Shown here: positions 1 to 64,000 of the stretch, one piece after another
How positions within the stretch are numbered: the stretch's first letter is position 1
Layout of the letters: every line of letters begins with the position of its first letter
Origin: Thermoplasmata archaeon
GTDB lineage: Archaea; Thermoplasmatota; Thermoplasmata; Methanomassiliicoccales; Methanomethylophilaceae
NCBI GenBank assembly: GCA_015063125.1
Contig: SUTB01000007.1
Coordinates: forward strand, 1-64,000
DNA length: 64,000 bases
Reading direction: 5' to 3'
Notes under the pieces: generated by a model
The model's database searches: none
What the model saw: the letters and a program-made list of their open reading frames with translations, nothing else
Told to the model about the DNA's origin: nothing
Translations under genes and position numbers: made by a program

Positions 1-119
1 ATGATAGGCGGAGAGGCACGTACAGAGACCTTCACCGATCGGTCAGCCGGATCGCTGCGATGTGTCAAAGTCAGGTTCACTCAATGATTATATACGGCGA
101 TATGTTGAGGATTTCCAAC

Positions 120-195
120 GGACTCGTGGTCTAGGGGTTATGACGTCGCCTTCACACGGCGGAGGTCGCCGGTTCAAATCCGGCCGGGTCCACCA
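120..195 (+). tRNA. tRNA-Val (anticodon CAC), CCA encoded
   Basis: The acceptor arms GGACTCG and CGGGTCC pair with one G-U. The D stem is GTC/GAC, the anticodon loop is TTCACAC with anticodon CAC, and the T arm is GCCGG-TTCAAAT-CCGGC. Discriminator A is followed by an encoded CCA. There is no intron. A TATA-like box (ATTATATAC) at about 86-94 lies about 25 bases before the 5' end. The first 80 bases of the window hold nothing else that I can support. Confidence 0.95.
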
Positions 196-252
196 TCGTA
201 TCTTTTGTCCAGAAATACTGACCGCAACCTTAATTGCGAACTAGTCCTATCG

Positions 253-1653
253 ATGTCCATCATGGCAGACGTTCCCGATTTTCAGACCACGGAAGAAGGC
301 AGGCAGTACGAGCAGGAGATCATGATCATCCTCAGCGCCGAGAAGAAGGATTATCCGAATTACTTCGGCGGACTGAAGATAGCCTCTGGACATGAGTTCA
401 AGATCTCCAGCCCCATCGATCCCACCATCGAGTACGGGATCTTCCAGGAGCCCGAGGAGGGGACCATGGAGGAGGCCGTCACCGCTGCATCCAAAGCTTT
501 CGAGCAGTGGAGTAAGAAGTCCGCGGAGGAGAGGATCGGGTACTTCAAGGCCCTGCCTGGAGTCCTGAAGGCCAGGAGGGAACATTATGCGGCAGCGATC
601 ACCGTGAGCACTGGAATGGTCCGCGAGGATGCCCTTGCTGAGGTGGATGCCGCCATCGTCGCCATAGAGAAGATCCTAGAGGATGCCGCCAAGATCGGAA
701 GGAAGAGTCCCTTGGGCGTATGGGCAGTCATCACCGCCCACAACTCCCCATTCGCATCGCCCGTCGCCTATTCGGTGGCCGCGATGGTGGCAGGGAACAC
801 AGTCGTCATGAACCCTTCCAGATATGCGCCCATGCCGGCACACATGTTCTACAACCTGATGGAGAAGTACAACCTTCCCGCGGGGGTCCTGAACCTCATC
901 GTGGACAGGAAGGAATACTCAACCGAGGCTTTGGCCAACGACATGCGCTTGGCGGGTATCGTGGCATCGGGATCCGGAGACAGGCTGGAGAACCTCATGT
1001 TCCTCCAGGTGGACGATGAGATCAGGTTCGTCAACGAGATCAAGGGAATGAATCCCGCATTGGTCTACAGGCCCTCCGACATGAAGGCCACGGTCAGGAA
1101 CATCATCGATTCGGCGTTCTCATACACCGGACAGCGTCTGTACTCGTGCTCGAAGGTCATCATCACCCGTGACGACCAGGCGAAGTTCAACGAGGTCATA
1201 TCCGAGTTCATGAAGGATCTGAAGGTCGATGACCCTGTGAACGACACAGCATACACCGGGCCCGTCATCAACGATGAATCCGCCGAGAAGTTCAAGGCGA
1301 AGGCGACGGAGCTCCTGCCGTTCACCATAGCGAAGGCGGCACCGGTCTCCAAGGAACTCCCCGAGAATTATGTGGCGCCCATCGTGGTAAGTGGGCTGTT
1401 CGAGGAGGACGACCTCAACTACATGGATTCCGGACTGCCCATTCTCAACGTGATGGTAGTGGATTCAGTGGACAAGATGTTCGAGGAGCTGGAGAACACC
1501 GAATGCGGTCTTTCCGCAGGAATATTCTCCAAGGATGCCAAGGTCATCGATCGCTTCAACAAGGATGCTGACGTCCCTGTGAAGTATGTCAACGAGAGCA
1601 GCAGGACTATCAGGCCCGCATGCACGGTGAGCCTCGACGCATTCCACAGTTGA
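253..1653 (+). CDS. Aldehyde dehydrogenase superfamily protein lacking the catalytic cysteine
   Basis: A 466-residue ALDH-fold protein. The Rossmann-type cofactor domain includes the HNSP segment (about 163-166, matching the PWN motif region). The general-base Glu is kept at about 262 (NEIKG). The nucleophile position in the GQKCSAC-like motif reads GQRLYSCS: Leu about 296 replaces the catalytic Cys, and a second Cys remains at about 299. The usual cofactor-contacting Lys in the VVKPSE-like motif is also changed (VVMNPSR). The protein is therefore probably not a normal aldehyde oxidase and may be a binding or structural homologue. The start was chosen because a TATA-like CTTAAT at about 229-234 fits a leaderless start near 253; ATG 262 is an alternative. 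It converges end to end with the next gene, with no gap. Confidence 0.8.
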   Translation: MSIMADVPDFQTTEEGRQYEQEIMIILSAEKKDYPNYFGGLKIASGHEFKISSPIDPTIEYGIFQEPEEGTMEEAVTAASKAFEQWSKKSAEERIGYFKALPGVLKARREHYAAAITVSTGMVREDALAEVDAAIVAIEKILEDAAKIGRKSPLGVWAVITAHNSPFASPVAYSVAAMVAGNTVVMNPSRYAPMPAHMFYNLMEKYNLPAGVLNLIVDRKEYSTEALANDMRLAGIVASGSGDRLENLMFLQVDDEIRFVNEIKGMNPALVYRPSDMKATVRNIIDSAFSYTGQRLYSCSKVIITRDDQAKFNEVISEFMKDLKVDDPVNDTAYTGPVINDESAEKFKAKATELLPFTIAKAAPVSKELPENYVAPIVVSGLFEEDDLNYMDSGLPILNVMVVDSVDKMFEELENTECGLSAGIFSKDAKVIDRFNKDADVPVKYVNESSRTIRPACTVSLDAFHS

Positions 1654-2217
1654 TCAGTTCGTCTTGACGTTCCAAGTGCAGCCTTTGGCAGCTGAAACCA
1701 GGGAGGACATCTCGCTCTTCTTCAGGGGATCTTTCCGATCCTGTCTGAGGACGATCATGGAGCATCCTTTGCATTGATCGCCAACGGCCTTGACGCTGTC
1801 GGCATCGTGTTCCTTGGCGTTCAGTGTAATGGCGAACTTGCATCCGTTGTCCTTCAGGATCTCGATGCAATCCTTCTGTTCATCAGTGAGCGATTTGCCT
1901 ATGAGGATGTTCGCCGCATGCACATAGCCAGCACCTACCAGATCATCCAATATCGAAGGGTCGCGTCCGTCCGTGACGATCAGCACCTTCATGCCTCTAG
2001 GTTTCACGGATTTGATGAGCTTGTAGGTGTCATGCGAAGACAGGGGATCGGAATCAGAATCGACACCAAGGTAGTCCAAGGATTCCTTGTCCGTTTCCAA
2101 TGTCGTTCTAATCTGATCAGTGTCGGCCTCTTCACCGTCCTCGGACAGATGGATGACCGCCATGAACTTGTCGGGTACGGTGACCGTGTCTATCCTTGAG
2201 AGTCCGGTTATGTGCAA
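1654..2217 (-). CDS. Radical-SAM-like protein of the NrdG/PFL-activase type without CxxxCxxC
   Basis: 187 residues with a TTG start. The N-terminus (MHITGLSRIDTVTVPDKF) follows the MKIGGLQK..LIDYPGK opening of archaeal ribonucleotide-reductase/PFL-activating radical SAM enzymes. A later segment resembles the family's GGEP..DL..LIK..KPRGMKV..TDG stretch. The CxxxCxxC loop that binds the [4Fe-4S] cluster, expected near residues 28-36, is absent: the sequence runs straight on with Glu and Asp residues. It is therefore probably not a radical enzyme but a fold-retaining descendant. It is the last gene of the ACT/CdhD-like/CdhE-like operon, 1 base after its neighbour. The family assignment rests on pattern matching and is moderately certain. 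Confidence 0.55.
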   Translation of the reverse strand: MHITGLSRIDTVTVPDKFMAVIHLSEDGEEADTDQIRTTLETDKESLDYLGVDSDSDPLSSHDTYKLIKSVKPRGMKVLIVTDGRDPSILDDLVGAGYVHAANILIGKSLTDEQKDCIEILKDNGCKFAITLNAKEHDADSVKAVGDQCKGCSMIVLRQDRKDPLKKSEMSSLVSAAKGCTWNVKTN

Positions 2218-2218
2218 A

Positions 2219-2863
2219 TCAATACCTCAGGGTATCAAGGAGGGTACTGAGGACATCGCAACAGTCCCTGTCCAGATCATCGGTTATCACCGCAACGTCA
2301 TCGCTTGAAAGAAGGGCCACGGAGGCCATGCTGAGGGCGTATTCCCCGGACCATGTTCTGATGGCCGGGAAGACGAACTCGGTCCCCAGCAGATTCAGCA
2401 CGCGCTTGAGGTATGTGTATGTCTCAAGACACTGCTTCATGTTCTTCACCATCGGGTCCAGCAGGATCTCCTGAACGCCCATCTCCTTCGCCTTCAATCC
2501 CAGGTCGACCAGGACCTCCGGATCCTCCTCGCTTATGCACAGTTCGGTGTCGAAGGCACTTGCGATCTCCGCATAGCGCTCCAGATTGTCCCTGTTCGCT
2601 CCCTTTATCGTCACGAAAGTAACGTCGATGCTCTCCACGGCCTTGAGGATGACCTCAGGTTCTTCCGATTCCAGGATGATCGATTTCTTCCAGATCCCCC
2701 GGACCAGTTTGGCCACGGATACGAAGGGCTCCTCCGAGAAGCTGTCGTTCCTGATGCATATGCAGTCGGGGACTGAAAAATTGTACTTGGCTTCCTCGAT
2801 ATCGGCGACCCTCTTGCGGATATCGTCCTCCTCCATGAGGTCAGAAATGGACACCGCGATCAT
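2219..2863 (-). CDS. CdhE-like TIM-barrel protein (ACS corrinoid protein gamma-subunit barrel only)
   Basis: 214 residues that align with the central TIM barrel of the gamma subunit of acetyl-CoA decarbonylase/synthase. Shared features are a CIRNDS strand, an IILESEEPEVI strand, a conserved MGVQEILLDP strand (residues about 129-138 region) and an FVFPAIRTW strand. The N-terminal Fe-S cysteines and the C-terminal corrinoid-binding domain of true CdhE are missing. The start overlaps the stop of the CdhD-like gene (ATGA), so the two are probably translationally coupled. No CODH/ACS catalytic subunit is in the window. The role is unknown; pterin or methyl-group binding is an inference from the barrel family. 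Confidence 0.6.
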   Translation of the reverse strand: MIAVSISDLMEEDDIRKRVADIEEAKYNFSVPDCICIRNDSFSEEPFVSVAKLVRGIWKKSIILESEEPEVILKAVESIDVTFVTIKGANRDNLERYAEIASAFDTELCISEEDPEVLVDLGLKAKEMGVQEILLDPMVKNMKQCLETYTYLKRVLNLLGTEFVFPAIRTWSGEYALSMASVALLSSDDVAVITDDLDRDCCDVLSTLLDTLRY

Positions 2864-3693
2864 AGGTCTGCCAACTCCTCCCCGTACACGCGGGCCATGT
2901 CCGCGGAACCTGGGGATTTCACTATTATCACATCGGCCCCTGCCATCATAGCGGTCAGTGCGGCCGTTGCCTCTGCCATGGTGCCAACCCTGGCCGGGAG
3001 GAATATCTCCTCATCCTCGTACCAGGTCGTGGACACGTCGCATACGATGTTGTGTCCGAATCCTTCCATTCCGAGCAGGCCGTCCTCACGATAGGACATG
3101 ATCCTGTCCCTGAGGTCCTTCATGCCTCCGCCTTCCCTTGCCCTGCCGAGATCCACTAGGACCTTCTTAGCACCCCTTTCCTTCATTTGCTCGATCATCC
3201 GCTGGGGGTCGTCATCGCATACGGCCACGACGATGTGCTCTCCGCAGCAACCGGCCATCTCCAGGCTCTGTTCGCTGTCCAGGCAGTTGATGATCAGCAC
3301 CGTATCCTTGATGCTCTCAGCAGTGCTCACGAGGATGTCAGCATCGCCGGAGATCATGATGGGCAGCCTGGTCCTCTGAGAGATCCTGGCCACCAGTTCG
3401 GGGGAATCGTCCCTGCTCAGCCTGAGGCATACTCCGTCAGCCCCGAGCTCCTTCCACATGACGGCCCATTCCTCGATGTCCTTCTCACGTCCGGAGAACA
3501 TGGGTTCGACTTCTTTAGGGTAGCCGGTGATGTTGTCATAGGCCTCTCCGAAGATGACCGGCCTTCTGTGTCTGGCCCCGTCCAGGTCCAGGAACGCAGG
3601 GCTCCTTGCCCCGCCTATGAGATAATCCCCTTTTCCTAACGCGAGCTCTTCGATCTCCGCAGGGTAAGTGCGGGACACATCGGGGAGCTGCAT
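2860..3693 (-). CDS. CdhD-like TIM-barrel protein (ACS delta-subunit family)
   Basis: 277 residues starting at MQLPDVSR. The segments GEAYDNITGYPKEVEPMF, then WAVMWKELGADGVCLRL, then TVLIINCLDSEQS resemble the delta-subunit/pterin-methyltransferase barrel (W-A-x-x-x-E-x-GAD, then the strand before LD). The start follows the ACT gene stop by two bases. The frame is open further upstream, but that part overlaps the ACT gene and reads as its shadow. Together with the CdhE-like gene it forms a reduced pair without the Fe-S or corrinoid domains and without CODH subunits nearby. Confidence 0.6.
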   Translation of the reverse strand: MQLPDVSRTYPAEIEELALGKGDYLIGGARSPAFLDLDGARHRRPVIFGEAYDNITGYPKEVEPMFSGREKDIEEWAVMWKELGADGVCLRLSRDDSPELVARISQRTRLPIMISGDADILVSTAESIKDTVLIINCLDSEQSLEMAGCCGEHIVVAVCDDDPQRMIEQMKERGAKKVLVDLGRAREGGGMKDLRDRIMSYREDGLLGMEGFGHNIVCDVSTTWYEDEEIFLPARVGTMAEATAALTAMMAGADVIIVKSPGSADMARVYGEELADL

Positions 3694-3695
3694 GA

Positions 3696-4604
3696 TCACA
3701 TCAACTCGACGAACTCTTTGAGGACGAATACGCCGTTCAGGTTGTCCAGCGATTTGGGCAGGAGGTCCCTGATCTCGGATGCGGTCTTGTTGCTCTTGCA
3801 GATGTCCATGACCAGCTCGAGGCTCATGGTCTCGTAGCAGATCTTGACCTTGCTGAAAACGGATATGAGGTTGACGTTCCAGTCGGCGATGCCTGCAAGC
3901 GTCTGTGTGATGCTTCCGGGGCAGTCGGGGATCTCCATCGAGACCTTGACCAGCTTCGTCTCCTCCTTGAAGAGCGTGATGGAGCAGATCCATGAATCGG
4001 CATCCATGGTGATGAGGACGTTCTTACCGTCGAGGTTAGGCAGGATGTCGCCGTAGACCTCCGCGATGTCGAAGCATCCGTTCTTGATTGTGGTGGGGTA
4101 TCCGCGCCTGATCTCCTCCTTGCCGGTCTCCTCGACCTTGCCCTTGAACAGCCTTCCGATGTCGGCGGGCTTGATCTCGATCCTCTTGATCTTGGAGACG
4201 GAGGGGTCGTTGTTGTGCTTGAGCTCCTTGAACTTCTCGAGGAGCAGCTCTCCCTCTCCGGCGAAGTTCATGTCGGCCATGAGCTTCCAGACGATGACGG
4301 TGTCGGATATTCCGTTCAGCGAGACCGAGTTCAGGATGTTGATCTCCCTCTCGGCCAGGAAATGCGCGGCCTGGGCACTGGATCCCGGGACGTCGTCCAG
4401 GTACATCGTGATGTGCGTCAGGGTGCGGTAGTTCTCCTGAGGGAACATGGAAAGCATGATCTCGTAGTTCTTGGGACCCTGTTCCGGATGCTTGAAAAGC
4501 GTGCTGTAAACACATCCGCCGTCGACGATACCAATAGTGTCCGATATCCAGTTGTCGACCTTGATCGATGAGCCATTGACCTTCGCGAATTCCCAAATCT
4601 TCAT
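3696..4604 (-). CDS. Protein with two ACT domains
   Basis: 302 residues. The first ACT-like beta-alpha-beta unit spans about 58-130 (THITMYLDDVPGSSAQ, then AEREINILN). The second is at about 218-300 (KVSMEIPDCPGSITQTLAGI, then VNLISVF). ACT domains usually bind amino acids, so a ligand-sensing or regulatory role is likely; the ligand cannot be read from the sequence. It is the first gene of a four-gene leftward operon. A TATA-like box lies at 4636-4644, and a palindrome lies between the box and the start. Confidence 0.7.
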   Translation of the reverse strand: MKIWEFAKVNGSSIKVDNWISDTIGIVDGGCVYSTLFKHPEQGPKNYEIMLSMFPQENYRTLTHITMYLDDVPGSSAQAAHFLAEREINILNSVSLNGISDTVIVWKLMADMNFAGEGELLLEKFKELKHNNDPSVSKIKRIEIKPADIGRLFKGKVEETGKEEIRRGYPTTIKNGCFDIAEVYGDILPNLDGKNVLITMDADSWICSITLFKEETKLVKVSMEIPDCPGSITQTLAGIADWNVNLISVFSKVKICYETMSLELVMDICKSNKTASEIRDLLPKSLDNLNGVFVLKEFVELM

Positions 4605-4621
4605 GGAGACACTTCGAGAGT

Positions 4622-4644
4622 GGATAGCCCTATCCGTATAAACG
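4622..4644 (-). promoter_or_regulatory. Promoter with palindrome upstream of the ACT operon
   Basis: On the minus strand GTTTATACG (4636-4644) looks like a TATA box. Directly downstream lies the perfect palindrome GGATAG-CC-CTATCC (4622-4635), which would overlap the transcription start region. That position suits a repressor site. The regulator is unknown. Confidence 0.4.
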
Positions 4645-4854
4645 TTATCGTTTGGGGTTCTTCAGGTCGAATTGGTTCTTGGGGGAAGTTAGGGGCTGCG
4701 TCCACACGGGCTGCTCCTTCGATTGGTATCCCATGTCCTCCGAGATGTTGTGGAGGCTTCCCGCATAATCCCTGTCGGATGCGATCCTGCGGATGATTTG
4801 GGAATCATCGCCGGAGCGCTGCTCCATGCCGGACTTGCAGAGAGCTTCGTCCAT
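4645..4854 (-). CDS. Small helical hypothetical protein, 5' end uncertain
   Basis: 69 residues from the first ATG. The frame stays open and protein-like for about 22 further codons upstream, to about 4920 (it includes RIEKLRKAERLLNEAADL, an amphipathic helix), without any ATG, GTG or TTG. An AGGAGG sequence lies at the end of the upstream gene, about 4920-4926. The true protein may therefore begin at a non-standard codon (for example ATA or ACG) just after that site, or a base may be missing. It is downstream of the zinc-ribbon gene. The family is not recognised. Confidence 0.55.
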   Translation of the reverse strand: MDEALCKSGMEQRSGDDSQIIRRIASDRDYAGSLHNISEDMGYQSKEQPVWTQPLTSPKNQFDLKNPKR

Positions 4855-4915
4855 GAGGTCGGCCGCTTCGTTGAGGAGTCTCTCCGCCTTCCTGAGCTTC
4901 TCTATCCTGTCCGTT

Positions 4916-5308
4916 TCAGTCCCTCCTGGTGATGATGTACCTGGCGGGTCTGGTCGCCCCGCTCTTGGCGTTGTATCCGCATCTGCTGCAGATCCTCGAG
5001 AGCTCTACAGTATCCCCGTCGAGAGTCATGTTCCTGATGGATTCGAGCTGTCCTCTGCACACGGGGCACTTCACGTAATCCATCGGAGCGTCGGTATGGG
5101 CGTACCTGATCTCGAGGTTGAAGAGACCGTTCTTTATGCCCACCTTCCTGATGCGCTCCCCGCTGACACGGAAGTTCTCGTCGACGCACATCAGCTCCGT
5201 CTGGACCAGTTCGTTCAGGACGGTCTGGGACCGGATCCTGGGCGAACGTGTGAGACAATTGTCGATCGCCTTCGCGATCTCGTAATCCTTCGGGATCCTG
5301 TAGGACAT
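4916..5308 (-). CDS. HTH plus zinc-ribbon protein
   Basis: 130 residues from MSYRIPKD. The N-terminal 60 residues look like a winged-helix or helical bundle (IAKAIDNCLTRSPRIRSQTV). Residues about 80-115 carry two CxxC pairs (CPVC and CSRC) typical of a zinc ribbon. The C-terminus is basic. The start was chosen because a TATA-like ATATATTTG at about 5328-5337 lies about 25 bases upstream, which fits a leaderless start. A DNA- or RNA-binding role is inferred. Confidence 0.6.
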   Translation of the reverse strand: MSYRIPKDYEIAKAIDNCLTRSPRIRSQTVLNELVQTELMCVDENFRVSGERIRKVGIKNGLFNLEIRYAHTDAPMDYVKCPVCRGQLESIRNMTLDGDTVELSRICSRCGYNAKSGATRPARYIITRRD

Positions 5309-5384
5309 CGTCAGGGAATCTCGTTCCAAATATATTGACGATGGGGGTTGTGTTTATGTAGTGCGATGGATTAGACTGCTTTGC

Positions 5385-5470
5385 GCGGGGGTAGCCGAGT
5401 TGGCCAAAGGCGCGGGACTTAAGATCCCGTCCTTAGTGGTTCATGGGTTCGAATCCCATCCCCCGCACCA
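5385..5470 (+). tRNA. tRNA-Leu (anticodon TAA), CCA encoded
   Basis: The acceptor arms GCGGGGG and CCCCCGC pair perfectly. The anticodon stem CGGGA/TCCCG encloses loop CTTAAGA with anticodon TAA. A long variable arm (CCTTAGTGG region) marks a class II tRNA. The T arm is ATGGG-TTCGAAT-CCCAT. Discriminator A is followed by an encoded CCA. A TATA-like TTTATGTA is at about 5352-5359. Confidence 0.95.
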
Positions 5471-5559
5471 CGGCTGTTCCTTTTACGGCGTGTGGGTGCT
5501 CGCGCGTGACGGCTGCTTTTATATGATGAGGTCATTCGAAACCTCACGGAGTAATTGTC

Positions 5560-6027
5560 TTGCCTGGTGAAAACAAGAAATCTAAGACTGTTCAGAAGCC
5601 CGCGGCCCAGAAACCGGCAGCACCCAAGACTTCCACGACCAAGCCCATGGTCCAGAAGTCCGTTCAGAAGGTAACGGTACAGAAGCCCGCCGTCCAGAAG
5701 ACGCAGGCCAGCCAGTATGCGGGTGCGAAGGACACGGCGAAGAAGAACAAGCCTGTGAAGACGAAGGAATCCACCAAGAAGCAGTCCATGCTCAACACGC
5801 ACAAACTGGCGCCGTTCAAGTACGACATGAACGAGATCCTCTCCGAATCCAGGATGGACCCGGCAAAGGCATCATCATTTTTGGCATCCGTTATAGCAAA
5901 GGCATCCCGCATCTCCACGAAGGCCGCTAAGGAGTTCGTGAAGACCTTCCTCGATGCCGAGGATATCACCAAGGAGGAGTACGACAAGATCTGCAAGCTC
6001 CTCGACAGGTACAGCAAGTTCCGCTGA
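5560..6027 (+). CDS. Protein with Lys/Pro/Ala/Gln-rich tail and C-terminal helical domain
   Basis: 155 residues with a TTG start, preceded by GGAG at 5548-5551. A TATA-like TTTTATATG lies at about 5518-5526. Residues 1-75 are a low-complexity basic tail with repeated VQKP/AQKP/KPAAP units. Residues about 78-155 form a helical domain (DPAKASSFLASVIAKASR, then KEEYDKICKLLDRY). The tail resembles eukaryotic or bacterial H1-like tails, so nucleic-acid binding is a reasonable inference, but no named family is recognised. It lies 9 bases before the ABC-class ATPase gene, so the two are probably co-transcribed. Confidence 0.6.
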   Translation: MPGENKKSKTVQKPAAQKPAAPKTSTTKPMVQKSVQKVTVQKPAVQKTQASQYAGAKDTAKKNKPVKTKESTKKQSMLNTHKLAPFKYDMNEILSESRMDPAKASSFLASVIAKASRISTKAAKEFVKTFLDAEDITKEEYDKICKLLDRYSKFR

Positions 6028-6036
6028 GGTGTCCAC

Positions 6037-7671
6037 ATGGCATCGGAAGAGGTCCTGCGCAAGACCCTCAAGAATGCGGACGGCAAGCCTTTCCAGAAGT
6101 ACAAAGGTATTCAGAACAACTTCGTCCTGGAGGACTTCGAGATCATCTTCGACGATGTCCAGAACGACAGGATGGGACACACCGCGATACGCGTCAGGGT
6201 GCCCCACAAGAAGGCGGGATTCCCCGAGGACATGTACGATACCAAGCTCAGGGAGATCGCCCTGAGGGACCTCATAGCAAGGCGTTTCAGGGAGTCCGCA
6301 CGCACGCATGCACGTTCACCCATACCGAAGACCTCCGGAGGAGAGGTATTCATACCCCGTCCAGGGCAGGAGATCCTGGAGAGGGGAAGCGTGGCAATAT
6401 CGCCGTATTTCATCGAGGTGCGTTTCACAGCGGACCTTCCGGCGGACGGCAACAAGGTCAGCGCCGTGGCGATGGACCTTCTCATGGAGAGGATCAAGAC
6501 GATCATCTCGGAGTCTCTCTACTTCTCCGCCTACAAGCAGTCCAAGGTGTACAACCATCTCCAGACCTATGAGAACGCCGAGTTCATCAGGGAGAATCTG
6601 GACTCCAAAGGGATCGTAGCATTCATCGCTGATGGATCGGTCCTTCCGAGAAGGGATGACGATCTCGCGCCGATGGTCGACGCAAAGGAGTTCGTATCGG
6701 ATCCCGCGCTAAAGGTAACATTCGATGTCCCTTACGGAGAGCCCATCAGCGGTATGGGCATCCCGAAGGGATTCACGGCCGTCACAGGTGCGAGCAGGAA
6801 CGGTAAATCCGCTCTGCTGGATGCCATATTCGCAGGCGTCTACGATCACATACCCGGCGACGGGAGGGAATACGTCATCACCTCCAGGGATGCCGCATTC
6901 GTCATGGCCGAACCCAACCGTCCGGCCGATTCCGTGGACATCTCGATGTTCGTTCCCGAGACCCCGGAGTTCGATGACACATCGGCAGCCAAGAAGGAGT
7001 TCGTATCCTCGCCCATGTCCGAGTTCGTATCCGTCTCCGAGGCTGTCGAGATGGGTTCCAAGCTCATACTCATCGATGAGGAGTACTCCAACCCATGCGT
7101 CATGAGGAAGGGATTCCTGGCCGACAACGAGAAGATAATTTCATTGTCCGAAATGGGAAGCTCAATGGGCAGGCAGGGCATATCATTGGTGATGGTCTCA
7201 GGCGATGAGAGCGTCATCAGATCGGCCGACAATGTCCTTGTCGTGGAAGGTTTCAAAGTATCCCCGGCGAAGGTCGAGAGGACGGGAAACGGTAAGGAAT
7301 TCAGCATGCCCGCGGACAGGTATCCGGTATCCAAAGGGATCGTCTACGAGAAGGGTCACAGGGATGTCAACGTGACCGCCCAGGAGATCAGGACGATCGA
7401 GATCGGCGAGTTCAAGGTCCATGCTCCTGTGGCGGCGCTTTTCGACATCTCACAAACAAATACGGTTGCCGATGCGATTGCCTACATGAAGGAGCACATG
7501 GACGGTTCCAAGAACATGCTGGACGTCTGCAAAGATGCCATAGGGGCCATCAAGGCCGAGGATGATTCCACGGACAACGGATTAGGCATGCATCACGCCA
7601 CGATCAGAGCAATCGATCTGGCAGCGGTACTGAACAGGCATCCTCAGATGCTCGCGATCCAGAAGAAGTGA
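6037..7671 (+). CDS. Predicted ATPase of the ABC class (ABC_ATPase, PF09818-type)
   Basis: 544 residues that follow the family from end to end. The N-terminal domain has RVRVPHKKAGFP followed by ALRDLIARRF. The P-loop is at about 252-259 (GASRNGKS in place of the usual GGGYHGKS). Then come VYDHIPGDGRE and VDISMFV, and a Walker-B-like LILIDEEYSNPCVMR. The length is normal for the family. The biological role of this family is not established; it is unrelated to membrane transport. It is coupled to the basic-tailed gene upstream. Confidence 0.85.
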   Translation: MASEEVLRKTLKNADGKPFQKYKGIQNNFVLEDFEIIFDDVQNDRMGHTAIRVRVPHKKAGFPEDMYDTKLREIALRDLIARRFRESARTHARSPIPKTSGGEVFIPRPGQEILERGSVAISPYFIEVRFTADLPADGNKVSAVAMDLLMERIKTIISESLYFSAYKQSKVYNHLQTYENAEFIRENLDSKGIVAFIADGSVLPRRDDDLAPMVDAKEFVSDPALKVTFDVPYGEPISGMGIPKGFTAVTGASRNGKSALLDAIFAGVYDHIPGDGREYVITSRDAAFVMAEPNRPADSVDISMFVPETPEFDDTSAAKKEFVSSPMSEFVSVSEAVEMGSKLILIDEEYSNPCVMRKGFLADNEKIISLSEMGSSMGRQGISLVMVSGDESVIRSADNVLVVEGFKVSPAKVERTGNGKEFSMPADRYPVSKGIVYEKGHRDVNVTAQEIRTIEIGEFKVHAPVAALFDISQTNTVADAIAYMKEHMDGSKNMLDVCKDAIGAIKAEDDSTDNGLGMHHATIRAIDLAAVLNRHPQMLAIQKK

Positions 7672-7672
7672 A

Positions 7673-8041
7673 TCATCTTCTGTTGTAGGAGTCGGAGAAG
7701 CGGTTGAAGACATTCTGCGCATAGTTGGTCATGTGCACCTGGTCCTGCTTCGCACCGGGGTTGTTGTCCGGGACTATGAATCCCTTGATGGGGTATTCTT
7801 TATCGCAATGGGGGCACCTGACGTTGGGGCAGTTCTGATTCGCCTTGGGGCAGTACTTGCATGCAACCGCCCTGGACTGGAAGAGGCTGAACTCCTTTCC
7901 GCAGTTGGGGCAGAGGTACCTGCGTGCAGCCACCTTAAGGTCGTTGTTGATCCCGGCGGCTCTCTCCTCAGGCGTGTTCCAGATGAACTGGCGGGGGGAG
8001 ATCGGGGTGTTATAACTGGGGGTATCGGGATCGTATGCCAT
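7673..8041 (-). CDS. Zinc-ribbon protein
   Basis: 122 residues. There are three cysteine clusters between about 43 and 85 (CPNCGKEF, CKYC, and CPNVRCPHCDKEYP), consistent with one or two zinc sites. The start codon follows the GGGP synthase stop by one base, so the two genes share a transcript. The function is unknown. Confidence 0.65.
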   Translation of the reverse strand: MAYDPDTPSYNTPISPRQFIWNTPEERAAGINNDLKVAARRYLCPNCGKEFSLFQSRAVACKYCPKANQNCPNVRCPHCDKEYPIKGFIVPDNNPGAKQDQVHMTNYAQNVFNRFSDSYNRR

Positions 8042-8042
8042 C

Positions 8043-8780
8043 TCAGATTCCCTTGGCTGCAGAGACCACAGCTTTGAGCTTGCTGTCGTCGGCTCCCTGC
8101 TCGAGGAGCGTTCCGGTCACGATGATGTCGGCACCAGCTTCCCTGGCGGCAGCCGCTGCCTCGGGTGTCCTGATGCCTCCGCCGATGATGAGGGGCAGGT
8201 CCACGTATGTCTTGATCGCCTTGATCATCGCAGGGGGGACGGGCCTGTCGGCTCCGGATCCGGCCTCGAAGTAGATGTACTTGAATCCGAACATCTTGCA
8301 TGCCATGGCGTAGGCGACCGCTTTCTCGATCTCGTCCTGTCCGACGACCTTGGCGCTGGACACGCGTGCGACGGTCATTCCGGGCTCGACGATGACATAT
8401 CCCATTGAGATGGATTCGAGCCCGAGCTTCGCGATGATGGGCGCGGCCGCGACCTGTCCGAAGGTGACGAACATGGGGTCCGCAGCGTTGACGATCTGCA
8501 TGAAGAATACCGCATCCAGCTCCTTGTTGAGGGAGTCGGGTGTTCCTCCGAAGAGGATGACCGGGAGACCGGAGGCCTCCTTCACGGCCTTGGATGTGGC
8601 GGAGAGGTTCTCCATCGTGATTCCGCTGGATCCGCCGACGAAGATGATGTCGGTACCTGCCTCCTTCATGATCTTGGCGAGCTCCCCGGCCTTCTCGGCG
8701 GGCTGCTTGTCGGGGTCAATGAGTGCGGCGTGCATGGTGCCTTTGGCGATCTTGTCGAGCATGTATTGATTGACTGTCAT
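8043..8780 (-). CDS. Geranylgeranylglyceryl phosphate synthase
   Basis: 245 residues. The enzyme joins sn-glycerol-1-phosphate to geranylgeranyl diphosphate, the first committed step of archaeal ether lipid synthesis. TIM-barrel landmarks are ALIDPDK (about 20-26), FVGGSSG (about 47-53), YFEAGSGAD (about 170-178) and the phosphate-binding GGGIRTPEAA and TGTLLE segments near the C-terminus. The start MTVNQYML is preceded by GGAG 13 bases upstream. It is the first gene of a two-gene operon with the zinc-ribbon protein. Confidence 0.92.
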   Translation of the reverse strand: MTVNQYMLDKIAKGTMHAALIDPDKQPAEKAGELAKIMKEAGTDIIFVGGSSGITMENLSATSKAVKEASGLPVILFGGTPDSLNKELDAVFFMQIVNAADPMFVTFGQVAAAPIIAKLGLESISMGYVIVEPGMTVARVSSAKVVGQDEIEKAVAYAMACKMFGFKYIYFEAGSGADRPVPPAMIKAIKTYVDLPLIIGGGIRTPEAAAAAREAGADIIVTGTLLEQGADDSKLKAVVSAAKGI

Positions 8781-8809
8781 CGAAATCAAATCTCCACATC
8801 CGTAGAAGG

Positions 8810-9166
8810 ATGCATTGCTCCGCAATATGCCCGATAGGTATAAAAAAGGGTGCGGACGTCACAGTGGATCCCGACGGAGGTGTGGCGAAGGATCCGAACG
8901 AAGGATGGACCTTTGACGGTAGCAGATACACCAAGGTGTTCTCGGTAGGCACCACGCTCAAGGAGATAATGGACGACCTCGGAGCATTGGAGAAGCCGGA
9001 CCACGTAATCATATCGGTAACTTCATCAGAAGATGTGCTGACCGAGGCCGGAATGACCGTTACGGTAGGTTGGATCAACTACGTGAACATCCTGCTGGTG
9101 ATCATCGCCCTCATAATCGTATCTGTATTGGCATACAAGCTCTACAAGAGGGAGAGAAGGGACTGA
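8810..9166 (+). CDS. Small protein with one C-terminal membrane helix
   Basis: 118 residues from the first ATG. The soluble part is followed by one transmembrane helix (about 91-109: NILLVIIALIIVSVLAYKL) and a short basic cytoplasmic tail. A TATA-like GGTATAAAAAAG at about 8834-8845 lies inside the first codons, so the true start may be a downstream GTG at about 8861. The soluble part resembles an extracellular domain. The family is not recognised. It diverges from GGGP synthase. Confidence 0.45.
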   Translation: MHCSAICPIGIKKGADVTVDPDGGVAKDPNEGWTFDGSRYTKVFSVGTTLKEIMDDLGALEKPDHVIISVTSSEDVLTEAGMTVTVGWINYVNILLVIIALIIVSVLAYKLYKRERRD

Positions 9167-9249
9167 TAGGCAAAGGAATCCGAGCTAATCTGAATTTCCT
9201 ACGAAGTGCGGAGATCTAGCAAGCACTCAAACTGATGGAGTAGCTGACA

Positions 9250-10239
9250 TCAGTTCCTGAAGATATGGTAGTGCCTGGTCAGTGTGCCGTGCACCCTCTG
9301 AAGGAACAGAAGCTCCCTTTCCATGCCGGGGATCTCCAGAGGCTGCGGCAGAACGATGCCTGCTTTGTGGCCCTTCTTCAGGCATTTGGGGATGACCTCG
9401 CCCGCGCGGTTGTACAGCTTGGTGATGTTCTCGCCGCCGGTCTTGGTGCTCCTTCCGTAGGGCGGATCCGTGCATATCGAATCCATATCGGGGAATCTAT
9501 CGGCGATGTCTCCGATATCGATGACATCGAAGTCGTGCATCTTCAGACCGTAGAAGTCCAGGTTCTCCTGGCAGCCGATGATCATATCCTCGTCGAAGTC
9601 CGAGGCGACTGCCTTCATCCCCATCTCTGCGGCCTCAATGACTATCCCTCCGGTCCCGCAGAACGGATCCAGTAGAGTCTGACCGCGCTTGACCTCTGCC
9701 ATGTTGATGAGGGCCCTAGCGTACTTGGGATGGATAGAGATCGGAGAGAAGAACGGCCTTTCTGCGACCTTCCTTTTCTCCAGGAGATCCTTCTCTGTGA
9801 CCTTGTCCTCCAGATACAGGTGCACTTTGTCGCACATCTGCATCCTGACGATGAAATCGGGATCCTTCAGGTTCACATCGTTGTTCTTCGACAGAAGCGC
9901 TCCTGCGTTACGGATGAGCTTCTGAGAATCGACATCCTTCATCATGCCCTCGAACCTCTTCGCCCTGATGGCGAACGAGCCTTCGGGAAGTTCAATATTA
10001 GCAAGTCCGGAGACGTCTTCGGGCGTGTACTCCCCCAGATAGCGTCCGATGCTGTGAGACATGGCGATACGGTCAGCGACCGAGTCGAGATGCTTCTCGT
10101 CGAAAGATGCTATGGCATAGCCCGGTCCGGATGAGATGATGTTGCACTCGTCGGTCTCGGCCTTGAGGCATCCTTTCACCTCGGCCAAAGGCATATCCTT
10201 GGATTCGCCGGACAGTTCGAAGAAGAATTGGGGGCTCAC
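9250..10239 (-). CDS. tRNA (guanine-N2) methyltransferase, Trm-G10/Trm11-like
   Basis: 329 residues with a GTG start. The N-terminal part (about 1-150) is THUMP-like. The C-terminal part is a Rossmann methyltransferase with SAM motif I DPFCGTGG (about 193-200) and catalytic motif IV TDPPYG (about 260). Enzymes of this type methylate G10 in archaeal tRNA. It lies 15 bases after radA in the same direction. The GTG start sits in the loop of a small GC hairpin (GGGGG-cgtgag-CCCCC on the minus strand, 10230-10245), which could dampen translation. Confidence 0.85.
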   Translation of the reverse strand: MSPQFFFELSGESKDMPLAEVKGCLKAETDECNIISSGPGYAIASFDEKHLDSVADRIAMSHSIGRYLGEYTPEDVSGLANIELPEGSFAIRAKRFEGMMKDVDSQKLIRNAGALLSKNNDVNLKDPDFIVRMQMCDKVHLYLEDKVTEKDLLEKRKVAERPFFSPISIHPKYARALINMAEVKRGQTLLDPFCGTGGIVIEAAEMGMKAVASDFDEDMIIGCQENLDFYGLKMHDFDVIDIGDIADRFPDMDSICTDPPYGRSTKTGGENITKLYNRAGEVIPKCLKKGHKAGIVLPQPLEIPGMERELLFLQRVHGTLTRHYHIFRN

Positions 10240-10254
10240 GCCCCCGTTTAGTGT

Positions 10255-11196
10255 TTAGTCCTTAATACCGTCTTCGGTCACCATGAAGACAGCTTCGCCT
10301 TCAGGCAGGTTGGGTGAGTCGATCAGTCTTGCGATCCTCTTTCCAGCTTTTCCCTTCCTCAGGTAGATACGGAAGGTGGCGGTGTGACCTACGATGTGTC
10401 CTCCTATGGGCCTGGTGGGGTCTCCGAAGAACGCATCGGGCTTCGCAGCCACCTGGTTGGTCACTGCGATGACGGCGTTGTTCAGCGTTGCGAAGTTGAG
10501 CAGATCGTGCATGTGGCGGTTGAGGATCTGCTGCCTCTCGGCGAGCGCTCCCCTTCCTACGTATTCCGCTCTGAAGTGTGATGTGAGCGAGTCCACGATG
10601 AGCAGCTTGACCTTCATGGTCTGTGCGAGCTCCAGCGCCTTGTCAACGAGCAGCACCTGGTGCTGGGAGTTGAATGCCCTGGCGACGTGGATCCTCTTCA
10701 GGGTCTCGTCGGGGTCCGCGCCCATGTAGTTGGCCATCTGGATGATCCTTTCCGGCCTGAACGTGTTCTCTGTGTCGATGATTATGACATCCGAGTCGAA
10801 ACCGCCCTTCTCCTCAGGGAGTGTGGCGTTCACCGCGAGCTGGAAGCAGACCTGCGTCTTACAGCTTCCGAACTCTCCGAACAGCTCCACGATGGACTGC
10901 GTCTCCAGACCTCCTGCGAGGAGCTCGTCGAAGGCCTTCGATCCGGTCGTGAGCTTGGTTATCTGTTTGCGTCTCTCCAGGATGTCTTCTCCTGTCTCGA
11001 AACCGCCAATGTCCGCGCAAAGCTTGGCACCCTCTATGATGTCCATTGCCTTCTTCTCCCCGATCTCGCAAGTCTCTGCAAGTTCGGACGGGGAAGCAAC
11101 TGCGATGGCCATCAGTTCGTTGTATCCTGCTTCACGGAGTTTTTCTGCTATGGCTGGTCCTACTCCTGGTATATCTTCAAGGGTTTTTGTGGCCAT
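10255..11196 (-). CDS. radA: DNA repair and recombination protein RadA, variant P-loop
   Basis: 313 residues. N-terminal helix-hairpin-helix domain ([19 protein letters not shown], about 6-24). The RecA core has Walker A at 107-114 reading GEFGSCKT, where the usual Gly before Lys is Cys112. Walker B is LLIVDSL. The L2/DNA-binding region reads NQVAAKPD, and the C-terminus has [12 protein letters not shown] and a typical LPEGEA tail. It forms filaments on single-stranded DNA for strand exchange. A TATA-like TTTATATATGG is at 11228-11238. The Gly-to-Cys change is directly visible (codon TGT). Confidence 0.93.
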
Positions 11197-11297
11197 TGTG
11201 ATTCCTCGATTCATCATCGACTAATCCATATATAAAGCTGAGAAGGGGGTGACCGAAAGTGGAAGATGAATACTGTATGAGCCAGACATCAAAAAAG

Positions 11298-11342
11298 AGG
11301 ACTGAAAATGGAAGGGGTTTGAGTGAAGGGAGACCCTTCACT
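11298..11342 (-). terminator. Terminator of the lysine operon
   Basis: A perfect 9-bp stem AGTGAAGGG/CCCTTCACT with a 3-base loop (11322-11342) overlaps the dapL stop. On the minus strand it is followed by a T-rich stretch including TTTTTT at about 11290-11298. Confidence 0.7.
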
Positions 11343-12504
11343 CGATGTACTTGTTCTGCTTCATCCTGTCAAGCGCCTTCCTTATGCGCTCGACGGGCTC
11401 GGTGACGGTCATCCTGATGTATCCTTCGCAGGATTCTCCGAAGCCGGTACCGGGGGTAACGATGATTCCGAGGTCGATCATCTTCTGAGTGAACACGTCC
11501 GAAGGCATGCCGCAGTTGAACCATACGTAGAAGGTTCCCATGGGCATCTTGACGTCGTAGCCGAGTTCCCTGAGGCCGTCCACGAGGACCTTCCTCCTCT
11601 CGGCGTAGATCTTCATGTTCTTGGCGACCTCCTCAGGCGCCTCTCCGTTCGGCCCGTAGAGGTCCAATGCCTTGATGGCGGCCTTCTGGATGAAGATGGG
11701 GGCTCCGGAGTCTATCTGTCCCTTGCACTTCTTCAGTCCCGCGACGAGGTCCGGGTGTCCAACGGCGTAGCCGAGCCTGAACCCGGTCATGTTGAACGTC
11801 TTGGAGAACGATCCGAACTCTATGCAGTTCGGGCCCGCCTGCAGTGCGGAAGGGGCCTGGTATCCGTCGTAGACCATCTCGCAGTACGCGTTGTCGTAGC
11901 AGAAGATGGTGTTGTTGGAATCGCACCAGTCGTACACCTTCTTGAGGTAGTCCAGGTCGCATGTGGTACCCGTCGGGTTGTTGGGATAGTTCAGATAGAG
12001 CATCCTTGCGCCCTTGGGGCACTCGTTGACATCCAGGAGCCATCCGTTCTCCGCCTTCAGGGGGACCTTGACGCACTTGGCCTCGTTGAACAGGGTGGCC
12101 GCTCCGGAGTACACGGGGTATCCGGGCGAGGGTGCGATGATCGTCTCGCCTTCGTTGACGAAGGCCTGGGCGATGTTGAATATGCCTTCCTTGGAGCCTA
12201 TGGTTACGCAGACCTGCGTATCGGGATCGATGTCGAGGCCGTACCTCTTCTTGTACCATTTGGCGACTGCTACGCGGAGGTCCTTCTCGCCTGCCGACGA
12301 GGAGTACTTCTGGTTCTCGTTGATCTTGGCCTGGGCGTACATCTCGTCGACTATGCACTGCGGGGCCGGGAGATCCGGGTCGCCGATACCGAAATCGATC
12401 ATGTCCCATCCCTTGGCCCTCTTCTCGGCGGAGAGCTGCTCCAGCCTGACGAAAAGGTAGGGTGGGATCTTTTTGAGCCTTTCAGCCTGTTCGAATACTG
12501 CCAT
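11338..12504 (-). CDS. dapL: LL-diaminopimelate aminotransferase
   Basis: 388 residues of fold-type I PLP enzyme. Landmarks are FGIGDPDLP (about 38-46), YPNNPTG (about 173-179) and the PLP lysine in SFSKTFNMTGFRLGY (about 230-244). It converts tetrahydrodipicolinate directly to LL-diaminopimelate, bypassing the succinylase or acetylase steps; no dapC, dapD or dapE is present in the cluster. It is the last gene of the lysine operon, 4 bases after dapF. DapL fits the methanogen variant of the pathway. Confidence 0.92.
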   Translation of the reverse strand: MAVFEQAERLKKIPPYLFVRLEQLSAEKRAKGWDMIDFGIGDPDLPAPQCIVDEMYAQAKINENQKYSSSAGEKDLRVAVAKWYKKRYGLDIDPDTQVCVTIGSKEGIFNIAQAFVNEGETIIAPSPGYPVYSGAATLFNEAKCVKVPLKAENGWLLDVNECPKGARMLYLNYPNNPTGTTCDLDYLKKVYDWCDSNNTIFCYDNAYCEMVYDGYQAPSALQAGPNCIEFGSFSKTFNMTGFRLGYAVGHPDLVAGLKKCKGQIDSGAPIFIQKAAIKALDLYGPNGEAPEEVAKNMKIYAERRKVLVDGLRELGYDVKMPMGTFYVWFNCGMPSDVFTQKMIDLGIIVTPGTGFGESCEGYIRMTVTEPVERIRKALDRMKQNKYIE

Positions 12505-12508
12505 ATTA

Positions 12509-13351
12509 TCACTCCATGCAATCGTCGGGAACGTCGCCCTCGAAGACCAGCTCCGCGGGTCCGTCCATCAAGACGTACTTGAGGTCCTTGTCTACCGTGA
12601 TCTTCAGCCATCCGCCGGGAAGGTGGACGTCTACGGGGGTGTCGTACGGAACGAATCCGTTGAGCGCTGCCGCGACCGTGCTGGCGCATGCGCCTGTGCC
12701 GCAGGCGAGCGTCCAACCGGCACCTCTCTCGAAGACCCTGATGTAGATCTTGCCGTCGATGATCTTGCAGAACTCCACGTTGGTCTTCCTGGGGAAGAGC
12801 CTGTGCGTCTCGATCATCGGACCGAGGAGGTCGATGGTAGCGTCGTCCATCTCCTGGAATGTGATGAAGTGGGGGTTTCCCATGGATACGGCATTGGCCT
12901 TGAAGAAGTACTTCATGAGGGCGAAGTCCTCGTTGATGTACTGTCCGTCGTAGTCGATAGGGATGGACCTTCCGTCGAGGATGGGCGCTCCCATGTCGAT
13001 GACCGTGCTCACGGCCACTCCGTCCTCCACGACGACCTTAGCCTTCAGGACTCCTGCCATGGTGTTGATGGTGAACTCCTCCTTGTCAACGATGCCGTGG
13101 TTGTAGGCGTGCACGGCGACGCATCTGATACCGTTGCCGCACATCTCCGCCTCGGTCCCGTCGGCGTTGATGATCCTCATGGTGATGTCGGTCCCTTCGC
13201 CGGGCATGATGTAGAGCACGCCGTCGGCTCCGATGCCGAAGTGCCTGTCGCAGGCACCCTTGCACCACTCGTTGTCTATCTCCAGATCTCCGTCGGTCCC
13301 GTCGAGGAGGACGAAGTCGTTTCCTATTCCGTGATATTTCCAGAAATGCAT
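12509..13351 (-). CDS. dapF: Diaminopimelate epimerase
   Basis: 280 residues. It converts LL- to meso-diaminopimelate. Both catalytic cysteine motifs are present: MCGNGIRC at about 70-77 and LACGTGACAS at about 215-224, the two-base mechanism pair. The opening FWKYHGIGNDFVLLDG matches the family. The start abuts the lysA stop. Confidence 0.94.
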   Translation of the reverse strand: MHFWKYHGIGNDFVLLDGTDGDLEIDNEWCKGACDRHFGIGADGVLYIMPGEGTDITMRIINADGTEAEMCGNGIRCVAVHAYNHGIVDKEEFTINTMAGVLKAKVVVEDGVAVSTVIDMGAPILDGRSIPIDYDGQYINEDFALMKYFFKANAVSMGNPHFITFQEMDDATIDLLGPMIETHRLFPRKTNVEFCKIIDGKIYIRVFERGAGWTLACGTGACASTVAAALNGFVPYDTPVDVHLPGGWLKITVDKDLKYVLMDGPAELVFEGDVPDDCME

Positions 13352-14605
13352 TCACATCAGCCTCTCGGGTATGATCTGGTGTCTCCACAGCTCCTCCACG
13401 GTCTCGGGCTCGCGGATGAGCTCCGCCTTGCCGTCGTTGACCAGGACCTCTGCGCACAGGGGCCTGGAGTTGTAGTTGCTGGACATGGAGAATCCGTACG
13501 CTCCTGCGTTGTAGACGGCGACGATGTCGCCCTCCTTGGGTTCGGGGAGCACACGGTCGTGGGCGAGGTAGTCGCCGGATTCGCAGATGGGTCCGACTAC
13601 CTCGTACCTGTTGGTGCATGCCTTGCCGAACTTGTTCGCAATGGCGACGTAATGGTATGAATCGTAGAATGCCGGTCTGATGAGCGTGTTGAATCCTGCA
13701 TCGCATCCGATGTACTTCTTCAGCCCGGCGTCCTTGACGTCGTTCACGGATGTCAGGAGGACCACAGCATCGCAGATGATGTATCTGCCGGGTTCGAGTA
13801 TGAGCGTCTTGATATCCGTCTCCTGCTCGATCATGTCGGTGATCTCGGAGGCGAGCTCGTTGAGGTCCATCTCATCCTCCTGCGGCTTGTAGGGGACTCC
13901 TATGCCTCCGCCCATGTCGATGAAATCCAGCTTGATGCCGAGCTCCTCTATCTCGTTGACCAGGTTGATGATGACCTGCATCATGTCGAGGAAGGGCTCC
14001 ACGGATTGTCCTCCGGAGCCTATGTGGGCGTGTATGCCCTTGATCTTGAATCCCAGGTCCTTGGCCCTAGCGTAGGTGTCGATGACCTCTTTGAGGGGGA
14101 TGCCGAACTTGGCCCCCTTGGAGCCTGTGATGACCTTGTCGCTGTGCCCAGATCCGACACCGGGGGTGATACGGAAGGATATCTCGTGCTGAGGGGAGAT
14201 CTTTGCGAGCCTCTCCATCTCGGACACGGAGTCGATGTTGATCATGACTCCAAGCTCCGCGACCTCCTTCAGCTCCTTGTCGCTGACGTTGACGCCGGTG
14301 TACATTATCCTGTCAGGGGTGAATCCGGCCTTCAGGCAGGTCTTGACCTCTCCTATGGATACGGCATCGATGCCTGATCCCTCCTGTTCGAGGATCCTCA
14401 GCACGGACAGGTTGGTGTTCGCCTTGCATGCGTAATGGATCTTGGTGTCCATGTATCTGGAGAACGCACCGTGGATGTTCCTGTAGTTCTCCCTGATCCT
14501 GGCCTCATCGTAGACGTACAGAGGCGTACCGAACTCCTCCGCCAGTTCAACAGTTGATTTGCCGGCGATGTACATCACGCCGTCCCTGCATTCGAAATCG
14601 CGCAT
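13352..14605 (-). CDS. lysA: Diaminopimelate decarboxylase
   Basis: About 417 residues, a fold-type III PLP enzyme. The PLP lysine lies in HYACKANTN. Other landmarks are GGGIGVPY, the LEPGR phosphate-binding motif and the catalytic CESGD (about 345-349). It makes L-lysine from meso-diaminopimelate. The start ATG 14605 was chosen over ATG 14608 and GTG 14617 because GGTGAG ends seven bases upstream. The lysC stop overlaps this leader. Confidence 0.94.
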   Translation of the reverse strand: MRDFECRDGVMYIAGKSTVELAEEFGTPLYVYDEARIRENYRNIHGAFSRYMDTKIHYACKANTNLSVLRILEQEGSGIDAVSIGEVKTCLKAGFTPDRIMYTGVNVSDKELKEVAELGVMINIDSVSEMERLAKISPQHEISFRITPGVGSGHSDKVITGSKGAKFGIPLKEVIDTYARAKDLGFKIKGIHAHIGSGGQSVEPFLDMMQVIINLVNEIEELGIKLDFIDMGGGIGVPYKPQEDEMDLNELASEITDMIEQETDIKTLILEPGRYIICDAVVLLTSVNDVKDAGLKKYIGCDAGFNTLIRPAFYDSYHYVAIANKFGKACTNRYEVVGPICESGDYLAHDRVLPEPKEGDIVAVYNAGAYGFSMSSNYNSRPLCAEVLVNDGKAELIREPETVEELWRHQIIPERLM

Positions 14606-14613
14606 CATTGGTC

Positions 14614-15957
14614 TCACCCTATGTACTTGGAGTGGAGCACCGCGACGACATCCATGACCATTCCCATGGGCACGACGAAGTTGAGCGAAACCTCGGAGGC
14701 TCCCTCCGAGATCATCTCGACGTTGACCCCCGCTTCTTTGACGGCGGTGAAGATGTCACCGGTCGCGCCGCATTTGGACAGAAGGTCGTCACCGACGCAG
14801 CACACGAGGGATGCGTTGTTCTTCACATCGATCCTCTCGATCTCGCCGTTGTCGAACTCGTTGAGCCTGTTGATGACAGATGCGACCTCGCCGTTGCTGA
14901 TGAGTATGGCTATGGTCGACAGCGATGTCGATATGGAATAGATGATGATGTTGTCCTGGGCGATCTTCCCGATGATCATCGATACAAGCTCGGGCCTGTA
15001 TGCGATCTCAGCAGAACTGATCGTCACGATCGCCAGATCGTTCTTCGTGGCTACGCTCTTCAGAAGTCCCTTGCCCTTCTTCTTGAGGGAGTGGATGAGC
15101 GTTCCGGGCTCCTCTGGCTTGAAGGAGTTCCTGACCTTAAGCGGGATGCGCTTGATCCTCACGGGCTCGATGGTCCTGGGGTGCAGGACCTTGGCACCGA
15201 AGTATGCGAGCTCTGCCGCCTCTCCGAAGGTCATCTCCTCGATCTTGATGGCGTCCTTGATGATCCTGGGGTCGGCGGTCATGAAACCGTCGACATCCGT
15301 CCAGATCTCAAGCATGTCCGCGTCGAGCGCATTGGCGACGACTGCGGCGGAGTAGTCCGATCCTCCTCTTCCGAAGGTGAGCGGGACTCCGTCCTTGATA
15401 CCGTAGAATCCGGTGATGACAGGGATGACCCCCTGCGATAGCAGAGGCCTGACTAGCATGGTCATTCCACTGGCCGTCTCGTCAAGGTCAGCTGAACCTG
15501 ACAGGGGCAATCCGACCGCGGCTATTCCAGCGGTCTCAGCGGTGAGTGCGACGGAGTCATATCCCATCTGCTTGATGTAGAACGAGAGCATCAAAGTGGA
15601 GAACCTCTCTCCCAGGGAGGTGACGAGGTCCTTGTAGTATGCGTCGTTGGGATCGCTCTCGATGGCCTCCCTGAAGAATGCGAGCCTCTTGTTGAACTCG
15701 ACCATGAACTCCTTCATGGTCTCCTCGTTGAACATCTGCTCGGCGGCCATGATGTGCTTGTTGGCGAACTGCTGGACTATCTCATCGATGTCCTTTGTGG
15801 GGCTGTCGACGACCTGGACCAGGAAATTCGTTATGCCTGACATGGCCGAAGCAACGACAACCTTGTCGCCTTCGGTGTTGACGATAATGTTCGCCACTCT
15901 CTCGATCGCTTCCGCGGAACCGACGCTGGTTCCCCCGAACTTCATGACTGTTATCAT
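14614..15957 (-). CDS. lysC: Aspartate kinase
   Basis: 447 residues. Catalytic domain: KFGGTSVGS (about 5-13), SLGERFS, and TFGRGGSDYSA (about 195-205). C-terminal tandem ACT domains start at about 300, with LAIVTISSAEI and ISEGASEVSLNFVV, the usual lysine or threonine feedback region. The start MITVMKFGG overlaps the dapB stop (ATGA). It phosphorylates aspartate for the Asd encoded at 50891-51976. Confidence 0.94.
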   Translation of the reverse strand: MITVMKFGGTSVGSAEAIERVANIIVNTEGDKVVVASAMSGITNFLVQVVDSPTKDIDEIVQQFANKHIMAAEQMFNEETMKEFMVEFNKRLAFFREAIESDPNDAYYKDLVTSLGERFSTLMLSFYIKQMGYDSVALTAETAGIAAVGLPLSGSADLDETASGMTMLVRPLLSQGVIPVITGFYGIKDGVPLTFGRGGSDYSAAVVANALDADMLEIWTDVDGFMTADPRIIKDAIKIEEMTFGEAAELAYFGAKVLHPRTIEPVRIKRIPLKVRNSFKPEEPGTLIHSLKKKGKGLLKSVATKNDLAIVTISSAEIAYRPELVSMIIGKIAQDNIIIYSISTSLSTIAILISNGEVASVINRLNEFDNGEIERIDVKNNASLVCCVGDDLLSKCGATGDIFTAVKEAGVNVEMISEGASEVSLNFVVPMGMVMDVVAVLHSKYIG

Positions 15958-16733
15958 AGCCCGAGCACCTCGTTCATGCTGTGGATCTGACCATCCTTCT
16001 TTCCCGCCAGCCATCTTATGGATTCGATGCAGCCCTCGGCGAAGACCTCGCGGGAGATCGCCTTGTGGGTGAGCTCGACCCTCTCGTTGTTCTTGGCGAA
16101 GATGACGGTATGGTCTCCTATTATATCACCGGCGCGGATGGAGTGCACGCATATTTCTCTTTTACGCGGTCCAGTGACTCCCTGCCTGCCATATTCGATG
16201 TCCTCGATGCCCGTAGCGCCGCTCAGCCTCTTCACGGCCTCCATGGCCGTTCCTGAGGGGGCGTCCTTCTTCATGCTGTGATGGGCCTCGATCACTTCGA
16301 TGTCATAGTCCGGAAGGTACTTGGCCATGACCTCGCACATCTTCCAGAACACGTTGACCCCTATCGCGAAGTTGGAAGAGATCAACCCTGACGTGTTGTT
16401 CTTGCGGATGTTCTCCCCCATCCTGTCCAGAACGGCCTGGTCCACCGCAGTGGTCCCCAGGACTATGTTCGCTCCGTACGACGGGATGTCCGCTATGATC
16501 TTCGATGCCGCTGCAGGGGATGTGAGGTCCACGTATACATCGCACCCCTTCAGCAGTTCCGGCAGTTCGGCAGGTGTCTTCCCGACTATCCCGGGATAGA
16601 TCTCCCTGCCAACGTTCTTTCCTTCAGGGGACACGGTGCCCCCTATGAGCTTCATGTCGTCCGATGCTATGATCTTCTGGCAGACGAAGGTTCCAAGCTT
16701 TCCGGTTGCTCCCCCGACCACTACGTTAATCAA
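15954..16733 (-). CDS. dapB: 4-hydroxy-tetrahydrodipicolinate reductase
   Basis: 259 residues. The N-terminal cofactor loop is VVGGATGKLG. The catalytic segment EAHHSMKKDAPSGTA (about 145-159) matches the family E-x-H-H-x-x-K-x-DAPSGTA motif. The start abuts the dapA stop. The length is normal. Confidence 0.94.
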   Translation of the reverse strand: MINVVVGGATGKLGTFVCQKIIASDDMKLIGGTVSPEGKNVGREIYPGIVGKTPAELPELLKGCDVYVDLTSPAAASKIIADIPSYGANIVLGTTAVDQAVLDRMGENIRKNNTSGLISSNFAIGVNVFWKMCEVMAKYLPDYDIEVIEAHHSMKKDAPSGTAMEAVKRLSGATGIEDIEYGRQGVTGPRKREICVHSIRAGDIIGDHTVIFAKNNERVELTHKAISREVFAEGCIESIRWLAGKKDGQIHSMNEVLGL

Positions 16734-17612
16734 TCAAACACCTCGGAGTCCCAATGAATCGAGGACGGGGTCCAGTATGGATCTTCCTTTCTCGCTGAGT
16801 GCGGTCAGAGGCAGCCTCGGGATGCCGTTTCCGTATCCCATCCTTCCCATGGCGTACTGTACGGGTATGGGGTTGGATTCGCAGAACAGTGCGGAGAACA
16901 GGGGCAGGAGCTTCTCGTGGATGTCCCTTGCCGTCTTCACATCTCCGTCCATTGCGGCGTTGACCATCGTCGACATAAGCTTGGGGCAGCAGTTGGATGC
17001 GACGGATATGACTCCGTCGGCTCCGAGCGCCAGCATCCCCATCGTGAGGCTGTCGTCCCCGCTGAGGACATCGAATCCCTTCGGTCTCCTTGCAAGGATG
17101 TCCATAATCTGCGAGAAGTTCCCGCTGGCCTCCTTCACTCCCGCGATACCGGGAAGCTCTGCGAGCCTGAGGATGGTGTCGACGCTGACGTTGGAAGCAG
17201 TCCTTCCGGGAACGTTGTACACGATGACCGGTATGTCCACGGCCTCCTGGATGGCCTTGTAGTGCTGATAGAGCCCTTCCTGGGTGGGCTTGACGTAATA
17301 GGGCGAGATGGACAGGATACCGTCCACTCCGAGATCCGCGGCGCTCTTGCTCAGCATGACCGCCTCAGCGGTGTAGTTGCTTCCGGCCCCCGCGACGATC
17401 TTCGCCTTCTTGGCCTCGTCCCTTACGACCTCAACGACATGGATGTGCTCCTGGTGAGACATCATCGCAGACTCTCCGGTGGATCCGCACGGGATGAGGA
17501 TGTCTGCCCCGTTGTCCTCCTGGAATCTGACCAGTCTCCTGAGGGCGTCCTCGTCGATGCTTCCGTCGTTCTTGAACGGCGTGATGATTGCCGTTCCCAT
17601 TCCCCTGAACAT
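16734..17612 (-). CDS. dapA: 4-hydroxy-tetrahydrodipicolinate synthase
   Basis: 292 residues, class I aldolase barrel. Motif CGSTGES at about 42-48 (bacterial GTTGE region), the Tyr of VIVYNVPGRT at about 131-140 and the Schiff-base Lys in GVKEASG (about 160-166) are present. It condenses pyruvate with aspartate semialdehyde. The start lies two bases after the regulator stop. Confidence 0.94.
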   Translation of the reverse strand: MFRGMGTAIITPFKNDGSIDEDALRRLVRFQEDNGADILIPCGSTGESAMMSHQEHIHVVEVVRDEAKKAKIVAGAGSNYTAEAVMLSKSAADLGVDGILSISPYYVKPTQEGLYQHYKAIQEAVDIPVIVYNVPGRTASNVSVDTILRLAELPGIAGVKEASGNFSQIMDILARRPKGFDVLSGDDSLTMGMLALGADGVISVASNCCPKLMSTMVNAAMDGDVKTARDIHEKLLPLFSALFCESNPIPVQYAMGRMGYGNGIPRLPLTALSEKGRSILDPVLDSLGLRGV

Positions 17613-17614
17613 CT

Positions 17615-18046
17615 TCAGGCCTCCCCGAAGTGCTCCTTGAGGATGATGCGGGTACGCGTGCTCAGGATGTTGTCGTAGCGCCTTATGCGCTCGATGATCT
17701 CGTTCAGGTACTGTGATGATTCAACATCGACTATGGCGATGATGTCCTGGTCTCCGGTGACCTCGAACACTTCGGTGACACCGTCGTAGCTGGCAAGCTC
17801 TTTTGCTATGCCCTGGGTGTCCGTGTTGACATCTATCCTGATCTCCACAAGCGCCTTGACGTTCCTCGAACCGGTCTTGATGGTGAAACCGCGGATGATG
17901 CCCTCATCCGTCATCCTGTGGACCCTGCTGCGGATTGTCCCTTCGGATACGCCGAGCTGATTGGCAATCTCCACGAAGGGGCACCTAGAGTCCTTCTTCA
18001 TAATCTCTATGATCCTCTTATCCAGGTTGTCGATCATATTCATCAC
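17615..18046 (-). CDS. Lrp/AsnC-family regulator of the lysine operon
   Basis: 143 residues. N-terminal winged helix (IDNLDKRIIEIMKKDSRCPF, then LGVSEGTIRSRVHRM) and C-terminal RAM ligand-binding domain (VEIRIDVNT, then VTGDQDIIAIVDV). It is the first gene of the lysine operon, so autoregulation and control of the dap/lys genes is likely, as with archaeal LysM. A TATA box on the minus strand (TTTTTATA, 18071-18078) lies about 25 bases from 18046, which fits a leaderless start there; ATG 18037 is an alternative. Confidence 0.85.
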   Translation of the reverse strand: MMNMIDNLDKRIIEIMKKDSRCPFVEIANQLGVSEGTIRSRVHRMTDEGIIRGFTIKTGSRNVKALVEIRIDVNTDTQGIAKELASYDGVTEVFEVTGDQDIIAIVDVESSQYLNEIIERIRRYDNILSTRTRIILKEHFGEA

Positions 18047-18070
18047 TCTGGAAGGGTTAATTTCTCATTG

Positions 18071-18118
18071 TATAAAAAAGCTGACAGAAATCCGTAAGGT
18101 TTTCTGTGTAATCCGTAA
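18071..18118 (-). promoter_or_regulatory. Promoter and candidate Lrp operator of the lysine operon
   Basis: TATA box at 18071-18078. Just upstream lies a perfect inverted repeat ACAGAAA-N10-TTTCTGT (18084-18107). It is interleaved with two direct copies of AATCCGTAA (18089-18097 and 18110-18118) spaced 21 bases, two helical turns. A weaker inverted copy (TAACGGAAT) is at 18125-18133. This geometry suits an Lrp-type dimer or octamer. Confidence 0.5.
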
Positions 18119-18153
18119 AGTTGCTAACGGAATCAGTAGAAAAAGGTTTAAAG

Positions 18154-18173
18154 AACTGCGGGAATACGCAGTT
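18154..18173 (-). terminator. Hairpin after the MscS gene
   Basis: A 7-bp stem AACTGCG/CGCAGTT with a 6-base loop lies a few bases after the MscS stop. On the minus strand it is followed by CTTTAAACCTTTTT. Confidence 0.5.
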
Positions 18174-18180
18174 TTGTAGT

Positions 18181-19773
18181 TTAATGATCCTTCTTTTCAC
18201 TGTGGTCCGAGAGGATATCGATCTGCACCCTGTCATAGGGGATCTCGATGTCGTTCTTGGCGAATGCCTCGTAGATCATTCCCCTCAGCTTTCCTGCGGC
18301 GGCACCGGTGTCGTCGAAGGTAGGGGTGTGAACGGACAGCCTCAACTCGATACCGGATGACAGGAAGTTGGTTACCCTTACCTCGGGTCCAGCATGCTTC
18401 TTGTCCTGAACGACAAGGTCGCATTTGTTGGCGGTGTCGATCATCACCTGTTCCGCCTTCTTCAGGTCTGTGCCGTAGGCCACGGAGAAGAAGACGTACT
18501 GCCTGCAGACCTTGTCGCCCTTGGTCATGTTGCTGATGGTGGCGTTGGTCACCACGTTGTTTGGCATGGTGATTATCTCATCGCCTGCCCAGTTGCCGAA
18601 CTCGGTGTACATCAGCTTCACCTTGCGGACGATGTATACCTTGTCGTTGATCTTCAGGAAGTCACCGGCCTTGAAGGGCCTGGTGGTCAGTATGACCAGA
18701 CCGCTGAAGAACTGCGAGAGTACGTTCTGTGCTCCCAGGGTGATTCCCAAGGAAATGACGCCCGCGCTCACCAGTATTCCTGTGAGGTCGACCCCGAACG
18801 CTCCGAGTATGGCGGTGGCGCCTCCCACCCAGAAAATGATCCTTCCGATCATCTTGAACAGCGGGACCAACGAAGTGTCGATTGCGGAGTTGCGTTCCGA
18901 CTTCTCGATATTGGTAAGCGTGGATGTGACTATGAATATGTAGAGATCCCACAGTATGAATGATATCAGCACGATCGATATGACTGTGGCCAACTGGTTG
19001 AAATCCGAGATTATGGAGGTGTCCGCATCCAGGATGTAAAGGCTCTGCGTCAGGGCAGCCAGTGCGATAAGGGGAGTGATCATCCTGAACAGCTTCCTGT
19101 TCAGCGTTTCGGCCTCTTCCTCGGTGGTCCTCCTGTAGAGCAGCTTTGCCGCTCTGGGGACCAGTATATGGCAGATCAATGCACCGATGAGCACGGTCAG
19201 GATGACGGTGACCACGGCAGGAACCCAAGGGCTGTCCAGAGGGGACGGCAGGGTGTTCGGGAAGATCCCGAAGAACTTGTTGTACATCCCTGTGGAATCA
19301 TAGATTGATTCCACGGATACGAGGAACGTGATAGTCGTTATAGCGGTGACCTTCGTCTCGGATATCTCCGTGACCGAGATGGTGATCGTGACAGGTACAT
19401 CGCTCATGGTATCGGACAGATCCTTCGCCTTGATGGTCACCTGGCCGCTGGAGATGTGGTTCTCCCCCGATCCTTTAGGGCCCAGAAGGGCTGTGCTCGG
19501 AAGCTGTTCCACTATCAGATAATTCGAATCGGAAGTCGAGGTGTAGTTGACGTCCATGTAATACTTGGACTCGTTCACCACATGCAGGTTCCATGTCGCG
19601 CTCTCCCCGTTCGCAATGGTGACGTACACCGGCTTCTCCGGAGCATCGGTTCCTGCGAGTATGATGTAGTAGCTGTCGCTGTCCAGGGCATCGCTGCTCT
19701 GCACGCACAGAGGCATCGCTGCGAGGGCAAGCATCGCTGCCACTATGGCGATTGCCATCTTCCTTCCGTTCAT
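18181..19773 (-). CDS. MscS-family mechanosensitive channel with extracellular domain
   Basis: 530 residues. Signal peptide (about 1-28), then an extracellular beta-rich, Ig-like domain (about 30-175), then four transmembrane helices. The MscS core has the pore helix GVISLGITLGAQNVLSQFFS (about 355-374), the FKAGDFLKI beta domain and a cytoplasmic C-terminus with VQIDILSDH. It opens under membrane tension to release solutes. The added outer domain is unusual compared with compact bacterial MscS. Confidence 0.85.
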   Translation of the reverse strand: MNGRKMAIAIVAAMLALAAMPLCVQSSDALDSDSYYIILAGTDAPEKPVYVTIANGESATWNLHVVNESKYYMDVNYTSTSDSNYLIVEQLPSTALLGPKGSGENHISSGQVTIKAKDLSDTMSDVPVTITISVTEISETKVTAITTITFLVSVESIYDSTGMYNKFFGIFPNTLPSPLDSPWVPAVVTVILTVLIGALICHILVPRAAKLLYRRTTEEEAETLNRKLFRMITPLIALAALTQSLYILDADTSIISDFNQLATVISIVLISFILWDLYIFIVTSTLTNIEKSERNSAIDTSLVPLFKMIGRIIFWVGGATAILGAFGVDLTGILVSAGVISLGITLGAQNVLSQFFSGLVILTTRPFKAGDFLKINDKVYIVRKVKLMYTEFGNWAGDEIITMPNNVVTNATISNMTKGDKVCRQYVFFSVAYGTDLKKAEQVMIDTANKCDLVVQDKKHAGPEVRVTNFLSSGIELRLSVHTPTFDDTGAAAGKLRGMIYEAFAKNDIEIPYDRVQIDILSDHSEKKDH

Positions 19774-19823
19774 ACTGCGTTATAGGCTACCCATTAAAAA
19801 TAAGAAGTGCCGATTATCGACCC

Positions 19824-20633
19824 ATGCTAGCATCCATGACGGTGTTTGCGGCCGTTTCGGCAATCTTTGTCTTGGCTGCCGTGTTCGATGTGCGCAGCAG
19901 GGAGGTGCCCGATCTGCTGTGGATCGTCATGCTGGTCATCGGTGCTACGTTCGGATTCTCATCCGGATCGCTATCCGAGGGACTGCTCTCAGCCGTCGGA
20001 TACCTGATGATCGCGATGTTCATGTTCAGTCCCAAGGTCGAGGGCAGGATGTCCGGGATAGTAATCATCGCTTTCCTGACGGTCATGATCGCCTGTTATT
20101 GGGTGTCATCCGATCCGTCGCATCTGGTCTCAGCATTGATGGCCCTCATCGTCATAGGGCTGCACTTTGCAGGACTGGTCAAAGGGGGAGCCGATGTCAA
20201 GGCGTTGGTGTCGCTGTCCATGGTGTATCCAATCTATGCGGAGTTCGGATGCCTGATATGGCAGCCGGTCTATCCAGCTGGATTCGTGTTCAACCCGGTT
20301 TTCTCCACGCTGTTATTCGCACTGCTGTTCTCGCTTCTGTTCATGATCCCGGTCGTCATGAGGAATTCGAAGAAGGGCGACAGTTCGTTCAATACATACG
20401 TCTTACCGATAGACGAGGCCAGAGCTTCTTTGGTATGGCCTGTGGAGGATATCAGGGAAGGTCATAAGGTGAGGATAAAACCGAAGGACGATTCCGCATC
20501 GGTGTACGACCGTCTGGAGGAGGCCGGTGAGACAGAGGTTCGCGTGACCCCGATGGTCCCCTTCCTGCTGCCGGTGCTAGTGGCATTCCTCATAGTGATG
20601 ATAGCAGGAAGTCCTCTGTTCGTGCTCATCTGA
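19824..20633 (+). CDS. Archaeal A24-type prepilin/preflagellin peptidase
   Basis: 269 residues with six or more membrane helices. The two catalytic aspartates of the family are visible: DVRSREVPD near residue 22 and KGGADVKAL near 122-130. A long soluble insert (about 185-245) precedes the last helix. It would process type IV pilin-like signal peptides. A TATA-like TTAAAAATAAG at 19793-19803 lies about 25 bases upstream, which supports the leaderless start. It diverges from the MscS gene. Confidence 0.75.
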   Translation: MLASMTVFAAVSAIFVLAAVFDVRSREVPDLLWIVMLVIGATFGFSSGSLSEGLLSAVGYLMIAMFMFSPKVEGRMSGIVIIAFLTVMIACYWVSSDPSHLVSALMALIVIGLHFAGLVKGGADVKALVSLSMVYPIYAEFGCLIWQPVYPAGFVFNPVFSTLLFALLFSLLFMIPVVMRNSKKGDSSFNTYVLPIDEARASLVWPVEDIREGHKVRIKPKDDSASVYDRLEEAGETEVRVTPMVPFLLPVLVAFLIVMIAGSPLFVLI

Positions 20634-21636
20634 GCATGTTCAGGTCGCGGCCGCATTTGGAGCATTTGCCGCCGTCCAGAGAAATGATGTTGGCCGAAAA
20701 GCCGAGACGTTTCACGACGACCTCTCCGCATCCCGGACAGATGGTGTCGTCCGCATCGTCGATCAGGGTGTTCCCGACATAGACGAAGTTCAGCCCGCAC
20801 TCCATCCCGATCTCCCTGCAGCGGAGCAGCAGCTCAACGGGTGTCAGGGGAACATCCCTCATCTCGTAGTCCGGCTGGAAACGGCTGAAGTGGACGGGGA
20901 CATCGACAGACAGCTCGTTCCTCACCCAGTTGCAGAATGCGAGGATCTCCTCCTCGGAGTCGTTGACTCCAGGAATAACGATGTAGTTGAGCTCAGTGTG
21001 GACTCCCCTCTCGTAAACGTTGCGGACCGTTATCAGAACATCGCCCAGATCCCAATCGCACAGCTTCTTGTACGTCTTCCTGTCGAACGATTTGATATCG
21101 ATAGACATCGCCTCGACGACGCTGCAAAGCTCCCTCAGCGGGCCGTCGTTGACTAGTCCATTGGTCATCAGGGCGATGTGCATATCGGGTGCAGTCTCCG
21201 CGAAGTCCATGATGTACTCGAACCAGACCATCGGCTCGTTGTATGTGAAAGTGACCGTGTCCATTTCCTCGTCGCGGCACATCTGGAGGAGTTCCTCCGG
21301 GCTCTTGAACGTGGCACGCTTCTTCCCGATAGACAGTTTTGCGAAGGAGTAGTTCTTGCAGAATTGGCAGTTCATGTTGCAGCCGACGCTGCCTACCGAG
21401 AGGCATTTGGAATGGGGCTTGTAGTGGTAGAGGTTCATCCTCTCAATGGGGTCGACGGAGAGCGACGAGATCTTTCCGTAGGAGTTGCAGACGAGCATGT
21501 CCTCATCAGCCCTGCGTGTGCCGCAGTAACCGAACTCGCCCTGCTTGATGAAGCACTTCTGCTGGCACAGCTCGCAAACGAACGATTCGCCCTCGCGGCG
21601 GTAGTATCTCGCCTCGACCTTGTCAATATTCGCCAT
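20626..21636 (-). CDS. amrS: AmmeMemoRadiSam-system radical SAM enzyme
   Basis: 336 residues. N-terminal Cys-rich segment (CELCQQKC), then the radical SAM motif CNMNCQFC (about 85-92), TYNEPMVWFEY, and IPGVNDSEEE. The C-terminus adds a zinc-knuckle-like pair (CPGCGE and CSKCGR). The AmrA (AMMECR1) and Memo partners are not in the window. The substrate of this system is not firmly known. It overlaps the thiL start region. Confidence 0.85.
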   Translation of the reverse strand: MANIDKVEARYYRREGESFVCELCQQKCFIKQGEFGYCGTRRADEDMLVCNSYGKISSLSVDPIERMNLYHYKPHSKCLSVGSVGCNMNCQFCKNYSFAKLSIGKKRATFKSPEELLQMCRDEEMDTVTFTYNEPMVWFEYIMDFAETAPDMHIALMTNGLVNDGPLRELCSVVEAMSIDIKSFDRKTYKKLCDWDLGDVLITVRNVYERGVHTELNYIVIPGVNDSEEEILAFCNWVRNELSVDVPVHFSRFQPDYEMRDVPLTPVELLLRCREIGMECGLNFVYVGNTLIDDADDTICPGCGEVVVKRLGFSANIISLDGGKCSKCGRDLNMLR

Positions 21637-22549
21637 AGGTTATTTCGCTCCTCTTCCCGTCGCGTATGAGCTCCGGGCGGTCCCCCTCGTGGACCATGCC
21701 GATTATGGAGAACTCTATCTCCGCGTCGTACAGTTTGTTCAGGCGGTTCTGGTCGGCGGTGAACATGAGCTCGTACTCGCCTCCCCAGCCCAAGAGCAGC
21801 TTCTCGAGCGGAACGCCCGACTGCTTCGAGATGTCCTCCACGAATTCCTCGTGGGGAAGGAAACTGAATTCGACATCGATCCCGACCCCTGATGCTTCGC
21901 ATATCGTATTCAATGCGGTTCCCAGTCCGTCCGAGAGGTCTATGCACGAGGTGACGACCCCGGACTCTGCCAGCTCTATCCCTTCGGTGACACGGGGGAT
22001 CGGCATGTACAGCGTGTCCTTCGCTTCCTGGCAGTCGATTCCCTTGTCGATGGCTACGAATCCCGCCGCAGGGCCTCCCAGAGGTCCTGTGACGGCCACG
22101 ATATCTCCCGGCGTTGCTCCTGACCTAAGCATGGGTGCCCTTCCGTCCAGAGTCCCTATTGCCGTTCCGGCGATCAGTCCTGGACCGTTCTTGGTGTCCC
22201 CTCCGACGATCCCAGTGCCGCAGAACTCCGCACACTGGTCCATCCCGCTCATCATGTCATAGGCGGCCTGCGAATCAAGGGTGGGCGGCAGCGCCAGGGC
22301 AGCTGTGAAGCCTATCGGTCTGGCGCCCATCGCAGCCAGGTCGCTGAAGTTCACCGCCGCAGCGTACCATCCGAACTGCTCGTAGCTCATCCCGATGGGG
22401 AAATGCCTGTCGAATGTGACCACATCGGTGGTGACGACTATGTCCTTGTCTATCACCGCAGCGTCATCCCCAGGACCGACACGTCCCTCCGGGCGGATGA
22501 ACGTTTTGAAGTCCTGGATGAGCTGGCGCTCGCCGATGTCACCTATCAT
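21623..22549 (-). CDS. thiL: Thiamine-monophosphate kinase
   Basis: About 308 residues. Landmarks are GPGDDAAV (about 26-33), the TTDVVTFDRHF metal site, NFSDLAAMGA and DLSDGLGTAL. It phosphorylates TMP to thiamine diphosphate. ATG 22555 is an equally possible start. A TATA-like TTTAAGA is at about 22577-22584. The stop overlaps the amrS start by 14 bases. Confidence 0.9.
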   Translation of the reverse strand: MIGDIGERQLIQDFKTFIRPEGRVGPGDDAAVIDKDIVVTTDVVTFDRHFPIGMSYEQFGWYAAAVNFSDLAAMGARPIGFTAALALPPTLDSQAAYDMMSGMDQCAEFCGTGIVGGDTKNGPGLIAGTAIGTLDGRAPMLRSGATPGDIVAVTGPLGGPAAGFVAIDKGIDCQEAKDTLYMPIPRVTEGIELAESGVVTSCIDLSDGLGTALNTICEASGVGIDVEFSFLPHEEFVEDISKQSGVPLEKLLLGWGGEYELMFTADQNRLNKLYDAEIEFSIIGMVHEGDRPELIRDGKRSEITYGEY

Positions 22550-22646
22550 TGCCATTGGATGCCTATAGGCGACTCAGTCTTAAAGAACCTGCTCCCGCGC
22601 ACGATAGTTTTTAATCAAAGGAAGAAGGATGCACTAACCTGGTCCA

Positions 22647-23888
22647 ATGATAATCGACGTGAAGTACGGAAAGGACGGAGTGCAGAAGGTTGACATTCCG
22701 GATGAGAACTATGTGGGAACATACTACCCCAAGGACGTTGAGTGCGGTGACCCCGACAAGGTGATCGGAGAATCCATCGACAATCCTCTGGGATACGGAT
22801 CCATGGAGGAGTTCCTCGAGGGTGGAGAGGACATCGTCTTCATCGTCAACGACGGAACCCGCCCCACACCCACAGCGAAGGTTCTGGATGCTCTTTCAAA
22901 GAAGATGGACCTGAAGAAGGCCAGGTACCTCGTCGCAACAGGGACCCACAGGGACATGACCGAGGAGGAGTACAACTTCGTCTTCGGCAAGCACTACAAG
23001 GACCTGAAGGACCGCATCATCTGTCATGACGCCAAGAACTCCGAGTGCGTATTCCTCGGAACGTCCAAGAACGGCACCCCTATGGAGGTCAACAAGATCG
23101 CCGTGGACGCGGACCGCCTGGTGATCATAACATCGGTCGAACCACACTACTTTGCTGGATACACCGGAGGAAGGAAATCGTTCCTTCCCGGAGTCGCATC
23201 CTTCAAGACCGTCGAGACCAATCACAAGCTGGCGATGAGGAAGGAGGCCCAGGCACTCGCTCTCGAGGGCAACCCCGTCCACGAGGACATGATGGATGCC
23301 CTGGAGGTCGTCAAGGGCAAGAAGATCTTCGCCATCGAGACCGTGCTGGACAGGCACCAGAACATATACAAGGCGGTGTCCGGGGAGCTTAATGCGTCAT
23401 TCTACGAGGCCGTGAAATACGCCAACGAGGTGTTCTCCGTCCCGATCCCGGAGAAGGGAGACATCGTCATATCGGTCGCACCCTACCCGATGGATGTGGA
23501 CCTCTACCAGTCGCAGAAGGCGCTGGACAACGGTAAATGGGCACTCAAGGAGGGAGGGAAGATCATCATGGTCTCCAAGTGCAGGGAGGGCATAGGCCAC
23601 CCCACGTTCCTCAACCAGCTCTCGAGCTCGAAGGACCCCAACAAGGTTCTGGAGAACCTCAGGGCAGAATACAAGCTGGGATACCACAAGGCGGCCAAGA
23701 TGGCCGAGATCGCCACATGGGCATCCGTCTGGGCGGTCACGGACCTTGATCCCGAGATACTTTCAAACGCGAACATCAGACCGTTCCCATCGGTTGCAGA
23801 TGCGGTCGCCGAGGCTCTCAAGGAGAACCCCAAGGCGCGTGTCATCGTGCTGATGGACGGTAGCGTCACTATTCCGAGGGTGGAATGA
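22647..23888 (+). CDS. LarA-family nickel-pincer racemase/epimerase
   Basis: 413 residues. The active site of lactate racemase is conserved with a constant offset: His101 (TGTHR), His167 (EPH), Lys177 (GGRKS, the pincer-cofactor lysine) and His193 (TNH), matching H108, H174, K184 and H200 of the L. plantarum enzyme. The protein should therefore use the nickel-pincer nucleotide; the substrate is a 2-hydroxyacid, not identifiable here. The LarB, LarC and LarE cofactor genes are not in the window. A TATA-like GTTTTTAATC is at 22605-22614. It is followed immediately by an Fe-S oxidoreductase gene. Confidence 0.85.
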   Translation: MIIDVKYGKDGVQKVDIPDENYVGTYYPKDVECGDPDKVIGESIDNPLGYGSMEEFLEGGEDIVFIVNDGTRPTPTAKVLDALSKKMDLKKARYLVATGTHRDMTEEEYNFVFGKHYKDLKDRIICHDAKNSECVFLGTSKNGTPMEVNKIAVDADRLVIITSVEPHYFAGYTGGRKSFLPGVASFKTVETNHKLAMRKEAQALALEGNPVHEDMMDALEVVKGKKIFAIETVLDRHQNIYKAVSGELNASFYEAVKYANEVFSVPIPEKGDIVISVAPYPMDVDLYQSQKALDNGKWALKEGGKIIMVSKCREGIGHPTFLNQLSSSKDPNKVLENLRAEYKLGYHKAAKMAEIATWASVWAVTDLDPEILSNANIRPFPSVADAVAEALKENPKARVIVLMDGSVTIPRVE

Positions 23889-24989
23889 ATGAGCGATTTC
23901 AAAGTGGACAACCTGGAAGAGGTAAGGAAGGCGGTCAACGTCTGTACGATGTGCGGATTCTGCAAGAGCGTCTGCCCTTCGTTCAAGGCGATCAATTGGG
24001 ATTCGGCGCTGTCGAGGGGACGCATAACGCTGACGTACGGACTCCTCAACGGAGACATCCAGCCGGACGATGCCCTAGTGCAGAACATGTACACATGCAC
24101 AACCTGTGCTGACTGCGTCAGGAGATGCCCCTCTAAGGTCGACATCGTCGAGATCATCGAGCTCTGCCGTGCCGATCTGGTGAAGAACGGCCACATCCTG
24201 CCCAAGCACAAGGCCATGTGCGAGAAGATCATGGAATGCGGCAACCCGTTTGGCGAGACGCAGTCCAGAGAGGAGGCACTCGGAAGGAAGCCCCACAAGG
24301 CGAAGGTCGGATACTACGTCGGCTGCACCGCCACATACAGGTCCAAGAAGACCGCCCAGGCCACACTGTCGATCCTCGATAAGCTGGGAGAGGACTTCAC
24401 AACCATCGATGAGGTCTGCTGCGGATCGGTCGCACAGAGGGTCGGATGGCCCCAGGAGGAGACGACCGAGCTGTTCAAGAAGAACGTAGAGGCCATCAAG
24501 GCTCTGGGAGTCGAGACACTGGTCCTGGCATGTGCAGGCTGCTACAGGATGTTCAAGATCGAGTACCCCAAGTACGTCGACGTTCCGTTCGAGGTGCTCC
24601 ACATCACCGAGTACCTGGCGAAGAAGGACCTCAAGCTCAAGCCCATGGAGGGCGTCGTTGCGACCTACCACGATCCATGCCATCTCGGCAGGCACTGCGA
24701 GGTCTTCGAGCCTCCGAGAGAGGTCATCAAGAAGATCCCGAAGCTGGACTTCAGGGAGATGGAGTTCAACCGCAAGACCAGCCACTGCTGCGGAGGCGGC
24801 GGTGGAGTCAGGTCTGCCTACCCCGAGGTATCCAAGGACATCGGCAACACCAGGCTGGACGAGGCGAGCTTCGCCGACCTGATCATCACCACATGTCCGT
24901 TCTGCGTCAACAACCTGCAGGCAGCCATCGGGGACAGGAAGGTCCAGGTAAGGGATCTCGTCGAGATAATCGACGAGCTGATGGAATGA
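23889..24989 (+). CDS. HdrD/GlpC-like Fe-S oxidoreductase subunit
   Basis: 366 residues. Two N-terminal [4Fe-4S] motifs (CTMCGFCKSVCP and CTTCADCVRRCP) are followed by two CCG domains (CCGSVAQRVGW with CAGCYRMF, and CCGGGGGV with CPFCVNN), the noncubane-cluster layout of HdrB/HdrD and GlpC. No FAD-binding GlcD-type subunit is next to it. Pairing with LarA suggests 2-hydroxyacid oxidation with electrons passed to a disulfide or membrane carrier (inference). Confidence 0.85.
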   Translation: MSDFKVDNLEEVRKAVNVCTMCGFCKSVCPSFKAINWDSALSRGRITLTYGLLNGDIQPDDALVQNMYTCTTCADCVRRCPSKVDIVEIIELCRADLVKNGHILPKHKAMCEKIMECGNPFGETQSREEALGRKPHKAKVGYYVGCTATYRSKKTAQATLSILDKLGEDFTTIDEVCCGSVAQRVGWPQEETTELFKKNVEAIKALGVETLVLACAGCYRMFKIEYPKYVDVPFEVLHITEYLAKKDLKLKPMEGVVATYHDPCHLGRHCEVFEPPREVIKKIPKLDFREMEFNRKTSHCCGGGGGVRSAYPEVSKDIGNTRLDEASFADLIITTCPFCVNNLQAAIGDRKVQVRDLVEIIDELME

Positions 24990-25774
24990 TCATTCCGTCC
25001 TGGCGCAAGAGCCCCATCCAGATGATGGGCATACTCAACCTGACCCCCGATTCTTTCTCTGACGGGGGCAGGTGGAGCGATGCGGATTCCGCTGTCAAGC
25101 ACGCTTTGGAAATGATAGACCAGGGTGCCGACATCATCGACATCGGAGCGGAATCCACACGTCCAGGCTTCACTCCTGTCCCGGAGGAAGAAGAATGGGC
25201 GAGGCTCGAGCCTGTATTGAGCGCGCTGATCCCATCCATCGATGTCCCCATCTCCGTGGATACCATGAAACCGAAGGTTGCTGAGCGCTGCATCTCCAAA
25301 GACGTCGGCTACATCAACGATGTGAACGGCCTGAGGGCCGACGGTATGATGGAGGTCTGTTCCCAGGGTGACGTGAAAGTCGTCATCTCCCACATGCACG
25401 GATCCCCTCTGGAAACCCATTCATCCAAGATGGGGGCGGATTACAGGGAGGTCATCAGGAGGTTCTTGGACGGGCAATGCTCCAGGGCCATCGAGGTAGG
25501 AATATCCGAAAAGAATCTCATAGTGGATCCCGGGGTCGGTTTCGGCAAGACGATGGAGCAGAACATGGAGATCGTCAAGGACCTGTCCTTCCTGGGCGGC
25601 GACCATCCGATACTGGTAGGGGTGTCCCGCAAGAGGTTCCTGAAGACATTCTATCCCGACGAGGACATCGATGAGGTGACTGCGAAAGTATCATCGATCG
25701 CAGCTCATTCCGGAGCCTCTATCCTCAGGGTCCACGATGTCGCTAAGACCGTCGGATACCTCATGAACGAATGA
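24986..25774 (+). CDS. folP: Dihydropteroate synthase
   Basis: 262 residues. MGILNLTPDSFSDGG (about 14-28) and DPGVGFGKT (about 174-182) are the two classic FolP signatures, and GVSRKRFL matches the C-terminal phosphate site. It couples p-aminobenzoate to the pterin diphosphate in tetrahydrofolate synthesis. The start overlaps the previous stop (ATGA). This is the bacterial-type enzyme, not the longer methanogen DHPS-related protein. Confidence 0.9.
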   Translation: MIIPSWRKSPIQMMGILNLTPDSFSDGGRWSDADSAVKHALEMIDQGADIIDIGAESTRPGFTPVPEEEEWARLEPVLSALIPSIDVPISVDTMKPKVAERCISKDVGYINDVNGLRADGMMEVCSQGDVKVVISHMHGSPLETHSSKMGADYREVIRRFLDGQCSRAIEVGISEKNLIVDPGVGFGKTMEQNMEIVKDLSFLGGDHPILVGVSRKRFLKTFYPDEDIDEVTAKVSSIAAHSGASILRVHDVAKTVGYLMNE

Positions 25775-25782
25775 CCTCAGTA

Positions 25783-25800
25783 TAGCATCTAAAGATGCTA
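25783..25800. promoter_or_regulatory. 18-bp palindrome between folP and the ubiquitin-fold gene
   Basis: TAGCATCT-AA-AGATGCTA is a perfect palindrome 8 bases after folP and 54 bases before the next start. It could be a terminator stem or an operator; there is no T-run on the plus strand. Confidence 0.35.
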
Positions 25801-25854
25801 GAAAGCGGTTGCATGGTTAAAGAACGGATGAGTGCATCTTCTCCCGGTGACTGA

Positions 25855-26112
25855 ATGGTCAGATTCACACTGAAGAACATAACGAGGGATTTCAGCATCA
25901 GGATGGACATGCCCGGGGACGAGAGCATAATGGAGATCAGGGACACGGTAGAGGACTACTGGGGAGAGACCGATATCGTGCTCGTCAAGGACTACTATCT
26001 GCTGGATTTCAAGAAGACTGTCGGAGAGGAACTGGCCGACGGGGATCTGGTGGAGATCATCCCCGATCCGAGCATGCTGAGGACCAGCCTCTATCAGGTA
26101 TCGGAACGATAG
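25855..26112 (+). CDS. Small ubiquitin-fold-like protein
   Basis: 85 residues with a beta-grasp pattern: a strand (VRFTLKNI), a strand (FSIRMDMPGD), a helix (SIMEIRDTVEDYW), a strand (DIVLVKDYYLLD), then KTVGEELADGDLVEIIP, the typical last turn and strand. There is no C-terminal Gly-Gly, so conjugation is unlikely without processing. The gene ends in TAG, rare in this window. Read through as pyrrolysine, the frame would run 24 more codons to a TGA at 26185-26187, overlapping the next gene. It precedes a JAB-like gene. The fold call is by pattern only. Confidence 0.5.
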   Translation: MVRFTLKNITRDFSIRMDMPGDESIMEIRDTVEDYWGETDIVLVKDYYLLDFKKTVGEELADGDLVEIIPDPSMLRTSLYQVSER

Positions 26113-26147
26113 GAAGGTTTGTTGTATGACCATCTGCATGACGTATC

Positions 26148-26513
26148 ATGGCGAACAGATTGGGCACCAACGCCGATGTGCTCCTGACGGAATCGATCCT
26201 AGGTAAGATTCTAGAGACAATGGATTCCATGCTGCTGGAGAGCGATGCCGCTGGCATCATCCTCACGGGAGAGAGCAGCGATGATGCCCAGGGTAGATTC
26301 ATGGTTATCCGCGGTATCGGCGGGGAGCCTGCCATAGGCCTTTGCGTGGCATCGAACGAGGGCGGTACCGAGCCCTCCGAGAACGATCTGAGGCTGTTCA
26401 AGTCGAAGATGCAGTCGGGAATCCTGATGAAGGTCGATGTCTATGCGCACCAGTTCTCGATGTACAAGGTATCCGATACAGTGGACGATGCCACGGTGCT
26501 CTTCCAGGAATGA
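26148..26513 (+). CDS. JAB/MPN-like protein without metal ligands (tentative)
   Basis: 121 residues. The helix LTESILGKILETMDSMLLES, the strand AAGIILTGE and the segment GGTEPSENDLRLFKSK line up with the JAB/JAMM domain pattern (E-x-x-G-xx-xG, HSHP.., PS-x-x-D). The HxH motif reads CVASN, so the zinc site is lost. If right, this is an inactive MPN domain next to a ubiquitin-fold gene. It could instead be an unrelated conserved protein. Confidence 0.4.
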   Translation: MANRLGTNADVLLTESILGKILETMDSMLLESDAAGIILTGESSDDAQGRFMVIRGIGGEPAIGLCVASNEGGTEPSENDLRLFKSKMQSGILMKVDVYAHQFSMYKVSDTVDDATVLFQE

Positions 26514-27062
26514 TCAGACCCAAATAGCGTGCCTGCTGCGCATCTCCTCCTCGGAGATGTTCTGCTTCTTCATGATGTCTCTGACCACGCATTCGAAGAA
26601 GAGATGCGCGGTGTCCTCGAAGATTGTTCCGAGGGGAGCGATCCTCTTGGTCTCCTCGTTCTCCACGATGTTGAACGCTATGGTCACGTCCGAGGTCCTG
26701 GCCAGGTCGCAGTCCTTCTTTCCTGTGATGGATATCACCTTGGAACCTACGACCCTTCTGGCGATCTCGGCAGTCTGAACCACCGATGATGTCCTTCCCG
26801 TGTTGGAGATAAGCAGGGTGAGGTCGTCCTGGGTGATGATGGGCGTTGTCATCTCTCCGACGAAGTGCACATCGATACCGAGCTGTATGAGACGGACCGC
26901 GAAAAGCTGACCTATGAGCCCGGACCTTCCGGAACCGTAGATGAAGACCCTTCTGCTTGCCAGTATGGAGTCTATAAGCTGCTCCTCCAGGGAGATGTCG
27001 ACATCAGACAATGCCTTCTCGCAGTAGGAGATAAGGTCGGACGGGATCTTCAAATCACTCAC
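26514..27062 (-). CDS. hxlB: 6-phospho-3-hexuloisomerase
   Basis: 182 residues of SIS domain. FIYGSGRSGL (about 40-49) is the sugar-phosphate loop. ISNTGRTSSV and the ETKRIAPLGTIFED segment match HxlB, and the C-terminus ends MRSRHAIWV. In archaea it interconverts fructose 6-phosphate and hexulose 6-phosphate in the reverse ribulose monophosphate route to pentoses. It overlaps the upstream gene by 8 bases. Confidence 0.88.
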   Translation of the reverse strand: MSDLKIPSDLISYCEKALSDVDISLEEQLIDSILASRRVFIYGSGRSGLIGQLFAVRLIQLGIDVHFVGEMTTPIITQDDLTLLISNTGRTSSVVQTAEIARRVVGSKVISITGKKDCDLARTSDVTIAFNIVENEETKRIAPLGTIFEDTAHLFFECVVRDIMKKQNISEEEMRSRHAIWV

Positions 27063-28092
27063 CGGCAGCTGCGGCTTCGGCCTTCTTCTTTTCCTTGAGG
27101 TCCTTAGCCACTTTCTTCGCCAGCACCCTCTCGTGGATGATCTTCATGTACATCGCATCGTGCTCGAGGAGAGGCGATGTGGAGATGATCGTCGCATTGG
27201 GCTTCATCTCGACAAGAGCTTCTGCCAGGGGTTCGAACTTGAGGTTTCCTTTCTTGATCGGGGTGAGCCTCTTCTCGTTTCCCTCGGTGTACTCGACACC
27301 GGCGAATGCAGTGTGGATCCTTCCGTCGCAGTAGGGCTCGATCTGCTCGAGGACATTCAGGAAATCATCGATCTCGAGGAGCGATCCGTTGGTGCGTGAG
27401 TGGTGGTGTGAGAAGTTCATGACGGGCATGGTACCGGGGATCTCGTCGCACAGGTCCAGCACCTGCTCCAAAGATCCGAACACATCGTCCTGTCCGGTGA
27501 TTTCGATTCCGAGCCTGGGGGTGAGCCCGCTCTCCTCCCACCAGCCCATGATGTCCGCGACGTTGTTCCTGATGTTGTCGTCGATCTCATCACGGTCCGC
27601 GTCCTGCGGGTAGATCCCGAGGCTGGTGACGACTACGTCCCCGCCCAGCGCATTCAGGATGATCGCGGCGTGCCTGATGCTGTTGATGCAGTGGTCCGTG
27701 AGTTCCGTGTTGGATCCGAGGTCCATGTAGTAGGGCGTGTGGATGGACAGGTTGACGTCCAGCCTCTTCGCCATCTCGTTGGTCCAGAAGAGGTCTCCGA
27801 ACGTGTCCGAGACGCCTGCGGGCATGTAGATGAGGTCGTCATCCTCCTCGATGGGCTCATCGGGGTCTATGATGATCTCTCCGTCCCTGTCGATCTCAAG
27901 GACGAATCCTTCCTCGACATCCTTCAAGGTCATTCCAACCTCCTCTTCGTCGGCAGGCCTGGCGTATGCGTTGGACCTTACCATTTGGATCTCCAGAGCG
28001 CTGAGGCTCAGGTTGTGCACGTCTTCGATACCGTCTTGGAGCGTACGACCTTTACACGAAAGCGGAATTCCCGCTGGACCGAATCTTATCAT
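27055..28092 (-). CDS. Endonuclease IV-like TIM barrel (AP endonuclease family 2)
   Basis: 345 residues. Landmarks are FGPAGIPLS at the start, the LSIHTPYYMDLGS strand, GIEITG and NFSHHHSRTNG, which could supply metal-binding Glu and His ligands, and HTAFAGVEY. A low-complexity tail is rich in Lys, Glu and Ala. It probably acts on abasic DNA. An acidic insert at about 60-90 (DPDEPIEEDDD) is unusual. A TATA-like TTTTTATAG is at about 28119-28127. Confidence 0.75.
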   Translation of the reverse strand: MIRFGPAGIPLSCKGRTLQDGIEDVHNLSLSALEIQMVRSNAYARPADEEEVGMTLKDVEEGFVLEIDRDGEIIIDPDEPIEEDDDLIYMPAGVSDTFGDLFWTNEMAKRLDVNLSIHTPYYMDLGSNTELTDHCINSIRHAAIILNALGGDVVVTSLGIYPQDADRDEIDDNIRNNVADIMGWWEESGLTPRLGIEITGQDDVFGSLEQVLDLCDEIPGTMPVMNFSHHHSRTNGSLLEIDDFLNVLEQIEPYCDGRIHTAFAGVEYTEGNEKRLTPIKKGNLKFEPLAEALVEMKPNATIISTSPLLEHDAMYMKIIHERVLAKKVAKDLKEKKKAEAAAAGE

Positions 28093-28224
28093 TGAATCAC
28101 TCGGGCAATTGTGCACCCACTATAAAAAATACAAGCGCGCTCGCACGGGTATAAAGGGCGTATATCGGCGGGAAACGTAGCGACAATACCGTCTTTCGGA
28201 TCACGGAATTCAGTATGTGCCAGA

Positions 28225-28264
28225 AAAAGAGAATGACGGCGGGGGAACCGATCCCTCCTACCGC
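28225..28264 (-). terminator. Terminator after the ABC ATPase gene
   Basis: On the minus strand GGCGG and CCGCC flank a GGGAtcggttCCCC core, giving an imperfect GC-rich hairpin (about 28236-28264), followed by CTCTTTTTC at about 28225-28233. Confidence 0.5.
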
Positions 28265-28273
28265 CTTATGGTT

Positions 28274-29065
28274 TCATTCTTCGGCTTTCCCTTTGGAATG
28301 CGCAGGGTAGTAGACCACGTTAAGCATCCCGGTCTTGGGATGCATCTCCACCGACGCCTTGGTGCCGTAGATCCTTTGGATCATCTCTTCCGTGATGACC
28401 TCCTCCGGAGTGCCTTCCTCGACGATGTGGCCCTGATAGAGGATGTATATGCGGTCGCAGTATTGGGCCGCCAGATTCAGGTCGTGGAGTGCGCACAGCG
28501 TGGTGCATCCCAGGGACTTGACGATGTCCAGGACGTCCAGCTGATATTTGATGTCCAGATGGTTCGTGGGCTCGTCCAGGACCAGACACGGCGTCTGCTG
28601 CGCCAGGGCCCTGGCGAGGATGATCCTCTGCTGCTCCCCTCCGGAAAGGGACGAGAAGTTCCTGTCCTTGAAGTCCAGCATGTCTACCCTCTCGAGGGAT
28701 TCCTGCACGATGCGCTTGTCCTCCTGGTTGTCCATCTCCATGGTCTTCTTGTGAGGGGTCCTTCCCATCATGACAACCTCCTCGACCTTGAAGTCGAAGT
28801 TGTAGTAGTTATGCTGGGTGACCACGGACATCAGCAGAGCGCTTTCCTTCAGGGATATCTCGTCAAGGGGCCTGTCGTTGAACTCGATCTCACCGCTCTC
28901 CCTCTTCATGGTACGGTAGACCGTCTTCAGCAGAGTGGACTTCCCCGAACCGTTCGGCCCGAGGAGCCCAACGAACTCCCCGTCGTCCACATGGATGGAG
29001 GCAGCCTCGACTATCCTCCTCTTGGGGACGGATATGTTGAGGTCCTTCGTCTTGATTTTCATCAT
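28274..29065 (-). CDS. btuD: Corrinoid/iron-chelate ABC importer ATPase
   Basis: 263 residues. Walker A GPNGSGKST (about 36-44), Q-loop, signature LSGGEQQR, Walker B CLVLDEPTNHLD and H-loop ALHDLNLA are all intact. FecCD/BtuCD-type ATPase. It overlaps the permease stop. Placement beside the cbi genes favours a corrinoid over an iron-siderophore substrate (inference). Confidence 0.85.
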   Translation of the reverse strand: MMKIKTKDLNISVPKRRIVEAASIHVDDGEFVGLLGPNGSGKSTLLKTVYRTMKRESGEIEFNDRPLDEISLKESALLMSVVTQHNYYNFDFKVEEVVMMGRTPHKKTMEMDNQEDKRIVQESLERVDMLDFKDRNFSSLSGGEQQRIILARALAQQTPCLVLDEPTNHLDIKYQLDVLDIVKSLGCTTLCALHDLNLAAQYCDRIYILYQGHIVEEGTPEEVITEEMIQRIYGTKASVEMHPKTGMLNVVYYPAHSKGKAEE

Positions 29066-30123
29066 TCGCTAGCGCCTCCGAATCCGTATGACTTCTTCAG
29101 CATGATGTAGGCGAACACCGGGGCTCCGCACAGGGATGTTATGATTCCTATGGGGATCTCCGACGAGGACAGGGTCCTGGCGACGATGTCCGCGACCATG
29201 ATGAATATGGCTCCGATGAGGATGGCCACGGGAAGAAGCTTCCAGTGATTGGTCCCCACGAGACCGCGGGTCAGATGGGGTATGATCAGTCCGACGAATC
29301 CGATGATTCCGCATTTGCAGACGATGATCGCGATGATGAACGATGTGGCCAGGATGTAGATCTTCCTTAGGGCAGACAGGTCGATACCGAGGGTGGTTGC
29401 CGTGGTATCCCCCAGCATCATCGCGTTGAGGTTACGGGGCTGGGTGGCGAAGAATACGACGCCTATGAGCACCGCTATACCGCATTGCGTGACGGTGTTG
29501 AAATCGACGGTGGACAGCGATCCCATCAACCAGAAGGTCAGGGACCTCATACCCTCAGCATCAGGCTCTATGTAGACTATAAGGTTGGAGAATGCACCGC
29601 AAAGCGATGATATGATCACTCCTGACAGGATCAGCTTCGTGGTGGTCATCTTGCCCCCTATGGACGACAGTATGAATACCAATGACGATGTGGCGATGGC
29701 TCCGAGGAATGCGAAGGCCTCGATACCGAACGAAGCGAACACGGTTCCTGCAAGGACCGTGCCTCCCATGAGGATGGCGAACGTCGCTCCCAACGATGCC
29801 CCTGACGATATTCCGAGGATGTACGGATCGGCCAATGGGTTCTGGACCATCGCCTGCATGACGACTCCTGCCATCGCCAGTCCTACTCCGACGATAAGTC
29901 CGAGGAGGGCCCTGGGCGCGTACAGCCTCCATACGATGGATATCATGTACGTGGGGATGTCGGATACGTCGCCGATGCCGAACATCTTGTAGACCATGAT
30001 GCGCAGGACGGTGTCGAAAGGTATCTCGACGGCACCGATGAACACGGAACTGCACAGAACGATTATCAGGACGATCGTCAGCACGACGCAGAGACCGAAA
30101 GTCGATAATTTTCCTAGCTCCAT
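29062..30123 (-). CDS. btuC: BtuC/FecD-type ABC permease
   Basis: 353 residues with about ten membrane helices. The family segment GLAMAGVVMQAMVQNPLADP (about 81-100), then PYILGISSGASLG, and GIIGFVGLIIPHLTRG (about 273-288, the ATPase-coupling loop) are clear. It follows a hairpin in the short gap after the binding-protein gene. Confidence 0.9.
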   Translation of the reverse strand: MELGKLSTFGLCVVLTIVLIIVLCSSVFIGAVEIPFDTVLRIMVYKMFGIGDVSDIPTYMISIVWRLYAPRALLGLIVGVGLAMAGVVMQAMVQNPLADPYILGISSGASLGATFAILMGGTVLAGTVFASFGIEAFAFLGAIATSSLVFILSSIGGKMTTTKLILSGVIISSLCGAFSNLIVYIEPDAEGMRSLTFWLMGSLSTVDFNTVTQCGIAVLIGVVFFATQPRNLNAMMLGDTTATTLGIDLSALRKIYILATSFIIAIIVCKCGIIGFVGLIIPHLTRGLVGTNHWKLLPVAILIGAIFIMVADIVARTLSSSEIPIGIITSLCGAPVFAYIMLKKSYGFGGASE

Positions 30124-30133
30124 CAGGGGCGAC

Positions 30134-30163
30134 CCCCTTCAGGGGCCCCCCTTGATGAAGGGG
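30134..30163 (-). promoter_or_regulatory. Intercistronic hairpin between binding-protein and permease genes
   Basis: Perfect 8-bp arms CCCCTTCA and TGAAGGGG enclose 14 GC-rich bases in the 75-base gap. No T-run follows, so it may work as an RNA stabiliser or partial terminator that makes more binding protein than permease. Confidence 0.45.
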
Positions 30164-30198
30164 AAGAGGTTTGGTTAAACATGCATTCTCCCGCCGTT

Positions 30199-31239
30199 TC
30201 AGACAAGCTTGGAAACGTATTCGTACACTTCTTTCATGAAGACCAGCAGTTCGGGGCTTGTTCCGTACGAACAGCTGAGCTTCATCTCGAGTGTGTGCTT
30301 CTGCTTGATGGCGTCGCACTTGCTCAGATCGGCATCGTCCTGCCAGCTCTTCAGTGACTTCTCGTAGGTGACTCCTCCGTAAGTGATGAAGAACAGCATA
30401 TCGATGTTGGTGGTTCCGATGACCTCGTAAACCTTTGCGAGGGAGACAGTTCCTCCGTCGGGGAAGGCGTTGGTCATTCCCATGCTGTTGAGGACGGATG
30501 CGATGAAGTTGGTGTTCTTGTACACCCAAACGGTTCCCTTCTCGACGTTGACTGCTCCGTCGACGAGAGCGTAGTACAGGGTGTCCTTGCCCTTCATCTT
30601 CATCGTGATCTCGTTGAGAACATCGATGAGGTCGCTGTAGACGGCGCTGGTCTTCTCGGGGATGTTGAAGATCTTTCCGACATTGTCGTAGTCGACCTTC
30701 ATCAGCTGAACGGTCCTGTACGCGTTGCTGGTCATGGTGTTGAAGGACATGACGTTGCATCCGTTGTCGTTCCAGAACTTCTCTGTTCCGAGTCCGTTCT
30801 CGTTCCAGGAAACCCATCCGATGACGAGGTCAGGCTGCCAGCTCAGGAGAACATCTGTGGAGATGTTTCCGGACAGGTGCTTGGCTCCGGATGCATCGGT
30901 TTCTCCGATCCTCTTCACAAGCTTGTCGTACTCTTCCTTCACTTCGTCCCACACTTCCTCTTCGTCGTAGTAGACTCCGACGATCTTGTCCCCGAGTCCG
31001 AGGTAGAGGAGGAGGTTCAGAGCGGTGTTGCATCCACAGACCACACGGTCGGGTACCTTTGTGAAGGTAACCTCGGCGGTGTTCCCGTTGTAATCCGTGA
31101 AGGTCGTGATTGTCACGCCCTCCTTAGGATAGGGGTTATCTCCGGAATTGTTGTTGACGATCACTACCGCCGCGATGATGACGATGACAGCGATGACTGC
31201 AACAGCGATTCCAATCATTGCATTTTTTGATAAAGCCAT
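30199..31239 (-). CDS. btuF: Corrinoid/iron-chelate ABC substrate-binding protein
   Basis: 346 residues. N-terminal membrane anchor (about 9-30, hydrophobic Val/Ile run), then a Fer4-type binding fold with VPDRVVCGCNTALNLLLYLG, DVLLSWQPDLVIGW and NIDMLFFITYGG. A TATA box TATTTAAAT at 31268-31276 lies about 30 bases upstream, so the leader is very short. No riboswitch is seen in the leader. Confidence 0.85.
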   Translation of the reverse strand: MALSKNAMIGIAVAVIAVIVIIAAVVIVNNNSGDNPYPKEGVTITTFTDYNGNTAEVTFTKVPDRVVCGCNTALNLLLYLGLGDKIVGVYYDEEEVWDEVKEEYDKLVKRIGETDASGAKHLSGNISTDVLLSWQPDLVIGWVSWNENGLGTEKFWNDNGCNVMSFNTMTSNAYRTVQLMKVDYDNVGKIFNIPEKTSAVYSDLIDVLNEITMKMKGKDTLYYALVDGAVNVEKGTVWVYKNTNFIASVLNSMGMTNAFPDGGTVSLAKVYEVIGTTNIDMLFFITYGGVTYEKSLKSWQDDADLSKCDAIKQKHTLEMKLSCSYGTSPELLVFMKEVYEYVSKLV

Positions 31240-31327
31240 TTTATCGGGGGACAAATTAGTTTAGGTCTATTTAAATCTTGGATTATACATCCAACTAGAT
31301 CGACGGTGTTCAATCCGAAGCTGATGG

Positions 31328-31359
31328 AAAAGGGAAAAGACCGGTGGGTCACCCCACCG
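31328..31359 (-). terminator. Terminator after cbiK
   Basis: The hairpin CGGTGGG-tgac-CCCACCG (31342-31359) is followed on the minus strand by TCTTTTCCCTTTTCC. Confidence 0.6.
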
Positions 31360-31369
31360 TAGTTGTTTC

Positions 31370-32167
31370 TCACTCTGACAGGGTGTCTGCCAGATGTTTA
31401 AGGAATAGGTCCTGGAAGGCCTTCTGCTCCCCGAGTCCCTCGAGGACGCACTCGACCTCGCATCCGGCATCGATGAATTTGGATCTCAGCGAATCCTCCT
31501 CATCTCCGGCCATGTCGTTGACGGCATGGTCTCCGGCGACCAGCATGAACGGTGCTAGGTAGACCATGTTGTACTTGTGGCTGGCCATCGCGGCCATCGT
31601 GTCCTCGAACGAGGGGAACCCTTCGACCGTAGTGACGTAGACATGCTGGTATCCCAAGGCCGACAGCTTCATCTGCAGTTCGCAGTAGCATGCGTTGGCG
31701 AAATGCTCGGTGCCGTGTCCCATGAACACCATCGCCCTTCCCACGGGAGCATCGTTGAATACTCTCTGGAGGTAGGATTTGTCGATGGCATCGATCACAG
31801 CGTCGTAGTCCTCCTCCGTTGTCAGAAGTGGAGTGCACATGCGGAAGCAGTCGAACCTGTCCTTGAATTCGGACGAGATCCTGGCGACATCTTCGTACTC
31901 GATACCGTTCATCACATGGGTCGGGAGGACCACCACCTTTCTCACACCCTCATCGATCAGTCTCTGGAAGGCGTCGGTGATGTAATCGATCTGAATACCG
32001 TCGCGATCCTTCAGCTTCTTGATGATCATCCTGCTGGTGAAGGCCCTTGCGACCTTCCAGTCGGGATACTTCGATGCGACCGCCTTCTCGACGGCGTCGA
32101 TGGTCTTCTCGCGTGTCTCCTTGTAACTGGTACCGAAACTGACTACCAATATCGCCTTGTCCGTCAT
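31370..32167 (-). CDS. cbiK: Sirohydrochlorin cobaltochelatase
   Basis: 265 residues, anaerobic class II chelatase. VVSFGTSY opens the protein. His ligands lie in MGHGTEH (about 150-156) and in PFMLVAGDHAVNDMAGD (about 204-220). It inserts cobalt into sirohydrochlorin at the start of the anaerobic pathway. It is the last gene of the leftward cbi operon. Confidence 0.9.
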   Translation of the reverse strand: MTDKAILVVSFGTSYKETREKTIDAVEKAVASKYPDWKVARAFTSRMIIKKLKDRDGIQIDYITDAFQRLIDEGVRKVVVLPTHVMNGIEYEDVARISSEFKDRFDCFRMCTPLLTTEEDYDAVIDAIDKSYLQRVFNDAPVGRAMVFMGHGTEHFANACYCELQMKLSALGYQHVYVTTVEGFPSFEDTMAAMASHKYNMVYLAPFMLVAGDHAVNDMAGDEEDSLRSKFIDAGCEVECVLEGLGEQKAFQDLFLKHLADTLSE

Positions 32168-32181
32168 ACGATCACCGGGTC

Positions 32182-32811
32182 TCAGCCCTTGTAGTACATC
32201 ATGGCGTTGCAGATCGTGGCCGCGATGTTGGAACCGCCCTTCCTTCCCACGGGGATGATGTAGGGGACGTCCCTCTCAAGGATGAGCTCCTTGGACTCGA
32301 CGACGTTGACGAATCCCACGGGAGCGCCGATGATGAGCGTGGGCTCCAGCTCCTTGGCGTCGATCATCTCTGCGAGCCTTACCAACGCGGTGGGCGCATT
32401 GCCGATGGCGAATATGACGGGATGCTCCTTGGCGATCTCCGCTCCCTTCTCCATGCAGATGGTGGCACGGGTGCAGCCTCTCTCCTTAGCTTCCTTGACG
32501 ACATCGTCGTCGCTGATGAAGCAGTGGACCTCTCCGCCGTACTCCTTGAGCTTGTTCTTGTTGATGCCTGCCGCCGCCATCTTAGTGTCGGTGACGATGT
32601 GGGCGCCCTCCCTGATTGCCCTGACACCGATCATCTCGGCGTCCTTGGAGAACTTCAGGTTGTCCGCGTAGTCGAAGTCTGCCGAGGTATGGATGCATCT
32701 CTTCACGATGGAGAACTGGGGCTCCGGCCATGTCCTGCCGCCCAGCTCCGAAGTGATGATCTCCATGCTCCTCTTCTCTATGTCCTCTGGTTTCACTACT
32801 GTTATTGCCAT
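32182..32811 (-). CDS. cbiC: Cobalt-precorrin-8 methylmutase
   Basis: 209 residues. Landmarks are VKRCIHTSADFDYADNL with the catalytic His (about 40-45), VTDTKMAAAGIN and the IGAPVGFVNVVESKELIL strand. It moves a methyl group from C11 to C12 to give cobyrinate. It lies 12 bases after cbiH. Confidence 0.92.
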   Translation of the reverse strand: MAITVVKPEDIEKRSMEIITSELGGRTWPEPQFSIVKRCIHTSADFDYADNLKFSKDAEMIGVRAIREGAHIVTDTKMAAAGINKNKLKEYGGEVHCFISDDDVVKEAKERGCTRATICMEKGAEIAKEHPVIFAIGNAPTALVRLAEMIDAKELEPTLIIGAPVGFVNVVESKELILERDVPYIIPVGRKGGSNIAATICNAMMYYKG

Positions 32812-32823
32812 TTTTCTCACACC

Positions 32824-33558
32824 TCAGATTCTGTATCCTCTGGGAGTAATCATGCGTCCGTTGGACACGTAGGTCTGCGAGTTACCGATGATAACCATGC
32901 AGAACATGTCAACTTCCGCTTTGTCGAGATCGCCGAGGGTGGTGATCTCCTTGTGCTCGTCTTCACGTCCGGCGTTGCGGACGATACCGACTGGTGTGTC
33001 GGCCGAGCGGTGTTTCAACAATATCTGTTGAGCCTGATTGAGGTATTCCGTCCTGCCCTTGCTCTTGGGGTTGTAGAGGCAGACGATCATGTCTCCGATC
33101 CCGGCGCAGTCGACGCGCTTCATAATGAGGTCGATGGGGGTCATCAGATCGGAAAGGCTGATGATCGCCAGGTCGTGCATGAGCGGTGCTCCGAGGACCG
33201 ATGCGGCGGTGGATGCGGCGGTGATGCCGGGCACGGTGTCGATCTCGATATCGGCCTTCATCTCGTCCGCCAGCTGGTAGATGATCCCTGCCATTCCGTA
33301 GATACCGGAGTCGCCGGAGGAGATCATGGCGACGTCCTTTCCTTCCATGGCATCTTCGATGGCCATCCTGCAGCGGTCGACCTCCTTCATCATCCCGGTG
33401 GCCTTGTAGGTCTTGTCGGGGAAGTAGGGCTTGATGATGTTGACGTATGTGGTGTATCCGGTGACGACATCAGCGTTCTGGATGACGTCGGCGGCCTTGA
33501 AGGTCATGTGCTCCTTCCCGCCGGGTCCGAAACCAACGACGTGGAGTCTTCCCTTCAT
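32824..33558 (-). CDS. cbiH: Cobalt-precorrin-3 C17-methyltransferase (ring contraction)
   Basis: 244 residues. SAM-dependent tetrapyrrole methylase fold: HVVGFGPGGKEHMT at the start, SSGDSGIYGMAG (about 79-90) and VPGITAASTAASVLGAPL. A VCLYNPKSKGR segment is typical of CbiH/CobJ. It overlaps the cbiF stop. Confidence 0.92.
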   Translation of the reverse strand: MKGRLHVVGFGPGGKEHMTFKAADVIQNADVVTGYTTYVNIIKPYFPDKTYKATGMMKEVDRCRMAIEDAMEGKDVAMISSGDSGIYGMAGIIYQLADEMKADIEIDTVPGITAASTAASVLGAPLMHDLAIISLSDLMTPIDLIMKRVDCAGIGDMIVCLYNPKSKGRTEYLNQAQQILLKHRSADTPVGIVRNAGREDEHKEITTLGDLDKAEVDMFCMVIIGNSQTYVSNGRMITPRGYRI

Positions 33559-34319
33559 TCGTCCACCGCCTTGCGGAACTCTGTCGAGAAGTGCTTGTCG
33601 TAGAGCTTGGAGAGCTTGTAGTCTCCCTCCAGGAAGTTACCGACCACAGTGAGGGCGGTCTTGGTGATTCCGGCTGCCTTGACCTTCTGCTCGATGTCCG
33701 CCAGGGTACCGATGACGATCTTCTGGTCGGGCCATGTCGCCTTGTAAACGACGGCGACAGGGGTCTCAGGGGGATATCCTCCCTCGATGCACTGTGCTGA
33801 GAGCTGGTCGAGGAATCCCACGGACAGGAAGATGACCATCGTTGCCCTGTGCCTTGCGAGGTCCACGAGCTTCTCTCCAGGGGGCATGGGGGTCCTTCCC
33901 TCCATCCTTGTGAAGATGACGGTCTGACTCTGGTTCTCTCCGGGGAGAGTGTACTCCTTCTTGAGGACGGCAGCGGTTCCGAATGCCGAGCTGACTCCGG
34001 GGATGACCTCGTAATCGATGTTGAGCTCGTCGAGCCTGTCCATCTGCTCCCTGTGGGCCCCGTAGATGGCGGGGTCGCCCGTGTGGACGCGGACGCACTT
34101 CTTTCCCTCGTCCTCGGCCTTCTTCATGACCTCGATGACCTCGTCCAGGTGCATGAAAGCGCTGTCGTAGATCTTAGCATCGGGCTTGTGGCCGTCGAGG
34201 ACGGCGGGGTTGACCAGTGAGCCGGCGTAGATGATGACGTCGGCCTCATCGATCTTCTTCTTTCCCTTGATCGTAATCAACTCAGGGTCTCCGGGACCCG
34301 CTCCGATGAATGTTATCAT
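33555..34319 (-). CDS. cbiF: Cobalt-precorrin-4 C11-methyltransferase
   Basis: 254 residues. FIGAGPGDPELIT at the start, YAGSLVNP, VRVHTGDPAIYGA (about 79-91), EVIPGVSSAFG and the long FTRMEGRTPMPPGEKL loop identify CbiF/CobM. The start overlaps the cbiL stop. Confidence 0.93.
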   Translation of the reverse strand: MITFIGAGPGDPELITIKGKKKIDEADVIIYAGSLVNPAVLDGHKPDAKIYDSAFMHLDEVIEVMKKAEDEGKKCVRVHTGDPAIYGAHREQMDRLDELNIDYEVIPGVSSAFGTAAVLKKEYTLPGENQSQTVIFTRMEGRTPMPPGEKLVDLARHRATMVIFLSVGFLDQLSAQCIEGGYPPETPVAVVYKATWPDQKIVIGTLADIEQKVKAAGITKTALTVVGNFLEGDYKLSKLYDKHFSTEFRKAVDE

Positions 34320-35023
34320 TCTTTCTCCTCCGTTTTGATTAAAAGCGTTGTGAAGTAACCGTACTCGCGTCCCTTGACAACGGGGCCGATGTACTGGTCC
34401 TCCATTCCGATGTTGCTCATTACTGTGATACACGAGATGTCGCGTCCCTTGGCCACGACCCTCTCTGCGATCTGGTCCACATGCTTGTACGCCTTCATGA
34501 CCACGATGTTCTCGAAGTGGTCGAGAGCGACCTCCAGCTTCTCGAACTGGGATTGGTTGAAGGGTATGACAACCAATGCCTCCTCGCCCATCGTCAAAGG
34601 TATGCCTGCGAGCGAGGCTCCGTGGCAGAACGAGGGCACTCCGGGAACGAGCTCCGTGGAGTATCCCCTGGACTTGATCATCTTGTCTATGCGCATGTAC
34701 GTGCTGAAAATGCTAAGGTCGCCGAGGGTGATCATCGCGATGCTCTTGCCCTCTTCCAGAGCGGAGCATATGTCGTCGTAGGCCTTCTTCCAGCCCTGCT
34801 CGCGGACAGCGTAGTCGGGATTCATGGAGAACACGTACTCCCTGACCTCTTTCTTCGAGATGTCCACAGTGGGCTTGATAATGTTAAGGGCTACGCTCCC
34901 CTCTCCAGCTGTCTTGACGGGGTATGCGATGATATCGCATTTCTCGATAATCTCCTTAGCCTTCAATGTCAGCAGTCCAGGCTGTCCTGGTCCTACGCTG
35001 ACTCCGTATAGTTTTCCAGTCAC
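34316..35023 (-). CDS. cbiL: Cobalt-precorrin-2 C20-methyltransferase
   Basis: 235 residues with a GTG start (VTGKLYGVSVGPGQPGLLTL). ITLGDLSIFSTYM and VPGVPSFCHGASLAGIPL match CbiL/CobI. An AAGGT sequence lies just upstream of the GTG. It is the first gene of the leftward cbi operon and diverges from cbiD. Confidence 0.92.
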   Translation of the reverse strand: MTGKLYGVSVGPGQPGLLTLKAKEIIEKCDIIAYPVKTAGEGSVALNIIKPTVDISKKEVREYVFSMNPDYAVREQGWKKAYDDICSALEEGKSIAMITLGDLSIFSTYMRIDKMIKSRGYSTELVPGVPSFCHGASLAGIPLTMGEEALVVIPFNQSQFEKLEVALDHFENIVVMKAYKHVDQIAERVVAKGRDISCITVMSNIGMEDQYIGPVVKGREYGYFTTLLIKTEEKE

Positions 35024-35105
35024 GCGCGTACCTTCTCTTGGATAGATAAACCAAACAGAAATAAATAGTGTAGTATATGCATAAGGGAAGCAAACACTGG
35101 GTACC
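35024..35105. promoter_or_regulatory. Divergent cbiL/cbiD promoter region
   Basis: 82 bases with two AT-rich boxes: AAATAAATAG on the minus strand (about 35059-35068) for cbiL, and GTAGTATATGCATAA on the plus strand (about 35070-35084) for cbiD. A CATATAC/GTATATG-like symmetry lies in the middle. A shared regulator is plausible but not identified. Confidence 0.45.
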
Positions 35106-36239
35106 ATGAACGACGACTCCTACGTTTTTGTAAACAACAAGAAGCTCAAACGCGGGCATACCACTGGCACATGCGCAGCCGCAGCTACGAAGGCGGCCAC
35201 GGAGGCCCTGCTCACAGGGAAACCGGTGGAGTCGGTCAGGATTCACACACCTAAAGGGATCACTCTGGACCTTCCAGTGGAGGATATGCATATCGAGGAC
35301 GGATACGTCACGTGCGCCGTCAGGAAGGACGGAGGGGACGACATCGATGCCACTCACGGCACCCTCGTGTACTCCAAGGTATCCAAGGCAGAATCAGGTA
35401 TCAACATCGACGGAGGCTTCGGAGTAGGCAGGGTCACCAGGAAGGGACTCGATCAGCCTGTCGGAAACGCCGCGATCAACCGTGTTCCCCGCTCCATGAT
35501 CAAGGAGGCGGTGGAGGACGTCAGGTTCTCATCCGATTACAAGGGCGGGTTCGATATCGTCATCTCCGTTCCTGAAGGAGAGGAGATCGCCAAGAAGACA
35601 TTCAACCCCCGTCTGGGGATCACTGGAGGGATATCAATCCTGGGCACCAGCGGTATCGTCGAGCCTATGAGCGAGACCGCTCTGGTCAATACGATCAAGA
35701 CGGAGATGAACATGCGCTCCCAGGGCAACAAGGTCCTGCTGGTCGTTCCTGGTAACTACGGAAAGGAGTTCTCCCAAGGGCTTCCGGGGATCGATCCGGA
35801 ATCTGCCGTAAAGTGCAGCAACTTCGTCGGCGAGATGCTCGATTACGCTTGCGAGATCGAGCGCGACATCGTCCTGGTCTCCAACTTGGGGAAGATCGTC
35901 AAGGTCGCTGGTGGCATATTCAACACCCATTCCCGCAATGCGGATGCCAGGATGGAGATCCTGGCCGCGAACGCAGCGGTGGCAGGCGCCAGCCTGGACG
36001 CCGTCAAGAGGATAATGAACTGCATCTCCACAGATGATGCGCTGGACATCATCAACGAGGAGAACCTCATACCGGAGGTATCGAAGCTCCTCATAGACAA
36101 GATAGAGTTCTACATGAATCACCGCACCGGAGGCGCGATAAGGACATCCGCCGTGATGTTCTCTTCGGTCTACGGGCTTCTGGGCAAGACCAGTCTGGCC
36201 GACCAGATGCTTGATGAGATAAGGGAGGAGGACCTATGA
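35106..36239 (+). CDS. cbiD: Cobalt-precorrin-5B C1-methyltransferase
   Basis: 377 residues. Opens with KRGHTTGTCAAAATKAA (about 14-30), the CbiD signature, followed by GFGVGRVTRKGL and GGISILGTSGIVEPMS. First gene of the rightward cbi operon. The stop overlaps the cbiG start. Confidence 0.93.
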   Translation: MNDDSYVFVNNKKLKRGHTTGTCAAAATKAATEALLTGKPVESVRIHTPKGITLDLPVEDMHIEDGYVTCAVRKDGGDDIDATHGTLVYSKVSKAESGINIDGGFGVGRVTRKGLDQPVGNAAINRVPRSMIKEAVEDVRFSSDYKGGFDIVISVPEGEEIAKKTFNPRLGITGGISILGTSGIVEPMSETALVNTIKTEMNMRSQGNKVLLVVPGNYGKEFSQGLPGIDPESAVKCSNFVGEMLDYACEIERDIVLVSNLGKIVKVAGGIFNTHSRNADARMEILAANAAVAGASLDAVKRIMNCISTDDALDIINEENLIPEVSKLLIDKIEFYMNHRTGGAIRTSAVMFSSVYGLLGKTSLADQMLDEIREEDL

Positions 36240-37264
36240 GGATCAACGCAATAGCTTTCTCTACGAACGGTTGCAGGACGGCCATCAGACTCAAGGAGGC
36301 CTTCCCAGAGGAGGACATCAGGATCTTCGCCAAGACGCAGTGCGACACCCTGGGTGTGGAGCGCATAGAGGAGAAGACCAGCGTATGGACCGGGGAGTCG
36401 TTCAAGGAGTGCGATGCGATCGTTTTCATCGGTGCGATAGGCATCGCCGTCAGGTACATCGCACCCTACATCAGATCCAAGGCCGTCGATCCCGCCGTCA
36501 TCGGCATGGATGAGCACGCCCATTGGACCGTAGCTCTTCTGGCAGGGCACATCGGCGGTGCTAACGCACTGACAGCAAGGATCGCCGAGCGTCTGGGATC
36601 GGAACCGATAATCACCACAGCCACCGACCTCAACGGTAAGTTCTCCGTGGACACCTTCGCAACCGTCAACAACCTCAGGATAATGGGGCTGAAGACCGCC
36701 CAGGACGTCTCCGTCAGGGTACTGGACGGAGGCTTCGTGGGCTTCACTACAGAGATCCCCGTGCAGGGAGATCTGCCAGCAGGCCTTACATTAGCAGATT
36801 CGGGAGAATTCGGTGTGAGCATCTCCACGGATATCGAGAAGAAACCCTTCGGGACGACCATGAGGCTCGTTCCCATGGACATCATTCTGGGGGTCGGCTG
36901 CAAACGCGACACGGACCCTGCAAAGCTGAGAGATTTCGTTTCCTCCGTCCTGAAAGAGGACGGGATTCCAGATCAGAGGATCGGTGCTGTATGCAGCATA
37001 GATCTTAAGAAGGACGAGGCCGCGATCCTGGAATTGGCAAAGAACTACCGCGTGCCTGCCAAGTTCTTCACGTCAGAGGAGCTGCTGGAGCTCGAGGGAG
37101 AATTCTCCAAATCGGATTTCGTGAAATCCGTCACCGCAGTCGACTGCGTGTGCGAGAGGTCATCAATCAGGCCGTTTGGAGGGGAGATCATCAGACGCAA
37201 GACAGCCAAGGACGGCATGACGCTGGCCATCTGCCGCAGGCCCATGGAGCTGAGGTTCCTATGA
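36236..37264 (+). CDS. cbiG: Cobalt-precorrin-5A hydrolase
   Basis: 342 residues. N-terminal domain (FIGAIGIAVRYIAPYI), mid domain (DEHAHWTVALLAGHIGGANA, about 91-110, the CbiG signature) and C-terminal domain (ILGVGCKRDTD). It opens the ring lactone and releases acetaldehyde. Overlaps both neighbours by four bases. Confidence 0.92.
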   Translation: MRINAIAFSTNGCRTAIRLKEAFPEEDIRIFAKTQCDTLGVERIEEKTSVWTGESFKECDAIVFIGAIGIAVRYIAPYIRSKAVDPAVIGMDEHAHWTVALLAGHIGGANALTARIAERLGSEPIITTATDLNGKFSVDTFATVNNLRIMGLKTAQDVSVRVLDGGFVGFTTEIPVQGDLPAGLTLADSGEFGVSISTDIEKKPFGTTMRLVPMDIILGVGCKRDTDPAKLRDFVSSVLKEDGIPDQRIGAVCSIDLKKDEAAILELAKNYRVPAKFFTSEELLELEGEFSKSDFVKSVTAVDCVCERSSIRPFGGEIIRRKTAKDGMTLAICRRPMELRFL

Positions 37265-39243
37265 GCGGCATATTCATCTTCTCGGGCACATCAGAGGGCA
37301 GGACCCTGTCCAAGCGCCTGTCGGATGCCGGTGCCGATGTGCATGTCAGGGTCGCCACCGAGTACGGCGCAGAGGTCATGGGCTATGACGAGAGGATAGA
37401 CGTGAAGGTAGGCAGCTGCGGAGGAGCGGAAGGCATCGCCAACGTCATCCGCGAGAACGGCTATGACACCGTCATCGACGCCACCCATCCCTACGCCCTC
37501 AACATCACCGAGCACATCAAGCAGGCCTGCGATGCAACCGGTGCTTACTACATCAGGCTCAAGAGGTCGGATTCGGACACCGATTCCGACAGGATAGTGA
37601 AGGTATCGACGGTCCAGGAGGCCATCGACTACCTGAAGGACAAGGAGGGCAACATACTGGCCTCCACAGGATCGAAGGACATAGCCCTCTACACGCAGAT
37701 CCCCGACTACAAGGAGAGGGTCACTGCAAGGGTGCTGTCCACAATGGAATCGGTCCAGAAATGCGCCGAGTACGGCTTCTCCGGCAAGAACCTCATCTGT
37801 GCGCAGGGCCCGTTCTCGGAAGAAACGAACTACGCCACGCTGAAGCAGATCGACGCCAAGTACCTGGTCACCAAGGATTCCGGCACCGCGGGAGGATACG
37901 AGGACAAGGTCCGTGCCGCCATGAGGGCAGGGGCGACGGTCGTGCTCATCGAGAGGCCGAAGGAAGAAGGTTCAACATACGAGGAGGTCCTGGACATCCT
38001 CGGAAAGAGGTTGGGATTGAAGATGGATAAGGAAATTCCCTCTACCAAGAGGATTGTCAACGTCATAGGCATCGGAATGGGCGAGTACGGACTCACCATG
38101 ACCGCCAAGCAGAGAATCGACGAATCCGATCTCGTGATTGGCGCCAAGAGGATGGTGGAGACCGTAGCCATGGGCAAGGAGATACTCGAGGAATACAGGT
38201 CCGACGAGATCATAAAGTACCTAAGAGAGAATCCAAGATACACCAACGTGTCCGTCCTCATGTCCGGGGACATAGGATTCTACAGCGGAGCGAAGAAGCT
38301 CCTGGAGAAGCTGGACCGCGATGAGTTCGAGGTCCGTACCGAACCGGGAATATCCTCCGCCGTCTATCTCTGCTCCAAGATCGGCACATCCTGGCAGGAC
38401 GTGTACATGACCAGCGCTCACGGCAGACCCGCCAACCTCATAGGGCTCAGCAGGACGCACGCCAAGGTATTCACTTTGCTGTCCGAAGAGGATACTGTTC
38501 ACGCCATGGCGAAGGAGTTCATCGACTACGGGATGGATGTCACCATCACCGTCGGCCAGGACTTCGGATACGACACCGAGAAGGTCTTCTCCGGAAAGCC
38601 GGAGGATGTCCTGAAGGAGAGCTTCGGGAAGCTCTGCGTCGCATTGATCTGCAACCCCTCGCCTGTCACCTCGAACCCGATAAGCATCCCCGACGAGGAG
38701 TTCACCAGAGGGGACGCTCCGATGACGAAGAGCGAGGTCAGGGCGCTGTCCGTGGCGAAGCTCAAATTGTCAGACGATTCCATCATCTACGACGTCGGAG
38801 CGGGTACCGGTTCCGTGTCCATCGAGATGGCCCTGGTGGCCGTCAACGGTATGGTGTACGCGGTGGAGAAGGAGGATCCCGCGGCAGACCTCATCGAGGA
38901 GAACAAGATCAAGTTCAAGGCGCCGAATGTTCAGGTCATCAGGGGACTGGCCCCCGAGGCTATGGCCGATTTGCCTGCACCGACACACGCTTTCATCGGA
39001 GGATCTTCAGGCAATCTGAAGGATATCATCAAGTGCCTCCTGGACAAGAATCCCGACATCAGGATCGTGATCAACTCGGTCACCATCGAGACACTGGAGG
39101 AGACCACGCAGGTCATCAGGGAGTTCGGTCTGGTCGAGGAGGAGATCACATGCATCAACGTCTCCAAGGCCAGGAAGCTCGGCAAGTATCATCTGATGAC
39201 GGCCCAGAACCCTGTCTACATAGCGGTGGTGAGGGGCAGATGA
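37261..39243 (+). CDS. cbiJ-cbiE-cbiT: CbiJ-CbiE-CbiT fusion (precorrin-6A reductase, C5- and C15-methyltransferase/decarboxylase)
   Basis: 660 residues in three parts. Residues 1-about 255: CbiJ reductase (IFSGTSEGRTLSKRL, DATHPYA, STGSKDIALY). About 265-460: CbiE methylase (VIGIGMGEYGLT, MSGDIGFYSGAKKLL, TSAHGRP). About 475-660: CbiT (FTRGDAPMTKSEVRALSVAK, DVGAGTGSVSIE, FIGGSSGNLKDI). CbiE-CbiT fusions (CobL) are common; adding CbiJ in front puts three successive steps into one chain. The start ATG overlaps the cbiG stop. Confidence 0.92.
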   Translation: MSGIFIFSGTSEGRTLSKRLSDAGADVHVRVATEYGAEVMGYDERIDVKVGSCGGAEGIANVIRENGYDTVIDATHPYALNITEHIKQACDATGAYYIRLKRSDSDTDSDRIVKVSTVQEAIDYLKDKEGNILASTGSKDIALYTQIPDYKERVTARVLSTMESVQKCAEYGFSGKNLICAQGPFSEETNYATLKQIDAKYLVTKDSGTAGGYEDKVRAAMRAGATVVLIERPKEEGSTYEEVLDILGKRLGLKMDKEIPSTKRIVNVIGIGMGEYGLTMTAKQRIDESDLVIGAKRMVETVAMGKEILEEYRSDEIIKYLRENPRYTNVSVLMSGDIGFYSGAKKLLEKLDRDEFEVRTEPGISSAVYLCSKIGTSWQDVYMTSAHGRPANLIGLSRTHAKVFTLLSEEDTVHAMAKEFIDYGMDVTITVGQDFGYDTEKVFSGKPEDVLKESFGKLCVALICNPSPVTSNPISIPDEEFTRGDAPMTKSEVRALSVAKLKLSDDSIIYDVGAGTGSVSIEMALVAVNGMVYAVEKEDPAADLIEENKIKFKAPNVQVIRGLAPEAMADLPAPTHAFIGGSSGNLKDIIKCLLDKNPDIRIVINSVTIETLEETTQVIREFGLVEEEITCINVSKARKLGKYHLMTAQNPVYIAVVRGR

Positions 39244-40589
39244 CCCTTCCCAGGTTCCTGATCGCGGCCCCTGCAAGCGGCAGCGGGAAAACACTGATCA
39301 CATGCGGGATACTGCAGGCCCTGGTCAACAGGGGCCTGAAGGTCGCATCGTTCAAGTGCGGACCCGACTACATCGACCCGATGTTCCACAGCAGGGTCAT
39401 AGGGACCAGATCCAAGAATCTGGACGCATACTTCGTAGGCACGGACACGCTCAGATACCTCTTCTCCAGGACCGCATCGGAGAACGACATATCGGTCATC
39501 GAGGGAGTCATGGGATTCTACGATGGGATTAGCGCGCTGAGCATGGACGCCAGCTCTCACGACGTTTCGAGGAAGCTGGACACTCCCGTCATCCTTTTGC
39601 TGAACAGCAAGGGCGCCAGCATATCAAATCTAGCAACTCTGAGAGGATTCCTGGAGTTCACCGACAACAACATCAAGGGAGTCATCTTCAACCAGATGTC
39701 CGAGAAGATCTTCAACATGATCAAGCCCGAGGTAGAGAAGCTGGGCCTGAAGGCCATCGGGTATGTACCCAAGGTCAGCCATCTCGTGCTGGAGAGCAGG
39801 CATCTAGGTCTGGTCCTACCGAACGAGATAGACGAGCTGAAGGAGAAGCTCAACCAGCTGGCAGAGGTCCTGGAAGGATCTTTGGATATCGACCTCCTGA
39901 TCGAACTTGCATCCTCAGCTCCTGACTTGGAATACAAGATCCCTGAGGTCAAATCTTTGCCTTCACCCGTAAGGATCGGACTCGCTCAGGACGATGTCTT
40001 CTGCTTCACCTACGAGGACAACATCGAGATCATGAGGAGGATGGGTGCCGAGATCGTGGAGTTCTCCCCGCTGAACGATGAGCACCTTCCCGATGTGGAC
40101 GCAATCGTCCTCTCCGGAGGGTATCCCGAGCTCCACGCAACGAAGCTCTGCTCAAACAAGTCCATGATGAAGGAGATCCGCGATAAGGTCGCAGAGGGCA
40201 TGCCCTGCCTGGCCGAATGCGGAGGCTTCATGTATCTCCATGACAGGATCGAGGACAGCGAAGGGGTCATGCACGACTCCTGCGGTGTCATCAAGGGTGA
40301 GGTGAGGAACACCAAGAAACTCTCCAGATTCGGATACATCACGGTGTCTTCCGAGGCATCGGATTCCATACTGAAGGACGGTCCCGTGAAGGGTCACGAG
40401 TTCCATTACTGGGACAGCGACAACTGCGGAGGATCCTGGAAGGCCGTCAAGACCAACGGCACCGAGTACACATGCATGCACGAGGAAGGCAATCTCGTCG
40501 CCGGTTATCCCCATCTGTACTTCTATTCGAACCCCGATGTACCCTACAACTTCCTGCAGAAGGTCCTTGCCTACAAGAGCTCCCGCTGA
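39240..40589 (+). CDS. cbiA: Cobyrinate a,c-diamide synthase
   Basis: 449 residues. N-terminal ATPase P-loop APASGSGKT (about 9-17) and FKCGPDYIDP, then a class I glutamine amidotransferase domain with LSGGYPELHA and the nucleophile Cys in AECGGFMYL (about 322-330). Overlaps the fusion gene by four bases. It ends the rightward cbi operon. Confidence 0.93.
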   Translation: MTLPRFLIAAPASGSGKTLITCGILQALVNRGLKVASFKCGPDYIDPMFHSRVIGTRSKNLDAYFVGTDTLRYLFSRTASENDISVIEGVMGFYDGISALSMDASSHDVSRKLDTPVILLLNSKGASISNLATLRGFLEFTDNNIKGVIFNQMSEKIFNMIKPEVEKLGLKAIGYVPKVSHLVLESRHLGLVLPNEIDELKEKLNQLAEVLEGSLDIDLLIELASSAPDLEYKIPEVKSLPSPVRIGLAQDDVFCFTYEDNIEIMRRMGAEIVEFSPLNDEHLPDVDAIVLSGGYPELHATKLCSNKSMMKEIRDKVAEGMPCLAECGGFMYLHDRIEDSEGVMHDSCGVIKGEVRNTKKLSRFGYITVSSEASDSILKDGPVKGHEFHYWDSDNCGGSWKAVKTNGTEYTCMHEEGNLVAGYPHLYFYSNPDVPYNFLQKVLAYKSSR

Positions 40590-40675
40590 CCCTGTCCCTA
40601 TAATACACGCGTAGATACCTTTATATTAGGGACGTGAATACGAGGGTCTACCCAAATGTCGGGAGAGTCAGAAAT

Positions 40676-41035
40676 ATGACAACAGCAAAGACAAACCCCC
40701 AGTTGGTTGCCACGATCGATAATCTGAAGGCAATCACCAGGGACAACAACGCTGCTATCTGGCGAGACATCGCGCTTAGGCTCGAGAAACCCAAGAGGAA
40801 CTGGGCCGAAGCGAATCTCAGCAAAATCGAGAGGTATGCCGCAGACGGAGAGACAATCCTCGTCCCCGGTAAAGTTCTCGCAGCAGGTAGCATCAGCAAG
40901 AAGGTAACAGTAGCCGCATACAGCTTCTCCGATGCTGCCGCGAAAGCAATCGTAGCCGCAGGCGGAAAGACGCTGTCCCTCGAGGAGCTCGCAAAGGAGA
41001 ACCCCAAGGGAACCGGTGTCAGGATCATGAGGTGA
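40676..41035 (+). CDS. rpl18e: Ribosomal protein L18e
   Basis: 119 residues. KRNWAEANLSKIERYA and VPGKVLAAGSISKKVTVAAY are L18e signatures. A TATA-like CTTTATATTAGG is at 40617-40627. The start MTTAKTNPQL was chosen over the in-frame GTG 40634 by protein length. First gene of the L18e-L13-S9-RpoN operon. Confidence 0.93.
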   Translation: MTTAKTNPQLVATIDNLKAITRDNNAAIWRDIALRLEKPKRNWAEANLSKIERYAADGETILVPGKVLAAGSISKKVTVAAYSFSDAAAKAIVAAGGKTLSLEELAKENPKGTGVRIMR

Positions 41036-41040
41036 TTTGG

Positions 41041-41466
41041 ATGGTTACAGTTATCGACGGAAGGAACCTCATTCACGGAAGGCTCGCAGCCATTGTCGCG
41101 AAGAGGATCATGAACGGCGAGGAGATCGTCGTCGTCAACGCAGAGGCCATTGTCATCACCGGTAAGAAGGAGAACACCTTCGCCGACTTCAAGGCAAAGG
41201 TCGACCGCGGAGACACAACCAAGAGGAAAGGACCATTCTACCCCCGCAGGGCGGATCTCCTGTTCAAGAGGTGTGTCAGAGGAATGATCCCCTGGACCAG
41301 CACCAGCGGAAGAGAAGCCTACAGGAGACTCCACGTCTTCGTCGGAACCCCTAAGCAGTTCCAGGAGTCGGAGATGGAGAAGCCTGAGGGAGCAGTGAAG
41401 AAGATCGGCGGTTACTACACGACCCTGGGAGCCGTATCCAAATACCTGGGTTCAAAAGTGAGGTGA
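41041..41466 (+). CDS. rpl13: Ribosomal protein L13
   Basis: 141 residues. It starts MVTVIDGRNLIHGRLA; KGPFYPRRADLLFKRCVRGM and RRLHVFVGTP are typical of archaeal L13. A GAGGTGA ribosome-binding site lies about six bases before the ATG. Confidence 0.94.
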   Translation: MVTVIDGRNLIHGRLAAIVAKRIMNGEEIVVVNAEAIVITGKKENTFADFKAKVDRGDTTKRKGPFYPRRADLLFKRCVRGMIPWTSTSGREAYRRLHVFVGTPKQFQESEMEKPEGAVKKIGGYYTTLGAVSKYLGSKVR

Positions 41467-41470
41467 TTCC

Positions 41471-41872
41471 ATGGTTGAGTGCGTAAACACAAGTGGAAAG
41501 AGGAAGACCGCTATCGCAAGGGCAGTTGTTAAGGCTGGTACCGGAAAGGTCACCATCAACAAGGTCCCTATCGACGTCTTCACCCCCGAGCTCGCAAGGC
41601 TGAAGATCGAGGAGCCCCTCGGTCTCGTTCCTGAGAAGGCAGAGAAGGTCGACATCGCCGTCACCGTGAACGGTGGAGGAGTCATGGGCCAGGCGGCCGC
41701 AGCAAGGACCGCCATCGCCAGGGGACTCGTTCAGTTCTACAAGGACGATGAGCTCGAGTCCGTCTTCAGGGAGTACGACAGGACCCTTATCATCAACGAT
41801 GACAGAAGGAAACTGCCGAAGAACCCGCAGGGACCCGGAGCACGTGCAAAGAAGCAGAAGTCCTACCGTTGA
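41471..41872 (+). CDS. rps9: Ribosomal protein S9
   Basis: 133 residues. It contains NTSGKRKTAIARAVVKAGTG and ends GPGARAKKQKSYR, the conserved C-terminal tail that reaches the decoding site. GAGGTGA precedes the start. Confidence 0.94.
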   Translation: MVECVNTSGKRKTAIARAVVKAGTGKVTINKVPIDVFTPELARLKIEEPLGLVPEKAEKVDIAVTVNGGGVMGQAAAARTAIARGLVQFYKDDELESVFREYDRTLIINDDRRKLPKNPQGPGARAKKQKSYR

Positions 41873-41881
41873 AGTGATAGC

Positions 41882-42073
41882 ATGATAATACCCGTGAGAT
41901 GTTTCACATGCGGAAAGGTCGTGGGCTCAGCCTACCCCGAGTACGATAAGCGCGTGAAGGCAGGCGAGAATCCCAAGGATGTCCTGGACGACCTCGGATT
42001 CGAGAGATACTGCTGCCGCAGGATGATCGTCTCCCATGCTGATCTGATCGGCGAGATCGCGCCTCTAGGATAA
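41882..42073 (+). CDS. rpoN: RNA polymerase subunit N (RPB10)
   Basis: 63 residues. [14 protein letters not shown] (zinc Cys pair) and the second pair YCCRRM are the Rpb10 zinc-site motifs. Normal position after rps9. Ends TAA. Confidence 0.94.
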
Positions 42074-42085
42074 AACAGTGAAAAA

Positions 42086-42111
42086 CCCGTCTGGGCATCC
42101 GCCCAGGCGGG
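42086..42111 (+). terminator. Terminator of the ribosomal/RNA polymerase operon
   Basis: An 11-bp stem CCCGTCTGGGC/GCCCAGGCGGG with an ATCC loop lies 13 bases after the rpoN stop and is followed by CACTTTAAT. Confidence 0.7.
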
Positions 42112-42162
42112 CACTTTAATGCACAAACGATTTAAACAGAAACAGATTACCCCGATTCTGTC

Positions 42163-42235
42163 GGGCCCGTGGGGTAGCTTGGTATCCTTCGTGCTTGGGG
42201 TGCACGTAACTCCAGTTCAAATCTGGGCGGGCCCA
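42163..42235 (+). tRNA. tRNA-Pro (anticodon GGG), no encoded CCA
   Basis: The acceptor arms GGGCCCG and CGGGCCC pair perfectly. Anticodon stem CGTGC/GCACG with loop TTGGGGT, anticodon GGG. T arm TCCAG-TTCAAAT-CTGGG with one T-G pair. Discriminator A is followed by CTG, so CCA is added post-transcriptionally, unlike the other two tRNAs here. A TATA-like ATTTAAACA is at about 42130-42138. It marks the left edge of the accessory region. Confidence 0.93.
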
Positions 42236-42258
42236 CTGCCAACCTTCTGGCATACCCC

Positions 42259-42341
42259 AAAAAAACTGGCCTCTAAGTTGAAAAAGTGGTCTGTCCATTG
42301 AAAAGTAACCACACAAACACAACGAACAGGCCAGTTTTTTT
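42259..42341. repeat. 83-bp element with perfect 14-bp terminal inverted repeats
   Basis: AAAAAAACTGGCCT (42259-42272) and AGGCCAGTTTTTTT (42328-42341) are exact reverse complements around 55 bases, which contain a second pair GTGGT/ACCAC. It begins 23 bases after tRNA-Pro. It could be a bidirectional terminator-like RNA hairpin, a MITE-type remnant or a structured RNA. Confidence 0.65.
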
Positions 42342-42378
42342 GTTTCCTACAAACTGTTCGACGATTTGTGACATTACG

Positions 42379-42412
42379 TTACCGTTTGTTAAGGTATCGA
42401 ATAAATAATCTT
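42379..42412 (+). promoter_or_regulatory. Promoter element, copy 1
   Basis: 34 bases ending in AATAAATAATCTT, identical at 28 of 34 positions, without gaps, to 44765-44798. It lies 43 bases before the start of the secreted-protein gene and includes a TATA/BRE-like core. Confidence 0.5.
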
Positions 42413-42455
42413 GTTTTAAGTGTATATCTGCGGACTTGTTCGCAGGAAGATATGA

Positions 42456-43145
42456 ATGAATAGGAAGATGATGAGTATCTGTATGACTGCGATACTGTTT
42501 ATCGCATTCTCAGCAGTTCCAATGACATCAGTTTTGAACGATGCTACACTGTACGAGGAGAACCGGGATGACACGCTGGTTGATTATGAGCAGTATTTCG
42601 TTGATAGTATAATCAATTCTGTAGGTATGGAGAAGTATCAGAATTTGAGCACAGATGAGCTGGCCCTCCTTTATTTATTGTCTTACCAGGAATATATGTC
42701 TTCAAAACATGTTAATGCCGATGATTTTGTTGATATTTACGTAGATAAGGTAACTGATTATATAGATGGAACATTGATGATTCCAGAAGTATTTTCGGTA
42801 TTCAACGATACAGAGGTAGCAATAAAGATCGATTCTTCCAAGGGTGGCGTTACAAAGTTCGAGTCTTACGATTGGGGCTACAGATTATATCTGAGTAGTG
42901 CAGATATGAATGCTATTTTAGGATCCGGATTATCTGGAGCCGGACTTGTAACATACTTTGTGTCACTAGGTCTTGGCGTAGCAGCAGCTATGTTTTTTGC
43001 AGGAGTTGCATTGGCACTCATTGGATCGTATTATGATTATGACGGAATTATAATTGAAGTAAGATTAGGCGTGCTGGTCGATGTGCTTGGTTTTACTATA
43101 CTCATTCCGTATGCTCAGCCAAAAATAAGTGTCTATCCTCAATGA
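42456..43145 (+). CDS. Secreted protein with glycine/alanine-rich C-terminal hydrophobic hairpin
   Basis: 229 residues. Signal peptide about 1-28 (ICMTAILFIAFSAVP). A soluble acidic domain (about 30-150) follows. Then comes a long hydrophobic Gly/Ala-rich stretch (about 152-193: LGSGLSGAGLVTYF, VAAAMFFAGVALALIGSYY) and a final beta-rich tail. Codon use is AT-richer than in the neighbouring core genes. No family is recognised. The hairpin and the small two-helix partner encoded 23 bases downstream suggest a pore-forming or bacteriocin-like protein with its immunity gene (inference). Confidence 0.6.
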   Translation: MNRKMMSICMTAILFIAFSAVPMTSVLNDATLYEENRDDTLVDYEQYFVDSIINSVGMEKYQNLSTDELALLYLLSYQEYMSSKHVNADDFVDIYVDKVTDYIDGTLMIPEVFSVFNDTEVAIKIDSSKGGVTKFESYDWGYRLYLSSADMNAILGSGLSGAGLVTYFVSLGLGVAAAMFFAGVALALIGSYYDYDGIIIEVRLGVLVDVLGFTILIPYAQPKISVYPQ

Positions 43146-43168
43146 TTTATGTAACGTGGTGAAATGAT

Positions 43169-43363
43169 ATGAGAAGACGGTCATTTTTCGGAATTACATG
43201 TGGAATGATGATATTGGTCCTCATTGTGGCATATGGCATGTATTTTCTGGAGTATATCAGGAATGAAGATATTGTTTGGTTCCCAGCCATATTCTTGTTT
43301 GTTCTTCTGATACTCACCGCTATCAGGGAGTATATGGAGAAAAAGGGAATTTTCGAGAAATGA
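43169..43363 (+). CDS. Small two-helix membrane protein
   Basis: 64 residues. Two transmembrane helices (about 8-28 and 37-53) with basic N- and C-termini. GGTGA precedes the ATG by 6-8 bases. It lies 23 bases after the secreted-protein gene in the same direction and is also AT-rich, so it is probably co-transcribed. It fits the size and shape of an immunity or anchor protein, which is an inference. Confidence 0.55.
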   Translation: MRRRSFFGITCGMMILVLIVAYGMYFLEYIRNEDIVWFPAIFLFVLLILTAIREYMEKKGIFEK

Positions 43364-43500
43364 TATACTTGAAACAGATATTATGCAGCCTTATTGAGAT
43401 CATCAAGAGATGATGATGATGGAACTAGAAGGTCGTAAAACAAGTCCTGACCAATATCCGGCGCACGGGTATTATGGATCATTGCTATTAGGGATATGAT

Positions 43501-44283
43501 ATGAACTTCATAATAACCGACAGACCTTTGGAGAAAATGATGGGCGATGATCTCCCCCCAATATGCGACCTGAGGGATTGGTTCTCTCAGAGCATAGGGG
43601 AGGACCTGCCCCCGATCATGGACGGGGATCTCGAAGGTTGGTTGTCGAAGCTGCCCCTGAGACCGGATGGCAAGCAGTGGGCATTGCCCGCATGGGGGAT
43701 CCCCCCGTGCTGCAGGCCGATATACCGCCTGGGTGCGGTCGAGCTTGTGAATTATACCAATGGGAAGTTCATCGAATCGCTCAGAGCGGCCACAAGAACG
43801 GATTCCGAGTGGTATTGCTACGTGGACCCGCATGACTCGGGTTGCGGAGGCTCGCGCCTCCGTCCCTTTGTCGGCGGCCTTTTCGTATATTGGTATCTTT
43901 CGAGATGCGATGGTATCATAGGGATGTATTCCGACGAGTTGGGATTTGTCGAGAAGGATACGCCTGTCGCGATGATAGATGTCAGTGAAAGACGTAAGGG
44001 GGAGTGCCCGATAAGGCATAAGAGTCATCCAGGAACGCTGTATCTGTTCCATTCATTCGGACAGCTCGGGCAGGATCGCGACACGGCCCGCATATTGACG
44101 AGACTGGCCAAAGATGAATATTCCGAGGGCTGGTACAGAGTGGCTGACGGACTTACGGTTTCCGATCTGATAGGACTGTTCGAGAATGCTGTATACGATG
44201 TCATAATGTATCCCTCGTCCTGTTTTTCGGACAAGTGGATGCTTCACAACGATCCTATCGAGGTGCTTTTCCTGAACGGTTAG
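43501..44283 (+). CDS. Hypothetical protein ending at TAG with a 61-codon open extension
   Basis: 260 residues to a TAG at 44281-44283. No signal peptide or membrane helix is clear. It is rich in Trp, Tyr, Cys and Asp/Pro (for example WYCYVDPHDSGCGG, about 103-116). Base composition is GC-richer than the genes on both sides, suggesting a different origin. After the TAG the same frame is open for 61 more codons to TAA at 44467-44469. If TAG is decoded as pyrrolysine the protein would be 322 residues. No family is recognised. Confidence 0.5.
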   Translation: MNFIITDRPLEKMMGDDLPPICDLRDWFSQSIGEDLPPIMDGDLEGWLSKLPLRPDGKQWALPAWGIPPCCRPIYRLGAVELVNYTNGKFIESLRAATRTDSEWYCYVDPHDSGCGGSRLRPFVGGLFVYWYLSRCDGIIGMYSDELGFVEKDTPVAMIDVSERRKGECPIRHKSHPGTLYLFHSFGQLGQDRDTARILTRLAKDEYSEGWYRVADGLTVSDLIGLFENAVYDVIMYPSSCFSDKWMLHNDPIEVLFLNG

Positions 44284-44469
44284 CCGGAACGGACCGAGAG
44301 GACTTTTCCGGTGTCGTGCGGCAGATCAGCATTCGGACAATGTACGGTCTTCTGCTATGCTTTGATCAGCAATGTGTCCGATACGACCTACCTGAACGGA
44401 GGGTGCCGGAGCATGCATGCATCCGATCAGGACTGCAGGATGGAACTGGTAGTTTTCATAGATGTCTAA

Positions 44470-44764
44470 TCGTCATTATTTGGTGACCTTTTCATATCTT
44501 TTTGAGACGAAGGAGTCTTCAAATCTAATGCGATCAAAATTGGGAAGAAATCCAGAAAAGGTTCGGCACGTAGGTTGTAACGGGTGGCATGGGCTAGGAC
44601 TAGAGGAGCGAAGGCGACCTTCTACAACAAAGTCGGGATCCTCGGAAAGAGGAGGAGATGAAAAATATCCGGGGCCAACCACGGATTCGAAATCAGAAAC
44701 ATCGTTGTTCTTCGAATTGCGTTTCTCATTTAGGTTAAAATCGTCGGCAATATATGTTGTTTTA
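44470..44764. other. Gap without a supported gene
   Basis: I see no convincing gene, RNA or repeat here. The short open frame across 44462-44794 has no ribosome-binding site and a composition unlike protein (for example LEERRRPSTTKSGSSERG). Confidence 0.4.
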
Positions 44765-44798
44765 TTACCATCTGGTAAGGAATTGGATAAATAATCTT
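44765..44798 (+). promoter_or_regulatory. Promoter element, copy 2
   Basis: Partner of 42379-42412 (28 of 34 bases identical, no gap), ending GGATAAATAATCTT. It lies about 130 bases before the surface-protein start at 44929. A tiny frame of 9 codons (ATG 44841) lies in between and may be a leader or chance. Confidence 0.5.
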
Positions 44799-44928
44799 AC
44801 TTCCACCTTCTACCCAGGGGTTTCCGCAGAAGGAAATGGAATGAACAGAACAATTTCAGGCGCAACCTGATCATACTGACATGCTTTGAGGTCGTACGTT
44901 AATCGAATCGACATTGACTGTTGTGGTA

Positions 44929-45498
44929 ATGACGAAGGTGTTGGAGATGGATAAGCAGGGGAAGATGATCATTACGCTATTGATCGGTGTATTGATGATT
45001 GCAGTTCTGATCGCGGTGCTCCCGACTGGCAACACCGAAGTGAAACCCAAGGTCAATGTCGGTCTGACTTCGTTGGTCGATTTTAACGTGGTCAGCGACG
45101 ATACAGAAACCGCGGCAAACGGTGTGTTCTTCGTTGTGCAGACGGGTGATTCCGTTGATATAAGGTTGGTAGCTAATCTGACAGTGGATGAAACCGATGA
45201 GCACGGCGTGGATTTTTTCATTCCGGCCGAACTGGACATCGTGAGTGTTCTCTGTAGTTTCAACGGTGACGTCTCGTCAGAACATGTGTGTATAAGGGAA
45301 TGGCCAATGGGCGGACATTTTGTCTACATCTCTAAAGCCCGGTATTACCCGGACAGGACTCCTGTGGGCGGAGATGGGATATTGGAAGTTGAACTTGCTT
45401 TGAATGGAGGAATCCGTATTGAAGAGATCAATACGTTGAACTTCGAGATAGTTGTCTCGAATACTGTATGGGAGGAAGTAATCATAAACATGGTGTGA
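44929..45498 (+). CDS. Membrane-anchored surface protein
   Basis: About 189 residues. N-terminal hydrophobic anchor (MIITLLIGVLMIAVLIAVLP, about 13-32), then a beta-rich outer domain rich in Val, Asp and Thr, with GVFFVVQTGDSVDI and LNFEIVVSN strands. ATG 44947 (after GGAG) is an alternative start. It may share a promoter type with the secreted-protein gene at 42456. Family unknown. Confidence 0.5.
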   Translation: MTKVLEMDKQGKMIITLLIGVLMIAVLIAVLPTGNTEVKPKVNVGLTSLVDFNVVSDDTETAANGVFFVVQTGDSVDIRLVANLTVDETDEHGVDFFIPAELDIVSVLCSFNGDVSSEHVCIREWPMGGHFVYISKARYYPDRTPVGGDGILEVELALNGGIRIEEINTLNFEIVVSNTVWEEVIINMV

Positions 45499-45666
45499 AA
45501 AACACATTTATCCGGCATGAAACACAAAGTCGTTTGTACCATGCGCAATCACAGATAGCGAACGGTACTGTGTCCTCTGTAGCGGAGAAAGGAGAATATT
45601 ATGGATCCAATAATCAATTAGAACCCCCGATATACAGCTCTGTCGACTCAAGACACATCTCGAACT

Positions 45667-46079
45667 TCAGAACAGAGTTGGATTGTCTGCAATCAGTTTT
45701 GATATGGGGTCGGTGTATGTTCCACCCCTCGAAGCCTCTTCAAACTTCCTCATCAATCCGAACAATCTTGCTTCTGCAGCATCTAACAAAGCATCATAAG
45801 TCAAACATTGCACACGCACTCTGGTTTGGTTCATCGGTTCAAAAAGATCAGGGTCTATCGTCGAGCCGAGTACATAACAAACATAGTCGGGATCTCCTAA
45901 TATTTTCCCTGAGTTTTTAATCGCTCTAGCATAATCAAATGCCTGAGTCATATTTTTGGATATGATGTGGGACCCACCTTTTTTTCAGTTCGACAATGGT
46001 TATCTTGGAGTAACCTCTTGGTTCTCCATTCGAAAGTTGATAGTCGTATCTATCGGCGGAATAGATACCAACGGAGGAA
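45667..46079 (-). pseudogene. Frameshifted PD-(D/E)XK-like nuclease/ATPase C-terminus remnant
   Basis: The first frame reads ADRYDYQLSNGE, then ITIVELKK, a PD-(D/E)XK-like active-site strand. The frame breaks in an AAAAAAA run (about 45979-45985 on the plus strand as T7). It continues in the next frame as GGSHIISKNMTQAFDYARAI, then DPDYVCYVLGSTIDPDLF and a helical end. Removing one A would join the two into a single domain like those at the ends of restriction- or Shedu-type defence proteins. There is no intact N-terminus, so it is a truncated pseudogene. Confidence 0.5.
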
Positions 46080-46091
46080 TTTGAGCTGAAG

Positions 46092-46438
46092 ATGGATGAC
46101 GAGTACTCGTTCATCCACGAGATCATGACCACAGGGGTGATCGCCTACGAAGTATGAGAGAGGCTCATTCCGGGGATTCGCCAAAGCGGATCTGGAGCAG
46201 ATGGAGTTCAACGCGAGCAACGGATTCCAACCGGCAATGTCGACGTGCATGCATGCACAGCAGTATGCCGAGAAGATGATTAAGGAGAAGTACGTCGAAC
46301 TGTTCGACTCCGAGCCCGATAGGACGCACAATCTGAAGATTCGAGGTGGCATCTTGGAGCTCGACTTATTCCCTCAAGGTGTCGTTCGACATAGTCGGGT
46401 GCTATAACAAGAGAATACCCCGTGCCGAGCACGGGTAA
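46092..46438 (+). pseudogene. Decayed MNT-HEPN toxin-antitoxin pair
   Basis: MDDEYSFIHEIMTTGVIAYEV (46092-46157) looks like the C-terminal end of a minimal nucleotidyltransferase antitoxin. An ATG overlapping its stop opens a HEPN-like protein. The frame must shift by one near a GGGG run (46172-46175) to read GFAKADLEQMEF, then STCMHAQQYAEKMIKEKYVE and DRTHNLK. A second shift near 46370 gives FDIVGCYNKRIPRAEHG. These match HEPN (ACFHAQQAAEKALKALL, then RTHDL, then YY..RYP). At least two frameshifts and the loss of the MNT N-terminus make it inactive. Confidence 0.6.
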
Positions 46439-46512
46439 TGATTTCAAGCTCTTCTGAGAAGTACAACGGCGGCCCCTATGACTATTGATGTTACGACACA
46501 TCCTGCGATGAA

Positions 46513-46566
46513 TGTACTAAGCGGACAGTTTGTGAGAACTAGGCTTGAACGCGTTCGCTTAGTACA
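46513..46566. repeat. 11-bp inverted repeat with nested hairpins
   Basis: TGTACTAAGCG (46513-46523) and CGCTTAGTACA (46556-46566) are exact reverse complements. Inside are AGTT-tgtgag-AACT and GAACgcGTTC, so the element could fold into a three-arm structure. It lies 44 bases before the DUF3089 gene and could be a structured leader, an operator or a recombination site. Confidence 0.5.
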
Positions 46567-46609
46567 GGTCGAGATATTGATAAGAACATCCTCCGGGATA
46601 CGAGGTACG

Positions 46610-47671
46610 ATGGATTCCGTCACAGATTACAGCGATCCGAGCAACTGGGCCTATTTCGGAGAAGGTCCGGACAAGGGCGCGGATGTGTTCCTGATAGCCC
46701 CTACCTCTGATTTTACGGACAGTCGCAACATGTCCTTGGATGATGAGGAGCAGAAGGGGTTCTTCAGGATATCTCTGGAGATGGAGAGGGGCATCTATGA
46801 GGATGCCGGGAATCTGTACTCGCCGTATTACAGGCAGGCGACCATACCCGCATATTTCCTGGAACCTTCGGAGAGGGGCAGATGTCTGGATTTGGCATAT
46901 TCGGATGTCATTGCGGCTTTCGATCATTTCCTGAGTATTCGCCCTTCGGACAGGCCGCTGATCATCGCGGGATTCTCTCAGGGTTCCGATATGTGCTACG
47001 GGCTGCTGAGGGACCGCTTCGGGGACGAGGATCTGAGAAGACGCCTGATAGCGGTGTACGCATTGGGGTGGCAGCTCACCAGGGATTTCGTGTCCGAGAA
47101 TCCTTGGATCACCCCTGCGCAATCATCGGACGATGTCGGTGTTGTCGTGGCGTTCGACTGCGAGGCACCGGGACTGGACGGGACCTTCCTGAATCCTGAA
47201 GGGACCTGGTCATATTCGATAAATCCGTTGAACTGGAGGACCGACGGTATCGTTGCGGACAGATCGTTGAACATACGCTCACGTATGTACGACCTCCTTG
47301 GAAATCCGAAGGAGGAGATACCCAACCATTGCGGCTGCTACATAGAACCTGGGAGAGGGGTCCTGAAGGTCACGGACGTGAATCCGGAAGATATCGAACA
47401 GCTGATCCCGGGACTTCCGAAGGAATGCTTCCATGTCCAGGACTACCAGTTCTTCTTCTACAATCTGAAGAAGAATGTCATGGATAGGAAGGCCGCATAC
47501 TTTGGAAAAAGACGAATCCGATCCGAAGCGAGACTCCATCAGGTCTTTTCTGATCGGTGTTTCGACGGTGTAAAAAAGAAGAGGCAGCCGTTAGGCCACC
47601 TCTGGTTGGGTTTCAGAGCTTCACGAGGCTGGTGCCTTTCAGGGTTATTTCCTGTGTTTCGCCAGTTGTAG
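46610..47671 (+). CDS. DUF3089-like alpha/beta hydrolase with C-terminal extension
   Basis: 353 residues. It opens YSDPSNWAYFG and DVFLIAPTSDF, then the nucleophile elbow AGFSQGSDM (about 122-130), matching DUF3089 hydrolases. GAGGT lies five bases before the ATG. The family-like part ends near KKNVMDRKAAYFGK (about 300). The remaining 50 residues are Arg/Gly/Leu-rich, overlap the 3' end of the convergent gene and end in TAG, suggesting loss of the normal stop or readthrough of a chance frame. Substrate unknown. Confidence 0.7.
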   Translation: MDSVTDYSDPSNWAYFGEGPDKGADVFLIAPTSDFTDSRNMSLDDEEQKGFFRISLEMERGIYEDAGNLYSPYYRQATIPAYFLEPSERGRCLDLAYSDVIAAFDHFLSIRPSDRPLIIAGFSQGSDMCYGLLRDRFGDEDLRRRLIAVYALGWQLTRDFVSENPWITPAQSSDDVGVVVAFDCEAPGLDGTFLNPEGTWSYSINPLNWRTDGIVADRSLNIRSRMYDLLGNPKEEIPNHCGCYIEPGRGVLKVTDVNPEDIEQLIPGLPKECFHVQDYQFFFYNLKKNVMDRKAAYFGKRRIRSEARLHQVFSDRCFDGVKKKRQPLGHLWLGFRASRGWCLSGLFPVFRQL

Positions 47672-48527
47672 TTTTATAGAGGACATTGTTCGAACCGAAG
47701 TAGTGTGTTTTGACCACTTTGCCGAATCCATCCTCGCAGTTTGCTTCTTGGACGGTTACCTTCTTCTTTCCGAAATCAGTGTCGATTGTTTCGGAGTATT
47801 TCTGACCGTATGCCACTTTATACATCTCTTCGAGGTTCTTCTGCTCATATTCATATGACACAAGGGCGAGGAATTGAGTTTTGGTAAACTCTATGCCTGA
47901 TTCGGTCTTTATTTTCTCTCCATCGATGGATTTGATGACAAATTTTTCGGTCATATCCATGTTCTCGTCATGGACAATAGTTATGGTACACAGATCGCCA
48001 TCCAGATTCGATACGGTGATTGTGGTTTCGAAATTCGAACCTAAGGTGCTCTTCGTCTTTGTGAAAGAACCGTTGGTGACCACTTGTTCATCGAGTGTCT
48101 TTGTGAGATCCAGGTTCGTGTCCAGCAATTCTACGCTACCGGTTCCCATAATTGTTTTATCGAAGGTCTCTTTGTATTTAACGCCAGATTTCGGTTCGAT
48201 ATACATTGCGAATTCGCCGAATTCTGCACTAGTCTGTTTGTAAACGTCACAAACGACATTCTGTCCTTTGTACTCTATTGTCTCTGTGCCGGTCTTTTCA
48301 AATCCTTCTGTGGTGACGTAAAGGAAGTTAGCCAGGAAAGAAGCGACCTCGTAGTCATCATGAACTTCGGTGTTTTTACCGTGTGATGATATCTCGACTT
48401 CGATGTAATCGCCCACTTTCAAATCTGTTCTGATGCTGTCGCCGCTGTTGTTCAGCAGGAAATAGGCTCCTACTCCAGCCACAGCGATGATCGCAACTAA
48501 AATAATCGCTATGTAAGATGATTTCAT
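47613..48527 (-). CDS. Membrane-anchored surface protein
   Basis: 304 residues. One N-terminal helix (about 5-25, AIILVAIIAVAGVGAYFLL) is followed by a beta-rich, Thr/Lys/Glu-rich outer domain (for example YIEVEISSHGKNTEV). A TATA-like TTTTTTTAC at about 48551-48559 fits a leaderless start. A function cannot be read. Confidence 0.6.
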   Translation of the reverse strand: MKSSYIAIILVAIIAVAGVGAYFLLNNSGDSIRTDLKVGDYIEVEISSHGKNTEVHDDYEVASFLANFLYVTTEGFEKTGTETIEYKGQNVVCDVYKQTSAEFGEFAMYIEPKSGVKYKETFDKTIMGTGSVELLDTNLDLTKTLDEQVVTNGSFTKTKSTLGSNFETTITVSNLDGDLCTITIVHDENMDMTEKFVIKSIDGEKIKTESGIEFTKTQFLALVSYEYEQKNLEEMYKVAYGQKYSETIDTDFGKKKVTVQEANCEDGFGKVVKTHYFGSNNVLYKTTTGETQEITLKGTSLVKL

Positions 48528-48588
48528 AATTGTCTAGCACATTAGGTTGTAAAAAAAGGTAATTACAGAACAGTCGGAATTTTAACAT

Positions 48589-48672
48589 CAGACCAGTCGG
48601 TTGGCTATAGCATCCAGTAAAGCCTTAGGAATTATACTGCATCCGTCACAGGTCTTTCGGGAATCTGGTCTG
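48589..48672. other. 84-bp span bounded by 8-bp inverted repeat in intergenic region
   Basis: CAGACCAG (48589-48596) and CTGGTCTG (48665-48672) are exact reverse complements in the 263-base gap between divergent genes. The span could be a small RNA or chance; no promoter is obvious. The rest of the gap holds a TATA box CTAAATTTATACC at about 48748-48760 for the next gene. Confidence 0.25.
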
Positions 48673-48790
48673 TTGATATGCATCAGATGTTGGGGATGAC
48701 GGTATAGGTCAGTACGAAATAGACCTGTTAAGAGCCGGCAATACATACTAAATTTATACCGTTAAATCGCTTCCAGCACCTGGTAATAGA

Positions 48791-49414
48791 ATGTTGTTCT
48801 TCGAAAATGAGAAGGTTCTTGGGCTAGTATTCTGGGCCGTAGCCGCCTTCTTTATCTTCGACTCTGTCCTCGTGATGCTGATCCCGTTCGGATTCATTGA
48901 CATGGAAATTCCGATCGAGGTCGCAGATGTTGTTCTGTTCTGTGTAATAGTAGGCTCAGGGAGGCTCATCTCTGCCCTGCTGTACGCTTGGAACGCTCAC
49001 AGGGTCATGATAGGGAAGGTCTCCGGCAGCGTTCAGATACTCTCCCAATATGTCATAATCGTCGGTGTGACCACACTGATCATAGAGGTTATGGACGCCA
49101 TCGGTGAGATAGTATGCATCGGATCGTTGGCCGACGGTCTGATAACGATGGCGATAGGCATAGTATTCTGTGTGGTCCTGATGCTGGTCTCATACAAGAT
49201 AGGCAAGGGAAAGAAAGGACCTCTGAAGAAGTTCCTTTGGGCTGTACTGGTAATCGCCTTCATCATCATGGCGGTATACAACGTCCTTCCCGTAGAATCG
49301 TATGAGGATCTGATCTACTGCACCAGCCATCTGATCATCGCCATCTTCATGCTCCTCTTCCTTCTGGATACCGGGGTCAGAGAGGAGATGGGATTCAAAC
49401 CGAGGAGGGTGTGA
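48791..49414 (+). CDS. Six-helix membrane protein, paralogue of 53990-54580
   Basis: 207 residues with about six transmembrane helices. The middle (GKVSGSVQILSQYVIIVGV, then IGEIVCIG) aligns with GVISDKVEILAQFVRIVGI and IAKVVLG in the gene at 53990. Family unknown. It ends 4 bases before the cardiolipin synthase gene and is probably co-transcribed with it. Confidence 0.65.
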   Translation: MLFFENEKVLGLVFWAVAAFFIFDSVLVMLIPFGFIDMEIPIEVADVVLFCVIVGSGRLISALLYAWNAHRVMIGKVSGSVQILSQYVIIVGVTTLIIEVMDAIGEIVCIGSLADGLITMAIGIVFCVVLMLVSYKIGKGKKGPLKKFLWAVLVIAFIIMAVYNVLPVESYEDLIYCTSHLIIAIFMLLFLLDTGVREEMGFKPRRV

Positions 49415-49418
49415 TAGC

Positions 49419-50855
49419 ATGATAGACTGGTTGACTCAGTTTGCCATCGAGATGGATGTGATATTCCTGCTCTTCCTGTTCTTCTCGGAGAGAGGCCATC
49501 CTGCTAAGCTGATCATGTGGGCGCTGGCCTTCATATTCCTCCCGGTGGTAGGTTTCGTGATCTATCTGTTCATCGGACAGTCGTTCTATTCGAAGCATGT
49601 CTTCAGTCTCAAAGGCGTGAAGGACGATAAGATAGAGGACGAATTCAAGATCGCCAAGGACGACATAGATACGGAATCGGATCCGGACTACCGCGAGCTG
49701 ATGACGGCCGTTCACAACATGGGCGGTCTGGGCTATTCGAGGGATAACAACGTCCGCCTCTACACCTTGGGAGAGGACAAGTTCAAGGACATGTACGAGG
49801 ACCTCAGGGCCGCGAAGGATTTCATCAACATCGAGTACTACATAGTGAGGAACGACGAGCTCGGAAACGAGCTTCTGGAGATCCTGACGCAGAAGGTCAA
49901 GGAGGGTGTGGATGTCAGGTTCCTCACCGATTATTTCGGTGTCGGGAAAGGGCCCAAGGCCGCCATCAAGAAGTTCAGGCAGGCCGGGGGCAAGTTCGGG
50001 GCATTCCACAACGTCATTTGGCTGATGTTCAGCCCCAAGAAGAACAACCGTAACCACAGGAAGATCGCCGTCATCGACGGAAAGATCGCTTACTGCGGGG
50101 GATTCAATGTCGGCGACGAGTACCTGGGAAAGGGTCCGTTGGGATTCTGGAGGGACACCGCAGTCCGCATAACCGGTTCCGCCGTCAAGCCTCTGATGCT
50201 TAGATTCCAGATGGACTGGGAGTACGCAACGAAGGAGCCTCTGAGCTCCGACAGGGAGGGAGTCAAGCGCTTCTATCCCGATGCGGATCAGAGCACCAGC
50301 GGCGAGACCAGGATCATCACCGTGTCCGGAGGTCCGGATGTCTCTGATTTCAACCCGGTCAGGCTGGAGTACCTTGCGCTGATCAACAAGGCAAAGAAGT
50401 CCGTGTATCTCCACTCGCCCTACTTCATACCGGACGATTCTCTTCAGGACGCACTCACCATGGCAGCGGCCAGGGGAGTGGATGTCAGGGTCATAATCCC
50501 GGACAAGCCGGACCACATGTTCGTCTTCTGGAATAACATCCGTTGCGCATACGCCGTCATGGGCAACGGAGTGAAGGTGTACATGTACAACCGCGGATTC
50601 GTGCATTCCAAGACAATGGTGGTCGACGGGGAGTACTGCTCCGTCGGTTCGGCCAACTTCGACGACCGTTCGCTCGTGCTCAACTTCGAGACCAACGCGA
50701 TGATCCTGTCCAAGGAGATAGGCCGTCAGATGGACGAGGCGTTCATGGAGGATCTGGAGTACTGCACGGAATACACCCGCGAGGATTACGAGAACCTCAA
50801 CGGATATCAGCAGGCCAGAGTAGCCGTCTCAAGGCTGTTCAGCAGCCTGTCCTGA
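49419..50855 (+). CDS. cls: Cardiolipin synthase-like phospholipase D family protein
   Basis: 478 residues. Two N-terminal membrane helices (about 5-55), then two HKD motifs: HRKIAVIDG (about 213-221) and HSKTMVVDG (about 394-402), each followed by the expected Gly/Asn residues (GGFN, GSAN). It would transfer phosphatidyl-type groups to make archaeal cardiolipin analogues. Confidence 0.88.
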   Translation: MIDWLTQFAIEMDVIFLLFLFFSERGHPAKLIMWALAFIFLPVVGFVIYLFIGQSFYSKHVFSLKGVKDDKIEDEFKIAKDDIDTESDPDYRELMTAVHNMGGLGYSRDNNVRLYTLGEDKFKDMYEDLRAAKDFINIEYYIVRNDELGNELLEILTQKVKEGVDVRFLTDYFGVGKGPKAAIKKFRQAGGKFGAFHNVIWLMFSPKKNNRNHRKIAVIDGKIAYCGGFNVGDEYLGKGPLGFWRDTAVRITGSAVKPLMLRFQMDWEYATKEPLSSDREGVKRFYPDADQSTSGETRIITVSGGPDVSDFNPVRLEYLALINKAKKSVYLHSPYFIPDDSLQDALTMAAARGVDVRVIIPDKPDHMFVFWNNIRCAYAVMGNGVKVYMYNRGFVHSKTMVVDGEYCSVGSANFDDRSLVLNFETNAMILSKEIGRQMDEAFMEDLEYCTEYTREDYENLNGYQQARVAVSRLFSSLS

Positions 50856-50866
50856 GAAAAAACTCA

Positions 50867-50886
50867 GACGGGGGATATCCCCCGTC
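50867..50886. terminator. Bidirectional terminator between cls and asd
   Basis: The 20-base perfect palindrome with arms GACGGGGGAT and ATCCCCCGTC lies 11 bases after cls and 4 bases past the distal asd stop (50891). T-rich GTTTTCATTCTTTTTT follows on the plus strand. Its place right after the distal asd stop supports the long asd reading. Confidence 0.75.
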
Positions 50887-50890
50887 GTTT

Positions 50891-51976
50891 TCATTCTTTT
50901 TTGGCGATAAGGCCCTTTGCAGTCAGCAGTTCGGCGCATAGAACTGCGCCTCCGGCCGCACCGCGGAGGGTGTTGTGAGACAGTCCTACGAACTTCCAGT
51001 CGTAGACGCTGTCGGGTCTGAGCCTTCCGACCGTGACGCCCATTCCGTTCTCGTAGTTCACGTCCTTGATGACCTGGGGACGGTCGTCCTCCTAGAAGTA
51101 CTTGATGAACTGCTTCGGTGCACTGGGAAGATCGAGGTCCTGAGGCTCTCCCTTGAACTCCTCCATCTTCTGGATGAGCTGCTCCTTGGTTGCCGGTTTC
51201 CTAAGTTTGACGAACACGGCCGCGGTGTGTCCGTACAGGACGGGGACGCGGATGCATTGGCTGGTGATCACGGGGCTGGTCGCAGGGACGATCTCACCGT
51301 TCTCGACCTTTCCCCAGATACGGAGGGGCTCCTTCTCGCTCTTGTCTTCCTCGCCGGAGATGTAGGGTATGACGTTGCCCACCATCTCGGGCCAGGTGTC
51401 GAAGTTCTTTCCCGCTCCTGAGATGGCCTGGTAGGTGGTCACGATGACCTCGTAGGGCTCGAACTCCTTCCATGCCTCAAGAACCGGGGTGTAGCTCTGG
51501 ATCGAGCAGTTGGGCTTGACGGCTATGAATCCGCGTTTGGTGCCGAGGCGCTTCTTCTGTGCCTCGATGACCGCCATGTGGTGCGGGTTGATCTCGGGGA
51601 GGATCATGGGTACGTCGGGGGTCCAGCGGTGAGCGCTGTTGTTGGATACGACCGGGATCTCCTTCTTGGCGTAGTCGTCCTCGATCTTCCTGATCTCCTC
51701 CTTCGACATGCTGAGGGCGCTGAACACGAAGTCCACCTTGCTGCAGATATCGTCTATGTCGGCCACGTTCTGTACCATCATCTTCCCGATCTTCTCGGGG
51801 ACCGGTGTCTCGATGCTCCAGCGTCCTCCGAGGGCATCCATGTATGTCTTGCCCGCAGAACGCTCGCTGGCGGCGAGCACGGTGATCTCGTACCAGGGGT
51901 GGTCTGCCAGCAGGGACACGAATCTCTGCCCCACCATACCGGTGGCACCTAGTATTCCGACTTTCAACTTATCCAT
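50891..51976 (-). CDS. asd: Aspartate-semialdehyde dehydrogenase with in-frame TAG (pyrrolysine) codon
   Basis: 361 residues if TAG (51092-51094) is read through. Residues 1-294: cofactor loop LGATGMVGQR (about 9-18), catalytic Cys157 (KPNCSIQSYTP), ISGAGK, and His250 in VPVLYGHTA. Codon 295 is TAG. The next 66 residues carry the conserved C-terminus (GMGVTVGRLRPD, WKFVGLSHNTLRGAAGGAV) and end at TGA 50891-50893. Without readthrough the enzyme would lose this C-terminal part of the fold. It makes aspartate semialdehyde for the lysine operon. The start lies four bases after the antiporter stop. Decoding as pyrrolysine is an inference from the lineage. Confidence 0.85.
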
Positions 51977-51979
51977 TTT

Positions 51980-53746
51980 TCATTCCTCCGAATGGGACTC
52001 GCTCTCAGCCCCTAGTTTGCTTAAGACCTTTTCAAGTGATTTGCTCCTCTTACCGACCTTGAACCTGTAGACCTGGTAGATTGCTACTGCAAGGACGATG
52101 CATGCGCTGACGAATATTTGGTAGCCGGTATCCAGCGGATTGGGGACCAATGCCACGATCAATATGTCGACCACTCCTGCTATCAGGAGCGGGTTCATGG
52201 TCTCGTAGAATTTCGCCCTGTCCTCAGGTATGTCCCTGTTGTTTTTCAGCTTACCCATGGAGAGGAGATAGAGCAGCACACGTATGTTCGAGACCTGCCT
52301 CATGCAGGGTCTGAGCAATATCAGGATGTTGATGAACAGGAGCACATACATCGCAAGCGTCTTGTCTATTCCGAAGCTCTCCTGGAGCCATCCGCATCCC
52401 GGCCCATATCCGAAGTAGAACAGGACCTCGACGACGATTATCAGGAACAAGTTGAAGTAGACCGACCCCAGACCTGATGTGAATGCCTGCCTCATGTTCT
52501 GTGACAGCGTGTTGAGGTCATCATAGAATCTGTCCCTGACAGAGGTCAGTCTGGCGAAGCCCCTCTTTACTCCGTTGGGGCATGCCTTGTACAGTGCATC
52601 ATAGCCTTTGCCCGAGTATCTGGTCAATATGGGCAGGAAGATCATGGAGATAAGCGCCGCTCCGATGACGGACGAGTAGAATCCCTGATCCACCACGCCG
52701 TTGTCCAAAGCCTGCTTGGCGATGATGAAGGCGAATTCTCCCATGGCGCACAGGCCGATAGCCGACACGAATCCGGTGCGTTGATCACCGTTGCCCACCC
52801 AGTATCCCAAGTACACGGTCGCGGTCTTGCATATCGCGAATACCGCGTATATGATGAAGATGAGGGCCAGATTCTCGGCCAGACTGCCCAGGGTGACCTC
52901 CATTCCCACAGATATGAAGAACATGGCCATGAACAGGCTCTTTATCGGGTCCACGAAGTGCTCCACCGCATGTTTCGGACGAGAAGTTCCTACTATTACA
53001 CCCATCAGGAATGCTCCGATTGCGACGGACAGCCCCATCTTGGTCGCGGCGTAGGACAGGACGAACAACGCACCTATGCAAAGCAGCGAGATCAGCTCGT
53101 CGTTGGACCTCATGTAGAACCAATCTATGATGCGAGGGACGATGTAGAGTCCGAGCGTGAAGCAGGCAACCATGAATATGGCGATCTCTGCGATGAGTAT
53201 CGCCAAGTCTTCTGTGCCCATGGAGCCTCCCGTCAGCATGGGGGTGAGCATCGAGAGCATTATGACCTGTCCGATGTCCTCCATTATGGTGACCAGGACC
53301 AGCAGCTCGATATGCTCCTTGTCCAGCTGCCCCTGTGACTGAAGGACGGCCATCACGACGGCCGTACTTGAACCGGATATTATGCAGCCCAGGCATATAC
53401 ACTGGAGCGTATTGAATCCGAGAAGGAAACCCGCCAGCACCCCGCCTATGACCATCAGCGGAAGCTGGACGGCGGCGACGGTGACTGCAAATTTACCCTG
53501 TTCCTTCAGTTTGCGTATGTCGATCTCCATCCCTATGGAGAACATCAGCATGATCAATCCGATATCGGAGAAGATCTCGACCACCAGGTCGGCTTCCTCA
53601 GCCACGTGTATGTAGTTGGCAATCAGGATACCCGCGGTTATGAACCCCAGAAGGGGCGGGAACTTGATCTTGTTCATCACGATCGACAGGAACGCTGCCA
53701 GTATGACGAGGGTTGCCATGATTGCTATGAGGGTCGTTTCTTCCAT
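51980..53746 (-). CDS. Kef-type cation:proton antiporter (CPA2), copy 1
   Basis: 588 residues with about 12 helices in the first 400 residues. Landmarks are IKFPPLLGFITAGILI (about 30-45), SGSSTAVVMAVLQ and KMGLSVAIGAFLMGVIVGTS. The C-terminal part has further helices and no TrkA-N domain. Start MEETTLIAIM by family length. Co-directional with asd, which follows. Paralogue at 59163-61022. Confidence 0.85.
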   Translation of the reverse strand: MEETTLIAIMATLVILAAFLSIVMNKIKFPPLLGFITAGILIANYIHVAEEADLVVEIFSDIGLIMLMFSIGMEIDIRKLKEQGKFAVTVAAVQLPLMVIGGVLAGFLLGFNTLQCICLGCIISGSSTAVVMAVLQSQGQLDKEHIELLVLVTIMEDIGQVIMLSMLTPMLTGGSMGTEDLAILIAEIAIFMVACFTLGLYIVPRIIDWFYMRSNDELISLLCIGALFVLSYAATKMGLSVAIGAFLMGVIVGTSRPKHAVEHFVDPIKSLFMAMFFISVGMEVTLGSLAENLALIFIIYAVFAICKTATVYLGYWVGNGDQRTGFVSAIGLCAMGEFAFIIAKQALDNGVVDQGFYSSVIGAALISMIFLPILTRYSGKGYDALYKACPNGVKRGFARLTSVRDRFYDDLNTLSQNMRQAFTSGLGSVYFNLFLIIVVEVLFYFGYGPGCGWLQESFGIDKTLAMYVLLFINILILLRPCMRQVSNIRVLLYLLSMGKLKNNRDIPEDRAKFYETMNPLLIAGVVDILIVALVPNPLDTGYQIFVSACIVLAVAIYQVYRFKVGKRSKSLEKVLSKLGAESESHSEE

Positions 53747-53989
53747 AGGGGGCCTTCTTAGTTGGGATGATAGGCCAACGGTATCCATCCCCATTAATAA
53801 AGGGTTCGCATGTGTGCGCGTGAGGCGATGCTGTTATTTCTGTGCCGTATGAAGTAATATTTAATAGGTGTTAAGCTGATTGTACCAGAGCTCCTAACAA
53901 ACTTATGTTTCCGACGTTGGCACATTCGTCCAAATGTACAATTTTACTGACAAAACAGCGTAACCTGTATATATCCTCAAAACGAATTC

Positions 53990-54580
53990 ATGTCCATGGG
54001 ATTCTTCAGCGAACCTAAACACGCCGGAACGGCGTACGTGATCGTAGCTATCCTGCAGATTCTTGGAGCATTGATTTCAATAATCCTCGCTGCTATGGAT
54101 GCAGAAATCGCCCTTGTACCCGTCGTCATTTCAGGCATCGGAGCCATAATCGCCGGTGTCATCATGTTCGGATACGGTAACAAGGTCAGGACAGGAGTCA
54201 TCTCTGATAAAGTCGAGATTCTCGCACAGTTCGTTAGGATTGTCGGAATTGTGATGATCATCACAGCGGTATTCGACTGCATCGCAAAGGTTGTCCTCGG
54301 TGCAGAGCTCGGTGCAGAGCTGTACTCAGCAATCATCACGATCATCCTCGGTCTTATCGTCATCTTCTGTGCCGGTAAGATCAACGATGGAAAGAAGACC
54401 GGAGGAGACAAGGTCATTTGGATCCTGCTTCTGCTCATCTTCATCATCGAGATCCTCTTCGCTATCTTGCTCATCATCACCATCGTTGGAATCATCCTTG
54501 GTATCTGCAACCTCGTCCTCTACGGATGCATGTTTGCACTGCTCATCGACAACGATGTGAAGAACGCAATGAACATGTGA
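53990..54580 (+). CDS. Six-helix membrane protein, paralogue of 48791-49414
   Basis: 196 residues with about six transmembrane helices and a KINDGKKTGGDK loop at about 130. A TATA-like TGTATATAT at 53966-53974 fits a leaderless start at 53990. Similar in its middle third to the gene upstream of cls. The 240 bases before it hold no gene. Family unknown. Confidence 0.65.
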   Translation: MSMGFFSEPKHAGTAYVIVAILQILGALISIILAAMDAEIALVPVVISGIGAIIAGVIMFGYGNKVRTGVISDKVEILAQFVRIVGIVMIITAVFDCIAKVVLGAELGAELYSAIITIILGLIVIFCAGKINDGKKTGGDKVIWILLLLIFIIEILFAILLIITIVGIILGICNLVLYGCMFALLIDNDVKNAMNM

Positions 54581-54723
54581 GTACACGATCACTAAACCCT
54601 TTCCCCAAACCTCTTACTTTTCCACTTTCGGTCTTGTTTTTCAGATACTGGCTTGCGTTCTTGTGCAAAGCTGTTCGGTGACCTCCCTGTGAGGCTCTTA
54701 TATCCTTACTCTTCATCAGCACC

Positions 54724-55419
54724 GTGGTCTGCGAAGATGCGATCAGGGCACTGATATCGGATGCCCTGTGTGAATTGGATTCGAGTTTCGGGAGGTACGA
54801 CTCCGGCAGAGTGGTCTCTGGCAACAAGGTGCCGTCCTACAAGGACGTGGTCACCAAGGAAGACCCCCTAAGGCTGACGCAGAGGGTATTGGTGAATCCT
54901 GTGATGGTCTGTCTGGGGTATTCGTCACTGTATTCAGGCGATGTGTTCGAAGGCAGGGTGCCCGGAGTGTCTCTGGCAACGGTATCGATGAATTCCGTGC
55001 TGTCCTCGGCATCGTCTCGGGTTCTCAGCGCCATGAATGCCGATGATGCACCGAAGGGGATAGCGACCGATGGATTCCGTTGGTTGCTGGCCGTCCGTCA
55101 TGGCGATAGGAACAGAGTATGCGCAATGTCGGATCTCAGGCCGTATTACATAGAGGTGCTTGACAGGGACAGGTTCCGTGCGGCTGTACCGGAGAGCGAT
55201 GATGCGCTTTCCGAATTCATCAGAATCTTCTCCAGTTCTCGGATCGGGCGAGATCCGATACGAATATACGGCGATAAAAGAAAAGAAGGGGTTTCCGCCC
55301 ATTTGGGCGGTATTGGTTTTGCAGCCTCAGATACCGAACCACTCTTTGACACCAGGTCTGAAGAAGTACCAAATCAGGAGGATGTCGATAATGGTTCCGA
55401 CGATTCCATAGGGGAATGA
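54724..55419 (+). CDS. HsdR N-terminal-like protein, probably without nuclease residues
   Basis: 231 residues with a GTG start about 25 bases after TTATATCC (54696-54703), so leaderless. TQRVLVNPVMVCLGYSS resembles the I-x-PLL-x-LGY opening of HsdR N-terminal domains, and KGIATDGFRWLLAVRHGDR (about 110-128) the KGI-x-TNG-x-W segment. The expected acidic/ExK strand between them is not visible. The last 35 residues overlap the convergent gene and pass a terminator hairpin, so the true end may be earlier. Family call is tentative. Confidence 0.45.
   Translation: MVCEDAIRALISDALCELDSSFGRYDSGRVVSGNKVPSYKDVVTKEDPLRLTQRVLVNPVMVCLGYSSLYSGDVFEGRVPGVSLATVSMNSVLSSASSRVLSAMNADDAPKGIATDGFRWLLAVRHGDRNRVCAMSDLRPYYIEVLDRDRFRAAVPESDDALSEFIRIFSSSRIGRDPIRIYGDKRKEGVSAHLGGIGFAASDTEPLFDTRSEEVPNQEDVDNGSDDSIGE
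55295..55310. terminator. Terminator hairpin between convergent genes
   Basis: CCGCCC-attt-GGGCGG, followed on the plus strand by TATTGGTTTT and on the minus strand by AAACCCCTTCTTTTC. Confidence 0.55.
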
Positions 55420-55707
55420 GAGGATTCCCATAATCGCGGAGAGGATGTAAAGGATGACTGCTATGTACCAAATGGGTTTCCAACCCTTGAGGTATCCGAT
55501 AGCGATCACGAGTGCGATTATTCCAGTTACAACGCCAACCGCGGAGATGTATCCGGCGATAAATTCAGATCCAGGAATCATAGATGCGATGTACTCAGCA
55601 AGCGCAGCTCCTCCTATGATACTGCCTACGATCAAAATGACTGCACCGATCAATCCAAGGATACCAAGGATGGTGATCAATAATGGACGAGTTTTACCTT
55701 CTGCCAT
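55327..55707 (-). CDS. Small four-helix membrane protein
   Basis: 126 residues. Four transmembrane helices (about 10-35, 45-70, 78-95, 98-115), Gly/Ile-rich. TATA-like TTTATTTAACG at about 55730-55740 upstream. Family unknown. Confidence 0.6.
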   Translation of the reverse strand: MAEGKTRPLLITILGILGLIGAVILIVGSIIGGAALAEYIASMIPGSEFIAGYISAVGVVTGIIALVIAIGYLKGWKPIWYIAVILYILSAIMGILSFPYGIVGTIIDILLIWYFFRPGVKEWFGI

Positions 55708-55745
55708 GTACCCTATATCGGCAAACTACGTTAAATAAACCATCG

Positions 55746-55762
55746 CCAGATTTATTATCTGG
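55746..55762 (+). promoter_or_regulatory. TATA box inside a palindrome, upstream of the transglutaminase-like gene
   Basis: CCAGAT-TTATT-ATCTGG is a perfect inverted repeat whose centre is the likely TATA element (ATTTATTAT), about 25 bases before the ATG. A protein bound here would block the promoter. Confidence 0.45.
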
Positions 55763-55779
55763 GGGGCTGTTTTGCAGCC

Positions 55780-56940
55780 ATGAACGGCAGGGACAAGGCC
55801 ATCTTATCTGCTATAGGCGTAGCCATTGCAGTGGTTGTCGTGGCCATCATCGTCACACTGCCGCATGAAGCCCCTGTCGTTCCGGACGACCCTGATCCGG
55901 AAATATCGCCGTATCCCGAGGGAATAACATTCGATAAGACCACATCCACCCTCATGTCGGAGGAATCTGTCGTCTGGAAAGTCGTGGATCAGCTGAAGGA
56001 GCATATCGACAAGATCAAGGATAAGGATGAGTATGAGGGGAAGTTATTGACTTTCGATCCCGGATTCTACAAGGTCACTGTCGGAGAGGACACGTTCAAC
56101 CTCATCGTCGACGGAAAGGTCACCAAGAGCATGTCCTGGAAGTATCATCTGGGCAAGGAGGTCTACGACGTATCCGTAAGCTACGAGATCGACATCTCTG
56201 AACTGGCGAACATAATGATCGAGAACAGGGAATGGAACGACAACGCTAAGTTCGAGTTCGTCGACCTTCCGAGGGCGGTCTATGTGAATGATACCGTTCG
56301 CTCCATCGTATCGCAGCTGGAGTCCAGGTATTTGGAGATAGGGGGATCGCTCGAAGACAGGCAGTCGTATGCCGATTTCCTGGTGTCCTTCGCACAGCTC
56401 GGAATCGAGTATCCCCACAGGACCTACAAGTGGGAGGACGACATGGGGAATCCAGTCTACGACAGGGATATATTCGGGAATTCGGTGCCGAAGACTTCTA
56501 CCGATTACGAGGTCTGGGGTTGCGAAGAGTACTGGGCCAATTCCCTGGAGACGTTGTTCTTCGGCATAGGCGATTGCGACGATTCCGCTGCCGTTGGTTG
56601 TGCGTTATTCAAGGCCGCAGGTTTCCGTACCGCCATGGTTGGTGTCCCTGGTCACGTTGCCGCCAGTGTTGCCTTGGATTCATTTGAGGAACGCAATCTG
56701 GAGGACTACAAGGACTTCCTGAACACATACAGGGTATTCACGAAGTCCTCAGGATACGATATAACCGGCCAGGATACTGAGATACTGTACTATGGTGTGG
56801 ATACCACGAAGGGGCAGGCGCCGGTAGGTTACCTTCTGAAAGGTTCTGCGGAAAGCATCGGAAAGGAGACCATGTATTGGGGAATGGCAGGATATTACCC
56901 CGTGCCTGAGGATCAGACCGAGCTGGACGGAATCCAGTGA
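55780..56940 (+). CDS. Membrane-anchored transglutaminase-like protein
   Basis: 386 residues. N-terminal anchor (about 8-27), Pro/Asp-rich linker, beta domain, then a transglutaminase-like core with Cys in GIGDCDDSAAVGCALF (about 264-279) and His in GVPGHVAASV (about 288-297). The GDCDDSA motif is the usual thiol-protease-fold signature. It may cross-link or cleave envelope proteins. Its 3' end overlaps the convergent MBL gene by 28 bases. Confidence 0.75.
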   Translation: MNGRDKAILSAIGVAIAVVVVAIIVTLPHEAPVVPDDPDPEISPYPEGITFDKTTSTLMSEESVVWKVVDQLKEHIDKIKDKDEYEGKLLTFDPGFYKVTVGEDTFNLIVDGKVTKSMSWKYHLGKEVYDVSVSYEIDISELANIMIENREWNDNAKFEFVDLPRAVYVNDTVRSIVSQLESRYLEIGGSLEDRQSYADFLVSFAQLGIEYPHRTYKWEDDMGNPVYDRDIFGNSVPKTSTDYEVWGCEEYWANSLETLFFGIGDCDDSAAVGCALFKAAGFRTAMVGVPGHVAASVALDSFEERNLEDYKDFLNTYRVFTKSSGYDITGQDTEILYYGVDTTKGQAPVGYLLKGSAESIGKETMYWGMAGYYPVPEDQTELDGIQ

Positions 56941-57746
56941 TCATCGAAGGTCTCTGCATCCGATAGGTTCAGTTCCTCACCGACATCCAGTATCATCAGG
57001 TCACGGGCCGCTACGGTACGGATTCCTGTGGCGTCTTCTGTCATCTTCGCTTCGTTCTCCGGACCTCTCCTGATGATGACCACTCCGAGGTGGATGAATA
57101 TTGCAAGCTCCGGTTTCACGATTTCTATGAACTTGATCGCATCGTCGGTGCAGAGATGCCATTTTATGCGGTTACCCATGGGCGTCGTCACCGGGAGGAT
57201 GAGCACCCTGGTCCCGATGTACTGCTGAGCGATCTCCACCGAGAACTCCGTATCGCTGACGTATGACACGTCACCGTGATCGGTGTGGAAGACGAATCCC
57301 ACGTTGGTGGGGTCGCTGTGGACCGCCTTCTTGATGTCCACACGCATTCCGTCGACATCCAGGACATCGCCGGGCCTGAACACCTTGTAACCTTCCACGA
57401 TCCTCAAGTGGTAGGGCGACACGCAAGGCCCCAGCCCAGCTTCGCCCTCTATCACAGTGGGCGACCCGTAGATGTGCCCCCTCTTCTTCCATCCGCCGTG
57501 AGACATCCCCTCGGCCACGCATTCGGCATCCGAATAGTGATCGGGGTGGCAGTGGGAGATGATCATCGACGATGTGTTGCAGACGTCATAGTGGATCCTT
57601 TGCATCTGGACCAGCGCACCCGGTCCAGGGTCGACGTTGAGCATCTTCCCATCATGCTCGATGAGCATTCCGCCGGTGGACCTGACCTGATACATGGTGG
57701 TGTGCCTACCACCGCCGGTTCCTAAGAAAGTGATGCGGAATGCCAT
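56913..57746 (-). CDS. Metallo-beta-lactamase-fold hydrolase
   Basis: 277 residues. LGTGGGRHTT at the start, NVDPGPGALV, then the metal motif SHCHPDHYSDAE (about 63-74), a later Asp (YVSDTE) and His (FIHLGV). Resembles RNase Z/phosphodiesterase-like hydrolases. Substrate unknown. A TATA-like ATATTATAATC is at about 57778-57788. Confidence 0.8.
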   Translation of the reverse strand: MAFRITFLGTGGGRHTTMYQVRSTGGMLIEHDGKMLNVDPGPGALVQMQRIHYDVCNTSSMIISHCHPDHYSDAECVAEGMSHGGWKKRGHIYGSPTVIEGEAGLGPCVSPYHLRIVEGYKVFRPGDVLDVDGMRVDIKKAVHSDPTNVGFVFHTDHGDVSYVSDTEFSVEIAQQYIGTRVLILPVTTPMGNRIKWHLCTDDAIKFIEIVKPELAIFIHLGVVIIRRGPENEAKMTEDATGIRTVAARDLMILDVGEELNLSDAETFDDHWIPSSSV

Positions 57747-57840
57747 GCTATCAACATCCTCTCAATGGTTCTGCGGATTATAATATGAATCTCTCAACGA
57801 ATCAATCAACGTTATATCGGTGCTCGGGGATTATCCGCTC

Positions 57841-59130
57841 ATGATAACAGCGATCCGTAACGCCTGGATTGTCACACAGAACGCATCCAGGGACATCATC
57901 CGCGGGGATGTGGTCATAGACGGTGAGAAGATCGTGTCCGTCGGCCCTGAGTACAAGGGCACCGCAGACCGCGAGATCGACGCCACCGGCGATATCGTCA
58001 TGCCTGGTATGATCAACACCCACACCCATGTGGCCATGTCCGTGATGAAGGGCGTGGTGGACGATCTCACGTTCCCCGATTTCCTCGATAAGGTATTCAA
58101 GATCGATTCCGACCGTACAGATTACGATCTGGACATCGGTACGAAGATCGGATGCATGGAGATGATCCGCAGCGGTACGACGACCTTCATGGACCTCTAC
58201 TACTCGGAGGATGTGATCGCAAAGGCAACCCAACAGGCCGGGATAAGGGGAGTGCTCTGCTGGTGCTGCCTCGATGAGGATAAGACCACGCAGAAGGGCA
58301 ATCCTGTCCAGAACTGCAAGAACTTCTATTCCAAGTTCAAGGGCGAGAGGAAGATCGTTCCCGGAGTAGGACTCCAAGGAGTCTATGTGTGCAACGAGGA
58401 GACCTGCGTAAGCGCGGCACAGTTCGCTGACGAGGTCAACGCTCCGTTGAACTTCCACCTTTCGGAGACGAGGGGGGAGGTGGCTGACCACAAAAAGAAG
58501 ACAGGCATGAGGCCCGCCGAGTGGCTGTCGGAGATCGGCGCTCTGACTCCGCACATGGTCGCTGCACATTCTGCATGGTTGACCAAGAGAGAGGTCATGC
58601 TCATGGGCAAGGTAGGAATGTCTATCTCATCATGCCCTGTATCCAACATGAAGCTGGCTACCGGAGGCGTGGCCCCTGTGCCCGAGCTCATGGAGGCAGG
58701 AGTGAACGTATCATTCGGAACCGACGGGAACACCACAAACAACACCCTCGACATGTTCGCCGAGATGAAGTCCCTCGGACTGCTTCAGAAGTCCAGCAGA
58801 TGGGACCCCGTTGTATGCGGAGCACAGCAGCTTCTTGATTTCGCTACCATAAACGGTGCGAAGGCCGTCGGTATGGCGGACAAGATCGGTTCGCTGGAGC
58901 CCGGCAAGTACGCCGACCTGATCATACTCGACGGAAAGGCACCAAACATGAGGCCTCTGGTCCCCGAGAACATGATCGCCAACATAGTCTACTCCGGAAA
59001 CGGCCTTAACACCAAGACCGTGTTCTGTCAGGGAGACATGGTCATGCAGGACGGCAACATCCTGACTTTGGACAAGGATGACATCCTGTCCAAGTCGGAG
59101 GATGTCTGGAGACAGCTCTGCATCAGATGA
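57841..59130 (+). CDS. dadD: 5'-deoxyadenosine / S-adenosylhomocysteine-type deaminase
   Basis: 429 residues, amidohydrolase fold. Metal residues: NTHTHVAMS (about 59-67), FHLSETRGE, AAHSAWLT and FGTDGNTTNN (about 299-308). The enzyme deaminates 5'-deoxyadenosine and related nucleosides, a radical SAM by-product. A TATA-like CGTTATATCGG is at about 57810-57818. Confidence 0.88.
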   Translation: MITAIRNAWIVTQNASRDIIRGDVVIDGEKIVSVGPEYKGTADREIDATGDIVMPGMINTHTHVAMSVMKGVVDDLTFPDFLDKVFKIDSDRTDYDLDIGTKIGCMEMIRSGTTTFMDLYYSEDVIAKATQQAGIRGVLCWCCLDEDKTTQKGNPVQNCKNFYSKFKGERKIVPGVGLQGVYVCNEETCVSAAQFADEVNAPLNFHLSETRGEVADHKKKTGMRPAEWLSEIGALTPHMVAAHSAWLTKREVMLMGKVGMSISSCPVSNMKLATGGVAPVPELMEAGVNVSFGTDGNTTNNTLDMFAEMKSLGLLQKSSRWDPVVCGAQQLLDFATINGAKAVGMADKIGSLEPGKYADLIILDGKAPNMRPLVPENMIANIVYSGNGLNTKTVFCQGDMVMQDGNILTLDKDDILSKSEDVWRQLCIR

Positions 59131-59139
59131 AAACACAAT

Positions 59140-59160
59140 CTGCCCGGATTCTCCGGGCAG
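59140..59160. terminator. Bidirectional terminator between dadD and Kef copy 2
   Basis: Perfect 9-bp stem CTGCCCGGA-ttc-TCCGGGCAG, directly between the two convergent stops. Confidence 0.7.
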
Positions 59161-59162
59161 GA

Positions 59163-61022
59163 TCATTCTTCTCTCATATCCCCGGTATCTATCGATACGG
59201 AATACTTCTCTTCGTTCAGCAATTCCTGCTCGCGGACCTTCTCGTTGAGCATCTTCAGGAACATATCCGTATCGACGATCTCGTATTCGTCGACACCCAT
59301 GGTGTATGATCCCATATTGGACCTGTATTTGATGGCCTTCCTGTTGTACAGCAACAGCACCGCCAATGCGACGATCAGGACCACGATGTGCTCCCAGATG
59401 CCAAGATCGTTGGGGATGATGATTATGATGGTGATCGAGACGATCAGTCCAGTGATGGGCGTGTTGGACCTCATGAACCATTCCATGAACGTGTCCGCCT
59501 GAGTCCTGGAGGACTTACGGATGTGTCCTCCGTTGGTGAGGACGCTGATGGTCTTGATGTTGTTGATGATCCTGATGATGGGAACATAGATCACGATGAG
59601 GTTCAGAACGAGGACGATCATACTCCATAGATATGCCCCGCCGCCGAAGTATTTCATTCCCCATTCCTCGAAGAATGTTGACAGCATGATGAACGCTATC
59701 TCTATGACGACCACTGCCACGATGTAGATGTAGATGTTCCTCAACGTGGTCTGGAATTCCTTCTTGGTCTTCTTGGAGGACCTGTTGACCCTGGCGTATG
59801 CTGAGGTCTTCACGTAATCAACGGAAAGCAGTGCCTTACGTAAAGGCGTAGGACACCTCTTGGAAAGGCCGTCCCATATGATCCCGGACTTCTTCGCTAT
59901 TATCGGAAGGATCACCATGGACAGTAGAGCGGCTCCGACGACCGATGTATAGAAGGAAACATCGATCACGTTGTAGTCAAGTGCCTGCTTGGCAATGATG
60001 AATGCGAATTCTCCCATGACGGCGAGGCTGATCGCCGATATGAAACCGGTACGGGGGTTCTCGTTGCCCATCCAATATCCGAGGAACACGGTGGAGATGA
60101 TCAGGGTGGCGAACATTCCGTAGATCACCACGATCATGCCTATGTTGTCTATCAGCGTCTCTATTTGGATCTCCATTCCGACGGAGATGAAGAACATGGC
60201 CATGAATATGTTCTTCATGGGCTCGATATCGTGAGTGATCTCTCTGCTCTTCCTGCTGGATGCGATCATCATTCCCATGAGGAACGCTCCGATAGCGACG
60301 GACAGTCCTGCGAAGTTCGCAAGCAGCGCCATACCGAACGCCATTCCGACGGCGAAGATGGTCAGTACCTCCGATGATACGTTATCCGAAAGCCAGTTGA
60401 TGACACGGGGCATGAGCCTCAGTCCAGCGAAGATGCTGACGAGCATGAACACGACGATGCTTACGATCATCGCAGCCAATCCTCCCGGGTCCATGCTAGA
60501 ACCGGCCATCATAGGCGTGAGCACGGACAGCAGTATGACCTGTCCGATATCCTCCATGATAAGGACAAGGATGAGAGTGGCCTTGTGGTCGCTGTCGAGG
60601 AGGTTATGCGTGGACATAACGGCCAGCACCACAGCGGTGCTGGAGCCAGACATTATCGCACCTATGACCATGCTCTGGAGGGATGTGAGTCCGAGCACGA
60701 AGCTACCAATGACGATGCCCAAAAGCATAGTGACCGGAAGCTGGACCAGCGCCACCTCCATAGCGAACAGACCCTGCTTACGGATCTTCTTCATGTTGAT
60801 TTCCAAACCTAGGCAGAACATCAGGATGATCAATCCCATGTTGGACAGGATCTCGACGACCTCTTCTCCGATTTCGGTGATGGACCAGAGGTTTGACAGG
60901 ATGATACCCGCCATCAGGTATCCTATGAGGGGAGGGAGCTTGATTTTGTTGAAGATGATGGAACAGACTGCGGCCAACAGCAAGAAAGTTGCCAAGCTGG
61001 TCAAAAGTATAATCTCGTCCAT
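59163..61022 (-). CDS. Kef-type cation:proton antiporter (CPA2), copy 2
   Basis: 619 residues. Same layout as the copy at 51980: IKLPPLIGYLMAGIILSN, then SGSSTAVVLAVMS and GLSVAIGAFLMGMMIASSRK, with a long C-terminal region that has extra helices and an acidic, soluble end. Start MDEIILLTS; TATA-like TTTTTATATTAAC at about 61049-61061. The pair looks like an old duplication. Confidence 0.85.
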   Translation of the reverse strand: MDEIILLTSLATFLLLAAVCSIIFNKIKLPPLIGYLMAGIILSNLWSITEIGEEVVEILSNMGLIILMFCLGLEINMKKIRKQGLFAMEVALVQLPVTMLLGIVIGSFVLGLTSLQSMVIGAIMSGSSTAVVLAVMSTHNLLDSDHKATLILVLIMEDIGQVILLSVLTPMMAGSSMDPGGLAAMIVSIVVFMLVSIFAGLRLMPRVINWLSDNVSSEVLTIFAVGMAFGMALLANFAGLSVAIGAFLMGMMIASSRKSREITHDIEPMKNIFMAMFFISVGMEIQIETLIDNIGMIVVIYGMFATLIISTVFLGYWMGNENPRTGFISAISLAVMGEFAFIIAKQALDYNVIDVSFYTSVVGAALLSMVILPIIAKKSGIIWDGLSKRCPTPLRKALLSVDYVKTSAYARVNRSSKKTKKEFQTTLRNIYIYIVAVVVIEIAFIMLSTFFEEWGMKYFGGGAYLWSMIVLVLNLIVIYVPIIRIINNIKTISVLTNGGHIRKSSRTQADTFMEWFMRSNTPITGLIVSITIIIIIPNDLGIWEHIVVLIVALAVLLLYNRKAIKYRSNMGSYTMGVDEYEIVDTDMFLKMLNEKVREQELLNEEKYSVSIDTGDMREE

Positions 61023-61189
61023 CTCATCCCTAAAGACGTACGTGCATATGTTAATATAAAAATTGTTAAGGGAACGGGCCAAAAAGACGTGTGCTGGTAC
61101 ATTAGTTGGATGTATTGTTCAGAAGATTGACCTATTCGTCATCTGTCGTAGGGCAGGTTTTTATTAGTATTATGGTTGCAACCGTCTGT

Positions 61190-62047
61190 ATGGAGATCAT
61201 TCCCCGCATGTCGGTCAGGCTGCTCAAGCACATCTTCGGGTGGAGGTACAAGCTGGCTTCGTATACCCGCAGGTACAAGACCTTTGACAAGGTGATATCG
61301 AAGACCTTGTTCGATGGCGATGACATGATAGTCCTGCCGAAGGACAACGTCGTCAGGAAGACCGTGAATGCGAATATCGAGATCGAGGATGCGGGGGAAT
61401 CCACAGTGCTCCCGAGCGATGTGGTCAAGTCCCTGATCAGGCGTGCTAACGATGTCTTCATCATGAACTTCTGTCTTTGCCGTAGGTCCAGTAAGTGTGA
61501 GGATTACCCCGTGGACCGCGGATGTATCTTCCTAGGGAAAGGAGTGCATAAGATCCCTTCCGATTTCGGTCATCTCGCCACTCACGAGGAGGCAGTGGCC
61601 TACATCGACGAGTGCGGCAAAGAGGGATTGGTCCATATCGTTGGCAGGAACAAGCTGGACAGCATATGGCTGAGCACGGGTGACAAGAAGGACCTGATGA
61701 CCATCTGCAACTGCTGTCCCTGCTGCTGCCTTTGGAATGTGACCAGGGATATCTCTGATACCATAGGCAGGACATTCAGGCGCATGGAAGGGGTCACGGT
61801 GGATCTCGACACCTCCAAATGCATAGGCTGCGGATCATGTGAAGAGATTTGCTTTACCAAGGCAGTTAAGATTGTCGAGGGTAAATTCACAATAGATCAA
61901 GGACTCTGCAGGGGATGCGGCAGGTGTGCGGAGGAGTGCCCTACGGACGCTATCGCAATCGGATACGAGGAAGGAGCGATCGACGGCATAGTGGACAGGA
62001 CCGGATCCCTGGTGAGGTTATCCGAGAACGATCCCTCGGCCCATTAA
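61190..62047 (+). CDS. Cysteine-rich ferredoxin-like Fe-S protein
   Basis: 285 residues from a likely leaderless ATG about 25 bases after TTTTTATTAG (61157-61166). Cysteines at 95, 97, 103 and 112 (FCLCRRSSKC..GC), then the unusual cluster CNCCPCCC (173-180), then two normal [4Fe-4S] motifs CIGCGSCEEIC (211-221) and CRGCGRCAEEC (240-250). The C-terminal half is a 2x[4Fe-4S] ferredoxin. The upstream cysteines could bind further clusters. Partners are not next to it. Role unknown. Confidence 0.7.
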   Translation: MEIIPRMSVRLLKHIFGWRYKLASYTRRYKTFDKVISKTLFDGDDMIVLPKDNVVRKTVNANIEIEDAGESTVLPSDVVKSLIRRANDVFIMNFCLCRRSSKCEDYPVDRGCIFLGKGVHKIPSDFGHLATHEEAVAYIDECGKEGLVHIVGRNKLDSIWLSTGDKKDLMTICNCCPCCCLWNVTRDISDTIGRTFRRMEGVTVDLDTSKCIGCGSCEEICFTKAVKIVEGKFTIDQGLCRGCGRCAEECPTDAIAIGYEEGAIDGIVDRTGSLVRLSENDPSAH

Positions 62048-62135
62048 GGGTCAAGAATCCGATCATTCGAACCTCGGCGGTACCCATCGTTCAAAAACGT
62101 GGAGCCGCACCAAACCCTGGCTTCGCTCTAAGAAA

Positions 62136-62546
62136 ATGATATTAACGCCAAACACCAATTTTCGAATGATATCTTGGGCAGCAGCTACGATAAGCCTGTT
62201 CCTGTTCTTCTTCGCGTTCACGAGCCTCATGGGAGAGTATGCGATGTCCGAGGGCAACATCAGGTTCGTGAAGGATGATCACAAAGTCATATTGGTCCTA
62301 CGTATACTGACAATCCTGACGGTGTTCGGCGCCAGCCTAATAGACATGTCCATGATGGACCTCATATCCGATACCTTCAATGTCGCCATGGCGATAACCA
62401 ACGTATTCGTGCTCGTCCTGCTGTCGCGTACAGTTCTGGAGGTGTACCACGATTACTTGGATCAGAAACGGAGAGGTAAAGAGGAACCCGTTTTCCACAA
62501 ATCGGCTCTATCCGATTCTGAAGGTGTGACGGAGTGGGATGATTGA
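62136..62546 (+). CDS. Small membrane protein
   Basis: 136 residues, about 126 if the start is ATG 62166 (MISWAAATISLF). Three or four transmembrane helices and a hydrophilic acidic tail after about 108. Family unknown. Confidence 0.5.
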   Translation: MILTPNTNFRMISWAAATISLFLFFFAFTSLMGEYAMSEGNIRFVKDDHKVILVLRILTILTVFGASLIDMSMMDLISDTFNVAMAITNVFVLVLLSRTVLEVYHDYLDQKRRGKEEPVFHKSALSDSEGVTEWDD

Positions 62547-62583
62547 GAGGTCCATTCGGATTCGGAGAAGAAGTAATCGAAGG

Positions 62584-62602
62584 GGCACCTCAGAGAGGTG
62601 CC
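62584..62602. terminator. Bidirectional terminator
   Basis: GGCACCTC-aga-GAGGTGCC, followed by GTAAGTTTTTC on the plus strand, between convergent genes. Confidence 0.65.
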
Positions 62603-62611
62603 GTAAGTTTT

Positions 62612-63001
62612 TCAGAGACCAGCTACGAAGGAATCGATCGCTGAGGGATCCTCTTTGACGACCTTCTTCGCTTTGTTGATGAAGATGCATTTTCCGATTC
62701 CGAGCTCGGATGCGATCTTCTCCACCTGATTCTGTCCCTTGTCATCGTTGTACATGCAGCAGAGGTAGAATCCTGTCTTCTTCTGGTCGATGACAGATTT
62801 GTTATTGGCGACATATTCCACCAGGTCCTTGGGGATCCTGCCGGCGTGGACCCTGCTTCCGATGATGATGGTGTCGTAAGCGGAGAGGTCCTCATTCCCT
62901 GCAGCTCCTGCGGTAACAGCCTTTCCCGAGGTCTTGCCTGCGATGTAGTTCGCAACGGCGGTGGTGTTGGAACCGCCCGAGTATACGATCAATGTGGTCA
63001 T
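62612..63001 (-). CDS. Small flavodoxin-like protein
   Basis: 129 residues. The phosphate loop YSGGSNTTAVANYIA (about 6-20) and IIIGSRVHAGRIP (about 47-59) match short flavodoxins of the HemG/Flavodoxin_5 type. FMN electron carrier. A TATA-like ACATATTTTATG at 63026-63037 fits a leaderless start. Confidence 0.75.
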   Translation of the reverse strand: MTTLIVYSGGSNTTAVANYIAGKTSGKAVTAGAAGNEDLSAYDTIIIGSRVHAGRIPKDLVEYVANNKSVIDQKKTGFYLCCMYNDDKGQNQVEKIASELGIGKCIFINKAKKVVKEDPSAIDSFVAGL

Positions 63002-63117
63002 GGTCTGGAGAGTGCTTTTTGTCATAAAATATGTTATCAATCATCGGACAGCAACCACTTATCTATCTTCATGTCATTCACAGACCGTCGGAAGATTAGT
63101 TCCGCCGGTGATTACGC

Positions 63118-64000
63118 ATGTACTCGGACAACAAGATCTGGATCGCAAGCAGTGACAAGAGGGTTTACCTTTATCCCGAGATGGCCAACAGGCACGGTCT
63201 GATAACCGGGGCCAGCGGTACAGGGAAGACTGTCACCCTGAGGGTCCTGGCCGAGTCGTTCAGCGATGCAGGCGTTCCCGTATTCTTTGCGGATATGAAG
63301 GGAGATGTCGGTGGGATCTGCCGCGCCGGCGAGGACACGGAGAAGATGCGTAAGCGTGTCGATAGATTCGGCATCGACGACTGGAGCTTCAAGGCATTCC
63401 CCACAAGGTTCTGGGATGTCTATGGGGACACCGGTCACCCCGTCAGGACCACCATGTCATCTATGGGTGCGACATTGCTGGCGAGACTGATGAATCTCTC
63501 CGATATCCAAGCAGATGTGCTCACAGTCGTGTTCAGGATTTGCAGGGACGAGGGATGGGACGTCATCGACACCAAGGATCTGAGGGCCGTACTCCAGTAC
63601 GTGAACGAGAACAAGGACGATTACATAGCCGAGTACGGTAACATGTCCACTCAGAGTCTCGCTGCGGTCCAGAGGTCCCTGCGCTCACTCGAGGATGAGG
63701 GAGGCGACTTCTTCTTCGGAGAACCCGCACTGGACATCGAGGACTGGATGCAGACGGACAAGGACGGCAAGGGAATCATCAATGTCCTGAACTCCGAGAA
63801 GCTCTCCAGGAGCCCCAAGCTCTATGCGACGTTCATGATGTGGCTGATGCAGGAACTTTTCGAGAGGCTTCCCGAAGCAGGGGACCTGGACAAGCCTAAG
63901 CTGGTGTTCTTCTTCGACGAGGCTCACATGCTGTTCTCCGACGCGCCCAAGTCCTTGGTGCAGAAGATCGAGCAGATGGTCAAGCTCATCAGGTCCAAAG
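63118..64000 (+). CDS. HerA-like DNA translocase/ATPase, 5' part
   Basis: 294 residues before the window ends. P-loop GASGTGKT at about 31-38, MKGDVGGICRAGED, a long helical insert and Walker B VFFFDEAHMLFSD. Matches the DUF853/HerA family. GGTGA lies about seven bases before the ATG. The C-terminus is outside the window. Confidence 0.8.
   Translation, partial: MYSDNKIWIASSDKRVYLYPEMANRHGLITGASGTGKTVTLRVLAESFSDAGVPVFFADMKGDVGGICRAGEDTEKMRKRVDRFGIDDWSFKAFPTRFWDVYGDTGHPVRTTMSSMGATLLARLMNLSDIQADVLTVVFRICRDEGWDVIDTKDLRAVLQYVNENKDDYIAEYGNMSTQSLAAVQRSLRSLEDEGGDFFFGEPALDIEDWMQTDKDGKGIINVLNSEKLSRSPKLYATFMMWLMQELFERLPEAGDLDKPKLVFFFDEAHMLFSDAPKSLVQKIEQMVKLIRSK

Follow-up and report, generated by a model that had tools for sequence, protein, structure and literature searches.

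A pared-down CdhD/CdhE and radical SAM operon in gut Methanomassiliicoccales, a probable in-place remainder of an ACS, corrinoid Fe-S protein and MesB-type cluster

In Dehalococcoides mccartyi and in Methanomassiliicoccales, ACS genes are known to occur in a cluster linked to MesB, which was reported to be the only methionine synthase of this order and to be linked to the corrinoid Fe-S protein (CFeSP; small subunit AcsD/CdhD, large subunit AcsC/CdhE) (Price et al. 2021, PMC7857596). In gut Methanosarcinales, another report describes the loss of CdhA and CdhB from Methanimicrococcus and Methanolapillus, and of CdhC as well from Methanolapillus, with other Cdh subunits being kept (PMC11362671).

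The locus described here lies in the 64,000-nt stretch of DNA that we analysed as a whole (the window), and it compares with these systems in several ways. Its d and e genes are orthologues of CdhD and CdhE by sequence, position and gene order, and e shares the CdhE TIM barrel; unlike CFeSP, however, the pair has no 4Fe-4S and corrinoid domains, and its genome has no ACS, CODH or MesB methyl acceptor. Related genera have a full locus with the arrangement of the MesB-linked cluster (ACS, CdhD, CdhE and a MesB-like protein), whereas the window's genus lacks MesB and ACS and carries a derived remnant. As in the gut Methanosarcinales, some Cdh subunits were retained by gut-adapted methanogens after loss of CODH/ACS; this occurred in a different order, and the available part of that report mentions no stripping of retained subunits to bare barrels (PMC11362671). 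A limited search of the open-access literature returned no report of bare-barrel CdhD and CdhE together with a motif-less radical SAM protein.

Composition of the reduced operon

Four adjacent genes occupy positions 1654-4604 of the window on the minus strand, head to tail in the order ACT, d, e and x4. The first gene of the operon encodes a 302-aa double-ACT-domain protein (3696..4604, minus strand). It is followed by d (2860..3693, minus strand), a 277-aa reduced CdhD/AcsD TIM barrel; by e (2219..2863, minus strand), a 214-aa reduced CdhE/AcsC of which only the TIM barrel is left; and by x4 (1654..2217, minus strand), a gene with a TTG start whose 187-aa product derives from an NrdG2/PFL-activase-like radical SAM protein. 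Spacings are tight, with 2 nt between ACT and d, a 4-nt overlap of d and e, and 1 nt between e and x4. At d, the open reading frame of 377 aa runs upstream into the ACT gene, and d was taken as 277 aa. Convergent with the operon is an ALDH-family gene (262..1653, plus strand; PF00171, 1.9e-62).

The d protein reached 50 bits against the acetyl-CoA decarbonylase/synthase delta model NF003376 (E 1e-13; cut-off 280), and the profile of its family aligned with the CFeSP small subunit 4djd_D over 242 profile positions, nearly its whole length (2e-33). Homology therefore covers the small-subunit barrel, with a model score below the cut-off and with only 41 of the 101 positions conserved in full CdhD retained. 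The 60 losses cluster in a central stretch that corresponds to LDxNLxKQ and DPLMAxLGMGLxYSYSVxER of full CdhD proteins, while the N- and C-terminal parts of CdhD are kept. To judge from these lost positions, the corrinoid contacts of d would also have disappeared.

In the case of e, the reduction has sharp borders. The protein matches PF03599 above the Pfam cut-off (1.5e-13) and the gamma model NF003195 far below the NCBIfam cut-off (4e-22), and a profile search of solved structures aligned it with the CFeSP gamma subunit over residues 93-266 of the latter (1e-7), so that homology to the CdhE TIM barrel starts at about residue 93. It begins at strand 1 and stops after helix 8 of that barrel, and it has neither the N-terminal 4Fe-4S domain (PF04060 cysteines) that the full relative carries, nor the linker, nor the C-terminal corrinoid domain. 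The AlphaFold model is a complete (beta-alpha)8 barrel of eight strand-helix units (pLDDT 95.6), for which Foldseek returned CFeSP 2ycl_A as the best match (TM 0.88), then DHPS and KDO8PS. Pterin binding was considered as a function and set aside as unsupported: the likeness to DHPS ranks below that to CFeSP and is common to this barrel family, including CFeSP itself. The mouth of the barrel, at the C-terminal ends of its strands, is the most conserved part (0.656 versus 0.47-0.52; 4 of 213 circular shifts were as high); TIM barrels usually have their active face on this side. Many of the mouth residues are inherited from CdhE, and part of this conservation pattern is ancestral.

The x4 protein matches the NrdG2 model TIGR02495 weakly (E 0.005), its other radical SAM matches being marginal, and x4 finds the intact radical SAM protein at the corresponding locus of relatives with E values of 3e-10 to 3e-12. 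It is thus a relative of the NrdG2-type activase by both position and sequence, but it is shorter (187 aa versus about 232 aa) and, while retaining LDDLxGAG, it has neither CxxxCxxC nor the SAM motif GGEP. CxxxCxxC is absent from every x4 of the genus. The AlphaFold model (pLDDT 95.6) has the partial barrel typical of radical SAM proteins, without the cluster and SAM motifs, and its best Foldseek matches are structures of the radical SAM protein NifB.

These searches confirmed the original prediction that four contiguous genes of the ACT, CdhD-like, CdhE-like and cysteine-less radical SAM families are present here, with d recognised by delta models, e by PF03599 and the gamma model, and x4 weakly by TIGR02495. 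The prediction was also correct in describing the Fe-S and corrinoid domains as missing.

The flanking genes have features of their own. Profile matches of the ACT protein are weak (PRK08577, 1.8e-12). Upstream of its gene and on the same strand, two small open reading frames without a Pfam match encode a protein of about 90 aa (about 4651-4920, minus strand) and a 137-aa protein with a zinc-ribbon-like motif, CPVC...CSRCG (4916-5329, minus strand); similar-looking small proteins lie upstream of ACT in one related locus (L038). In the ALDH of the window, the position of the catalytic Cys reads Leu (GQRL). Nearly all related loci have Leu, Met, Ile, Pro or Val at this position, and an unrelated ALDH in L049 has GQKC. 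The sequences suggest that the ALDH of the locus is probably a pseudo-enzyme conserved throughout the family.

The same slot across the order

We compared the locus among 120 genomes of Methanomassiliicoccales, in which CdhD-like genes were found in 82, CdhC in 63, MesB-like genes in 66 and the ACT gene in 113. In most genera the slot is full and reads ACT, ACS, CdhD and CdhE on one strand, CooC-like, MesB-like and RACo/AcsV on the opposite strand, and then an NrdG2-type radical SAM gene on the first strand and ALDH on the second. ACT is more distant in family f2, and among the loci of families other than the window's, only part showed the radical SAM and ALDH genes. Members of the full cluster score above the curated cut-offs for ACS (NF040764), CdhD (NF003376), CdhE (NF003195) and NrdG2 (TIGR02495; 207 bits, cut-off 131), and RACo is recognised by PF14574. 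HCC and TPQCG motifs occur in the MesB-like proteins and agree with the zinc ligands given in PMC7857596.

In the window's genus (g1), whose records come from ruminant and other gut samples, ACS, CooC-like, MesB-like and RACo are all missing between ACT and ALDH. The slot reads ACT-d-e-x4-ALDH in 20 of 26 genomes and ACT-x4-ALDH, with d and e gone, in the other six. Reduced and full loci are bounded by the same ACT and ALDH genes, the latter forming a fixed outer boundary, so the locus is reduced rather than a free-standing operon. A tree of the ACT protein groups all reduced loci of the genus in a single clade (SH-aLRT 99) that lies among loci of the full and intermediate types, and the locus type changes state 5 times, the least possible number. 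The operon is therefore not the orphan that it was originally taken for, but the remainder, reduced in situ, of an ACS/CFeSP/MesB cluster that is full in other genera; the gene order itself is, as the prediction asked of relatives, conserved across the genus.

Other genera show other states of the slot. In g5 it reads ACT-ACS-CooC-RACo-radical SAM-ALDH, with a divergent ACS and without CdhD, CdhE and MesB; the ACS of these loci (L067-L071) has all four A-cluster cysteines, with CGC changed to CSC, and CooC and RACo are kept. Genera g3, g4 and g6 have ACT-radical SAM-ALDH, and some of these loci lack the radical SAM gene or have it in altered form. A single polypeptide for CODH and ACS occurs in several families of the order: in L045 (2391-6467, plus strand) residues 21-637 match CODH (TIGR01702; 718 bits with a cut-off of 478) and residues 659-1356 of the same frame match ACS alpha/beta (NF040764; 984 bits with a cut-off of 800), and single open frames of about 1357-1367 aa are found in L045, L039, L048, L050, L056 and L057. 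ACS frames of about 960-1020 aa with an N-terminal extension of ~270 aa occur in L038 (6783-9695, minus strand), L033, L035, L037 and L040. No CODH match was found in the extension of L038; from its place in the sequence it is perhaps the eroded CODH domain of the fusion.

The rest of the pathway is missing from the genome of the window as well. CdhC, the ACS catalytic subunit, has no match in this genome, which is 99% complete, and none among the listed genomes of the genus, and the best CODH match in the window's genome reaches 27.5 bits versus a cut-off of 478. The absence of a CODH/ACS catalytic gene, first noted for the window, thus holds for the whole genome. A 535-aa open reading frame with a prismane match was examined as a CODH and rejected, as it falls below the CODH cut-off; its size would suggest a hybrid-cluster protein instead. 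A prismane-family frame with one in-frame TAG is found at G042:C1:1721902-1723404 (minus strand). Members of the order read TAG as pyrrolysine in methylamine methyltransferases. A second CFeSP elsewhere in the genome was ruled out, since e is the only PF03599 match. Methionine synthase was also not found in this genome, with no match to MesB, PF02574 or PF01717, the last of these negatives being weak as PF01717 matches in 5 of the 120 genomes and misses MesB-like proteins. Methionine auxotrophy is predicted to accompany the loss of MesB. Two RACo/RamA-like open reading frames are present elsewhere in the genome.

Selection on the reduced genes

Of the 26 genomes of the genus, 20 have open frames for all three genes, d, e and x4. 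In the nine genomes nearest to the window, dN/dS is 0.23 for d, 0.29 for e and 0.24 for x4 (0.09 for ACT); across the genus it rises to 0.47-0.64, versus 0.09-0.19 in full clusters, where CdhD and CdhE have 0.18-0.19. Synonymous sites are near saturation and these ratios are approximate. Long x4 frames with uncertain ends in L060, L131 and L132 were excluded from the x4 selection analysis or fold alignment. The lower values near the window and the higher ones genus-wide, taken with the loss of d and e from six genomes, indicate that constraint on d, e and x4 is relaxed but real, modest in degree and not universal in the genus.

Two further observations bear on this. Between the window and a conspecific genome, d, e and x4 together have 15 synonymous versus 6 nonsynonymous differences (p about 1e-5 against neutrality). 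When neutral drift was simulated to half of the synonymous distance between members, genes acquired about 7-9 stops each and none stayed open, whereas the real d, e and x4 have no internal stop at such distances. Invariant or near-invariant residues specific to the genus have also appeared, namely S67, R107, G87 and M239 in d, and W171, D198, C145 and C202 in e. The fixation of new residues points to re-specialisation of the encoded proteins more than to simple decay.

A retained operon and its possible role

The three reduced genes, d, e and x4, are not pseudogenes, and they do not form an unrelated module. They descend from CdhD, CdhE and an NrdG2-type protein, have lost defined parts of these, retain the folds of e and x4, and are under selection. 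We favour the explanation, which we hold with some confidence, that an ancestral ACS/CFeSP/MesB-type cluster left this operon behind in place, where it was kept after loss of the pathway as an operon of pseudo-enzymes. Of the members of the full cluster, ACS, CooC-like, MesB-like and RACo are absent from the slot, and CdhD, CdhE and the NrdG2-type protein survive there in pared-down form. The survivors are intact across the genus despite having lost their metal- and B12-binding parts, and therefore they probably do a new job. The original description as a repurposed module is in line with the intact frames, the purifying selection and the new invariant residues.

The main null is slow decay, in which d, e and x4 would be vestiges on the way to loss, held by weak residual constraint (e.g., polarity or folding toxicity) and without a function of their own. 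The six genomes of the genus that lost d and e, the high genus-wide dN/dS relative to full clusters, and the stepwise shrinkage of the locus elsewhere in the family, where several genera have only ACT-radical SAM-ALDH, are all compatible with such decay. However, 20 genomes keep intact frames at near-saturated synonymous distance, the new invariant residues are not mere loss, dN/dS near the window is low, and e was trimmed precisely to a complete barrel. The selection data thus disfavour decay, although some members of the genus may be undergoing it, and we consider it a minority explanation of some weight. An explanation in which only DNA or translation is constrained, the gene ends carrying signals for the next gene, could account for genes that overlap or abut and for the last residues of d, which lie over the ribosome-binding region of e and are invariant in the genus. 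It is highly improbable, as conservation covers the N-terminal third of d and the interiors of e and x4, and selection acts on amino acids.

Among the catalytic alternatives, the chief one is residual methyl transfer. The d and e barrels would here act as an adapter for free-standing corrinoid proteins of methanogenesis and pass methyl groups to biosynthesis, a role compatible with their CFeSP ancestry, with the fold similarity of the e barrel to the pterin-binding DHPS, and with the two remaining RACo/RamA-like frames. Yet CFeSP itself shares the DHPS similarity, and the corrinoid domain (along with the Fe-S domain), the most conserved stretch of CdhD (LDxN..KQ, DPLMA.LGMG.) and every recognised methyl acceptor are missing, and because of this methyl transfer is disfavoured and, in our estimate, improbable. 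The suggestion of pterin or methyl-group handling consequently finds no direct support. Amino-acid control, suggested along with it, fares no better: the ACT gene is kept in many genomes of the order without any Cdh gene, and therefore its role with d, e and x4 is suggested by position only.

Returning to a retained pseudo-enzyme operon, we tentatively propose a mechanism. The d and e proteins may still form a pair, like the two barrels at the core of CFeSP, with x4 associating as a third, non-catalytic partner, in a complex that would bind a ligand or serve as a scaffold and would use neither redox nor B12 chemistry. A ligand or a protein might bind at the mouth of the e barrel, its most conserved part, and the ACT protein could, from its position, regulate the complex. 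It is possible, though we would not call it likely, that the CFeSP core and a radical SAM activase, both disarmed, form a new complex here whose small-molecule specificity, at the mouth of e, is new as well and which is possibly coupled to ACT, parts of the Wood-Ljungdahl pathway having been exapted to a regulatory or carrier function in rumen and gut methanogens.

For annotation, these results serve as a warning that labels such as 'acetyl-CoA decarbonylase/synthase subunit' do not imply a Wood-Ljungdahl pathway here. A single conserved slot records the dismantling of an ancient locus for carbon fixation and methionine synthesis in host-associated methanogens, in states that comprise the CODH-ACS fusion, ACS alone, ACS without CFeSP, stripped CFeSP barrels and none of these. 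Parts of such a locus can outlive their chemistry under selection, and the locus offers a testable case for the exaptation of metalloenzyme subunits.
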